Source: Sulfurovum sp.
GTDB lineage: Bacteria; Campylobacterota; Campylobacteria; Campylobacterales; Sulfurovaceae
NCBI GenBank assembly: GCA_027081395.1
Contig: JALWKQ010000084.1
Location: 1 to 50,229 of the forward strand
Length of the DNA: 50,229 bases
Reading direction: 5' to 3'
Part shown: piece after piece, positions 1 to 50,229 of the stretch
How positions within the stretch are numbered: position 1 is the stretch's first letter
Layout: every line of letters starts with the position of its first letter
The notes under the pieces: generated by a model
Told to the model about the DNA's origin: nothing
Databases searched by the model: none
The model's input: the letters and a program-made list of their open reading frames with translations, nothing else
Program-made: the position numbers and the translations under genes

Positions 1-506
1 AAGACAGCAAGAGTATCCCAGAACCCGAACTCGATATCGACGAGGTAAGCGACTTCTCATGGATCAAAACAATCCCTATGCTTCTGCTTGGGCTGGTTTT
101 GGTGATTGTGGGAGCAGACTTCACTGTAGAGAGCGCCTCATCTATCGCCAAAAGTTTCGGTATCTCGGAGTGGATCATCGGTATCGTGATGGTCTCACTG
201 GGTACATCGCTGCCTGAGCTGGTCGTAAGTATCTCTGCGGCAATGCGCGGCAAGGTCGATATGGCAATAGGCAATATCATAGGCTCCAATATGGCCAATA
301 CATCTGTGGTTCTCGGTGCTGCTGCTCTGGTCAAACCGCTGCCGGTCGATACGCTCACCAATATATTTGATATCGCGACCATGATCGTTGCGACACTGCT
401 GCTTGTCTTTATTACTGCCAACAAGCTCTATACCAAATCGGCAGGTATCTCGCTGGTGATCATCCTCGGACTCTTTCTCAACAACACCTTGCAAAGTATG
501 CTGTAA
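1..506 (+). CDS. Sodium/calcium exchanger family protein (YrbG/CaxA-like), C-terminal part; 5' end outside window
   Basis: In-frame coding from window start; 'GADFTVESASSIAKSFGISEWIIGIVMVSLGTSLPELVVSISAAMRGK..AIGNIIGSNMAN' matches the alpha-repeat of the family. Confidence 0.85.
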   Translation, partial: DSKSIPEPELDIDEVSDFSWIKTIPMLLLGLVLVIVGADFTVESASSIAKSFGISEWIIGIVMVSLGTSLPELVVSISAAMRGKVDMAIGNIIGSNMANTSVVLGAAALVKPLPVDTLTNIFDIATMIVATLLLVFITANKLYTKSAGISLVIILGLFLNNTLQSML

Positions 507-530
507 CTCTTCTCTTTGGTAAACAACCTA

Positions 531-2363
531 CTAATGCGTTATGTTGTTGTCCATACCGGAAGGCTTGACAGATACCTTGCCAAAATACCCTTTTCGGTAA
601 AGCCATCGGTAGATATCTGCAGCAATAGGACCGGCTGTACTGCCGCCGTGTCCACCGTGCTCGACCAGGACGGTCACGACAAATTTGGGATCCCTGTAGG
701 GAGCATAGGTAGTGATCCATGCATGGGAACGGTGAAAATAGGCGAGCTGATCCTCTTTGAGACGTTTTTTGACATTCTGCGGGATCGATGTGACCTGTGA
801 GGTACCTGTCTTGCCTGCCACCTTGATAGGGAGGTCCCGCATCGTGCGGTATGCCGTCCCTCCTTTGATATTACAGACATCATACATCCCCTTGCGTATC
901 TCGCTGAGATAGTATGGGTTGAAATGGATATGCTTTGCCTTGGGAAGTGTGAGGTTGCCGTCGACCTTTCTGGCGATCCGGGGAGTGACCAGGTTGGATG
1001 TGGCGATCAGTGCAGTATAGCGTGCCACCTGAAGCGGCGTAACCAGGTCATACCCCTGCCCGATCGCTGCTATCACCGTCTCACCCATATACCATGGCTG
1101 CTTGTAGCGTCGCATCTTCCAAGCTTTGTCCGGGATCACCCCGCTATACTCCTTGGGCAGATCCACACCCGTTTTGACCCCAAGACCAAATGAGCGAAGG
1201 TTGCGTGCCATCGCATCGATACCGACTTTGAGACTCTTGTTGTAGAAATAGACATCGCAACTCTCTCTAATCGCGCGTCTCAACCCCACAGTCCCGTGAC
1301 CCCAGCGCGACCAGCATCGGAACTTGTGCTTGCTTTTGCCCAAAGTGATAAATCCTTTACAAAATTCGGAACTGTCAAGTACCCCTTCAAGCCCTTTGGA
1401 GAAAGCAAGCGCCATCCCCATTTTGATCGTAGAGCCGGGAGGATAGGTACCGTGGATGAACTTGTTGGTAAAGGGCTTGGCAAGATCATCCTGTAGTGCC
1501 TTCCAATCTTTTTTGCTGATACCGCCTACAAAAAGATTGGGGTCATAAGAGGGGTAGCTGACTGCCGCCAAGACTTCACCGTTGGTGCGCATGACGACTG
1601 CCACACCGACCTCTTTGGATGCTTTAAAGCGCTCGTAGATCATCCTTTGCAGATCGATATCGACATTGAGCTGAATGTTTTTATTGTCCTTTGGAGGGAC
1701 TTTTTCGAGTAACTCTACCGCTTTGTTGGTAGCAGTCACCTTCGTCACTTCATACCCGAGTTCCCCCTCAAGGATCTTGTTGTAGTAACGTTCCAGTCCG
1801 CTTTTGCCTACTTTGCCCACCTCATTGACCACAGGGTCTTTGCTGTTCTCCTTTTTGTTGGAGCGTCCTGTATAGCCGACAATGTGTGCCGCATACCTAC
1901 CATAAGGGTAGTAGCGCTTGGTCTCCGCTTCGATCTTGATCGCATCACTGAGGCTGAGTTTGGGGTAGGCACCCATCATCTCCGGATAATGGATGAAGTC
2001 AACCACCTTGATATATTTGTGGTTATAGGGTGAGTTGTTCTTTTTGTAGACTTTGAGCATCACCGTTTTGTTCAAGTCTGGAAAAGTCTCTACCAGTGTA
2101 TCGACCACCTTGAGCAAACGGGGATCGTTCTGCTTGAAGTGCGGTTTGATAGAGATCGAAAAACCGATCTGATTCATCGCCAACAGATTGCCGTGCAGAT
2201 CGGTGATCTCTCCTCTTACAGGTTTGATGTACTGTTTGCGCTCTATATTGTCACGTGCCAGTTTCTCATAGTAGAAGTTGGACTTGATGCTGACATGATA
2301 AAGCCTTGCGATCATCAGCCCCCAAAAAAGCAAAAAGATCAAAAGTACCAGTTTGTATCTCAT
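531..2363 (-). CDS. mrdA: Penicillin-binding protein 2 (peptidoglycan transpeptidase)
   Basis: 610 aa; PBP dimerisation domain, active site GSTIKMGMA, SCDVYF and KTGTSQ motifs, N-terminal TM. Confidence 0.93.
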   Translation of the reverse strand: MRYKLVLLIFLLFWGLMIARLYHVSIKSNFYYEKLARDNIERKQYIKPVRGEITDLHGNLLAMNQIGFSISIKPHFKQNDPRLLKVVDTLVETFPDLNKTVMLKVYKKNNSPYNHKYIKVVDFIHYPEMMGAYPKLSLSDAIKIEAETKRYYPYGRYAAHIVGYTGRSNKKENSKDPVVNEVGKVGKSGLERYYNKILEGELGYEVTKVTATNKAVELLEKVPPKDNKNIQLNVDIDLQRMIYERFKASKEVGVAVVMRTNGEVLAAVSYPSYDPNLFVGGISKKDWKALQDDLAKPFTNKFIHGTYPPGSTIKMGMALAFSKGLEGVLDSSEFCKGFITLGKSKHKFRCWSRWGHGTVGLRRAIRESCDVYFYNKSLKVGIDAMARNLRSFGLGVKTGVDLPKEYSGVIPDKAWKMRRYKQPWYMGETVIAAIGQGYDLVTPLQVARYTALIATSNLVTPRIARKVDGNLTLPKAKHIHFNPYYLSEIRKGMYDVCNIKGGTAYRTMRDLPIKVAGKTGTSQVTSIPQNVKKRLKEDQLAYFHRSHAWITTYAPYRDPKFVVTVLVEHGGHGGSTAGPIAADIYRWLYRKGYFGKVSVKPSGMDNNITH

Positions 2364-2836
2364 ACGAAAATCACCACAATCAAAATATCTACGATCAAAC
2401 TGTAAAGCAGGATCTTGTCGAGTATAATACTTTGTGTCTGAAAGATAAAATCATATCCCAGTATGATGCCCAGATAGAGCATATCGATCAGGAATACCGT
2501 GATCACCGGAGCACAGATCACACAGCGTCTAAAATAGCCCAAATTGTGATAAAAGAGTACATAGACCAGCAGTGTCGCAATCACGGTCAGAAAAAAAGGC
2601 AGAGAGAGATTGGCTTCAAGGTTGATAAAATAGATCAGAGAGACAAAGATATAGGACCATCTGCCTTTTTCGATCCCATTGATCATCATATATCCCATCA
2701 GACCGATAAAAAGCGGCAAAAAGACATAGATAGAGATCAACATTGGGTAAAATGCAACAAAAACAGCGATAAGCAGCCACATAATCGGAAGCTGAATCGT
2801 TTTCAGAAAAGAGTCCATCTCTCGTTCGGCTCTCAC
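2360..2836 (-). CDS. Small integral membrane protein, MreD-like by position and topology
   Basis: Hydrophobic multi-TM protein overlapping the start of mrdA by 4 nt. Confidence 0.5.
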   Translation of the reverse strand: MRAEREMDSFLKTIQLPIMWLLIAVFVAFYPMLISIYVFLPLFIGLMGYMMINGIEKGRWSYIFVSLIYFINLEANLSLPFFLTVIATLLVYVLFYHNLGYFRRCVICAPVITVFLIDMLYLGIILGYDFIFQTQSIILDKILLYSLIVDILIVVIFV

Positions 2837-3297
2837 GATACTTTATAGACCAGTGCCACTTCATTGCAGACAGGGAAATGGATACACTTGATACAGTCTG
2901 CCCATATCTTGTGTTCGGGAATCACCTCTTTGTTGATCTCCTTGAACCCAAGCTTTTCAAAAAACTGCGGTGAGTAGGTCAATACCAGCACATCCTCTTT
3001 GACACCGAGCTCTTTCGCCTCTTCAAGGGCAAATTTGACGAGTCTCTGTCCTATCTTCTGTCCACGGTATGTCTGGTCTACGATAAGACTCCGGATCTCC
3101 GCCAGACGGGGAGAGTGTATATGCAGTGCCGTGTAGCCTACAAGCTTTCCCCCATCCTTGGCAAGTACATAGGAGCGTATATTGGTTGCGACTTCATCTT
3201 CGCTTCGATCGAGGATCACCCCCTCTTTGATCTCCGAAGCCACAATCTCTCTCATCGCTGGGATATCCCCCAGTGTTGCTTTGCTTAGGGTAATCAC
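2833..3297 (-). CDS. GNAT N-acetyltransferase, N-acetylglutamate synthase-like
   Basis: GNAT core 'EIRSLIVDQTYRGQKIGQRLVKFALEEAKELG' and C-terminal 'WADCIKCIHFPVCNE' typical of short NAGS-type proteins. Confidence 0.8.
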   Translation of the reverse strand: MITLSKATLGDIPAMREIVASEIKEGVILDRSEDEVATNIRSYVLAKDGGKLVGYTALHIHSPRLAEIRSLIVDQTYRGQKIGQRLVKFALEEAKELGVKEDVLVLTYSPQFFEKLGFKEINKEVIPEHKIWADCIKCIHFPVCNEVALVYKVS

Positions 3298-3941
3298 GAC
3301 TCTCCCTCTTCGCTCTCCTGCTTCTCATCTTTGATCTCTGAGATACCGAAGATCGTATCGAGTATTTCATAATGCACACGGTCATGTCCGTTTCTCTTCA
3401 GGTTGGAGAGCGTGATCGCGTCGGGGAACTCTTTTTTGAGTTTGGCACGCTCTTTCTGATTGAGTTTGTCCATCTTGGTAAATACTGTTAGATATCGCTG
3501 ATCGGGACGTATCAGCTCAGCGATATACTTCTGCACATCATCATCGATCTTGGCATGTGGATGTCTTGCATCACGCAGATGGATAAAAAGACGTATCGAG
3601 GTACGCTGCTCGATGAACTCTACAAGATTCTTCTGCCAGACCTCTTTGAGGGACTTGGAGACTTTGGCATAACCAAATCCGGGAAGATCGACGAAACGTA
3701 CGGGATAGCTCTGATCATTGTAGAGATAGCGTGTCTCAAAAAAATTGATCAACTGTGTTTTACCGGGGGTAGAAGAGCTTTTGGCAAGGTTTTTACGCTG
3801 TGTCAGGCCATTGAGCGTCGAACTCTTTCCCACATTGGATCTGCCCAGAAAAACCACTTCACTCATATTCTCCGGAAGGGAATCTGCGATACTTTGTGCA
3901 GACTTGATAAACGCTGCCTCTACAATACGGGGTTTATTCAC
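3294..3941 (-). CDS. ysxC: Ribosome biogenesis GTPase YsxC/EngB
   Basis: GRSNVGKSSTLNGL, STPGKTQLINFF, DLPGFGYAK, TKMDKL GTPase motifs. Confidence 0.95.
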   Translation of the reverse strand: MNKPRIVEAAFIKSAQSIADSLPENMSEVVFLGRSNVGKSSTLNGLTQRKNLAKSSSTPGKTQLINFFETRYLYNDQSYPVRFVDLPGFGYAKVSKSLKEVWQKNLVEFIEQRTSIRLFIHLRDARHPHAKIDDDVQKYIAELIRPDQRYLTVFTKMDKLNQKERAKLKKEFPDAITLSNLKRNGHDRVHYEILDTIFGISEIKDEKQESEEGES

Positions 3942-4402
3942 TTCTTCTTCTCCAGATCAAATATGAATTTTACAGGTTTTTTAGGATTACCTTTGACGGA
4001 GGCATTGCCCGTTTTCATATCCAGAAGTACCTCTTCGCCTTTAAGTTGGCGCTTGTTGAGCAGATCGACAATACTCGCTTTTCCTTTGAGTATATATTGT
4101 GACTTCAGAGGGTAGTAGATCACTCTCTGCGCTTTTCCTTTATAGTCGTTCTTCTCGTCTTTAAATTCGAAGCTGACATTACCTATCGCTTCATACTGGT
4201 TGGTTTCGTTGTTCTCATCAAAATAGACGATTACCTTCTCTCCGTGCAGCCAGCTCTCACCCTGTTTAATATGGACATTGCCCATGAAGTGCACCTCTTT
4301 TTTCAGCTCTTGTGCTTTCATGGCATTGGCAGTCACTTCCACTTTTTCGGCGAAAAGGAAGATCGAAAAAAAAGAGAAGAGGAGCAATTGCGTGATTTTC
4401 AC
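3938..4402 (-). CDS. lptA: LPS transport periplasmic protein LptA
   Basis: Signal peptide plus OstA/LptA-type beta-jellyroll; sits directly downstream of lptC. Confidence 0.85.
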   Translation of the reverse strand: MKITQLLLFSFFSIFLFAEKVEVTANAMKAQELKKEVHFMGNVHIKQGESWLHGEKVIVYFDENNETNQYEAIGNVSFEFKDEKNDYKGKAQRVIYYPLKSQYILKGKASIVDLLNKRQLKGEEVLLDMKTGNASVKGNPKKPVKFIFDLEKKK

Positions 4403-4466
4403 CTGTATACCTTTTGTTTTTTAATGGTATTGTAGCATTATCTCTGCAAAATACGAAATAAACGTA

Positions 4467-4991
4467 CTACTGCACTTCCTTTGCATTGGAGGTAAAGAGC
4501 ACCGCTTCAATCATTGAAGCTGTCGCTTCTTTATGCTTCGTATCATAAACCAACGCACGTCCCTCTATCACATTCCTTTTCAACGTCGCGCGAAAAGGTG
4601 AAGTGATCTGCAGGATCTTCGTACGTTTGTCATATATCGCATCATCCGCTTCATAGTAAAACCCCTCTTTCTGATCCAGTGTGATGTTACCGTCAAGATA
4701 GAGTTTCCTCTCCTCGAGGGTAGCGCTGTCCGCACGCAGCAGACGGATCGTATCGGTATGGTATCTCAGATATCTCAAATGCAAAATACCTGCATCTCTG
4801 ATACCTCTCACCGCAGAAGCTCTGCCCAGCATCCCGTTCTGGTCAACTTCAAGAAAAGTCGTGTCATGAAACTCAAGCTCTTTTGTTGAACCGGAGAGAT
4901 CACTGCTTTGGTCTGAAAGCTTGACAGCATAGGAGGCAGCAAATATCGTCAGTGCCGCCCCTGCGATGATCCATTCGAGTCTTACTGCCAT
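4467..4991 (-). CDS. lptC: LPS export protein LptC
   Basis: Single N-terminal TM plus LptC-like repeats; context kdsC-lptC-lptA. Confidence 0.8.
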   Translation of the reverse strand: MAVRLEWIIAGAALTIFAASYAVKLSDQSSDLSGSTKELEFHDTTFLEVDQNGMLGRASAVRGIRDAGILHLRYLRYHTDTIRLLRADSATLEERKLYLDGNITLDQKEGFYYEADDAIYDKRTKILQITSPFRATLKRNVIEGRALVYDTKHKEATASMIEAVLFTSNAKEVQ

Positions 4992-5479
4992 AGCTCCAGA
5001 TACTTCTCTTCAAGTCCCTCTTTGATGATCAGATACTCGATCATCTCCCGTACTGCACCGTCACCGCCGCGTTTTGAGAGGATTACTGATGCTATCTTGT
5101 CCACATAGGCAGATGCATCCCTGGGAACAAAAGAGATATGGGCAGCTTTTAGCATCTGCAGATCATTGAGATCATCCCCGATCGCTGCGACATTCTCCAT
5201 ACTGAGATCCAGTTTGTCCAACAGCTCTTCGAGTACCTCCCGCTTATTTTCGACCCCCTGGTAAAAATGTTCGATACGCAGCTCTTTGGCACGCCGTGCC
5301 ACGATCTTCGAGCTTCTGCCGGTAATAATCGCAACCTGCTTGCCAAGCTTTCTCCATGAAGCGATCGCCAGACCATCCTTGACATTGAATGATTTGATCT
5401 CATCCCCTGCCTCACTGTATGTGATACGGCTGTCAGTCATCGTACCGTCGACATCCAGAACAATCAGTTCGATACTCAC
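4982..5479 (-). CDS. kdsC: 3-deoxy-D-manno-octulosonate 8-phosphate phosphatase (HAD family)
   Basis: LDVDGTMTD, ITGRSS and AIGDDLNDL motifs; lpt context. Confidence 0.93.
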   Translation of the reverse strand: MSIELIVLDVDGTMTDSRITYSEAGDEIKSFNVKDGLAIASWRKLGKQVAIITGRSSKIVARRAKELRIEHFYQGVENKREVLEELLDKLDLSMENVAAIGDDLNDLQMLKAAHISFVPRDASAYVDKIASVILSKRGGDGAVREMIEYLIIKEGLEEKYLELWQ

Positions 5480-6048
5480 AGGACACCTTTTGTGCTTGGA
5501 ATACCAGCATTTTCATTGTGTGCCGCTGCGCGTCTGAGAGAGACTGCCAATGCTTTGAATGCCGCTTCGATGATATGGTGCTTGTTTTTGCCCCTGTTGT
5601 AGATCAGGTGCAGTGTCAGCGGCAGATTAAAGGCAAATGCCTTAAAGAACTCCTCGACCAGTTCGACATCGAAGTTGCCCACCTTTCCGCCGATAGGCAG
5701 TTCAAAGACAAGATAGCCTCTGTTTGAGAGATCGATATCGCACGTCACACTCGCCTCATCCATCACCACAGTCGCGTTACCGAAGCGTTCTATATTTTGC
5801 ACAGGATAGATCGCCTCTCTGAGCGCCTGGGCGATGACGATCCCTACATCTTCAACGGTATGGTGGTCATCGATATGGGTATCTCCTTTGCAGGTGACCT
5901 CCATATCCATATGGGCATGTTTGGTAAATGCTTCGAGCATATGGTCATAAAAGCCGACACCCGTATCTATCTTCGCCTTGCCCGAACCATATAGATTCAA
6001 TCTGACTTTGATCTGTGTCTCTTTTGTCTCTCGTGTTACTTCTATCAT
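5476..6048 (-). CDS. hisB: Imidazoleglycerol-phosphate dehydratase
   Basis: GVGFYDHMLEAFTKHA, DDHHTVEDVGI and KNKHHIIEAAFKAL motifs. Confidence 0.96.
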   Translation of the reverse strand: MIEVTRETKETQIKVRLNLYGSGKAKIDTGVGFYDHMLEAFTKHAHMDMEVTCKGDTHIDDHHTVEDVGIVIAQALREAIYPVQNIERFGNATVVMDEASVTCDIDLSNRGYLVFELPIGGKVGNFDVELVEEFFKAFAFNLPLTLHLIYNRGKNKHHIIEAAFKALAVSLRRAAAHNENAGIPSTKGVL

Positions 6049-6065
6049 TTCTTTTCCTCTGTCGA

Positions 6066-6884
6066 TTAATTTCTCACAATGAACGCACCCGGCATTGCAT
6101 GGCTCTCTTTGAAGTCCCGTGCTTCCAGTTCAGACCCGAACCCCATCAGCCAGACACGGTAGAGAGGCAAACCGTCCACATCTGAAAATCGCTTGATGAT
6201 TGCTTTGTATCTCGGATCGTAGTGTGCATATCTACGCTGATATATTTTGGCACCCTCATAGCGTCTGAATGCACCTACCTGAACTCCGAAGTTGGAGAGC
6301 TCTACACGTGCCTGTGTATGGCTCCTTCTCTGCTGGGCAATGGCGGCATCCGAGAGTGCTTTGCCCGCGAACCCGACCACTTCCAGCTTGACCCTGGCTA
6401 TGCCTATTTTGTCCAGTCCCAGCTCTTTGCCCGCCTGATAGCTGCAGTCTATGATACGTCCTCGCACAAAGGGACCTCTGTCATTGATACGTACAACCGT
6501 CTTGCGTCCATTCTCGAGATTGGTCACTTTGACCATCGTATCCATCGGCCATGTTTTGTGGGCAGCCGTACGCGCATACATATTGTAGGTCTCTCCGTTA
6601 CTTGTCTGTTTCCCGTGAAAATTGGGTCCGTACCAGCTTGAGATACCTTGCATGGTCTGACCTACCTCCACATAGGTAGGTGTATAACGCTTGCCTCGTA
6701 CTGTATAGGCACGCATTGTCGCACGGTGTCTTGCCTTGCTGGTATATTTGGTATGTTTCTGAACACCCCTTTTTTGGGAACAGCCGCCCAAAAAGATCCC
6801 GGAAACTATCAGTAGAACCGTTGGTAGAAGCAGTATCGAAGCTCTCATTTTTTCCCTTGCCATATCTAAACGCATCTTCTGCAA
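6066..6884 (-). CDS. rlpA: RlpA-like septal ring lipoprotein with SPOR domain
   Basis: Lipobox LGGC; 'QGISSWYGPNFHGKQTSNGETYNMYARTAAHKTWPMDTMVKVTNLENGRKTVVRINDRGPF' double-psi barrel; C-terminal SPOR. True start may be an internal Met. Confidence 0.9.
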   Translation of the reverse strand: MQKMRLDMAREKMRASILLLPTVLLIVSGIFLGGCSQKRGVQKHTKYTSKARHRATMRAYTVRGKRYTPTYVEVGQTMQGISSWYGPNFHGKQTSNGETYNMYARTAAHKTWPMDTMVKVTNLENGRKTVVRINDRGPFVRGRIIDCSYQAGKELGLDKIGIARVKLEVVGFAGKALSDAAIAQQRRSHTQARVELSNFGVQVGAFRRYEGAKIYQRRYAHYDPRYKAIIKRFSDVDGLPLYRVWLMGFGSELEARDFKESHAMPGAFIVRN

Positions 6885-6916
6885 TTATCCCTTTATTTCT
6901 CTTTATACCTGCTTTT

Positions 6917-9646
6917 CTAAAGTTTGATAAAATCTTCGGAAAGTACTTTTGCGATCAATTCATCCTCTTCGGTTTCAGAGCGCTTCATCGCCATCTCGAT
7001 ACCGAACTCTTCCAGGATTTTTTCCAATGCTTTATCTGAAGAGGATTTGAGATAGACTTCATCCATACCGAGTTTGAGATATCTCTCTTTGTCCTCAACA
7101 CTGTTTACCAGTGCGATGATCGGGATATGCGAGAGCTGATTGATACGCTCATAGTAGAGGATTTTATTCGTCGCTTCAAAGCCATCCATCAACGGCATAT
7201 CGATATCCATGAAGATGATATCAAAATCATTTTCCCGTCTTTTGTCAAAAGCCTCCTTGCCGTTACTGACAACTGTTGCCTCTATACCCAGCGAAGCGAA
7301 TTTCTCTTTCCATAGTTTCTGGTTGAATTCATTGTCTTCAGCAAGCAGAACCAGCAATCCCGAAAAAAGCTCCTTCTGCTTGCCTTTTTCATTCTCTTCC
7401 TGTGCTTTTTCCATAGCATCTTCTATACTGAATGTTGTATGTCCCAGTTTGGATTCTGCAAGCATACGAAGCACTTTGTGATAGGTGACCGGATTATAAA
7501 CGATACTCGAAAAGTGATACTTGTTTAGATCGATACGTGACCGTAATGTCGGTGTAGTCACCAGCGCAACATTACAGTCAAGTCCCATAAACATTTCGAT
7601 CTCACCCTCAAGTCTCGCATAGTGATGATAAACAATCATCAGATCCGGCAAGGTCAATGTCTCAGTCGGATGGGTAAGCGTATCATAATCATAAAGCCTG
7701 CACTCAGCACCAAATGCCTTGATATAGGACTCAATATTTTTCTCCTGCTGTCTGTGGATATCCAAAGAAGGCAGCGCGATACCGACTTTCATCCCCTCAA
7801 AACGCACAGGTGGCAATGCCGTATTATCGTTGACTTTGGGCAGTCTCAGGGTAAAGGCATAACGGTGATTCTCACCTTTGATACTTTCGATTTCAAGTCG
7901 GCTTCCCATCTGCTGCAAAATAGAGGCAGAGATATGGAGCATCTGATCTTTGATCATGTCGAATTCAAAAGAACCATCCATGTTATTCAGCCGCTCTCGC
8001 AGGATCTGCAGCTCCTCCTCACCATACCCCATACAGGCATTTTTGACTTCAAATTTTACGACTGCTGTTTTCTCATCCTCGAGTACTTTTTCCAATGAGA
8101 TGTCAATATCACCGTAAGTATGGGTATCGGCCACCGCATTGTCAATCAATTGGTTCAGAACCTCAAAAATACGTATGTCATCCCCGATGAGCTGCTCCGG
8201 CAGTGAAGGATCTGTAAAGAGGCTGAGATTGATATCTTTCTGTGCTGCAAGTGTAGCAAAAACATCCACAGCAGATTCGGTCTTTTTAATGATGTCAAAC
8301 GCCCTTTCACGTATCTCAAACTCCATCACTTTGCCCTTCTCAAGCTTTTCTGGTGCCTCTTTGATAATCTGCTCAAGCTGTTGGCTGCTCTCCTCTATGT
8401 GATCAACAAAGTCACTCTGTTCCGTTGTCAAGGGAGTCTCTTTGATCAACCTGCTGTATCCAAGCAGGGTATCGATAGGCTTTTGCATCTTGTAAAACAT
8501 ACCTGAAAAGAGTCTGTTTTTCCTTCTCGTCTCCTCTTCAAGTTTCTCTTTCCTATCATGAAGCGTTTCATAGCTACTCTCGATGAAGTTATAGGCTATC
8601 TCCTTGTCCGAAAGATCCTTTTGTGTTGTTTTTGTCAAATGCTGTATTTTCCGGGTCAGTTGATCGAAACGCTTTTCATCTCTGTACATCTGCATCACAG
8701 AACGCAGCATTAGTATCAAGGCGATCAAACTTAGAAGTGCCATAGCCCCTGCTGCAAGCATCTCTGCGAACGACTGGTCTGCACGCTCCTTGATCGATTT
8801 TTCCAAACGCTCTATTACCTTTTTTTCCATCTGCATCAATATTTTATGTTTGGCATTGGAAAGTGAAATCCACTCAAGGAGAGTACTTCGATATGCCCCT
8901 GTTGATGCATGAGACATCAGGTCAAACCGTATATTCTCTATCTTGCGCAAAATCGCCTGTACAGACTCAGATTCCCACTCTTTCATCAATATGTCGCGGT
9001 ATAGAGCATATTGCAAATATTTTGGCAAATCAAATCTCTCTTCCGAGATGAGTCTGTCCCAAAAGATCAAATATTCTGAAGGTATAGGAGCATGTGTCGC
9101 TAGATAGTAGGCGACAAAGGCTTTTTCGGTCTCGGAAGCGTAAGAGATGCTGTTGAGATGCTGATAGAGATCCATACGCTCTTTGTCTGAAGAATTGGGA
9201 AGTTCATGTTTTATTTTACCAATGTAGTTCTGTACATAAGCATGGATACTTTTGTCTATTTCACCGCTGACCAGGAGAGTTACCGGTGCACTGCTTCCCT
9301 CTCTAATCTTGGCGCGGATGGTTTCTATATCATTTTTAAAGGCATAAAGCTCCGAATCAAAATCACTCTGTGTCATTTTCTCCAAAAAGGCATTTGTGGT
9401 ATGCTGCATCTTGCTGCAGACCTTCTCAATGGCAGAAGGGTTCTTCTGAAGTGTTGAGATACAGACCAATTCATTGAAAAATGAGTGTTCTGCCGATTGC
9501 AGAAGTTTGATATTGGTGATCTCTTTCCCAAGCCTGCTGTCTCTTTGGTAGTCGAGCCATGACTGATAGGCGATATAACTCCCGAATATCATCAGCACAA
9601 CAAGCGGCAGAGCAATCAAAATAGTATATACTAATCTCTTAAACAT
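6917..9646 (-). CDS. Membrane sensor protein: helical periplasmic domain, degenerate HisKA/HATPase, C-terminal receiver domain
   Basis: Two TMs, dimerisation-like segment 'FSGMFYKMQKPIDTLLGYSRLI', HATPase-like N-box 'LNQLIDNAVAD', receiver 'LLAEDNEFNQ..IIFMDIDMPLMDGFEAT..YLKSSS'. Confidence 0.85.
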   Translation of the reverse strand: MFKRLVYTILIALPLVVLMIFGSYIAYQSWLDYQRDSRLGKEITNIKLLQSAEHSFFNELVCISTLQKNPSAIEKVCSKMQHTTNAFLEKMTQSDFDSELYAFKNDIETIRAKIREGSSAPVTLLVSGEIDKSIHAYVQNYIGKIKHELPNSSDKERMDLYQHLNSISYASETEKAFVAYYLATHAPIPSEYLIFWDRLISEERFDLPKYLQYALYRDILMKEWESESVQAILRKIENIRFDLMSHASTGAYRSTLLEWISLSNAKHKILMQMEKKVIERLEKSIKERADQSFAEMLAAGAMALLSLIALILMLRSVMQMYRDEKRFDQLTRKIQHLTKTTQKDLSDKEIAYNFIESSYETLHDRKEKLEEETRRKNRLFSGMFYKMQKPIDTLLGYSRLIKETPLTTEQSDFVDHIEESSQQLEQIIKEAPEKLEKGKVMEFEIRERAFDIIKKTESAVDVFATLAAQKDINLSLFTDPSLPEQLIGDDIRIFEVLNQLIDNAVADTHTYGDIDISLEKVLEDEKTAVVKFEVKNACMGYGEEELQILRERLNNMDGSFEFDMIKDQMLHISASILQQMGSRLEIESIKGENHRYAFTLRLPKVNDNTALPPVRFEGMKVGIALPSLDIHRQQEKNIESYIKAFGAECRLYDYDTLTHPTETLTLPDLMIVYHHYARLEGEIEMFMGLDCNVALVTTPTLRSRIDLNKYHFSSIVYNPVTYHKVLRMLAESKLGHTTFSIEDAMEKAQEENEKGKQKELFSGLLVLLAEDNEFNQKLWKEKFASLGIEATVVSNGKEAFDKRRENDFDIIFMDIDMPLMDGFEATNKILYYERINQLSHIPIIALVNSVEDKERYLKLGMDEVYLKSSSDKALEKILEEFGIEMAMKRSETEEDELIAKVLSEDFIKL

Positions 9647-9692
9647 CGAATATGCAACTCCTCGTTTTCAAAAGCACTATTTTAACATAAAG

Positions 9693-10799
9693 TTACTCAC
9701 GGCTTCCCTTTTGAGCCGTTTCAAAGATCTCTTTACTGACCGGAATCACCAAAAACTCTCCCACTTCCAGATACTCATCCTTTTTGTGATTGGCTACTTT
9801 GATTGATCCTGGATCACTTTGGTAGACTTTAGCAATCGTCTCAATGGTATCACCCAGTTTTACTTCATAAGGCAGCAGATAGTCACTCTGGAGTATTTTA
9901 CTGTGCTTCTCCAGTTCATAACGCAGATAGAAGGAATATATCTTCTCTTCCGGGATATAGATATCATAGTTTTTGTCGCTTTTGGGCAGCATATCTCCTT
10001 TGTAGGTAGGATTTAGCTTTTTCAGTGCTGATATATTCATATCCAAAAGAACGGCCAGATCCGACCATCGTTCACCCCCATTGACCGTCACACGCATCAC
10101 GCCTTTGCCACCTTTGCTCTTGGGCATCTGCTCGAATCCGAGTGAGATACTTTCACCAATCATTGCCGCAAGCAGTATCTTCTGTATATAGAGACGTGTT
10201 TCACGCGGCAGTGTACTCTCCTTGCCGATCAAAACCTCAAGGCTCTCAGAACCGCTTTGTGCGATCGCTTTGCCCAATCTTCCTTCTCCGCAGTTGTATG
10301 CCATCATGGCAAGATACCATTTGCCGAATTTTTTGTGAAGCTTCTCAAGATGTGCGATGGCAGCATCCGTAGCGACATCAGGATCACACCGTTCATCTAC
10401 CATATCACAGACTCTCAGTTTGTAAGATCTGGCGGTTGCAGGCATAAACTGCCAAAGCCCTACCGCTTTCTTGGAAGAGACGATATCGGTCGCAAACCCT
10501 GACTCTACCATCGAGAGATAGACAAAAAGATCCGAAAGTCCGTCATCCATCAACTTACGCTGCAAAATCGGCAGAAGTATCTCTCCCCGTTTGATCGAAC
10601 GCTTGTAAAAAAGCTTGATCTTCCGCTCGTTTGCCCTGACGAATTTGACAAAGATCTCATTATCGATAAAAGAAGGCTCAACGTCAAATTCAGAAAAGAC
10701 ATACCTGTAGCTCGGATAGTCTCTGGCTACACTCTGTGCATAGAGGATGCCGACAAAAGAGAGTATCAGGAGAATGATCCGCAAAACCGCTCCAATCAA
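9693..10799 (-). CDS. Membrane-bound lytic murein transglycosylase (MltD-type) with LysM domain
   Basis: 'YLSMVESGF..AVGLWQFMPATARSYKL..MMAYNCGEGRL' SLT catalytic motifs; LysM-like 'EVKLGDTIETIAKVYQSDPGSIKVAN'. Confidence 0.9.
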   Translation of the reverse strand: MIGAVLRIILLILSFVGILYAQSVARDYPSYRYVFSEFDVEPSFIDNEIFVKFVRANERKIKLFYKRSIKRGEILLPILQRKLMDDGLSDLFVYLSMVESGFATDIVSSKKAVGLWQFMPATARSYKLRVCDMVDERCDPDVATDAAIAHLEKLHKKFGKWYLAMMAYNCGEGRLGKAIAQSGSESLEVLIGKESTLPRETRLYIQKILLAAMIGESISLGFEQMPKSKGGKGVMRVTVNGGERWSDLAVLLDMNISALKKLNPTYKGDMLPKSDKNYDIYIPEEKIYSFYLRYELEKHSKILQSDYLLPYEVKLGDTIETIAKVYQSDPGSIKVANHKKDEYLEVGEFLVIPVSKEIFETAQKGSRE

Positions 10800-11572
10800 G
10801 CTCTCAACGAGAAGAGTCTGCCGGCGTTGTCAGTAGTCAATGCCGCGATATCCGTGAGCTCTTTATCGCCGAGTTCCGCCATCTTTTCTGCGACAAGTTT
10901 CGTATAGGCTGGTTCATTTCGCTTCCCTCTGTGCGGGTGTGGTGTCAGATAGGGGGCATCCGTCTCTACGATCAGTTTGTCAGAGGGAATCTTGGGGTAG
11001 ACGTTGATAAGTTTGCGGGCATTCTTGAAGGTCAATACACCGCCGATACCGTAATAGAAGTTCTTTTTGGCAAGTTTCAAAAGAGATTCATCCGCATTGT
11101 AGCAGTGTAGTACGCCGCCCTGCTCTCCGGCATGTTTATCCAGAAGCTCCAAGGCATCGGCACTCGCCTCCCGTACATGCACGATCAGAGGCTTCTTCAG
11201 CGCCTTTGCCCAGAGAATCTGATCGACAAAGACCTCCTTTTGCAGTGCCTTTTCCTCCTCTATCTCCGCAGGATCCTCAGGCAGACGGAAATAGTCCAAC
11301 CCACACTCTCCGATCGCTACACACTTGGGATGCGAGACAAACTGCTCCAAAAAGGCTCTCTCATAGTTCCGGGCATCATAGGGATGTACGCCCACAGCAA
11401 AATAGACATCCTCATATCTTTCAGCTATTTCTACAGCTCTTTCCAGAGTAGAAGGATCGGCTCCTGGGATGATAAATTTCTCAACACCTTCTGCTTTCGC
11501 ACGGGCAAGTACATCATCCAAATCTTCTCTGTAGCGTTCATCATCGAGATGACAATGTGTATCTATAATCAT
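10796..11572 (-). CDS. tatD: TatD family metal-dependent hydrolase
   Basis: 'MIIDTHCHLDDERY', 'AIGECGLDYFR', 'ETDAPYLTPHPHRGKRNEP'; supplied ORF runs 5' to 12064 but the family starts at MIIDTHCH. Confidence 0.93.
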   Translation of the reverse strand: MIIDTHCHLDDERYREDLDDVLARAKAEGVEKFIIPGADPSTLERAVEIAERYEDVYFAVGVHPYDARNYERAFLEQFVSHPKCVAIGECGLDYFRLPEDPAEIEEEKALQKEVFVDQILWAKALKKPLIVHVREASADALELLDKHAGEQGGVLHCYNADESLLKLAKKNFYYGIGGVLTFKNARKLINVYPKIPSDKLIVETDAPYLTPHPHRGKRNEPAYTKLVAEKMAELGDKELTDIAALTTDNAGRLFSLRA

Positions 11573-11662
11573 CAATGACCCTCTTTTTAGATTGGGGCTA
11601 TTATAGCAAAACCAAACTATAAACCTTAATAAGTTATAGTTTGGGGTAGAAAGGGAGGAGAG

Positions 11663-12226
11663 ATGTTCACAGCTGTAGTTATCACAATCTTTATACTTAT
11701 TGTCCTTGGTATTGTCTACCTTGAATACCGCAATGAAAAACACTATCAGGCAGAGAGACGGTCCAGACATGCACCAAAACCTACACCTCCCTCTGCTTCC
11801 CAGGATCACTCCAGAGAGACCAAAACGGAAACACCTGCAACATCCAAGATGCAAAAATCTGCCGAATCTGAAGAAAAAAGCATCACCCTTCCTGTAGCAA
11901 ACTATGGCAGGTTCGACCACAGCCGACTGATCGAAATGGGCTTGAGTGAAGAGGAAGCAGTCAGTTTTGTAAAAGAGCTTATCGAGCAGATCAAAGCACA
12001 AATCCCCCTGATCAAAGAGGCGATAGAGGAAAAAGATTTTACCCGTATGGAGCGGTTGACACACAGTCTCAAAGGCTCAGCGACCAACATCGGCACCGGT
12101 GGTATCGCCGACCTTCTTGTCAAGTACAATACCTATCTCAAAACCGGGAAAGAGCTGCCGATCGCTAAAGGCTACTTCAAGCATCTCGAAGATTCCCTCG
12201 AACAGCTTAACAGGCAATACGCTTAG
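11663..12226 (+). CDS. Membrane-anchored histidine phosphotransfer (Hpt) domain protein
   Basis: N-terminal TM, low-complexity linker, Hpt motif 'RMERLTHSLKGSATNIGTGGIADL'. Confidence 0.88.
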   Translation: MFTAVVITIFILIVLGIVYLEYRNEKHYQAERRSRHAPKPTPPSASQDHSRETKTETPATSKMQKSAESEEKSITLPVANYGRFDHSRLIEMGLSEEEAVSFVKELIEQIKAQIPLIKEAIEEKDFTRMERLTHSLKGSATNIGTGGIADLLVKYNTYLKTGKELPIAKGYFKHLEDSLEQLNRQYA

Positions 12227-13752
12227 GCACTGCGCAGCTTCTTGGCAAACTCCAGAGCCTGAGGTGTAGGAGACTCCCCTGCGATGATCCGGGCAATCTC
12301 CTGCACTCTTTTGGTCTCATCCAGTACCTCTACACTGCTCTGCTCTCCCTCTTTGGTGACCAAAATATGCTGATCCGCCTGCGCAGAGAGGTGTGGCTGA
12401 TGTGAAATCGCAAAGATCTGGTAGGCAGAGGAGAGTTTAGCGATCATCTGGGCAATAGCGATCGACTCATCCCCGCTCACATTGGCATCGATCTCATCGA
12501 GGATCAATACCCCCTCCTTTGTACCTGCCGTGATTGTGGATGCCATGAGTGCCAAACGCACACGGTTGAACTCTCCGCCACTAAGTGTGTCGGCTTTGGA
12601 GTTACCCAGTATCACATCTACATGGTCAATCCCAGAAGCAGAGAGCCTCTCTGCCTCAAATAAAAAATGCAGCGGAGGAAGCCGCAGTGACTCCAAATAG
12701 CCTACAAGCCTCTTCTCTATATTTTTGGCTTCCGTTTTTCTCGCTATGGAGAGCTTCGATGCCAGGATGCGCAACTCCTCAAACTCCATTGCCAAAAAGG
12801 ATTCGAGCATACCTTTATCCTGCTCGATATGCTCATAGCCTGCGAGTTCTTTCTTCTTTGCCTCTTTGTAGGCGATAGCCTCTTCGATAGAGCCGTAACG
12901 GTTTTGTAGCATGGTCAGATCTGAGAGACGATCAAGCACCTCTTCCACGTCGACCTCGGCGAGCTCATCCGCCAGAGACTCCGCATCTTCAAAGTCAGCT
13001 CTAAGCTGATTCATCGCTTCGCCAAAAAGACCGCTCGGCTTATCGATCAAGCGGTAAACCTCCTCGACCTTCTCTTCAAGCGAGAATATCTCCGAGGCAA
13101 CCCCCAGCGCATCTTTAATCTTGTCGATACGCGAAAGCTGCTGCTTGATCCTCAAGAGTGATTCATCCTCCCCGACTTTGGGATCGATCTTTTCGATCTT
13201 TTCGATCTCATAGGTAGCAAACTCGATCAGCTCTACAAGTTTTGCTTCGTCAGCCTTGAGCTTCTCCAACTCCTCCGCTTTCTCTTTGAAACGACGATAG
13301 CGTTTCGTATACTCTTTATGCAGTTTTTTGAAGCTTTTATCATTGGCAAAGAGTTGGGCATCGATCAATGTGATCAGCTCATTACTCTCAAAACCGCTCT
13401 TGTCACGTACACTGAGATACTTGACATAGGGGGCAAAAAGTGTGTGAAGCGCCTTTTTGGAGATATTTTGTCCGTCTATAAAGTAGCGAAGCTTCTCTTT
13501 TTTGAGTGTCTTGACTGTCACTTCATCCTCGAGTGCATACGCTTCACTCTCCAATCCTTTCGGTTTGTCCAGCAATACCTCACAGAGTGATGCCGCAGTC
13601 GGGACAGTGTGTCCGAAACTTGAGAGAATTGCAGAGATCAAGACCGATTTTCCCGCACCGCTGGGACCGGTGAATACGACCAGCCCTTTCTCAAATCCTA
13701 TCTCAACCTCTTTAAAGGTCACAAGATCACGCAGATAGAGACGCTCTACCAA
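12223..13752 (-). CDS. recN: DNA repair protein RecN
   Basis: Walker A GPSGAGKSVL, coiled coil, signature 'LSGGEFNRVRLAL', Walker B 'VLILDEIDANVSGDES'. Confidence 0.94.
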   Translation of the reverse strand: MVERLYLRDLVTFKEVEIGFEKGLVVFTGPSGAGKSVLISAILSSFGHTVPTAASLCEVLLDKPKGLESEAYALEDEVTVKTLKKEKLRYFIDGQNISKKALHTLFAPYVKYLSVRDKSGFESNELITLIDAQLFANDKSFKKLHKEYTKRYRRFKEKAEELEKLKADEAKLVELIEFATYEIEKIEKIDPKVGEDESLLRIKQQLSRIDKIKDALGVASEIFSLEEKVEEVYRLIDKPSGLFGEAMNQLRADFEDAESLADELAEVDVEEVLDRLSDLTMLQNRYGSIEEAIAYKEAKKKELAGYEHIEQDKGMLESFLAMEFEELRILASKLSIARKTEAKNIEKRLVGYLESLRLPPLHFLFEAERLSASGIDHVDVILGNSKADTLSGGEFNRVRLALMASTITAGTKEGVLILDEIDANVSGDESIAIAQMIAKLSSAYQIFAISHQPHLSAQADQHILVTKEGEQSSVEVLDETKRVQEIARIIAGESPTPQALEFAKKLRSA

Positions 13753-14651
13753 GGCTCATCTCCCCAGTGAAGTTTCTCTTTGAGTACAGAGAAGTAGTTT
13801 CGCTCTTTTCGGTGCAGCAGTTTCGCACCCTCAACAGCACCACCGACATGCAGGACATCTCCCTCCTCCAAGGCATAACGCTCTTGACCGTCAATACTCG
13901 CGACCGCTTCATACTGGTGCGCATCAAGTTCTATTGTGAAGTCTGCCGGTACGACAAGGGGACGCTGGTTGGTCAGGGAGTGTGCCATCACCGGTGTGAT
14001 GATAAAGGCTTTGGTCAAAGGATAGACGATCGGTCCGCCCGCAGCGAGGTTGTAGGCGGTCGACCCCGTGGGCGTAGAGATGATCACACCGTCCCCTTTG
14101 TAGCTGTTGAAACGCTCGCCGTCTATAGAGGCATTGACCAGAACCATCTTGGATGGAATGGGACTGGTGATCACCACATCATTGAGCGCAAAGAAGTCTA
14201 TCGTGGTTCCTGAAGGCTTTTTGATATACCCTGCGATCATCATACGGTTATCAATACGGTAATCTCCGGCAAAAAGCCCTTCGAGAAACTCTTCGACTTC
14301 ATCCACCTTCACATCGGCAAGAAAGCCGAGATTGCCCGCATTGATCCCTACCACCGGCTTGTGATAACCGTAGCTGCGTCTGACCAGAGAGAGGAGTGTA
14401 CCGTCACCCCCGAGAGAAACAAGGAAATCCGCCTGAGCACACATCTCCTCAAACAGTATCCCCTCCTCTCCTATCATCGCTGCCGAACGCTCTGCAAGCA
14501 AGACACGAATCCCCTTCGCTTCAAACTGCTTTTTTATCCGCTCGAAAAGCACCTTGATCTCCGGCGCTTCAGGCTTGAGGATAAAGCCCGCCGTTTCTAT
14601 ACGTTCCAGTAGTTCACTCTCTGTTCTATTTTCCATCATTCTCAACTTCAA
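13746..14651 (-). CDS. nadK: NAD kinase
   Basis: 'SLGGDGTLL', 'NAGNLGFLAD', 'GDGVIISTPTGSTAYNLAAGGPIVYP'; true start may be an internal Met. Confidence 0.95.
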   Translation of the reverse strand: MKLRMMENRTESELLERIETAGFILKPEAPEIKVLFERIKKQFEAKGIRVLLAERSAAMIGEEGILFEEMCAQADFLVSLGGDGTLLSLVRRSYGYHKPVVGINAGNLGFLADVKVDEVEEFLEGLFAGDYRIDNRMMIAGYIKKPSGTTIDFFALNDVVITSPIPSKMVLVNASIDGERFNSYKGDGVIISTPTGSTAYNLAAGGPIVYPLTKAFIITPVMAHSLTNQRPLVVPADFTIELDAHQYEAVASIDGQERYALEEGDVLHVGGAVEGAKLLHRKERNYFSVLKEKLHWGDEPW

Positions 14652-14816
14652 TCCGGCTCTTCCCGGTTATATTTTTGTTAGAGTAGCATAAACTTGCTTT
14701 GTGCCAAAAAAATATGGCATATTGGCATAATTTCGGTCATTTTGATTCATTGGCATTTGCCCCTAAACAAAAATTAGTTATAATCGCGGCAATTTATTTA
14801 GATGAGGAAACATTGT

Positions 14817-16568
14817 ATGAGAACACACTATTGTGCCGAGATAAACGAAGAGCATATCGGGGAGACCGTGACGGTAAGCGGATGGGTCGCCAGCCGAAGG
14901 GATCACGGGGGTGTCATCTTCATTGACCTGAGAGACAAAGACGAAGTGGTACAGGTCGTCTGTGACCCTGCCGACAATGCCGATGCACACAAAGTTGCGG
15001 ACGGTGTCAGAGACCAATATGTACTCATCGTCACAGGAAAAGTACGGGCAAGAGGCGAAGGGCTGGAGAACCCGAACCTCAAAACAGGAAAAGTGGAGAT
15101 CGTAGCCGATGAAGTGATTATTGAGAACCGCTCTTTGCCGATGCCTTTTGACCTCGGTGATGACAAGGTCAACGAAGAGATCAAGCTCAAATACCGCTAT
15201 CTTGAACTCCGTACACAAAAGTCCTATGATATCTTCAAACTACGCTCCAAAGTTACCATCGCAGCGCGTAATGCACTCGATGAGCTTGGCTTTCTCGAAG
15301 TAGAAACACCCATCCTAACAAAATCGACTCCCGAAGGTGCCAGAGACTATCTCGTCCCAAGCCGTGTACATGGCGGGGAGTTCTATGCGCTACCACAGTC
15401 ACCACAGCTCTTTAAGCAGCTCTTGATGGTAGGCGGTTTTGACCGCTATTTCCAGATCGCCAAGTGTTTCAGAGATGAAGACCTCAGAGCAGACAGACAG
15501 CCGGAGTTTACCCAGATAGATGTCGAGATGTCCTTCTGTGATCAGGAGGATGTGATCAAGGTAGCTGAGAAGCTGATCTACGATATCTTTACAAAAAACG
15601 GTTTCGATATCCCGCAGACATTCAAGCGTATGCCATACTCCGAGGCGATGGAGAAGTACGGTTCTGACAAACCGGATCTTCGCTACGGACTTGAGATGGT
15701 CGATGTGATCGATATCTTCGAACGCTGTGACAATGAGATCTTCTCCAATATCGCCAAATCGCCAAAGAAGAACCGTATCAAGGCACTCAAAGTACCGGGC
15801 GGAGACAATATCTTCTCCAAGCGTCAGATGAAAGGGTTTGAGGATTATGTACGCAAATTCGGTGCACAGGGGCTGGGATACTTTCAGATGAAAGAGGATG
15901 GGCTTAAAGGACCGCTTACCAAATTCTTTACCGATGAGGATATCCAGGCGATCATTGACCGCTGTGAGCTTGAAGTAGGAGATGTCGTCTTCTTCGGCGC
16001 AGGTGAGAAGAAACTTGTCTGGGACTACATGGGACGCTTCCGTATCTATCTTGCAGAGATGATGGATATCATCCCTGAGGACAAGTTCGAATTTGTATGG
16101 GTGATGGACTTCCCGATGTTCGAAGTGGAGGATGGCAAAGTCAAAGCACTGCACCACCCCTTTACCATGCCAAAAAGTCTCGACTATGACGATATCGAAG
16201 AGATCGAATCGATCGCCTATGATATCGTACTCAACGGTACCGAACTTGGCGGTGGGTCGATCCGTATCCACAAAGAGGATATCCAGGCAGAGATTTTCAA
16301 ACTGCTCGGTATCAGTGAAGAGGAGGCTCAGGAGAAGTTCGGCTTCCTGCTTGATGCCCTCAAATTCGGAGCGCCGCCGCACGGCGGCTTTGCCCTCGGT
16401 CTTGACAGGTTGATCATGCTCATGACCAAAGCAAGCTCTATCAGAGAGGTCATCGCCTTCCCAAAAACACAAAAGGCACAATGTCTGCTCACTCAGGCAC
16501 CAAGTCCTGTCGATCAAGAGCAGCTCAAAGAGCTTGGATTGCGTATCCGTCAGACACCGTCGGCGTAA
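14817..16568 (+). CDS. aspS: Aspartyl-tRNA synthetase
   Basis: '[21 protein letters not shown]', class II motifs '[18 protein letters not shown]' and '[13 protein letters not shown]'; start MRTHYCAE preferred over upstream in-frame Met at 14802. Confidence 0.97.
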
Positions 16569-16593
16569 AATTAGAATTTAAAATAAAGGAAAT

Positions 16594-17190
16594 ATGATGA
16601 AAAAACTCTTTCTTATTATAGGGGCACCGGGCTCAGGCAAAACAACAGATGCGAGTATCATCGCAGAAAAAAACAGTGACAAGCTTGTCCACTACTCTAC
16701 AGGTGACATGCTCAGAGAAGAGGTCGCAAGCGGCAGTGAGCTGGGCAAGGAGATCGAAAGCTATATCTCCAAAGGTGCCCTTGTACCGCTCAATATCATC
16801 GTCGATACGATCGTATCAGCGATCAACAATGCCCCTGTAGACAATATCCTCATCGACGGTTACCCAAGAAGCACGGAGCAGATGACCGCCTTTGACGATA
16901 TCGTCTCCAAAGAGGACAACATCGATCTTGCATCGGTCATCGAAGTAAGAGTCAGCGAAGATGTCGCCAGAGATCGCATCCTCGGACGCCGCGCAGAAGC
17001 AGCACCTGGTGAAGAGAGAAGCGATGACAGCGAAGAGGTATTCAACGACCGTATGAAGATCTATACCGATCCTCTCCCAGAAATACAGAAATTTTATCAA
17101 GAGAAAGATCTGCTCCACGTCATCAATGGTGAACGAAGCCTTGAAGAGGTGGTAGAAGATATGGAGAAGTTCGTACTCTCCAAGATCTAA
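16594..17190 (+). CDS. adk: Adenylate kinase
   Basis: 'IIGAPGSGKTTDA', 'STGDMLREEV', 'DGYPRSTEQM'. Confidence 0.92.
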   Translation: MMKKLFLIIGAPGSGKTTDASIIAEKNSDKLVHYSTGDMLREEVASGSELGKEIESYISKGALVPLNIIVDTIVSAINNAPVDNILIDGYPRSTEQMTAFDDIVSKEDNIDLASVIEVRVSEDVARDRILGRRAEAAPGEERSDDSEEVFNDRMKIYTDPLPEIQKFYQEKDLLHVINGERSLEEVVEDMEKFVLSKI

Positions 17191-17196
17191 TTCTCG

Positions 17197-17229
17197 GCAC
17201 TGAGTCATACCTCTGTTATGCCTCAGTGC
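17197..17229. terminator. Hairpin between convergent adk and ABM-domain gene; candidate bidirectional terminator
   Basis: GCACTGAG-t-CATA / TATG-c-CTCAGTGC, 12 of 13 stem positions paired, 7-nt loop; no clear U-tract. Confidence 0.55.
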
Positions 17230-17238
17230 ATAGTATCA

Positions 17239-17559
17239 CTACTCATCCATATAGGCAGTCACGTTATAGGCTGCCACCATGCCATCCTCTGACAAACATT
17301 CGGATTCGAAAAATGCTACTATCTCTTTACGCTGACAGTGTCTTTCAAATGCTTCGGTACTTTGCCATATCTCATGAAAAACGATGGGCATCCCCTCTCC
17401 CGGTGCAAACGGGTGCTCTATTTTCTTGGTAACTCTGTATGCCAGACAGCCATCTTCTCTCAACGTATCCGGCTCCAGTGCTTTCAATCTCTCAAACAAA
17501 GCATCAAACCTCCCCTCTTTGGGCAAAAATTGTGCAGTGCAGTAAAGTTTTGTTGACAT
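17239..17559 (-). CDS. Antibiotic biosynthesis monooxygenase (ABM) domain protein, putative quinol monooxygenase-like
   Basis: ~106 aa; 'MSTKLYCTAQFLPKEGRFDALFERLKALEPDTLREDGCLAYRV...FHEIWQSTEAFERHCQ'. Confidence 0.8.
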   Translation of the reverse strand: MSTKLYCTAQFLPKEGRFDALFERLKALEPDTLREDGCLAYRVTKKIEHPFAPGEGMPIVFHEIWQSTEAFERHCQRKEIVAFFESECLSEDGMVAAYNVTAYMDE

Positions 17560-17623
17560 ATATATCCTTTCTTTATTACTATTATACAATAGTATTATAT
17601 TCAAATAAAACCAATAGAAATAC

Positions 17624-17652
17624 TTGACATTAATTTGATATTTGATTATACT
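17624..17652 (+). promoter_or_regulatory. Sigma-70-type promoter of the FadL-family gene
   Basis: TTGACA (17624-17629), 17-bp spacer, TATACT (17647-17652). Confidence 0.75.
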
Positions 17653-17685
17653 ATTCGCTACATCTACAAAAGGATAAGGAAAAAC

Positions 17686-18972
17686 ATGAAAAAAAATACA
17701 TTTACCAAAATTGGTACAGGTATTGCTCTGTCACTCGTGGCAACAACAATGCTTCACGCAACTAATGGAGATACATTAATAGCTGTCGGTGCAAAAGCAA
17801 GAGGTATGGGTGGAACAGGTATTGCTGTCAGCCATGGTGCAGAATCTACCATCAGTAACCCTGCAATGATCACTACAGTAGAGGGTACTGAAATCTCATT
17901 TGGTGGTACAATTTTTATGCCTACCATTGAAACATCCCTAAACACTGTTACAGGTATGCCTCCTCAGCCTAGTCTTACAAGTGATGCAGATATCAATATG
18001 ATTCCTGAAGTCTCATTGGCACACAAAATTAATGATAACTGGTATATCGGTGTTGGTATGTGGGGAACAGCAGGCATGGGTACAGACTACAGTAAAGCAC
18101 AACACACTCCTTTTACTAACGGTCAATACGGTAACCTCAATATGGTAACAAATCTTCAGCTTATGCAATTTGCTATTCCGGTTGCATATAAAACAAATAA
18201 TTTAAGTGTTGCATTTGCACCAATTCTGCAATATGGTAACCTCGACATCAATTACAAAATGCCAAATAGTGCTACAGGTACAAGTGATACTATTGGAGCA
18301 GGCTTGGCGCAGGACTTTGGATTTGGCTGGTCTACAGGACTCTCTTATGACTTTAAAAACGGTCTTGTATTGGGTGCTGTATACAAATCTTCTATCAAAA
18401 TGAATTATAGCGGTCAACTTTCAACCGCTACTAGTCCGTTTGTCGGGATGGGTATTTTCCCTGCACCTATGTCTGATACACTTGAGCAACCGGCAGAGTA
18501 TGGTGCTGGACTTTCATACACTACAGGACAACACACTATTGCATTTGACTACAAAAAGATCAAATGGTCCTCTGCAAAAGGATATAAGGATTTTGGATGG
18601 AAAGATCAAAATGTTTATGCTTTGGGATATCAATTCAGTCAAGATAACTGGGCACTGAGACTTGGATACAACCATGGCTCAAGCGCTGTAGTTGAACAAC
18701 AAGAGACTGGCAATGGCGTTGGATCGGCATTGAACTTCTTTAACCTGCTTGGATTCCCGGCAACAGCAGAAAATCACTATACTATTGGTGGTACTTATGA
18801 GTTTTCTTCACAGTTCTCTCTTGATCTTGCCTATGTATACTCTCCTAGTAATAAAGAGACTTTTACCACCGCTGCATTCGCTGCAACACCACCTGCAGGC
18901 TTTGGTGTAAACTCTATTACTACTGATCACAAAGAATCGAGTCTTTCTTTCCAGCTGACATATAAATTTTAA
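17686..18972 (+). CDS. OmpP1/FadL family outer membrane transport protein
   Basis: Signal peptide; 'GAKARGMGGTGIAVSHGAESTISNPA' N-terminal hatch motif, beta-barrel, terminal aromatic 'LTYKF'; SD AAGGA before ATG 17686. Confidence 0.9.
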   Translation: MKKNTFTKIGTGIALSLVATTMLHATNGDTLIAVGAKARGMGGTGIAVSHGAESTISNPAMITTVEGTEISFGGTIFMPTIETSLNTVTGMPPQPSLTSDADINMIPEVSLAHKINDNWYIGVGMWGTAGMGTDYSKAQHTPFTNGQYGNLNMVTNLQLMQFAIPVAYKTNNLSVAFAPILQYGNLDINYKMPNSATGTSDTIGAGLAQDFGFGWSTGLSYDFKNGLVLGAVYKSSIKMNYSGQLSTATSPFVGMGIFPAPMSDTLEQPAEYGAGLSYTTGQHTIAFDYKKIKWSSAKGYKDFGWKDQNVYALGYQFSQDNWALRLGYNHGSSAVVEQQETGNGVGSALNFFNLLGFPATAENHYTIGGTYEFSSQFSLDLAYVYSPSNKETFTTAAFAATPPAGFGVNSITTDHKESSLSFQLTYKF

Positions 18973-18975
18973 AAA

Positions 18976-18996
18976 TTTCCCCCTATTCGGGGGAAA
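18976..18996 (+). terminator. Hairpin after the FadL-family gene
   Basis: TTTCCCCC-TATTC-GGGGGAAA perfect 8-bp stem starting 3 nt after the stop codon. Confidence 0.7.
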
Positions 18997-19097
18997 CATA
19001 CACTTAACTTTTAAAGCTCTCTCCTTCTTAAGTATATTATTATAAAATATTTATGTATAGAAATTATTATAATAAATAATTTATATAAAGGAAGTCT

Positions 19098-19928
19098 ATG
19101 AAAAAGAAAGTTCTACTAACTCTTTTACTCTCTTATGGTATCTATGCCAACACCATCTCCATTACCGGTACGGTTGTCTCTGACAACCAGAAGTACATCG
19201 GTGCGCGCTATATGGGCTATGTCAAGGATGTCTATGTGGAGATCGGAGACAAGGTCAAGCGTGAGGATACCCTTTTTGAGATGGAATCGGCCGAATTTGA
19301 CATCCTCAAAGAGCAGGCAAATCTCGCCCTCGAGCAGTCAGAGACGCTTGTCGATGTCTACCGAACGAGACTCGATGAGATCCGGCGGGAGAAGAGACTC
19401 TTTCGCAATAAAAAATATGCAAAAGATTTCGACTTTGAAGAGTGGAGTGAAAATCTCGAGATCTCTGCCGAGCATGCACAATCTATGCTGAAGGCGATGC
19501 AGACCATGGTCAAAGAGGCTGCCCAGAAGGTCAAAGAGATCAGTGTCATCTCACACTACCTTGAGGTCAAAGCACCCAGCAACGGCATCATCGTACAGAA
19601 AAACCTGCATGTCGGCGATCTTGTCATGCCGGGATTTCCTGTAATGATCCTCGTAGATCTAACGCATCTGGAGATCGAGGCACAGATATCTGAAGCGGAT
19701 ATCCTCAAAGTCAATGAAGGTGACTTTGTACGCTTTGAGATCCCCTCTATTCACTACAAGGGTCACGGACGCATCAAATCGATCGTCCCCAGTGCCAATC
19801 CAATGACCCATACCTTTACGATCCGTATCACCTTCAAGCGCAAAAATCCCAAAATCTATCCGGGCATGTATACCAAGATCAAAATAGAGTATGACCCGGA
19901 AGTATTAAGAGAAACAACAGACGAGTAG
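19098..19928 (+). CDS. Efflux RND periplasmic adaptor subunit (HlyD/MFP family)
   Basis: Signal peptide; 'GYVKDVYVEIGDKVKREDTLFEME...VKAPSNGIIVQKNLHVGDLVMPGFPVMILVDLTHLEIEAQI'. Confidence 0.9.
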   Translation: MKKKVLLTLLLSYGIYANTISITGTVVSDNQKYIGARYMGYVKDVYVEIGDKVKREDTLFEMESAEFDILKEQANLALEQSETLVDVYRTRLDEIRREKRLFRNKKYAKDFDFEEWSENLEISAEHAQSMLKAMQTMVKEAAQKVKEISVISHYLEVKAPSNGIIVQKNLHVGDLVMPGFPVMILVDLTHLEIEAQISEADILKVNEGDFVRFEIPSIHYKGHGRIKSIVPSANPMTHTFTIRITFKRKNPKIYPGMYTKIKIEYDPEVLRETTDE

Positions 19929-19929
19929 T

Positions 19930-21750
19930 CTACAACGTCTCGTCGTCCTTCCTCTCACATTTCCTCTTGGGAAAGAGTATATCCTTGAGATTCTCCTTGA
20001 GGACACACCATGCCGGTGTCGGAGGAGGTGCATCCAAGTCATCCTCACAGGTATCCTCCTCTTTAGGTACCAATGCCTCTGCACCATCCATCAACACAGG
20101 AATAAAAAAGAGTGCCACCAGTGTCGCAGCGATAGATCCGAAGATCAAGGCGATCCCCAGTCCCCCAAATATCGGATCGGTAGAGAGAAGCAAAGAGCCC
20201 AAGATGATCGCAACAGCTGTCATCAAGATAGGCTTGGCTCGTGTGGCTGTAGACTTGGCGATTGCCTCCTTCTTATCCATCCCCTCTTTGATCAGACTAC
20301 GTGAGAAATCGATCAGCAGCAGTGAACCACGCGCACTGATACCCATCAGGGAGATAAAGCCGATCAGAGATGTAGCGGTCAAGAAGAAGTTGATATCCTT
20401 GAATGCCAGGAAGATCTTGTCAGTGATCCAGTGACCGAAAATCACCCCGATAATAGAGAGAAAACTCCCTGCAAGCACTATGCCACTAAGCGCAAATGAT
20501 TTGTAGTAGACCACCATCAGCAAAAACATCAGTATCAAGGCTGCAATAAACGCCCCGCCGAGATCCCGGAAAGTATCGAGCGACACCTTCATCTCGCCAT
20601 CCCATCGTATCAAGACCTTCTCTCCGCTCTTTTTGTCTTTGGCATGCAGATCGAACATATAGGTGGAGATACCGGGGTCTTTGGTGACATTGTACTCATC
20701 TTGAAGTGCTTTGAGCATTTTGTCTCTTGCTTCAAGGAGCGGATAGACCTGCGATACCATATCACACTCAGCCGTGATGATCGCCATGTTTTTGAGGTTT
20801 TTACGGAAGATCGTAGGAGATGAGGGCATCTCTTTGATATCGACCACCTCCACAAGCGGCACCATCATCCCCCGTCTGTTCATCAGGCGCAGTGTAGAGA
20901 GCTTGCTGTGCAGTGCCTCTTTGCTCTCTCCTTGTATCTTGCGTGAATGCTCATCGAGACGCACGAAGATAGGTATCTGATCCTGCTGGTTTTTGGTGTT
21001 TTTAACCGCAACAGGCATCCCTTTGAAGGCAAGATAGATGATCTGATTGACCTGGTCTACCCCCAGACCACTTTGGATGATCTTCTCTTTGTTTGGGCTG
21101 AGCATATAGGTCGGGTAGATCTCATCGAGCATCACATCGACATCCACAAGACCATCTGTCTCTTTGAGTATCTTGGCAACGCGCTCTGCCATATGACGCA
21201 GCTGTTTGTCAGACTTGCTATAGAGCTCTATGACGATTGTAGCCAATGTAGGAGGACCTGAAGGCATCTCGATAAACTTGATAGAGGTACCCGGTTTGAT
21301 AGGCTCACACGCTTTCTGTATCGTAGGACGGATTCGGTGTACCATCATATAGGAGGGTTCTTCACGATGGTTTTTGTCTGTTAGATTGACGACGATCTCC
21401 GCCTGATTTTGAAAACGCTTGAAGGCACTCCCCTTCACCAATCCCGCATAATCGAGCGGTGCCCCCTGTCCAAGGAAGACCTCCATATCGGTCACCTCAG
21501 GTTCCTGCTGCAGCTGTGCCACCACACACTGCGCCACATCTCGTGTTTCATGGATCGAAGAGCCAGTGGGTGTATCGATATAGATACTGAAGGTATTGGC
21601 ACTTTTGCCCGGCAGCATCTTTGCCAAGACCAGCTTGGTCGGTATCATCGCCACTGCCCCCATCAAGGAGAGCATCACCAAAGCGATAACGATCCACTTT
21701 TTTTTTCGGCTTTGCAAGATAGAGAGGAGAAAACGCTCGAACTTACCCAT
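19930..21750 (-). CDS. RND transporter, C-terminal half (TM7-12 plus second periplasmic porter half)
   Basis: Starts with a TM7-like segment and ends with 'GISARGSLLLIDFSRSLIKEGMDKKEAI...TRAKPILMTAVAIILGSLLL' C-half AcrB-family signature. Confidence 0.9.
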   Translation of the reverse strand: MGKFERFLLSILQSRKKKWIVIALVMLSLMGAVAMIPTKLVLAKMLPGKSANTFSIYIDTPTGSSIHETRDVAQCVVAQLQQEPEVTDMEVFLGQGAPLDYAGLVKGSAFKRFQNQAEIVVNLTDKNHREEPSYMMVHRIRPTIQKACEPIKPGTSIKFIEMPSGPPTLATIVIELYSKSDKQLRHMAERVAKILKETDGLVDVDVMLDEIYPTYMLSPNKEKIIQSGLGVDQVNQIIYLAFKGMPVAVKNTKNQQDQIPIFVRLDEHSRKIQGESKEALHSKLSTLRLMNRRGMMVPLVEVVDIKEMPSSPTIFRKNLKNMAIITAECDMVSQVYPLLEARDKMLKALQDEYNVTKDPGISTYMFDLHAKDKKSGEKVLIRWDGEMKVSLDTFRDLGGAFIAALILMFLLMVVYYKSFALSGIVLAGSFLSIIGVIFGHWITDKIFLAFKDINFFLTATSLIGFISLMGISARGSLLLIDFSRSLIKEGMDKKEAIAKSTATRAKPILMTAVAIILGSLLLSTDPIFGGLGIALIFGSIAATLVALFFIPVLMDGAEALVPKEEDTCEDDLDAPPPTPAWCVLKENLKDILFPKRKCERKDDETL

Positions 21751-23491
21751 GTGGCTGCTCCTTAGTTACATTTTCATCACCTGCATCTTCTTCGCTTGCA
21801 TGCGCTTGACCATCCTCTTTGTCATGTGCATGCTTGTGCGCCATCACCTCGGCTTTGATCTTGCGGAAATTGAGCCATTTTTTAGCAAGAAACGGAGCAA
21901 AAACATACGCCACAAAGAGTGAGACCGCCAGTCCTACCGGCACATTGAGGGGAATCGGCTTCATGAACTGCCCCATCATACCTCCGACAAATCCCATAGG
22001 TACCATCGTCAAAATGATCGCTATGGTCGCAATATTGGTCGAGGGACCGATCTCGTCTGTCGCCTGTACAATGATCTCATCAACACTCTTTTTGTCGATA
22101 TCGAGATGGAGTCGTCGATGGATATTTTCGATCACGATGATCGCATCATCCACGATGAGTCCCAAAGAGAGCAAAAAGGCAAAGAGCGTAATACGGTTGA
22201 TCGTCTGATCGGTCAACTGCGCGATAAAGAGCGTCGTTGCCAAGATCATCGGCACGGCAACGGTCACAACCATCGACTCACGCCATCCAAGGAAAGGTAT
22301 CAATATCAGCATAATGATAAAGATCGTGATCTCCAGATGGTGTACCAGCTCATTGACCGCTTCATTGGCACGTTCACCGTAGTTACGCGTGATGACAAAT
22401 CCTACGCCTGCTTTGTTGAGTGCCTCTTTGGACGCTTCGATCTTCTCTATCGCCTCTTTGGCGATCGTGACGGCATTGGTGCCTTTGAGCTTGGAGACGG
22501 TCATCGTGATCTGCGAATCGAGCGGACGGAACGTGACCTCATTGCTCAAGTTCTCTTCTCCTTCCACTTTACGGTGTTCGTTGTAGCGTATGATCTCAGG
22601 CTCCTTCTCCATCCCCTCCTGATAGCTGATAAGCGCATCCTGATAGTTCTGGATATCATAGCTGTACTCCACATCGGCAATGTTTTTGAGATAGATAGGG
22701 GATCCCATATAAGATGCGATGATTAGATCCTTCAGGTCTTCGATCGTATCGATCGCATTCTCTACCCCGAAAACGATCAGTTTTTTCTGTCCGTTCTCTG
22801 TATCGATCAGCGGCGCATTGGTCGAGATCGCTTTGATCGCCTGCGCGACCTGTCCGAGTGATATATGGTAGGCAGAGAGCTTGTGCAGGTCGATCAAGAC
22901 GTTATACTGTGGACGCTTGACCCCCTTGAGTGTGGTTTTGGAGACATTCTCCAGTGCGTTGATCTCGGTTTGCAGTTCACGGATCGTCTTGTAGAGTTCT
23001 ACCACATTCATCTTTGTGCCTGGCAGACGGTAAAAGGCGGCAGTCAGGATAGGAATGTCGATATCGATATCAAAGGGTTTAACCAGCGGCGGCATCGTCC
23101 CTTTGGGGAGGTGATCCATATTTTGCATCACTTTGTCATAGAGTTTGAGGTTGGAGGATTCGCGATCCTCTCCGATAAAATACTGTACATTGACGATGCC
23201 AAAATTGTTCATCGCAACACCGTAGATATGCTCTACCCCTTTGATCTCACGTATCTTGCGCTCCAGAGGCTTGATGACCACATTGAGTATCTCCTTTGGG
23301 GAGGCACCGGGCAATGCTACGATTACCGCACCTCCGCTCACTTCGATCTGTGGATCTTCCTCACGGGGCATGGTATTGAGCGAGATAAACCCCAAAAGCA
23401 GAATAGAGATAGCCAATATAGGTGTCAGGGGGTTTCTCAGAAACAGCTTCGAGAGATGCCCTGCAATATTTTTTATTTTGTACACTTCCAT
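21743..23491 (-). CDS. RND transporter, N-terminal half (TM1-6 plus first periplasmic porter half) with His/acid-rich C-tail
   Basis: 'RNPLTPILAISILLLGFISLNTMPREEDPQIEV', 'SLGLIVDDAIIVIENIHRRL'; C-tail HKHAHDKEDGQAHASEEDAGDENVTKEQPHG. Confidence 0.9.
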   Translation of the reverse strand: MEVYKIKNIAGHLSKLFLRNPLTPILAISILLLGFISLNTMPREEDPQIEVSGGAVIVALPGASPKEILNVVIKPLERKIREIKGVEHIYGVAMNNFGIVNVQYFIGEDRESSNLKLYDKVMQNMDHLPKGTMPPLVKPFDIDIDIPILTAAFYRLPGTKMNVVELYKTIRELQTEINALENVSKTTLKGVKRPQYNVLIDLHKLSAYHISLGQVAQAIKAISTNAPLIDTENGQKKLIVFGVENAIDTIEDLKDLIIASYMGSPIYLKNIADVEYSYDIQNYQDALISYQEGMEKEPEIIRYNEHRKVEGEENLSNEVTFRPLDSQITMTVSKLKGTNAVTIAKEAIEKIEASKEALNKAGVGFVITRNYGERANEAVNELVHHLEITIFIIMLILIPFLGWRESMVVTVAVPMILATTLFIAQLTDQTINRITLFAFLLSLGLIVDDAIIVIENIHRRLHLDIDKKSVDEIIVQATDEIGPSTNIATIAIILTMVPMGFVGGMMGQFMKPIPLNVPVGLAVSLFVAYVFAPFLAKKWLNFRKIKAEVMAHKHAHDKEDGQAHASEEDAGDENVTKEQPHG

Positions 23492-23629
23492 AAATCCATT
23501 ATATCAGCTTAATCCAAAAAAATAAGTAATTATTATGTGGAAAAGTACATTTAAACAAATATTTATCTACTACATTGTAGACTATCTCTAGTTTATTACT
23601 AGACTATACACCAAACACAAGGAAATAAC

Positions 23630-24415
23630 ATGATGAAAAAACTCTCTGTAGTCATCACACTGCTGCTGCTCAGTGCAGTCTCACTTCAGGCACAAAAGAT
23701 CTCTGCATACTTCAATGCACCCTATGCAGACACCAAAACAGTCAAAAGCAATCTGAAAAAAGCGGGCTTCAAAGTCTTGGCTACCTATCACCCGGCAGGC
23801 CACTCTGATCTCAATGTTATCGTCATCACTAACAACAAGCTCAAATCACTTGCTTCCAAACCCAAAAGAGGATTTGCGGCGATCCAAAGAGTCATGGTAG
23901 ACGACAGCAAGAAAACGGTACTCGCAACCAACCCAAAATATTGGCTCAAAGCTTTTATGCAAAAAGATTTCCAGCCGGGAAGTGCCAAGCCGATCAAGGC
24001 ATCTCTCTCCAAAGCGCTGGGAACACTCACCCCGACAAAAGACAAGCTCCCTGCAGGAAAACTCTCAAAATACCACTTCATGCTCTCTATGCCTTACTAT
24101 GAGGATATGCTTGAGTTCGGTGCGAAGTCAGGTGTCAAAGCGAAGAAGAAAGTCTTTGAGCTCAAGCTTGCAAACGGCAGCAAACTCATCGGAGTCAATA
24201 TGGGTAAAACCGGTGAAAGCTTCGTAAACAAGATCGGTACGGACAAAGCGATCCTTCTACCGTATACAGTACTGATCGAAGATGGCAAAGCCTATGCTCT
24301 CCATCCGAAGTACTATCTTGCGATCTCTTATCCACTGCTCAGCATGGGACAGTTTATGAAGATCTCAAGTGCACCCGATACGATCGAAAGAAAGTTGAAA
24401 AAAGCACTTAAGTAA
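23630..24415 (+). CDS. Conserved-looking secreted/periplasmic protein of unknown function
   Basis: Signal peptide MKKLSVVITLLLLSAVSLQA; no confident family recognised. Confidence 0.75.
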   Translation: MMKKLSVVITLLLLSAVSLQAQKISAYFNAPYADTKTVKSNLKKAGFKVLATYHPAGHSDLNVIVITNNKLKSLASKPKRGFAAIQRVMVDDSKKTVLATNPKYWLKAFMQKDFQPGSAKPIKASLSKALGTLTPTKDKLPAGKLSKYHFMLSMPYYEDMLEFGAKSGVKAKKKVFELKLANGSKLIGVNMGKTGESFVNKIGTDKAILLPYTVLIEDGKAYALHPKYYLAISYPLLSMGQFMKISSAPDTIERKLKKALK

Positions 24416-24422
24416 GCTATCT

Positions 24423-24453
24423 GCCCTCTTCCCGTCATTCAGGCGGGAGGGGT
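24423..24453. terminator. GC-rich imperfect hairpin between convergent genes
   Basis: GCCCTCTTCCCG...GGCGGGAGGGG lies between the stops at 24415 (+) and 24468 (-). Confidence 0.4.
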
Positions 24454-24467
24454 CATCGTCCCACCTC

Positions 24468-25382
24468 TTATCTCATCATCTCCTCTATCGTCACTTTCAC
24501 ATTCTGACCCAAAGCCTTGACATCATAGCCGCCCTCGAGAAAGAAGACCGACGGTATCTCTTTGAGCTTCAAGATGGAGCGCACCATCTTTCTGATCCCC
24601 TCTGTCGTGACATTGAGCTGGGCAAGCGGATCGCTCTCATGCAGATCATAGCCCGCAGAAATCAGTAGGATATCAGGATCAAACGCATGCAACAGCGGCG
24701 GTAGTTCATTGTGGTAAATATAGAGCAACTCTTCATCTCCGCCGTCAGGCATCATCAAAAAGTTTGCCGTATACCCTTCACCTCTGCCACTGCCTTTTTC
24801 CCTCTCCATACCGGTACCGGGGTAGGAGAAAGATTGGTGTGATGAGAAGTAGAAGACCGTATCATCTTCATAAAAAACCTCCTGCGTACCGTTGCCGTGA
24901 TGCACATCAAAATCGATGATCATCACTTTTTCATAACCGATCTGCTGTGCATAACGGGCGGCAATCGCGATATTGTTGAAGAGGCAAAACCCCATCGCCT
25001 GTGAAGGTCTGGCATGATGCCCGGGCGGGCGCACCGCACAAAATGCACGCTCTACCTCTCCAGCTTTGATAGTATCCAATGCTGTGATCCCCGCACCCAC
25101 AGCCTTGCGTACCGCCTCATAGGAGTCTTTGGAGCAGACAGTATCACTGTCGATAGCTGTTTCGCTCATACTTGCCATATAGACACTCTCGATCTCCTCT
25201 TGGCTGTGAACACTGCGCAGCAAGGCTTCGGAAACACTACCCGGTCTCAGCACTTTCAGATCATCTTTGAGTGGTGCAACCGCCTCTTCTATGGCAAGCA
25301 GCCGCTTAGGTGACTCCGGGTGCATGCTTCCTGTATCGTGCAAGAGATAGATCGGGTCGGTAATATAGGCAACTTTTTTCAT
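24468..25382 (-). CDS. Histone deacetylase-like (arginase/deacetylase fold) amidohydrolase
   Basis: 'RPPGHHARPSQAMGFCLFNNIAIAARYA', 'IIDFDVHHGNGTQEVFYED', 'SAGYDLHESDPLAQL', 'LEGGYD'. Confidence 0.93.
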   Translation of the reverse strand: MKKVAYITDPIYLLHDTGSMHPESPKRLLAIEEAVAPLKDDLKVLRPGSVSEALLRSVHSQEEIESVYMASMSETAIDSDTVCSKDSYEAVRKAVGAGITALDTIKAGEVERAFCAVRPPGHHARPSQAMGFCLFNNIAIAARYAQQIGYEKVMIIDFDVHHGNGTQEVFYEDDTVFYFSSHQSFSYPGTGMEREKGSGRGEGYTANFLMMPDGGDEELLYIYHNELPPLLHAFDPDILLISAGYDLHESDPLAQLNVTTEGIRKMVRSILKLKEIPSVFFLEGGYDVKALGQNVKVTIEEMMR

Positions 25383-25702
25383 TTGAGCTCTCTTTTGAGT
25401 GCTTCAAGTTCTGCACGCAGTGCCCTTACCTCTCTTGTCAGCCTCTCGACATCCTTTTTGAGCACTGTTTCACCCCTGCTCTCTGTCGGGCTGATGATCT
25501 TCTCCCTTATCTCCTTCTCCTTCTCTTTCTCTTTATCAAGGAGGATATAGAGTGTCTCTTTGCCCTCTTCGCTCACCGTTTCACTCTTAAGCTCTCCCGA
25601 TTTGACCATTTTGACCACATTGAAGATACTTAATCGGTGTTTTACCGCATATTCCTTGATCGTCATTCTATGTTTTTCTATTATTTTTTCTTTCTCAGCC
25701 AT
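25379..25702 (-). CDS. Small protein with N-terminal HTH-like segment and charged coiled-coil C-terminus
   Basis: 'MTIKEYAVKHRLSIFNVVKMVKSGELKSETVSEEGKETLYIL' then KEKEKEKEIREK and a leucine/charge-rich helix; stop overlaps the start of the deacetylase gene. Confidence 0.65.
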   Translation of the reverse strand: MAEKEKIIEKHRMTIKEYAVKHRLSIFNVVKMVKSGELKSETVSEEGKETLYILLDKEKEKEKEIREKIISPTESRGETVLKKDVERLTREVRALRAELEALKRELK

Positions 25703-25779
25703 TTTAATCACCTATACACAATCAGTTCATCTTTCTTTGTTATAATTCTATCAATCCAATACTGAAAAGGTCTACTATC

Positions 25780-26316
25780 ATGAAAACACTGATCCGTTTC
25801 TTCTCTATTATACTGCTTGTTACTGTATATTCTTCTGCAGAGCCGGCGGCAGTCATCAATGCCAAAGCGGATGCCGCGGTCAAAGTCTTTACCAAAGAGG
25901 TCAAAGGAGGAAAAGAGTTTCTCTCAAAAGTAGCCGGATACCTTGTATTTCCCGAAGTGATCAAAGGCGGATTCGTTCTCGGCGGTGAATATGGAGAAGG
26001 GGTACTCCGCGTACATGGTGAAAACAAAGCCTACTACAGAATGATCTCCGGCTCCATTGGTTTTCAGGCGGGGCTACAGAAACGCTCCTATATCATCGCT
26101 TTTGTCTCTCAAAAAGCACTGGAAAACTTCATCAAAAGTGACGGATGGGAGGCAGGTGTAGACGGCTCCATCGCTATCGTCAATTGGGGTGCCGGCAAAG
26201 ATATCAGCTCTATCAGCTTTGAGAAACCCATCTATGCATTTGTCTTCGATACCAAAGGGCTTATGTACAACCTGACACTCGAAGGTACCAGGTTTCAGCG
26301 TATCATCCCAAGATAA
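25780..26316 (+). CDS. SYLF/YSC84 lipid-binding domain protein
   Basis: 'AGYLVFPEVIKGGFVLGGEYGEGVLRV...YRMISGSIGFQAGLQKRSYIIAFVSQKALENF'. Confidence 0.88.
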   Translation: MKTLIRFFSIILLVTVYSSAEPAAVINAKADAAVKVFTKEVKGGKEFLSKVAGYLVFPEVIKGGFVLGGEYGEGVLRVHGENKAYYRMISGSIGFQAGLQKRSYIIAFVSQKALENFIKSDGWEAGVDGSIAIVNWGAGKDISSISFEKPIYAFVFDTKGLMYNLTLEGTRFQRIIPR

Positions 26317-26319
26317 GTA

Positions 26320-27186
26320 TCAATTGAACCTCTCTTTATAAGAACATCTTTGGCAAAGCGCTTCAACCGCTTTGCCCTCTTTGAATCCCCTGATAATTGC
26401 TTTTGTTCGTTGCTTGAGCAGGATCTCTTCGAGACTCTCATGGTGCAGATCGCCAAGTGCGATGATTCCGTCGCAATCAAGGCAGCACGGTACTACCGTA
26501 CCTCCGGCAAGCACAGCTATATGCGACTGAAGCCCTTGACAGCTTCCATGACCATACTCCGGATTCTCCAGAGAGGGCCACTCAAAATAGTCATCGAAAT
26601 GGAGCAGGATTTTAGAAGCCAGACGGATTGACCTGGGTCTCTCCAGATAGATACTCTCGGGATCGAGAATGAGATCAAACTTCTGGGAGAAAATTTCAAA
26701 AAGCATACAGTTATATGCCTTTTCACTCATCGACTCATCCAGATTCCAAATACGAAGATTGATAAAGAGATCTGCCTCCTGACGGAGTTTTTCCTCGCAG
26801 AGTGCAAGTATGGGTGTAATATACTGCTCAAACGTGAGTGTGGTGTCATTTTTATTGAAACTGTTTAGAGAGATATTGATCTGTTTGACCGCAGGGTGAA
26901 AAAGGGTCTCATAGCTATGCTTCTTCAGAAAATAGCCACTGGTCGTCAGCATCGCCTTCATACCGTACCGATCGATGATATTCAGATACGCATGCAGATC
27001 GGACTGGGTCAGAGGATCACCTACCACATGACAGGCGATCTCGCGTGTATATGCCTTTGCCTGAGAGATGATCCGCTCAAAAAAGTCGAGTTCCATTCGT
27101 TTGGAAGGGAGGTTCTTGGTAGGACAAAAACTACATGAGAGCCCACAGACGTTGGTGATCTCTATATATATCCGGTGAAACTTCAC
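26320..27186 (-). CDS. Radical SAM protein with SPASM-like C-terminal cysteine cluster
   Basis: 'EITNVCGLSCSFCPTKNLPSKRM' CxxxCxxC; C-terminal 'CCLDCDG..LGDL', 'CQRCSYKERF'. Confidence 0.9.
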   Translation of the reverse strand: MKFHRIYIEITNVCGLSCSFCPTKNLPSKRMELDFFERIISQAKAYTREIACHVVGDPLTQSDLHAYLNIIDRYGMKAMLTTSGYFLKKHSYETLFHPAVKQINISLNSFNKNDTTLTFEQYITPILALCEEKLRQEADLFINLRIWNLDESMSEKAYNCMLFEIFSQKFDLILDPESIYLERPRSIRLASKILLHFDDYFEWPSLENPEYGHGSCQGLQSHIAVLAGGTVVPCCLDCDGIIALGDLHHESLEEILLKQRTKAIIRGFKEGKAVEALCQRCSYKERFN

Positions 27187-27192
27187 GCCTGT

Positions 27193-28209
27193 TTACTTCA
27201 TGCACTTGGAGAGGTAGTCGATATTTTTGGCTCTCTTGATACACGGCATCCGTCTTTGGAGCTCGGCTATATGTCTGTCGAGGTCATTGATAAGGTTCTC
27301 CTTGAGGCTCTCTGTCCATAGTGAGAGATCGGTTTCATCCACATGTATCAGCTCTCTAAGCGGCTTTGTCAGTGAAGCGAAGCAGCGGTTGGCTGCCTGC
27401 TGATCATCTGCTACCAGAAAGCAGACCCGTGCCTTTTGCATAGCTTTGAGCATCTTGGGCAGCTTCTCTTTCTGACGCTTGAAAAGTGCACGCAGAAATT
27501 TCTCTTTGATCTTCTTTGCCTCATTGCTTTGGGTATCAATCTGTGCTTGACTGGCACAGAGCTGTTTGGTCATACTCTGCATCGTGTGAATCTGCGTAAT
27601 TTTGAAACCCGATTTCAGAAGGATCTTCTCCTCTATAGGATAGGGAGGCAGATCAAAATCTTTGTCAGAGAGATTGACATCCGTCAATATCAAACGAGCC
27701 CTCTTGCTGATCCTGAAATCCAGATATCTCTTTTCAAACAAAAGCGGGATACCTTTGTAGAGACAGACCTTTATATGCTCATTTTCCCATATCTCACAAA
27801 GCTTGGAGGCGATTGTCTGTGTGTCTTTTCTGTGCATCCGGCTAAGATCATAATGCATAAAGTGATTCTTCTCTGCGGGCATTTTAATAATCTTCTTGCG
27901 TTCAAAGTCGACCTCATACGCCTGATCGTCCACGATCTTTATGATATGTCTTATGGTGTGCATATCTTCAAGCAGACCGGTGATCTTTTCGGTGATTTCA
28001 GCACGCCAGAGCCTCTCGCGACCCCAGTGACGCATAAAAAAGCGCTCTTTCCCCTCTATTGTGAGATTGAGCTCATCGGTCAAAATACCTCCGCCGGAGA
28101 TCTCATAAACGACCTTCGCCTGCTCTACTTCATATTTGGTACCTATATCCTTCTGGGCAGCCATAGCACTGCCCAACAGAGCACAAATGATCACACAATA
28201 TCTCAACAT
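27193..28209 (-). CDS. Periplasmic protein of unknown function
   Basis: Signal peptide ending AMAAQ; N-terminal beta-rich segment; C-terminal helical part with paired cysteines. Confidence 0.7.
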   Translation of the reverse strand: MLRYCVIICALLGSAMAAQKDIGTKYEVEQAKVVYEISGGGILTDELNLTIEGKERFFMRHWGRERLWRAEITEKITGLLEDMHTIRHIIKIVDDQAYEVDFERKKIIKMPAEKNHFMHYDLSRMHRKDTQTIASKLCEIWENEHIKVCLYKGIPLLFEKRYLDFRISKRARLILTDVNLSDKDFDLPPYPIEEKILLKSGFKITQIHTMQSMTKQLCASQAQIDTQSNEAKKIKEKFLRALFKRQKEKLPKMLKAMQKARVCFLVADDQQAANRCFASLTKPLRELIHVDETDLSLWTESLKENLINDLDRHIAELQRRMPCIKRAKNIDYLSKCMK

Positions 28210-28245
28210 AATCCACTTCCTTATGGATATTGTAGCATAACTGCC

Positions 28246-29652
28246 TCAAAAGCTGTAGGTGATCTCCGTAAAAAGCATGTCATCCCGTTTGAGTGTGTCA
28301 AAAAGCGCAGAGCCGCCTATATAGTCGATAATTCCGACAGTTGCCTTGAGTCTATCGTTGATCTCATACTCTCCCCAGAGTCTCTGAAATCCCCCTTCAT
28401 CCCCTTTGGCACCAAAAAGCGAGATGAGATAGTTCGCATGCAGTGAGGCATTCATAAAATCAGAACGGATACGAAAAGCGTGCTGATAGGTATCGGCATC
28501 CAGCGGTTGGAGCTCATGTTTGAGTGCCGGATCGTAGTCATGGATATGACGCAGCGAAAAGTCATAGCTAATCATCGTATCGGCTATACCGTTATACTCA
28601 GTACCGATCAGAGCATCCGTACGATCGAGACTTTTCTGTGGCAGGGAGGTATATTTGAGCCCGTTAAAGTGCGCAAGCTCCCCTTTAATGAGCCATGAAC
28701 CGTTCAGATAGTTAAACGCCGCTCCTGTCATCGTTACCTTGTCATGCAATATCTGACTCTGCGCGTTAAGGGGCAGCGGGATATATCCGCTATCGTGTCT
28801 GATGCGGGCTGCATAGAGATTGAGATCCCAACCGCTAAACTCCCCGCCGATACTGAGTGCCCAGGTGGTATCATGATAGCTTTTGTCATCAGGGGCACGA
28901 AAGGGGGCTGGGTAAAACGCCGATCCATAGGGTGGATTGAGTGTAAACTGCTGTTCGAGTATCGCGATAGGGGTGATACGCCACTTGCCGATATAGTAGT
29001 CCAGCTTTGCCATGGTTACGGGCAGACGCAGATCCTCTATATCGACAAGAGCGGGTCTTCGATTGTCCAGCGGATTGAGCACATCAGTGATACGTATCGT
29101 GTCACTGCGACCCCAAACCACAACCTGACGCCCTACCTTAAAGTCAAGATCTTCTTTCACACTCCCCTCAAGATAGGCATCATAGAGCCGTACTTCACTG
29201 CGATAGGCATCCTTCTCATCTTTTGTATACGATCGGTCTCTCAGGTCATAGACCGCATCGTAGTAGGCTTTGGCATTGCTCTTGAACTTCCATCCGTTGC
29301 CAAACTTATGCTCATAATCCAGATAGAGTGTCGACTTGGCAACCGTAAGCCCCCTATGAGGCATCTTGCCAAGGTAGGAATAGGCAAAGAGTTGCGAGAG
29401 TGAACCGGTCAATCCCTCGATACCCAACCCTTTTTGTTCCTCCATACTTTCTACATCACCTTGATCCTCATCAGAATGACCATCAGGCACTTCTTCAGCG
29501 AAACCCTCCAATGCTTCATCCGCTTCCGAACTGCTGCCTTGTGCCATCTCTGCTTTTGCCGATATATCATCGAAACCGTCAAGTGCCTCATCGACACTGT
29601 CCGCATAGAGCAGTGATGAGACCACCAAGCTCAGATATAACCATTGTTTCAT
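28246..29652 (-). CDS. DUF1302-like outer-membrane beta-barrel protein with acidic repeat at N-terminus
   Basis: Signal peptide; 'VGRQVVVWGRSDTIRITDVLNPLDNR' DUF1302-type signature; terminal aromatic 'EITYSF'; N-terminal DEALDGFDD/DEALEGFAEE. Confidence 0.8.
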   Translation of the reverse strand: MKQWLYLSLVVSSLLYADSVDEALDGFDDISAKAEMAQGSSSEADEALEGFAEEVPDGHSDEDQGDVESMEEQKGLGIEGLTGSLSQLFAYSYLGKMPHRGLTVAKSTLYLDYEHKFGNGWKFKSNAKAYYDAVYDLRDRSYTKDEKDAYRSEVRLYDAYLEGSVKEDLDFKVGRQVVVWGRSDTIRITDVLNPLDNRRPALVDIEDLRLPVTMAKLDYYIGKWRITPIAILEQQFTLNPPYGSAFYPAPFRAPDDKSYHDTTWALSIGGEFSGWDLNLYAARIRHDSGYIPLPLNAQSQILHDKVTMTGAAFNYLNGSWLIKGELAHFNGLKYTSLPQKSLDRTDALIGTEYNGIADTMISYDFSLRHIHDYDPALKHELQPLDADTYQHAFRIRSDFMNASLHANYLISLFGAKGDEGGFQRLWGEYEINDRLKATVGIIDYIGGSALFDTLKRDDMLFTEITYSF

Positions 29653-29681
29653 ATGTTTCTACTCCATCATCATCTTTGGGG

Positions 29682-29719
29682 GCGGGACTTCAGTCCTGCA
29701 TGTGCGGGGTTGAAACCCC
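29682..29719. repeat. REP-like doublet: two adjacent short hairpins
   Basis: GCGGGACT-tc-AGTCCTGC (29682-29699, 8-bp stem with one G-T wobble) and GGGGT-tgaa-ACCCC (29706-29719). Confidence 0.6.
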
Positions 29720-29728
29720 TCCTCCACA

Positions 29729-29791
29729 ATTCCTAATTCCTAATTCCTCATTCCTAATTCCTAATTCCTCATTCCTAATTCCTCATTCCTT
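29729..29791. repeat. Tandem heptamer array, 9 units of ATTCCT(A/C/T)
   Basis: Unit order ATTCCTA,A,C,A,A,C,A,C,T; last unit overlaps the stop codon (29790-29792) of the LolA-like gene. Confidence 0.95.
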
Positions 29792-30584
29792 AGATTCCCT
29801 TTTCCAGTCTGCGTGTGGTAAAGAGGTCATTGCTAAGGGGTTTGTTGACCTTGATATGGCTGAATTTGAGGATCGTTTTGTGCAGTGTCTGCTTGCCTTT
29901 CTTGGTTGTCATCGTCATCTCATCTGGTACCCAGATACCGTTTTGCTTGTGCAGTTTCTTGACATCGAGATACTTCTTTTTGCCGTTTTTCATAAAGTTG
30001 ATGGCTCGCACCACCATATCGTTGTCCTTGCGTACCAGTGCGATCGTTTTGGTATAGCCGGACTCCTTGATCACCTTTTTGTTGCGCGGTTTGCCTTCGA
30101 TCACCCAGGCATCTTTGCCGCGTACTTTGGTCTCTTTGAGCAACTTAAAGTCATAATCCTCCAGATCGCGATCGGTCATGTCAAAGTAGCTAAAGTCAGA
30201 TCCCATAAAGCTGCCGCTCTTGTCTGCACTCGGGATACGCTTGACCTTTTTGAGTGCGGGCAGATAGAGCCACTGATCGTCATCCTTGCTCGCATCGTCA
30301 TAATCATAGGTCAAAAATGCCGTATTTTTGACATCAGAAGGCGACTTGAAAAAGAGCATACGGTGCTCATCCGCACCAAAGTCTTTGCTATAGGATTTCA
30401 GATCCCGGATACGTTTCTTGCCGTTTTTGTCTATGAGCACCATCAACATATCCTGCTCAACTGTCTTGCCGTCATCACGGGCATCCACCTTCTCCATGAT
30501 CGCACGCGCTTTTGGGTCATCCGCATAAGCTGACACTCCTGCCAACATCATAGCCGCCATTGTCATCAAAACTGTTTTTTTCAT
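29790..30584 (-). CDS. Outer membrane lipoprotein-sorting protein (LolA-like fold)
   Basis: Signal peptide; 'DDQWLYLPALKKVKRIPSADKSGSFMGSDFSYFDM' signature of the LolA-like family found with MMPL transporters. Confidence 0.88.
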   Translation of the reverse strand: MKKTVLMTMAAMMLAGVSAYADDPKARAIMEKVDARDDGKTVEQDMLMVLIDKNGKKRIRDLKSYSKDFGADEHRMLFFKSPSDVKNTAFLTYDYDDASKDDDQWLYLPALKKVKRIPSADKSGSFMGSDFSYFDMTDRDLEDYDFKLLKETKVRGKDAWVIEGKPRNKKVIKESGYTKTIALVRKDNDMVVRAINFMKNGKKKYLDVKKLHKQNGIWVPDEMTMTTKKGKQTLHKTILKFSHIKVNKPLSNDLFTTRRLEKGI

Positions 30585-30657
30585 TTTTTCATTCCTTTCG
30601 TATTTTTATATCCATCATATAAATTCATAAAAGCTTTCCAAAGGAAAACCCACCAAA

Positions 30658-30705
30658 ATTCCTAATTCCTAATTCCTAATTCCTAATTCCTAATTTCTAA
30701 TTCTA
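30658..30705. repeat. Tandem heptamer array, 5 perfect ATTCCTA units plus ATTTCTA and ATTCTA variants
   Basis: Direct reading; last partial unit contains the stop codon (30703-30705) of the MMPL gene. Confidence 0.95.
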
Positions 30706-33129
30706 TTTGATCCATCCCCGCTTCGCCGCGACAATCATCAATGCGGGTGCCAGCAGGAGATCCGCCAACAGTGCCAGCAGGATCACCGAACCGGTTAAAA
30801 GCCCGAAGTTCTGCACAGAAATCATCTGCGCCATCATATAGGAGTAGAAACCTAATGAGAGTACAATAGTCGTGATCAGCATCGCCTTACCCGTCGTAAA
30901 GAAAGTATGACGTATCGCCTCGGCACTGTTATGGGTCTCATGATAGTATCGCATAAAATTGTGCATAAAATGTATCGTGTCATCCACTGCGAGCCCGATA
31001 GCGATACTTCCGATCAGCAATGTGAACATATCCAGCGGTATATCTGCGACATACATAATGAGCAGCCCGAGGATAATCGGTGTGAGGTTGGGGATCATAC
31101 TGAGCAGTCCCAGACGTACTGAGCGCAGGATAAGCATCATCATAAACGAGATCAGTACAAATGCGATCAGATAGCTGCGGACAGAGGAGCGTATCGCCTG
31201 ATCGAAGGTATTGATCAGCAGCGGTATCATCCCTGTTACCTCTACTGTGTCGTCAGGGAAGGTCTCGGTAAAGACCTTCTGGACATGCTGCTCTACCTGT
31301 ACCGCTTTGACAGCATCTGTCCATGGCAGTTTGATCGTGACACGCGCTTTGGAGAACTGGCTGTCCACAACATCCTCAAGATCGTCACTGCCTGAGTTTT
31401 CAAAGAGCAGCAGCTCCTGGGAGACCAGATCTTTCTCTTTGGGGATCGTATAGTAGCGCTCATCGTTGCCGTGCAGTGCGCGGTTGGTCTCTTTGACGAT
31501 CGTTGCGAGGGAGATCACTTTGCCCACATGGGTATAGGGATCGGTATATTGCTCGAGCTGGGCAGAGAGCTTGTTGAGCTTCGAGAGGCGTACCGGATCA
31601 TTCCAGCCGTTCTCTTTGCCTGTATCGACGATCGCTTCTATGGTGACAGTACCGTTCATATTGGCATCGATCTTCTCTGTAGAGAGACGGATATCGTTGT
31701 TGGGCTTGAACCAATAGAGCGGATTGTGCGAGAGCTCCAGCTTCGAAGCGGCAAAGAGCGCTGCGATCACCAGCAGGACACTTACTGCTATGATCTGCTT
31801 GTAGTAACGTACAGGGATCACAGAGAGTGCTGCCATCACCCTGTCCAGTCTGCCCGGCTCTTTTTTGGGCTTGGGCTTGAGCGGCGTGAGTGAGAGCAGT
31901 GCAGGCAGCAGGGTCAAGGTGAGCAGCAAGGAGACCATCACACCAAAGGAAGCGAAGATACCAAGATCCGAGATCGGCGCCACTTCACTTCCGGCAAACG
32001 AGCCTACACCGATCGCCGTTGTCACCGATGTCATGGCTATCGCAAGACCGGAGTGCCCCAGCGTATAGGAGATCGACTCTGCCTTCTCTCCCGTTTCATT
32101 GAAACGGTCAAAGAAGATCGAGAGGATATGCACCGTTGCCCCCACACTCACTGCCAGCAGCAATGACGGGACGATCTGGGTCGGCAGCTTGAACGCTGTG
32201 CCTGTCCATGCCATCAGCCCCACAGTCGCCAGCAGCGAAAGAATGATCACGATCAGCGGATAGACCACCGCACTCACACGTCTGAACATCAAAAAGAGAA
32301 ACACGATAATGATCAAAAAGGTCACCCGGGTAAACTTCTGCATATCCGCACGCATCTGCGCCTTGAGTCCATCGAGTACCACCGGCGAACCTGCTACATA
32401 TATCTCAAGTCCCTTCTCTTTGTACTTCTTGACGATCTCATAGACTTTACGTACCAGCTGGGCATTCTCCTGATCGGTCAGGAAAGGTCTCTTCTCTTCT
32501 GTCTGAGAAGTGGCGGTATCATCCGCACTACCCTCCTCAGCACCCTCATCGAACCCTTCATCAAAATTGTCTGCTCCTGTAGCGTTCTCCTCTCCTTGAT
32601 GGGAGTAGGCATCGGTCTCTATGATGATGGTCGTCATCTTGCCGTCACGGGAGAGCAGCAGGTCTTTGTAGAGGTGAGAAGCCATCGCCATCTTTTTGAC
32701 CTTGGCGACATCGGCTTGACTTTCAGGGAAAGGCTCAAGCAGATCATCGGTGATGAGCTCATCCCCTCTACCCCGTGTGTTTCTCACATTGTACAGTGAA
32801 GTGATCTCATCAACATAAGGCACCTTGCTTTCAAGCTCCTCATGTAAGTTCCGCAGGGTCTTTAGAAAACCGAGCGTAAAGATCTTATCACTCTTGATCG
32901 CGATCGCCACACGCTCATCACGTCCAAACTGCTCACGAAAGCGGTTGTACTCCAGCAGCACAGGATCATCCTCATGCATAAAGCCCTCCGTAGAGGTATC
33001 AAACTTGATCTGAGGCACATGGATCAGTACCGGCAGCAGCAGTGCCAGGCTCAGCAGGATCACTTTGATAGGATGATGGGCGATCCACAGCCCCATATGG
33101 CGCATCTTCTCTTCGAGGGTTTTGTACAT
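30703..33129 (-). CDS. MMPL/RND-superfamily exporter (hydrophobic/lipid exporter-like)
   Basis: 808 aa, two TM-SSD-like halves; 'VSVGATVHILSIFFDRF', 'IAIGLAVDDTIHFMHNFMRYY'; acidic periplasmic insert DNFDEGFDEGAEEG. Confidence 0.9.
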   Translation of the reverse strand: MYKTLEEKMRHMGLWIAHHPIKVILLSLALLLPVLIHVPQIKFDTSTEGFMHEDDPVLLEYNRFREQFGRDERVAIAIKSDKIFTLGFLKTLRNLHEELESKVPYVDEITSLYNVRNTRGRGDELITDDLLEPFPESQADVAKVKKMAMASHLYKDLLLSRDGKMTTIIIETDAYSHQGEENATGADNFDEGFDEGAEEGSADDTATSQTEEKRPFLTDQENAQLVRKVYEIVKKYKEKGLEIYVAGSPVVLDGLKAQMRADMQKFTRVTFLIIIVFLFLMFRRVSAVVYPLIVIILSLLATVGLMAWTGTAFKLPTQIVPSLLLAVSVGATVHILSIFFDRFNETGEKAESISYTLGHSGLAIAMTSVTTAIGVGSFAGSEVAPISDLGIFASFGVMVSLLLTLTLLPALLSLTPLKPKPKKEPGRLDRVMAALSVIPVRYYKQIIAVSVLLVIAALFAASKLELSHNPLYWFKPNNDIRLSTEKIDANMNGTVTIEAIVDTGKENGWNDPVRLSKLNKLSAQLEQYTDPYTHVGKVISLATIVKETNRALHGNDERYYTIPKEKDLVSQELLLFENSGSDDLEDVVDSQFSKARVTIKLPWTDAVKAVQVEQHVQKVFTETFPDDTVEVTGMIPLLINTFDQAIRSSVRSYLIAFVLISFMMMLILRSVRLGLLSMIPNLTPIILGLLIMYVADIPLDMFTLLIGSIAIGLAVDDTIHFMHNFMRYYHETHNSAEAIRHTFFTTGKAMLITTIVLSLGFYSYMMAQMISVQNFGLLTGSVILLALLADLLLAPALMIVAAKRGWIK

Positions 33130-33131
33130 TC

Positions 33132-34028
33132 TTACTCCTTGTTGTTTAATTGTTGTTCTGCGATCATCTTTCCGGTTTCGATCACTTCATAGGCACGGTG
33201 AAACTCATAGAAATCACAGACATCATAGGGGATGTCTATCATGATATCCGGTGCATAGCCTGCCATTTTGCACTTAAATACGGCATTTTGCATCACATCG
33301 ATCGTGTGTCCCATCACTTCAAGCATACTCATCTCCCGTGACTCCTCCCCTTCAGGCTGCGAGAAGAGTGTCTGTGCCTTTTGTGCCATCTCCACAAAAA
33401 GATCAGAGAGACTCTCTACTTTTTTTGCTTCCTCTTTAGGAACGCTGACCCTGAGATTTGCTCTACTCTCACCGTTGAGATTGACCGCGATGGTCATATC
33501 GGTGATATCTGCAAGGGTGGGTGCGATGGGCAGAGGGTTGAGCACACCGCCGTCTACAAGCACCATACCCTCTCTGTGTACCGGTGTAAAGACCGAAGGG
33601 ATAGCGATAGACGCACGGATCGCATCGAGCAGATCACCTTTTTGGAACCAGATCTCTTTTTGCTTGACGATATCGGTTGCTACTGCGGTAAAAGAGAGTG
33701 GCAGCTCCTCGATATTGATATCACCTACCATCTCCCGGATCACCGAAAACACCTTGCCTCCCTCTATCAGACCACCGTGCTGCATAGAGAAGTCGAGCAG
33801 CGATGCCACATCCATCGCATCAAGACCAAGTACCCATGCTTTGTACGCTTCCAGCTTGCCGCAGGCGTAAAGTCCGCCAATCAACGCTCCCATAGAAGAG
33901 CCTGCGATCGATACGATCTCATACCCCTGTGCTTCCAACACTTCGATCACACCGATATGGGCATAACCTCTTGCTCCACCGCTGCCCAGTACCAGCGATA
34001 TCTTTTTCTTTTTGGCTTCTATTTTCAT
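33132..34028 (-). CDS. Patatin-like phospholipase (RssA-type)
   Basis: 'LGSGGARGYAHIGVIEVL', GxSxG 'IAGSSMGAL', catalytic 'LVDGGVLNP'. Confidence 0.92.
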   Translation of the reverse strand: MKIEAKKKKISLVLGSGGARGYAHIGVIEVLEAQGYEIVSIAGSSMGALIGGLYACGKLEAYKAWVLGLDAMDVASLLDFSMQHGGLIEGGKVFSVIREMVGDINIEELPLSFTAVATDIVKQKEIWFQKGDLLDAIRASIAIPSVFTPVHREGMVLVDGGVLNPLPIAPTLADITDMTIAVNLNGESRANLRVSVPKEEAKKVESLSDLFVEMAQKAQTLFSQPEGEESREMSMLEVMGHTIDVMQNAVFKCKMAGYAPDIMIDIPYDVCDFYEFHRAYEVIETGKMIAEQQLNNKE

Positions 34029-34038
34029 AGACTTCCTC

Positions 34039-37000
34039 CTACGCTACTTTGCCTATCTCATACCATTTGCGCAGCCATCTGTCCAAAGGGCTGATCAGAC
34101 GGTATATCACCGGAACGACCAAAAGGGTCAGGAACATCGAGCTAAGCAGACCGCCGATGATGGAGATCGCCATTGGTGCTTTGGTCTCACTCCCCAATCC
34201 TGTAGCCACTGCCAGCGGGATCATCGCAAATACCATCGCAACTGTCGTCATCAGGATCGGTCTGAGTCGTTTCTCCCCAGCTTCGATCAGTGCACTGTCG
34301 GTATCCTTGCCCTCTTTGATCGCTTCATTGGCGAAATCGACCAGCAAAACGGCATTCTTGCCTACCATCCCCATCAGCAGCATAAAGCCGATCATCACAA
34401 AGAGACTGAACTGTTCGCCACTGAGATAGAGTGCGAGCATCACACCGATGATGCTAAGCGGCAGCGCGACCATGATGATCACCGGCTGGATCAGAGACTC
34501 ATAGAGGATCGCCAGGATGATAAACATCAATATCACCGAAAGGGTCAGTGCAGCAGCAAAGGCATTGGCAGTCTTCTCCATCTCTTCGGCGAAGCCTGTG
34601 AAGCGGTAGCTTACCCCTTCAGGCAGCAGTGTAGAGAGTTTCTGGCGTGTATACTTCACCGCACTTCCCAGATCCAGACCGAATAGGTCGGCATAGATAC
34701 TCACCTGCCGCTCTCTGTCGTAGTGATAAATCGTCGCCAAAGAGCGCGTCTGCCTGAAATCTACCAGTCCGTCAAGCAGGATTAGTGCGCCGTTTTTGGC
34801 ACGCAGCTGTATCTGCTTGAGATCCTCGAGAGAGACACGGTGCGCATCATCAAAACGCAACGTGATATTGTACTGCTTGCCGTGCTCCTCAAGGTAAGAT
34901 ATCTCCAGGTCACTCGAAAAAGCAGTCGCGATCGCCTGTGCGATCTGCAGTGCTGTGATGCCATAACGGCTGGCATTAGTGCGGTTAATCACGATATCGA
35001 TCTGAGGCTTGCCCTCGTCAAGATTGGTGTCGATATCGACAAAACCTTTCTTCTTTGCCAGATAGGCTGTCAGGTTTTTCGCTGCCTCTTTGAGCTTCTC
35101 AAAAGAGTCTGACTTGAGTACGATCTGATAAGGCACACTCGCCCCTGCTCCTTTGATCACAGGGATCGCAGCTGCAGTGATAAACATCTCTTGCTGCAGC
35201 GGTTTGAACTTTTCTCTGAACATCTGGATGATCTCTTCCTGGTTCTGCTTTCGCTGATCTTTGGGTGTGAGCTTGACGTAGATGAGTGCTTTGTTCTTCT
35301 CCTGAGCCGGGTTGTAGCCGACACTCAGTGTGGTATAGAGCACCCTCTTGTCTGCGCGCAGGATCGCTTCGACCTTCTTGGCACGTCTGACCGTCTCTTC
35401 AAGCGAGAGACCGGCATCTGCTTTGATCTTCACCTCAAACTCCGATTTGTCCTCTTTGGGGATGAAGTCCATACCGATCTTGGGAAAGAGACTCAACGAT
35501 GCGACAAAGACCCCTACCACAAGCAGGATCGTCAGATACTTAAACCGCAGTACCGTCTTGAGCATCTTCTCGTAGCCCTTCTCTATCGCTTTGAAGATCG
35601 GCTCGGTCATACGGTAGAACCTGCTCTGCTTCCGCTGAAGTACCCGGGCACTCAGGCTTGGGATGAAACTCAAAGCAACGGTATAGGAGATAATGATCGC
35701 AAAGCCCACCGTCATCGCAAATGACTCAAAAAACTTCCCGACAATACCGCTCATATACGATACAGGGATGAAAACCGCCAACAGCATCGCAGAGATCGCA
35801 AGGACGGTAAAGGCGATCTCTTTGGTACCCTCATAGGCAGCCTGGAACCTGTCCATCCCATCTTCGATCTTTTTGTAGATATTTTCGATGACGACAATCG
35901 CATCATCGATGATGATCCCGATCGCCAGTGTCAGACCGATCAGTGTGAGTTTGTTGAGATTGTATCCCATATAGTCCATCAGCGCAAATGTCCCCAGTAT
36001 CGAAGCGGGGATTGAGAGTGCCGAGACAAAAGTGATCGTCACATTGCGCAAGAAGACAAAGACGATGATCATCGCAAGGATCGCACCGTAGATCAGGTCA
36101 AACTCCACATCTTTTAAAGAGTGTATGATAAAGGGGGAGGTGTCATTGAGTATATGCACGTCGAAGCGGTCGCCTGCCATCTTCTGAAGCAGCGGCACAC
36201 TCTCTTTGACCTTTTTGGCGATCTCGATCGTATTGGTACCGGAGATCTTCTGCACCTCAAGCATCACACCCGGTGCATCGTTGTAAGCGGCATAACTCTT
36301 GGGGTCACTGAGTGCATCGACGACAGTAGCGATATCTTTGAGGCGAATCCCCTCTTTGATCTTGATATTTTTGAGATCCTCGACGCTCATCGCATCGGCT
36401 TTGGTCTTGAGGGTAAACTCTCTGTTTTTGGTGATCAGCTTGCCGCCGCCAACCTTGACATTCTCTGCTGAGACGATGTTGTTGAGTTCACGTACTGTGA
36501 TGCCGTATTTGTTGAGTTTCTGGGGATCGGGAAAGATCTTGATCTCACGCTCTTTGTATCCGACGATATGGATTGCTCCGACGCCATTGATCTTTTGCAA
36601 AGCAGGCTTGACTTTCTCATCGGCAAAAAGCATCAGATTTTTGACAGTATCGTTCTTGACACTCAAAAAGACGTTTATGATCGGTGCACCGCCGATATCA
36701 AGTTTGCTTATCAGCGGCACTCTGGCATTTTTGGGCAGTGAGATCGCAGAGACTTTGTCACGTACATCGTTGGCAGCCTCATCGATGTCACGTTCGAGAA
36801 AGAACTTGACCGTAACGACGCTGACCCCCTCACTGCTCGATGAGACCACACTGTCGATCCCTCCGATACGGGAGATCGCCTCTTCGACCTTCTCTGTCAC
36901 CTGGGACTCTACCGTACTCGCATCCGCCCCCGGATAGACTGTCTTGATCGTCACAATGGGAAAATCGATATTGGGAAAGAGTGCCGAAGGCATCGACTTG

Positions 37001-37080
37001 AAACTGATGAACCCGAAGATCATCAGCGTCAAGATATACATCAGCGTAGTGATCGGGCGGTTGATGGCAAGTTTGTACAT
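34039..37080 (-). CDS. Efflux RND transporter permease (AcrB/AcrD/AcrF family)
   Basis: 1013 aa; 'NRPITTLMYILTLMIFGFISFKSMPSALFPNIDFP', 'AIGIIIDDAIVVIENI', 'GMVGKNAVLLVDFANEAIKEG'. Confidence 0.95.
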   Translation of the reverse strand: MYKLAINRPITTLMYILTLMIFGFISFKSMPSALFPNIDFPIVTIKTVYPGADASTVESQVTEKVEEAISRIGGIDSVVSSSSEGVSVVTVKFFLERDIDEAANDVRDKVSAISLPKNARVPLISKLDIGGAPIINVFLSVKNDTVKNLMLFADEKVKPALQKINGVGAIHIVGYKEREIKIFPDPQKLNKYGITVRELNNIVSAENVKVGGGKLITKNREFTLKTKADAMSVEDLKNIKIKEGIRLKDIATVVDALSDPKSYAAYNDAPGVMLEVQKISGTNTIEIAKKVKESVPLLQKMAGDRFDVHILNDTSPFIIHSLKDVEFDLIYGAILAMIIVFVFLRNVTITFVSALSIPASILGTFALMDYMGYNLNKLTLIGLTLAIGIIIDDAIVVIENIYKKIEDGMDRFQAAYEGTKEIAFTVLAISAMLLAVFIPVSYMSGIVGKFFESFAMTVGFAIIISYTVALSFIPSLSARVLQRKQSRFYRMTEPIFKAIEKGYEKMLKTVLRFKYLTILLVVGVFVASLSLFPKIGMDFIPKEDKSEFEVKIKADAGLSLEETVRRAKKVEAILRADKRVLYTTLSVGYNPAQEKNKALIYVKLTPKDQRKQNQEEIIQMFREKFKPLQQEMFITAAAIPVIKGAGASVPYQIVLKSDSFEKLKEAAKNLTAYLAKKKGFVDIDTNLDEGKPQIDIVINRTNASRYGITALQIAQAIATAFSSDLEISYLEEHGKQYNITLRFDDAHRVSLEDLKQIQLRAKNGALILLDGLVDFRQTRSLATIYHYDRERQVSIYADLFGLDLGSAVKYTRQKLSTLLPEGVSYRFTGFAEEMEKTANAFAAALTLSVILMFIILAILYESLIQPVIIMVALPLSIIGVMLALYLSGEQFSLFVMIGFMLLMGMVGKNAVLLVDFANEAIKEGKDTDSALIEAGEKRLRPILMTTVAMVFAMIPLAVATGLGSETKAPMAISIIGGLLSSMFLTLLVVPVIYRLISPLDRWLRKWYEIGKVA

Positions 37081-37089
37081 CGATCTCTC

Positions 37090-37842
37090 CTACTGCTTCT
37101 GTGTGAGGATATAGCCATCCCCAAAGAGTCCCGGCAGCAGATCCTCAGCGAGTACCTCCGCCTCCAGCTTCCTGTCTTTGCTTCTTGCTGCAGGATAGAC
37201 CTTGCTGATGTGCCCCTCTCTTGGCGTATCTGAACCGTCGACCTTGTAACGGAAAGTCTGCCCTGCTTTCACAAGGTCATGGTACTTCTGATCGAACGTA
37301 AGGATCAGTTTGCGTTTGCGGGTACTTTGCAGCTTGAGTGCGGTACGGATCATTGCACCGCTTACCACATCCCCCTCTTCGATCAATTTCTCGTAGATCA
37401 CCCCGTCAAAAGGCGCTTTGAGCAGTGTCTTCTCAAGCAGTGCTTTCTGGTATGCAAGCTGTGCTTTGGACTGCTCATACTTAAACGCGAAATTGTCCAG
37501 CTGTGCCTGATCGATCAGATGTTTGACCTTGAGCTGACGCTCATAGGCTCTTTTGGCATACTTGTAATTGGTCTGTGCCACATCAAGCAGTGCTTTGAGG
37601 TCATCGTTTTTCAACGAAGCGAGAACCTCTCCGGCTTTGACCTCTGAGCCGACATCAACATTGACTTTGTCGACAATCCCTCCGGCACTGAAAGCGAGCT
37701 CAGCACGCTTGAGCGGCTGGACAGTAAAGGTCGCATAGATCTCCTCTGCAAAGAGTGCTGCACTCAACAGCATGATTGCCATCAACCATTTGGAAAGGAT
37801 GGATGTGTTGTTGTTTTGGTATTGTATTTGTCTCTGCTTCAT
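37090..37842 (-). CDS. Efflux RND periplasmic adaptor subunit
   Basis: 'GGIVDKVNVDVGSEVKAGEVLASL', 'LKAPFDGVIYEKLIEEGDVVS'. Confidence 0.9.
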   Translation of the reverse strand: MKQRQIQYQNNNTSILSKWLMAIMLLSAALFAEEIYATFTVQPLKRAELAFSAGGIVDKVNVDVGSEVKAGEVLASLKNDDLKALLDVAQTNYKYAKRAYERQLKVKHLIDQAQLDNFAFKYEQSKAQLAYQKALLEKTLLKAPFDGVIYEKLIEEGDVVSGAMIRTALKLQSTRKRKLILTFDQKYHDLVKAGQTFRYKVDGSDTPREGHISKVYPAARSKDRKLEAEVLAEDLLPGLFGDGYILTQKQ

Positions 37843-39092
37843 CGTATATACTCCTTGGGATCTCTGCCTGCACTGTAGTAGAGCTCCGATTTGGCGATCT
37901 CATACGCATAGTGTGTCTCTTTGTATCTCGCTCTGGCAAGTGTCATTTTGTTGAGCGCATCGAGGTAGGCGATATCGTCGACCAGACCAGCCTCATATTT
38001 CTTTCGAATGGCACGATAGGTACTCTTTGCCGCTTTGAGTGAAGCGGAGGCACTTTGCAGTTTGGCACGCAGTGTTTTGAGTCGCTTTTGGGAGAGATGG
38101 TACCGCATCTTCTGTGCCTTGATACTCTGGGTGTACTGCGACTGCAGTGCCAGCTTCTTATAGCGCAGTGCCTCACTCTCTTTGGCGATACGCCCATGGT
38201 CATACAGACGCATATGCACAGAGAGACTCAGCTTGTTCTGATGGTCTGGCAAAAAGGTATCGGTATCAAAACCCGGCAGTCCCTGACTCTTGGAAAAGTG
38301 AGACCTGCTATAGGTATCTTCCAGTCGCAGATGAGGCTTGTATCCCGCTTCGAGCGCACGGGCATTGGCTTCGATGCTTTGCGCAGTGGTCTCAAGTATC
38401 CTGCTCTTTTCATCAGGTGAAAACCCTATATGCCGAGGCTCCCTGATACGCTGTGAAGCGAGCTTTTTGACAGGCAGACCGCTTAGAAGCGAGAGGTTCT
38501 GACGTGCTGTTTCTATATTGAATTTGGTATTTTCGATCTTGTAACGGATCGCGGCATAGGCAGCTTCAAGTTTGTCTGCCTGCTCCTGTGTCGCCAGTCC
38601 CTCTTTGACGAATTTACGTATACGCCGCAACTGGGCTTTGAGCTCCTTGGCTTCGCCATAGAGTGCCTGCAGCATCGCTTCGAGCGTCTTCTCGGTATAG
38701 TAGTTGCGGATGATCCGGAGTGTGATACTTTTGCCCAGTGCCTCTTTTTCGTAGGTGGCACGTGTGAGTTCACTGCTTTTGGCATCGATGAGTGCCTTCC
38801 TGCGTCCACCGTCATAGAGATCGACCCCTACCGATACAAAACCGGTGGCGGTATCTCTGGGAGAGACGATGGTAGAGGGGTTGATCCTGCTGTAACTCGC
38901 CCCGATATCGACAATCGGCCAGTAGCTGCTCTGCTCGGCCTCTTTTGCCTTTTGGCTGGAGAGGATCAATGCATCTTTTGCCAGGATATCCCCATTGTGA
39001 CTCTGGGCATGCGTGATCAATGTACGCAGACCGACTCCACCCGATGCCGCAAGACAGAGAGGAAACAGTGAAATAGCAATCAGACGCTTCAT
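37839..39092 (-). CDS. TolC family outer membrane protein
   Basis: Signal peptide; long coiled-coil TolC repeats; operon position upstream of adaptor and permease. Confidence 0.9.
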   Translation of the reverse strand: MKRLIAISLFPLCLAASGGVGLRTLITHAQSHNGDILAKDALILSSQKAKEAEQSSYWPIVDIGASYSRINPSTIVSPRDTATGFVSVGVDLYDGGRRKALIDAKSSELTRATYEKEALGKSITLRIIRNYYTEKTLEAMLQALYGEAKELKAQLRRIRKFVKEGLATQEQADKLEAAYAAIRYKIENTKFNIETARQNLSLLSGLPVKKLASQRIREPRHIGFSPDEKSRILETTAQSIEANARALEAGYKPHLRLEDTYSRSHFSKSQGLPGFDTDTFLPDHQNKLSLSVHMRLYDHGRIAKESEALRYKKLALQSQYTQSIKAQKMRYHLSQKRLKTLRAKLQSASASLKAAKSTYRAIRKKYEAGLVDDIAYLDALNKMTLARARYKETHYAYEIAKSELYYSAGRDPKEYIR

Positions 39093-39691
39093 CTGGACTC
39101 CTTCTTCTCGACAAGCTCAAAGATCTCATCGACATAGCGGTTGATATCATGCTTCAGATCGATTACCCCCTCTGTAGCAAGCGAGGCGATGAACATCCCC
39201 TCACCCATCGTATACATCCCTTTGATAAGCTCTTTGCTCACAGGCAGGATCTCCCCTTTGGCGATTCCTTCATCAATGATCTTCTCTACCCACTGATAGT
39301 AAAACCTGAAACACTCCGTCTGAAAGGCGATCATCTCCTGCTTGGGGGCAAGCAGCGAGATCGCGACAAACTCTTTGTAGAGTGCACGCAGGTCTGCAGC
39401 CTCCTCACTGTAGAAAAATTCATAAAAAACCTTGATCTTCTCCCGTGTACGCTCTACAGAGGCAAGCTTCTGCTCTTTTTTGCTGTTATGCTCCTGCATC
39501 AATAGGTTGACCAGTTCAAAGACCAGCTCATCCTTGTCTTTGAAATACTCATAGAAGGTACCCTTGCCGATCCCTGCCGTTTTGGCTATCTCCGAGATCG
39601 TCAGTGCATTGATACTGCTGTGCACCAGCAGATCCTTGCAAGCAAGCGCGATATCTCTCTTCTTCTGTGCCTTGTCTACGATGATCGCCAT
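39089..39691 (-). CDS. TetR/AcrR family transcriptional regulator
   Basis: 'ALTISEIAKTAGIGKGTFYEYFKDKDELVFEL' TetR HTH; start MAIIVDKAQKKRD preferred. Confidence 0.94.
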   Translation of the reverse strand: MAIIVDKAQKKRDIALACKDLLVHSSINALTISEIAKTAGIGKGTFYEYFKDKDELVFELVNLLMQEHNSKKEQKLASVERTREKIKVFYEFFYSEEAADLRALYKEFVAISLLAPKQEMIAFQTECFRFYYQWVEKIIDEGIAKGEILPVSKELIKGMYTMGEGMFIASLATEGVIDLKHDINRYVDEIFELVEKKESR

Positions 39692-39738
39692 TTCTATTCC
39701 TTTTATCAACTATATGCCAATAACGCCCCGACAAATAA

Positions 39739-39791
39739 TGACTGACTGTCGGTCAATTAAAAATTCTAGCATTATTTTAGGTGGGTGTCAA
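39739..39791 (-). promoter_or_regulatory. Promoter and TetR-type operator of the tetR-tolC-efflux operon
   Basis: On minus strand TTGACA (39791-39786), 17 bp, TAGAAT (39768-39763), then near-palindrome TGACCGACAGTCAGTCA (39755-39739). Confidence 0.75.
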
Positions 39792-39838
39792 GGAAAGCGT
39801 TTTCAACCAAAGCAAAAGGGGAAAGAGAATGCGATAGC

Positions 39839-40459
39839 CTATACCCTCCAATGGCTGACATCCTGTCTCAGGCATTTTTCTGAGACGCTTGCCATGAGTT
39901 CTGGGAAAAACTGTAAGAAATCTGCTTCGAGATCTTCTCTGTGCTCGGCGATCAGCGGGATATAGCGTTCGCAGGTGTCTTTGCTGCGTGCACGGTCTGA
40001 GAGTCTCGCATCGATACGCCTGAAAGCATCGACCACACCGTGCATATGGGCATAGCTGGAGAGCTGGCGGCTGCCTACAACACGGCTGATGACACGTTTT
40101 GCTTCGGAGGGGTAGTGCTCCAGCTCCATTTCGCGCATCGCCCTGAAGCGAAAATCCTCGATAAAAATCTCTCTTGGTATCGTACAAAAGCTGTCCCAGT
40201 GCAGACTCAAAAAATGGTCATAGAGAATATCGAGCACCACCCCTTTGAGATGCCCTCTGGTAGTCAGCATCGCTTTGCTTCTGGAGACGAGTGGATGGGC
40301 ATCGGTGAAGCTGTCGATATGCATATGCATCATGATACCCCGCCGGATGCGCTCGCCAGCACCCTCCCATACTTTACCTTTGAGGGGGTCGGTCAGCAGG
40401 TTACCAAGCTGATGTTCGATATGGTTTTCAGAGAGAAAGACATGTGCCAGCCAGTTCAT
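39839..40459 (-). CDS. acpH: Acyl carrier protein phosphodiesterase-like (AcpH family)
   Basis: 'MNWLAHVFLSENHIEHQLGNLLTDPLKG', 'HMHIDSFTDAHPLVSRSK', 'DILYDHFLSLHW'. Confidence 0.88.
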   Translation of the reverse strand: MNWLAHVFLSENHIEHQLGNLLTDPLKGKVWEGAGERIRRGIMMHMHIDSFTDAHPLVSRSKAMLTTRGHLKGVVLDILYDHFLSLHWDSFCTIPREIFIEDFRFRAMREMELEHYPSEAKRVISRVVGSRQLSSYAHMHGVVDAFRRIDARLSDRARSKDTCERYIPLIAEHREDLEADFLQFFPELMASVSEKCLRQDVSHWRV

Positions 40460-41034
40460 CGAAGCTGCAATACCCCTCTGGCGATCTCCTCTTCGAGATA
40501 GCCAAATGCCCTGTCCATCGCAGCGACGATACCTCGTGCCGTACTGTCGGTAGACACCTCTTTGTGGAAAAGTCTGGCAATGGTTTTGTCGCGTTTAAGG
40601 TCTTTAACCTCCCACGAGGCATCAAGATAGACCTTTCCATTCTGTGCGATAAAGCGAGAGATTTGTACCTTGACCTTGATGTCAGGCTGCCTGTCAAGCT
40701 CCCATGGATAAGTATAAACATGCGGCTGTTCAAAGCGCTTTTGCAGGTAGGCGATCAGTCTTCTGGTCAGTCCCGTATCCAGATCTTCCGCCCATTCTAC
40801 GTCAGAAAGGAAGTGCACTTCACTGCTGCTGTTAGATACAGCGATCTCGCGCTTGAATAGGTATTCGGGCACCACTACCTGCTCCACGCCCATACTCAGA
40901 CCACTCAGCTTTTGCTGTGCAGTCACCGCAGAAGGGTTGGAGAGTACATAGTAGTGGCTCTTGAGACTGCACCCTGCAAAGAGCAGAGGCAGCAACGAAA
41001 GTACGATAGATTTCCATAGCATTTTTTTCATCAT
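40456..41034 (-). CDS. pqiC: ABC-type transport auxiliary lipoprotein, PqiC/YmbA-like
   Basis: Lipobox LFAGC; 'HYYVLSNPSA'; directly downstream of pqiB. Confidence 0.85.
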   Translation of the reverse strand: MMKKMLWKSIVLSLLPLLFAGCSLKSHYYVLSNPSAVTAQQKLSGLSMGVEQVVVPEYLFKREIAVSNSSSEVHFLSDVEWAEDLDTGLTRRLIAYLQKRFEQPHVYTYPWELDRQPDIKVKVQISRFIAQNGKVYLDASWEVKDLKRDKTIARLFHKEVSTDSTARGIVAAMDRAFGYLEEEIARGVLQLR

Positions 41035-42668
41035 TTGTCTCCAAATATCAGTGAGTTTGGTTTGCGGTTGAGCATCTTAAGGAACTGCTGCATTTCTTGA
41101 GAGCTTTTGGTCACACTCTTGAGGGTTTGGGATATCTGACGTGTCAGCAGAGAGTTGCTGTCATAGCCCTTGAACACTTTTTTTGTAGTCTTGAGTGTAC
41201 GTGTCAGCTCTTTGAGTGTCTTGTTGACCTCATCAGGCATCGCAGCAAAACTCTTCTTGCTCATCATCTTTTTCAGTGCCTTGACACTCTCTTTTATATC
41301 AGCAAGGATGGTCTGCAGCGGCTGATGCAGATCTTTGACAGCCCTGTCCGAATCTTTTGCAAGCTGTGAGATAGAAACGATGAGATCATCAAGCGGCAGT
41401 GCATTGATCTTGGCGATCATCCGCTCCACACCATCCATAATGCCGCTCTGCTCCATCGGGATACTCGGCAGCAGTGCATAGGTACCGTTCTGTTCAATCT
41501 GGCGTGTCGTATTCTCATCCGCAAAGACGAGATCGACATAGAGAAGTCCCGTGATAGGATCGGTCGGTGTCACACGTGCGCGCAGTCCCTCTTTCACAGC
41601 CGCGTTGAAGTTCTCCTCACCGCTCTTTTTGTCTGCAAAAGAAGAGGTATCTATATTGAGCAAGACATCTCCTCGCATCTTGTGTGTTCTGCTGTCATAA
41701 TGCAACTGCATATCTTTGACCCGTCCGACATCAAAGCCGTCATAGCGTACCGGTGCATTGATATTGAGCTTGGCGATCGGATCATGTGTAATGATCTTAT
41801 AGGTTTTGACCGCTTCTCCCCCCTCTCCGATCTTCTTCTCATTTGCCAAAGCGGCATTTTTATAGAGATAGAAACTAAACTTGTCCGGTACAGTATCATT
41901 GCTATCTTCTCCACTGGAGGAGAACTCGATGCCGCTGTGTACCAGGTTGGATAGCGGTGCCACATTGAGATCGAGTCTGCCGCTCGAGATATCGACATCT
42001 ACGGTACTCATCACCCAGAATTTGGAATCTTTATGCACATAGGGAACATATGACTGGCTCACAAAGACAATAAAATCAACCGACTTCCCATCCAGCCCTA
42101 TAGTGACATACTCCACCTGCCCTACTTTAAGATTTTTAAAATAGACGGGAGTCCCCTTGATCACACTATATGCTTCAGGTGCAGTCAGGACAAAATACTC
42201 TCCTTCCGTATTTTTTCTATAAGCGTGTGTCAAACCATAGAACTGCTCTTTAGTCTGAGATTTTTTTTGCGCATACATATTGATATAGGTTCCGGAGATC
42301 AGCGTCTCAAGACCACTTACCCCGGTCACACCGACTTCAGGCTTGACGATCCAGAATTTTGTCGTATCGTTAAGATAGGCTGCCGCCATCTTCTCCATCT
42401 GTGCATAGACGATCACCCCTTTGCCGTCTTCGCTCAACTCAATCTTCGTCACTTTACCTACAGGAACATCTTTGTATTTGATCTGGCTCTGCCCCGCCTG
42501 CAACCCTTCATTCTTGGGAAAGATGATGCGTATCTCAGGACCGAGGCGAGAGTAGTGCTGCCATACCAGCCATAGTGCGATAAAAAGTGCTACAACTGGT
42601 ACGATCCAGATGGAGGTTAGGAGGTTAAATTTGGTCGATTCTTCTATCTTGGGGATCTGTTTGGACAT
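41031..42668 (-). CDS. pqiB: PqiB, triple MCE-domain protein
   Basis: 545 aa, N-terminal TM, three MCE-type repeats ('GLQAGQSQIKYKDVPVGKVTKIEL', 'IKGTPVYFKNLKVGQVEYV', 'NINAPVRYDGFDVGRVKDM'). Confidence 0.92.
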   Translation of the reverse strand: MSKQIPKIEESTKFNLLTSIWIVPVVALFIALWLVWQHYSRLGPEIRIIFPKNEGLQAGQSQIKYKDVPVGKVTKIELSEDGKGVIVYAQMEKMAAAYLNDTTKFWIVKPEVGVTGVSGLETLISGTYINMYAQKKSQTKEQFYGLTHAYRKNTEGEYFVLTAPEAYSVIKGTPVYFKNLKVGQVEYVTIGLDGKSVDFIVFVSQSYVPYVHKDSKFWVMSTVDVDISSGRLDLNVAPLSNLVHSGIEFSSSGEDSNDTVPDKFSFYLYKNAALANEKKIGEGGEAVKTYKIITHDPIAKLNINAPVRYDGFDVGRVKDMQLHYDSRTHKMRGDVLLNIDTSSFADKKSGEENFNAAVKEGLRARVTPTDPITGLLYVDLVFADENTTRQIEQNGTYALLPSIPMEQSGIMDGVERMIAKINALPLDDLIVSISQLAKDSDRAVKDLHQPLQTILADIKESVKALKKMMSKKSFAAMPDEVNKTLKELTRTLKTTKKVFKGYDSNSLLTRQISQTLKSVTKSSQEMQQFLKMLNRKPNSLIFGDK

Positions 42669-43268
42669 TTATCTGTTTTCCTTTATTAAACTTTCATCAA
42701 AGGCATGTGCTGCCAAAAGGGTAAAAAATACTGAGAGGGCAAATGCCGTTGCCGCCGTTCCTGCGATGATCTCTATATGTGAGAGATGTATCAATGCCGC
42801 AAGTATGGCGACCACAAAGACATCGATCATCGACCACGGACCGGCAAGTTCGGTCATATAATAAAGTTTGTGCTTATTGATCTTGCGGTCTTTGCCTATA
42901 GGGTATTTTACACTAATAAGCAGATAAATCAAGATAAGAAACTTCAGGATAGGTATCATGATCGAAGCAAAAAAGATAATCGCTGCGATAGGATAGGAGC
43001 CGTGTTCCCAAAGCTGCAACACCCCGCCGATGATCGTACTCTCCTGTGTCGTACCGAACTGCTTGGTGATTAGCATCGGATAGAGATTGGCAGGGATATA
43101 GGCGATCATCGCTGTGATCAGGAATGCCCAGCTCTTACTGAGACTCACTTTGGGATCTGTCTCTATCCATGCATCACAACGTCGGCATTGCATTTTCTCA
43201 CCCTTTTTAAGGTTGACAGCCTCACAGACAGGGCAGCGTACTACTGCATCCTCTTTGTGCTCTTTCAT
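42669..43268 (-). CDS. pqiA: PqiA-like membrane protein, second half-protein
   Basis: Zinc ribbon CPVC...CRRC followed by TMs and 'ELAGPWSMIDVFVVAILAALIHL'. Confidence 0.9.
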   Translation of the reverse strand: MKEHKEDAVVRCPVCEAVNLKKGEKMQCRRCDAWIETDPKVSLSKSWAFLITAMIAYIPANLYPMLITKQFGTTQESTIIGGVLQLWEHGSYPIAAIIFFASIMIPILKFLILIYLLISVKYPIGKDRKINKHKLYYMTELAGPWSMIDVFVVAILAALIHLSHIEIIAGTAATAFALSVFFTLLAAHAFDESLIKENR

Positions 43269-43906
43269 CTCTCTTGCTCCTCATAGATACGCTTGCGTAG
43301 CATCCATATCTCTGAGAGATGTATCTGCTTGGTCAGATAGATATCGATCGCCACATAGACCAAAAGCGCCCAGAATGCTACACCCATATCTATCTGCGCA
43401 TAGCCTATGAGCTTGACCAGCGCGACCAGAATACTGATCAAAAAGATATCACTCATATTCCATTTGAGTGCATAGGAGAGAAGTACCAGCAGCTCTTTGG
43501 TCAGTTGCCTGCCCCGTCTAAGCTTCAGGAGTAGAAAAACAGCGGTATAAAGAGTAAATACCATCAGCGGAAAAAGAAAGATCAAAAAGGTACAAAGCAG
43601 TCCCACGATATAGAAACCCTGCTCAAAGAGTGTCATAAAGGTCTTTGGGATAGTGATAAACTGCTCATGCCCCAACAGCTCTATTTTTACTACAGGAAAG
43701 AGATTGGCAAGCACAAAAAAGATCAATGCCGTCAAACTCAGTGCAAGTCCGTGATCGATCAGCTTGCTATCATAGCGGTAAAGTACCGTACCGCACTCCC
43801 GGCAAAGAGCCTTCGAACCATCCTGGATCGGTACTTCTTCATGGAGTGTATGGCATTGGTGGCAGATGATAAGATCATCCAGCGCATCCTCATTTTCAAT
43901 TTTCAT
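43265..43906 (-). CDS. pqiA: PqiA-like membrane protein, first half-protein
   Basis: Zinc ribbon CHQC...CREC, PqiA TMs 'LKWNMSDIFLISILVALVKLIGYAQIDMG'; start MKIENED preferred over supplied ORF start. Confidence 0.9.
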   Translation of the reverse strand: MKIENEDALDDLIICHQCHTLHEEVPIQDGSKALCRECGTVLYRYDSKLIDHGLALSLTALIFFVLANLFPVVKIELLGHEQFITIPKTFMTLFEQGFYIVGLLCTFLIFLFPLMVFTLYTAVFLLLKLRRGRQLTKELLVLLSYALKWNMSDIFLISILVALVKLIGYAQIDMGVAFWALLVYVAIDIYLTKQIHLSEIWMLRKRIYEEQER

Positions 43907-43960
43907 GGCTATAATTATAGCCAAATCATGACCAAAACATAACAAGAGCAAGGAATAGCT

Positions 43961-44662
43961 ATGAGGATTCTCTCCATAGGGAAAGAGATAGAACACCTGA
44001 CACACACTATTACCAACATCACTGAAGCCAAGCTTCCCCAGCAACCCAACGTCAGTGATTTTGACTACCTACTAATCAGCGGAGGTGACGGTACACTCAG
44101 ACGTGTCATCCAAACCCTTGGCGATACATCCCGTATCCCTCCGATCATTCTCAATCCTACCGGTTCTTTCAATGTTATCGCCAAACTGCATAGAGTTCCC
44201 CCTTATACTCGGCTTCTTGAAGCACTTGCCAGAAAAGAACATCTGCAGACAGCCATGCAACCGGTCTATACTCTCAATGATGAACGGTTTCTCTTCTCTG
44301 CCGGAAATATGGGAGATCTGCAGCATATCTTTTTGGCTGAGACCCTTCGCTTTGGGCTCCTTAAAAAGGGTGTACTCAAATATATACTCGCCTTTCTCTT
44401 TTTACTCCCTGCCCATTTGATCATGACTCCTTTTATGCTGATGAGTAAAGAGCGTTTTTTCCTCTTTACCCCTTTTGCAGCTATACGCAGATTCGGCTCT
44501 TTCCGCGGCGTGATCGATCACCCTTTTGGGATCGACCTTGGGAGCCGACATAATCATCTCGAACTCGATGGCGATATCGTAACGGTCGAGGATGCTCTCT
44601 TGGATATTGCGCCCTTTGGCAAGGTATCGATCGCAGTAGGATCAAAAGGAAAAATGTTGTAG
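43961..44662 (+). CDS. Diacylglycerol/sphingosine kinase-like (DAGKc) protein
   Basis: 'LLISGGDGTLRRVIQTLGD..PPIILNPTGSFNVIAKLH' GGDGT nucleotide-binding motif. Confidence 0.85.
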   Translation: MRILSIGKEIEHLTHTITNITEAKLPQQPNVSDFDYLLISGGDGTLRRVIQTLGDTSRIPPIILNPTGSFNVIAKLHRVPPYTRLLEALARKEHLQTAMQPVYTLNDERFLFSAGNMGDLQHIFLAETLRFGLLKKGVLKYILAFLFLLPAHLIMTPFMLMSKERFFLFTPFAAIRRFGSFRGVIDHPFGIDLGSRHNHLELDGDIVTVEDALLDIAPFGKVSIAVGSKGKML

Positions 44663-44688
44663 AATATAGACATTAGGGAGAATGTCAC

Positions 44689-46656
44689 ATGAAATACGCA
44701 CTTATATTTCTTTTTATTTTTCTGTCATTCGCTATTTCACTCCCGCTTTACAATGACTCCGATTCGGAACATACCGAAATCTATTTCCTTCTTTTTCTGC
44801 TCCTTTTTTCCGCGATCGGTATCTATCTCTACCGTAAGGAGCGAAGCGAAAGATCTTTTGTTCCCGTTGCCGATACGCCATCCCGGAGTGCTCCGCGAAA
44901 AGACGAGGAGGAGGATGGCAAAAATCTCCTGCAGTACCTCAAAGAGTCCAAAGTCAAACCGGAAATCCATGAAGAGCTCTTCCGCCTCAACCAGTTTCTC
45001 AAAGAGCTTTATACTCTGCTGCAAGAGGATATCGAAACAGATCAGACCGAATTTCTCTATGATATCGACAAAGAGATACCTGTAGAGATCGTCGGGGATG
45101 TGCTGCTGTATAAGCAGATATTTTTCCACATCCTCTCGAGTCTTCTCTCAACTCACCATGTAGAAACACTGATACTCTCCCTCCATCAAGAGGATGAGAG
45201 GCTTCTCTTTGAGATTAAGCTGTATGAAAATGCAGAGGATAGGAACAATAATGGCGAGTATAATTTTGACTATGCCCAAAAGCTTCTGACACATATCAAC
45301 GGAGAGTTGCACTCATATCCGTGGGTAGACACACAAAAACGCTTTCTTGTTAAGATACCGTTTATCCTCCCGGAGGCATCTCAGACAAATAACTACAAAC
45401 TCCCCAAAGAGCTCGAGCATCTTCATCTTCTGCTGGTAGAGGAGAAACAACACACTGCAGCTATCTACACAAAGCTCTTTCGAAACTTCGGTATTCCGGT
45501 CAGACAGATACACCATGAAGAGATCCATCTCTCTCTTGAGAACGGACGTTATGATATTGTGCTGCTTGATATCGAAAAGTATCCAACCCTGCTGCAACAC
45601 CATCTTGCAAAGTTCAAAGAGAAGCATGGATCAAAAATACTCGCATTTCGCAATACCAAAAACGGACATACAGCACTTTCGAGGAAGAACGGTATCATTG
45701 ACAAATATATGGACAAGCCCCTTACACCGGGGATGGTACATGATTTTCTCTTCGAACACTATGCCGATGAAAGTGATATGCAATCCTATCAGGAGAATCC
45801 GACAGAGGGTGTGACAGCAGAGGATCTGACAGATGAAACTACCCTTATCCCAGAGTCTGAACTCTCCGAGATCACACCGGAGGATTTCAAGCGTTTCGGT
45901 AAAGCACATGTCTTGATCGTCGAAGACAACAAGATCAACCAAAAGATACTCGAGAACATCCTCAACCGATCCGACCTACAGATCTCCATCGCCAACCACG
46001 GCGGCGAGGCTCTGGATATACTGCAAAAAGAGGGAGCGGATATCGTACTGATGGATATCAATATGCCGGTCATGGACGGCTATGAGGCTACGAGCAGGAT
46101 CAGGCAGATCAAAGCGTACAAATATCTGCCTATCGTTGTCGTCAGCGGCCTGGGCTATAGAAATGAGATCGAAAAGATGTACCACATCGGTGCTGATGCC
46201 CACCTCTCCAAACCCTTCAAGATCGAAGAGCTCTATGCAGTTTTCGAAAATATTTTTGCACCCGAAACGCAAAACAGCGATACTCTCCCCCCAGAGAAAT
46301 ATCAGGAAGACAAACATCTTCTCAATACCACCAAAGGACTCTATCTCCAAAAAAACATTCTGCAGTTTCGTGATATGCTCGGAGAGATGATGCACCGCTT
46401 CAACAAAGCTCCCGAAGAGGTCAAAAACCTGCTGATCAAAGAGTCCTACAGTGAGCTTTCCAAATATCTCGAAGCACTCTTGGAGGAGAGCAAGGGTGTT
46501 GGTGCAGAAGCGATAAGAGAACTGGTCTCAGAGATGAAGATACTCAGTGACAACCGGGAAGAAGCGCTGCTCAAAAGCTACCTGCCGCACTTCAATGATC
46601 TCTGGCGTGATACGCTGCAGCAGATCAAAGCCTATCTTGAACATTCACGAAGATAG
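44689..46656 (+). CDS. Membrane-anchored multidomain response regulator: degenerate HATPase, degenerate REC, intact REC, degenerate Hpt-like C-terminus
   Basis: N-terminal TMs; 'IVGDVLLYKQIFFHILSSLLS' HATPase-like; REC2 'VLIVEDNKINQ..IVLMDINMPVMDGYEAT..LSKPF'. Confidence 0.85.
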   Translation: MKYALIFLFIFLSFAISLPLYNDSDSEHTEIYFLLFLLLFSAIGIYLYRKERSERSFVPVADTPSRSAPRKDEEEDGKNLLQYLKESKVKPEIHEELFRLNQFLKELYTLLQEDIETDQTEFLYDIDKEIPVEIVGDVLLYKQIFFHILSSLLSTHHVETLILSLHQEDERLLFEIKLYENAEDRNNNGEYNFDYAQKLLTHINGELHSYPWVDTQKRFLVKIPFILPEASQTNNYKLPKELEHLHLLLVEEKQHTAAIYTKLFRNFGIPVRQIHHEEIHLSLENGRYDIVLLDIEKYPTLLQHHLAKFKEKHGSKILAFRNTKNGHTALSRKNGIIDKYMDKPLTPGMVHDFLFEHYADESDMQSYQENPTEGVTAEDLTDETTLIPESELSEITPEDFKRFGKAHVLIVEDNKINQKILENILNRSDLQISIANHGGEALDILQKEGADIVLMDINMPVMDGYEATSRIRQIKAYKYLPIVVVSGLGYRNEIEKMYHIGADAHLSKPFKIEELYAVFENIFAPETQNSDTLPPEKYQEDKHLLNTTKGLYLQKNILQFRDMLGEMMHRFNKAPEEVKNLLIKESYSELSKYLEALLEESKGVGAEAIRELVSEMKILSDNREEALLKSYLPHFNDLWRDTLQQIKAYLEHSRR

Positions 46657-48039
46657 CGACTGCGCTTCCAATCGTCCATAATACTCTACCACACGCTGAT
46701 CCACATGGATCACACGTCTAAGGTAATGTGTCAGATCGCCTTTGTTGAAATCGATCTTGAGACGCTTGGGATCGACCGCTCTGGAGATAGCGACATAGAA
46801 CTGGCTTGGAGCGAAGATATTGTCCACGTTGCAGACAAGATTGTCTATACTCATCCCCTGGCTTTTGTGTATCGTCACAGCATAAGCAAGCTTCAGCGGG
46901 AACTGTGAGAGGGTCGCCTGGGTGATATGCTCTACCGTACCGTCATCCTTGACCGCCATATCCAGCAGGTCAAAGTCGTGACGCTCTACCCGTACAAACT
47001 CCTCCTCTTTTTCGACGATCAGATACTCATCTTCTATCTTGCGCAAAATGCCGCGTTCACCATTGACAAATTTACCCCACTTATTAACCGTAAAGAGTAC
47101 AGGCACCCCCTCTTTGAGTGTGAGCTGCTCCGATACGGGCAGCATACTCTTCCATGTGGCAAGTTTCTTCTCGTGTACATTGCCAAACATCTCCACATTG
47201 GCAAAGAGGATCGTCTCTTCCGTATCGAGTGCATTGAGACGGGCGCGGTTGGTCTGCTCTACCTCAAGGTTGCGCCCAAAAAGATAGGTGGGGTCAGGAT
47301 CAAGCGTTTCATTGTTCCAGAGACGATGCATAAACCCCAACACCTCATCATCACATACCCCCTTGCGTACTTTGGAGAGGATATGGGTAAATTCAGCATC
47401 CTGTGTCCGTTTCATCTCGCTCAGTTCGATCGTCATGAGATCGAAACGCTCCCATGCCATACTCTCAAAAGCATAGAGCCTCTCACCAAGCAGATCGCTG
47501 CCGCTGCGCTGTTTGACAATAGGCGGCAACTGAAAAAAGTCTCCCACAAAAAGCAGTTTGCCAAGATAACCGTAGTTGTTGAGTCTGTAGGCGATCATAT
47601 CAAGAAGGTCTGCGCTCACCATCGAGATCTCATCGATGATGATAAGGTCAGTAGCTTTGAGTATCTTGCGCAGATCGCTCAGGCGCTTTTTGGCACGTTT
47701 GTCCTGCTCGGAAAGTGCTTCGAAATCGGAAGCGATACCAAAGATAAAAAAGCTGTGTACCGTAAAGCCGCCGATGTTGACCGCACTCACACCGGTAGAG
47801 CCCAGGGAGACTACCTGCTTGCCCTGTTTGCGGTAGCTTTTGATCACTTCATTGGTGATATAGCTCTTCCCTACACCCGCACCTCCGGTGAGAAATACAT
47901 TGCTGTGCTTGAGCGCCTCAAGTACGTCTGTTTTATCTGCCAAAACCACCCTTTTTGCCAAATCCTGCCCTGTCGATACGCCCTCTTTTGCAGCGGCTTC
48001 TTGCGGCTTTGCCTTCATGCAGAAGTGTGGCGAGATCAT
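46645..48039 (-). CDS. PIF1/RecD-like superfamily 1 ATP-dependent DNA helicase; start uncertain
   Basis: Walker A 'FLTGGAGVGKSYITNEV', 'IIDEISMVSADLLD', 'GDFFQLPP', 'LAYAVTIHKSQGMS'; N-terminus overlaps RNase T2 gene. Confidence 0.9.
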   Translation of the reverse strand: MISPHFCMKAKPQEAAAKEGVSTGQDLAKRVVLADKTDVLEALKHSNVFLTGGAGVGKSYITNEVIKSYRKQGKQVVSLGSTGVSAVNIGGFTVHSFFIFGIASDFEALSEQDKRAKKRLSDLRKILKATDLIIIDEISMVSADLLDMIAYRLNNYGYLGKLLFVGDFFQLPPIVKQRSGSDLLGERLYAFESMAWERFDLMTIELSEMKRTQDAEFTHILSKVRKGVCDDEVLGFMHRLWNNETLDPDPTYLFGRNLEVEQTNRARLNALDTEETILFANVEMFGNVHEKKLATWKSMLPVSEQLTLKEGVPVLFTVNKWGKFVNGERGILRKIEDEYLIVEKEEEFVRVERHDFDLLDMAVKDDGTVEHITQATLSQFPLKLAYAVTIHKSQGMSIDNLVCNVDNIFAPSQFYVAISRAVDPKRLKIDFNKGDLTHYLRRVIHVDQRVVEYYGRLEAQSLSS

Positions 48040-48919
48040 CCTCTCCCCCTCCGATATGGAGCCAAAGTTCGGTAATCATACCCTGCTTACACACCAGTGC
48101 GACCTTGCGCCCCGCACCTCTGCCAAATGCCTTGTCAAAAAGCAGTCTGATACGGCTCAGATCGACGATCTTGCCTCTGTTTTTGACAAAGAACGCCCTG
48201 ATATTGGAATCGTTGACCTGCTCTGTCAGATGCAAGGCATCTCTAAAATAGTGCTCAGCATCCGTGCCGTAGCAGGTACCGTGCTTGATCCACTCATGAC
48301 GATGCAGGTAGCTGCTGTATCCGGGCATCAGCTCTTTTAGCTTCTGGCGTGTAGCCTCACTGAGCTTTAGAGGGGGGAGCTTGCGCCACTGCTTGTGTTT
48401 GTCAAGCATGATCAGGTTTTGGGGTACACCGCAGTAGACCTTGCTGCGAGGCTGCGGCCAGAGTCCATGCAGGACAAAACGGTCATCACTCCGACGCGCT
48501 TTAATCAGATCAAGCAGGTTGCGTTTGCACTCTTTTTTGTAACGGTGTGTCTCACAAAAGGCATTGTGCCAGCTGAGTGCGAGCAAATTATCATTAGAAA
48601 GTTTCGCTTCACGCTCTCTGCGCTGTGTCACTGAAGCTACGGGCGTGACTGCCGGAGCGACATCGAGCCTGCTCTTGGGGGCGAGACACCCGCGCTCTAC
48701 CCAACGCTGTGCAGGCTGCCCACCTTTGACAAGAATGAGTTTCTGACCTTTGTGATCATTGAGTACCGTATAGCTATGACCTTTTTGGAGATGCACCCCA
48801 TGGGTATTGCGGGTATGTTTCAGATTGTTATAGGCTTCACACTCCTTCAGTGCGACAGCATCATAACGTGCAAAAAGAATCAGTGTAGTAAAAAAAAGAA
48901 GTGTAATAACTCTATGCAT
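47933..48919 (-). CDS. Ribonuclease T2 family protein, secreted
   Basis: Signal peptide; CAS-1 'FVLHGLWPQ' and CAS-2 'HEWIKHGTC' active-site motifs. Confidence 0.93.
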   Translation of the reverse strand: MHRVITLLFFTTLILFARYDAVALKECEAYNNLKHTRNTHGVHLQKGHSYTVLNDHKGQKLILVKGGQPAQRWVERGCLAPKSRLDVAPAVTPVASVTQRREREAKLSNDNLLALSWHNAFCETHRYKKECKRNLLDLIKARRSDDRFVLHGLWPQPRSKVYCGVPQNLIMLDKHKQWRKLPPLKLSEATRQKLKELMPGYSSYLHRHEWIKHGTCYGTDAEHYFRDALHLTEQVNDSNIRAFFVKNRGKIVDLSRIRLLFDKAFGRGAGRKVALVCKQGMITELWLHIGGGEDDLATLLHEGKAARSRCKRGRIDRAGFGKKGGFGR

Positions 48920-48921
48920 CC

Positions 48922-48951
48922 ATATCCCTCATCGAATAAAATGAGGGATAT
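48922..48951 (-). promoter_or_regulatory. Perfect 11-bp inverted repeat covering the RNase T2 Shine-Dalgarno
   Basis: ATATCCCTCAT-N8-ATGAGGGATAT; on minus strand GAGG lies 7 nt before ATG. Confidence 0.6.
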
Positions 48952-48962
48952 TATACTGTAAA

Positions 48963-49409
48963 TTAGTCTAAAAAGTGATCGAGAAGTTTATCTTGGGGGA
49001 TCTTGACCAGATCGGCAGGAACATTCTTGACGATACGCTCTTTGGTCTCTCTGGAGAGATGCTCCATCAGTTTAGGGTTGTACTCTTTGTTAAATGCCAG
49101 AAAAACCTGCTCCGGTTTCAGTTTGGCAACAATCTCATCGATATCTTTGGCGATCTCTTTGATCAGACGTCTTTTGCGTTCGTTCTGGAGTTCATGCTCT
49201 TCATTGATCTCATGCTTGAAGCGTCCCGCTTCATCCGTAACGATCTCATGCAGTTTTTTGTGGGCATCTATATAGTCAAGTGCATCGAGCAGATCAAGGC
49301 TGTAGTAGGTCTTGAGCTCACCTCTGACAGTTTTTTCATATTTTTTTACTTTATAGACTTTGAGTTCTCCTTGACTTGCTACGATGACGATAGTATCTTC
49401 TAATTTCAT
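48963..49409 (-). CDS. Host attachment family protein (PF10116-like)
   Basis: 'VIVASQGELKVYKVKK..EAGRFKHEINEEHELQNERKRRLIKEIAKDIDEIVAKLKPEQVFLAFNKEYNPKLMEHLSRETKERI'. Confidence 0.65.
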   Translation of the reverse strand: MKLEDTIVIVASQGELKVYKVKKYEKTVRGELKTYYSLDLLDALDYIDAHKKLHEIVTDEAGRFKHEINEEHELQNERKRRLIKEIAKDIDEIVAKLKPEQVFLAFNKEYNPKLMEHLSRETKERIVKNVPADLVKIPQDKLLDHFLD

Positions 49410-49497
49410 GGTCTCTCCTTTGTTTGGTATACCCTATGATAGCACAACCTTGACAACAAAGGATCAACCAAAGTTGCATTTTTTGTTTTTCGGACTA

Positions 49498-49506
49498 TGC
49501 TATAAT
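49498..49506 (+). promoter_or_regulatory. Extended -10 element of sodB
   Basis: TGCTATAAT 30 nt upstream of the ATG. Confidence 0.55.
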
Positions 49507-49535
49507 GGGCTAAATCAACCTAAAAGGAGTTAGAA

Positions 49536-50207
49536 ATGGCTGTTACACTTATGGATCTGCCTTTTGCAGAAGATGCCTTGGAGCCTGTCATATCACGTGA
49601 AACGATACAGTATCACTACGGCAAACACCACAAAGGCTATGTCGACAATACCAATGCACTGATCAAAGGTACCGAGCTCGATGACGAAGTGCCGTTGGTA
49701 GATATCGTCAAGAACAGTGACGGTGTCCTCTTCAACAATGCAGCACAGGCATATAACCACAACTTTTATTGGATGTGCCTCACGCCAGACCCCATGCCTC
49801 CCTCACCCAAGATGGTCGAGCTGATAGAGCGTGACTTCGGGAGTTTTGAGAGCTTCAAAGAGCAGTTCCTCAATGCGGCAGCGACCCTGTTTGGTTCCGG
49901 CTGGGCATGGCTCGAGCTTGACGTCAATGAAAAACTGGTCATTACACAGCGCTCCAACGGCGATACCCCTATCATCTATCATCACACTCCGCTTTTGACG
50001 ATGGATGTCTGGGAACATGCCTACTATATAGACTATCGTAACGACCGCAAAAAGTATCTGGAGTCTCTCTGGGAGCTTATCGATTGGAAATTTGTCGCAT
50101 CAAACATCATAGATTACTATCATGACCTGACTGAGCCATGCAGGGAAAACAGTGAACTCTGTGACTATATCGAGATGCTGCAGCATGAGAATGAGGTGAC
50201 GACTTAA
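49536..50207 (+). CDS. sodB: Superoxide dismutase (Fe-type)
   Basis: 'IQYHYGKHHKGYVDN', 'NHNFYWMCL', 'FGSGWAWL', 'DVWEHAYYIDYRNDR'; SD AAAAGGAG. Confidence 0.95.
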   Translation: MAVTLMDLPFAEDALEPVISRETIQYHYGKHHKGYVDNTNALIKGTELDDEVPLVDIVKNSDGVLFNNAAQAYNHNFYWMCLTPDPMPPSPKMVELIERDFGSFESFKEQFLNAAATLFGSGWAWLELDVNEKLVITQRSNGDTPIIYHHTPLLTMDVWEHAYYIDYRNDRKKYLESLWELIDWKFVASNIIDYYHDLTEPCRENSELCDYIEMLQHENEVTT

Positions 50208-50229
50208 GAAGTACCGGAGGTACCCTTTA

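Follow-up and report, generated by a model that had tools for sequence, protein, structure and literature searches.

The locus described here raises the question whether two overlapping reading frames, each resembling half of an RND permease, are the remains of a damaged gene or a pump made in two pieces, and, if the latter, how such a pump arose. It lies in the window, that is, the whole 50,229-nt stretch of Sulfurovum sp. contig JALWKQ010000084.1 that was analyzed. An earlier note on this DNA had described frames of 582 and 606 aa with an 8-nt overlap and AAGGAG 7 nt before the second ATG, which was confirmed base for base; the N-half tail and C-half leader also match its quotation. The frames and their junction are as follows.

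21743-23491, minus strand: N-terminal half of the split RND permease, 582 aa, with TM1-6, the first porter domain and a cytoplasmic C-terminal tail.
19930-21750, minus strand: C-terminal half of the split RND permease, 606 aa, with a pre-TM7 helix, TM7-12 and the second porter domain.
21743-21750, minus strand: N-half/C-half overlap ATGGGTAA, 8 nt, containing the C-half start and the N-half stop, a class found in six of 108 junctions.
21758-21763, minus strand: internal Shine-Dalgarno (SD) sequence AAGGAG, 7 nt 5' of the C-half ATG (21750-21748) and formed by codons of the N-half tail.

It is very likely that the locus is a conserved split AcrB/HAE1-like proton-driven RND exporter, cut once early in Campylobacterales, with its halves rebuilt into a 12-TM protomer. 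An RND pump of the ordinary single-chain form is encoded at 34039-37080 of the window and several more elsewhere in the genome, so the split is a property of one pump family and not of the RND pumps of this organism generally. The single-chain pump of the window, 1013 aa long, belongs to an ordinary efflux cluster (30703-39092, minus strand): upstream of it are ORFs resembling an adaptor and TolC, and the cluster also encodes a patatin and an MMPL-type transporter.

Relatives were searched in 150 genomes of the order and were present in 105, and 72 loci were taken from GTDB contigs; 138 junctions were extracted, of which 108 were left once near-duplicates had been removed. The same split, which the earlier note had proposed as a true one and not an indel, recurs in these 108 non-redundant junctions of Campylobacterota, stands in three single-contig genomes, and is present in the window's own genome as a paralogue on another contig in the order TolC-adaptor-N-C. 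For Sulfurovum mangrovi and Sulfuricurvum kujiense, RefSeq lists each half as an intact permease CDS. WFYB01000127.1, an independent contig of Sulfurovum, carries the same split, with halves 99% (N) and 96% (C) identical to those of the window; between the two, one amino-acid change was counted against 64 synonymous codons in the N core, and 17 against 113 in the C core. Judged from these sequences, both halves are maintained by purifying selection, since amino-acid changes are few and synonymous ones many.

The tree comprised 84 pumps, 71 split and 13 fused, the latter from other Campylobacterales families and from single-ORF pumps of Pseudomonadota and Cyanobacteria. One branch (SH-aLRT 100) separates all split rows from all fused rows. 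Close relatives with one continuous ORF, which would have spoken for an indel, were not found among the 71 rows of the split clade, and the nearest single-ORF relatives share about 50% (N-half) and 39% (C-half) identity or less. Two genomes that seemed to hold fused members within the split clade proved to have same-frame halves with a stop between them. In family f5, some genomes carry fused and split copies together. No residues are missing at the junction: the halves align with fused relatives end to end and differ from them only in the variable TM6-TM7 loop on the cytoplasmic side. Since the split rows form one clade and the root is placed among fused pumps, the tree indicates that the split pumps stem from one ancient gene fission in this loop, an order of events that hinges on rooting outside the split clade. 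As part of the best explanation, the fission of the single ancestral gene would, in all likelihood, have occurred early in Campylobacterales evolution.

That the split reflects faulty sequencing or assembly, or a frameshift that recently inactivated an intact gene, has next to no probability: the assembly is fragmented and 79% complete, an A9 homopolymer and possible slippage site (21698-21706, minus strand) lies about 45 nt past the junction within the C-half (not at the split), and broken copies occur in a few relatives, but recurrence in single-contig genomes and an independent contig, the tree, purifying selection on either side of the junction and a C-half with its own SD and start codon rule this out.

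The junctions themselves fall into a few overlap classes, mainly -1 (45 junctions) and -4 (30), then -8 (six) and -13 (five), with others ranging from -38 to +9. Short -4 and -1 overlaps link the translation of two genes and are over-represented among genes for subunits of heteromeric complexes (PMC10666635; PMC6728339). About 30% of the junctions have neither of these classic overlaps, and gaps of 0 to +9 exist, which counts against the coupling model. An SD match four or more bases long precedes 90% of C-half starts and 70% of N-half starts, versus 19% of 4151 internal ATGs taken as a control. The translational coupling proposed earlier is thus borne out as far as the arrangement of SD and overlap is concerned, which is typical of coupling; the dependence of the C-half on translation of the N-half is what we infer from it. 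Ribosomes would end the N-half and restart at the overlapping C-half start, aided by the SD sequence in the tail, and such coupling would give near-equal and co-localized synthesis of both halves.

Programmed frameshifting or stop read-through that fuses the halves into one polypeptide is highly improbable. Some relatives would suit such recoding, their halves sharing a reading frame and being separated by a stop alone (TAG-ATG), but the frame relation varies among relatives (overlaps of 1, 4, 8 and 13 nt as well as in-frame gaps), so no single recoding event joins all of them, and the SD sequence before a separate start codon is kept at nine tenths of the junctions.

The two halves correspond to consecutive parts of one permease. 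Along the 1021 positions of the Pfam profile ACR_tran (PF00873), the N-half reaches position 494 and the C-half begins at 517, with scores of 231.2 and 161.3 bits, respectively, against a curated cut-off of 28. AlphaFold2 models of the single chains, which are of moderate confidence (pLDDT 77-79; one plasmid-record row was omitted from the input for each half), have six long membrane-type helices per half, the first of them followed by a large mixed domain, and in the PDB structure comparison both halves match AcrB-type pumps. The overall rmsd of the N-half to AcrB is poor (about 13 A) and the domains of its model are probably mis-oriented; the models back the fold family only. The heavy-metal HME pumps (CusA/CzcA, TIGR00914) were considered and rejected, the halves scoring 113.1 and 88.3 bits versus a cut-off of 701.45 that is set for the whole protein; for each half this score is also lower than that of RND_permease_2.

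RND pumps are believed to owe their two halves to a gene duplication, and the proton relay spans both halves. One element of this relay in the window is the following.

22145-22150, minus strand: TM4 Asp448-Asp449 proton-relay pair (equivalents of AcrB D407/D408), D448 being invariant and D449 replaced by Ala in most split relatives.

With positions set by alignment to solved pump sequences, the relay residues of TM4, TM10 and TM11 are present as D448 (with D449), R474 in place of Lys, R504 and T511, and D448, R474, R504 and T511 are invariant in 71 of 71 split rows. At the second TM4 Asp (AcrB D408 position), 47 of the 71 split rows have Ala and five of eight fused Campylobacterota rows have Ser; type B, the 23-row clade of the window's pump, has Asp there and keeps the motif VDDA, while almost all remaining split pumps have VDAA. 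The relay is distributed over two chains, with Asp448/449 on the N-half and Arg474, Arg504 and Thr511 on the C-half. Because these residues are divided, neither half should pump alone and pairing should be obligatory. The usual single-polypeptide form is replaced by two ORFs in the window and throughout the split clade; we therefore call the pump a split variant of an AcrB/HAE1-like RND permease and not an ordinary member.

Three neighboring genes recur with split pumps.

19098-19928, plus strand: gene of a 276-aa membrane fusion protein, the periplasmic adaptor, which converges with the C-half gene and is its likely partner; adaptors lie beside split pumps in relatives.
17635-18972, plus strand: FadL/TodX-type outer-membrane protein gene upstream of the adaptor, a neighbor retained in the nearest relatives.
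23630-24415, plus strand: divergent gene of a 261-aa protein, predicted from its sequence to be exported, with no Pfam match; homologs recur beside split pumps.

The family of the 261-aa protein was found in 28 of 150 genomes, one longer homolog having a weak DUF302 match. As to the outer-membrane partner, the local protein is FadL-like, TolC proteins are encoded elsewhere and the adaptor is adjacent. Type A pumps, which resemble the paralogue, usually lie in an operon of the order adaptor-N-C, preceded by TolC in the cases checked. The adaptor position is varied in type B, and in the nearest relatives of the window's pump the adaptor gene runs convergently toward the pump and follows a gene for a FadL/TodX-like outer-membrane protein. 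As to the substrate, this neighbor is no more than a hint at hydrophobic compounds. In the window, the porin-like gene and the adaptor (17635-19930) run head-on into the pump genes; since the adaptor and C-half stops are one base apart, the adaptor-side and pump transcripts may overlap. A convergent adaptor outside the pump operon is unusual for RND systems and counts against the best explanation.

A further possibility is that the halves are separate 6-TM subunits of another architecture, like SecD/SecF, and not a rebuilt AcrB protomer. SecD and SecF are RND-superfamily halves on two polypeptides, separately encoded in many bacteria and known in both split and fused forms (PMC4139356), and the N-half just reaches the threshold of Pfam SecD_SecF_C (20.5 bits). 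Membership was rejected, as the N-half scores 30.2 versus 160 for TIGR00966, and both halves remain under the SecD/SecF model cut-offs. The ACR_tran scores (231 and 161 bits) are far higher and the halves match its two parts in order, AcrB-type relay residues lie on the expected chains, and an adaptor is alongside. SecD/SecF also differ in belonging to the Sec export pathway and in being an old gene pair, whereas the split pump is a late fission of a fused one. We consider this architecture very unlikely. The simplest model is a rebuilt 12-TM protomer in a trimer: by homology, the N-half and C-half would pair in the inner membrane and probably reassemble into one 12-TM protomer, three of which would form the usual pump with the neighboring adaptor. 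Association of the halves, their stoichiometry and transport are what we infer from the sequences.

Two groups of cysteines were observed in the C-half. Periplasmic Cys75 (21526-21528) and Cys148 (21307-21309), both on the minus strand, are invariant in all aligned Campylobacterota pumps, split and fused, and their equivalents are missing from pumps of other phyla; they may form a disulfide. The second group is near the C-terminus.

19957-20049, minus strand: three-Cys motif CEDDLDAPPPTPAWCVLKENLKDILFPKRKC at the C-terminal end of the C-half, which the nearest split relatives conserve.

The motif, C-x(n)-[WLM]C[VIT]L-x2-[NS]-x(n)-C, occurs in 16 sequences of the nearest split relatives, some of them near-duplicates. 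It is better preserved than the His-rich tail of the N-half and could be a cytoplasmic metal or redox site.

The tail is the part of the locus for which a function had been suggested, namely to bind metal or to regulate pairing of the halves.

21746-21868, minus strand: N-half cytoplasmic tail, residues 542-582, with a predicted membrane-proximal helix (542-570) followed by a His/acid-rich, low-confidence end.

Its His enrichment is genuine: the last 20 residues of N-halves contain 2.0 His versus 0.28 in 593 background ORFs from the collected loci; the rows compared are related, so that the P value overstates independence. His accounts for 14.8% of the residues in the 108 tails and for 1.6% in the core; one His or more is present in 101 tails, and several type A tails have His6 runs. 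As for the same tail in relatives, the enrichment is common, but length and sequence differ in nearly every one. The C-halves of two relatives start with MPHHHH, so His clusters are possible on either side of the junction.

The enrichment favors the idea that the tail is the functional reason for the split, acting as a cytoplasmic metal sensor or handle that controls pairing. Several observations argue against it, and we regard it as unlikely. Between the window and WFYB01000127.1 the tail has five amino-acid changes and two synonymous codons, so far as these counts go the least constrained part of the gene and almost free of constraint. The earliest-branching split group has a tail of 0-4 residues with no His. 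His-containing linkers are also found in single-chain relatives, so His in this loop predates the split and is not tied to it, and the metal-pump family models score under their cut-offs. A variant for type B, in which the His-rich tail and the conserved three-Cys tail of the C-half form an inter-chain cytoplasmic metal site that locks the halves or gates assembly by metal supply, seems very doubtful.

Part of the tail composition has another source. Codon choice in the SD zone leans toward GAG and GGA, at 0.75 and 0.95 versus 0.44 and 0.59 in the rest of the tail; the zone is 66% Lys/Glu/Gly, with 3.4% His versus 17%. Because these codons encode the SD sequence, they account for the terminal K/E/G stretch and part of the acidity. 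The composition thus points to last residues shaped by the SD sequence and a His part that is a separate compositional feature. Under the preferred reading of an early fission, the tail would very probably be, for the most part, a remnant of the linker that changes fast and holds the SD sequence.

Compared with known systems, the split pump is like AcrB/HAE1 permeases (PF00873; structures of MdtB, MexK and AcrB) in fold, order of the halves, relay positions and adaptor; known members consist of a single chain of some 1000-1100 aa, whereas here the relay residues are shared out between two chains. MdtB/MdtC is a pump of two different RND polypeptides, each a full-length duplicate, in contrast to the two halves in the window. 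The Rhizobium nodulation pump nolGHI, also of the RND type, was reportedly described at first as separate genes. A current review gives nolGHI as a single gene and mentions the mdtB/mdtC gene pair (PMC8277102); the split described here is backed by comparison of many genomes. The split-pump sequences are already in databases under a generic permease name. In the open-access literature, subscription journals being outside the scope, no account of an AcrB-type pump with a natural, conserved split came to light, nor anything direct on split RND pumps, half-pump co-expression or gene fission.

In summary, a large group of sulfur-oxidizing Campylobacterota has had this pump in two parts since a single ancient event, and its halves almost certainly have to meet after synthesis. 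A lineage that has long kept the halves separate, and in which the split form has been duplicated, provides a natural experiment on whether half-pumps are able to fold, pair and exchange, and a test case for how translational coupling builds membrane complexes. It is also a warning to annotators that these split permeases are not pseudogenes.
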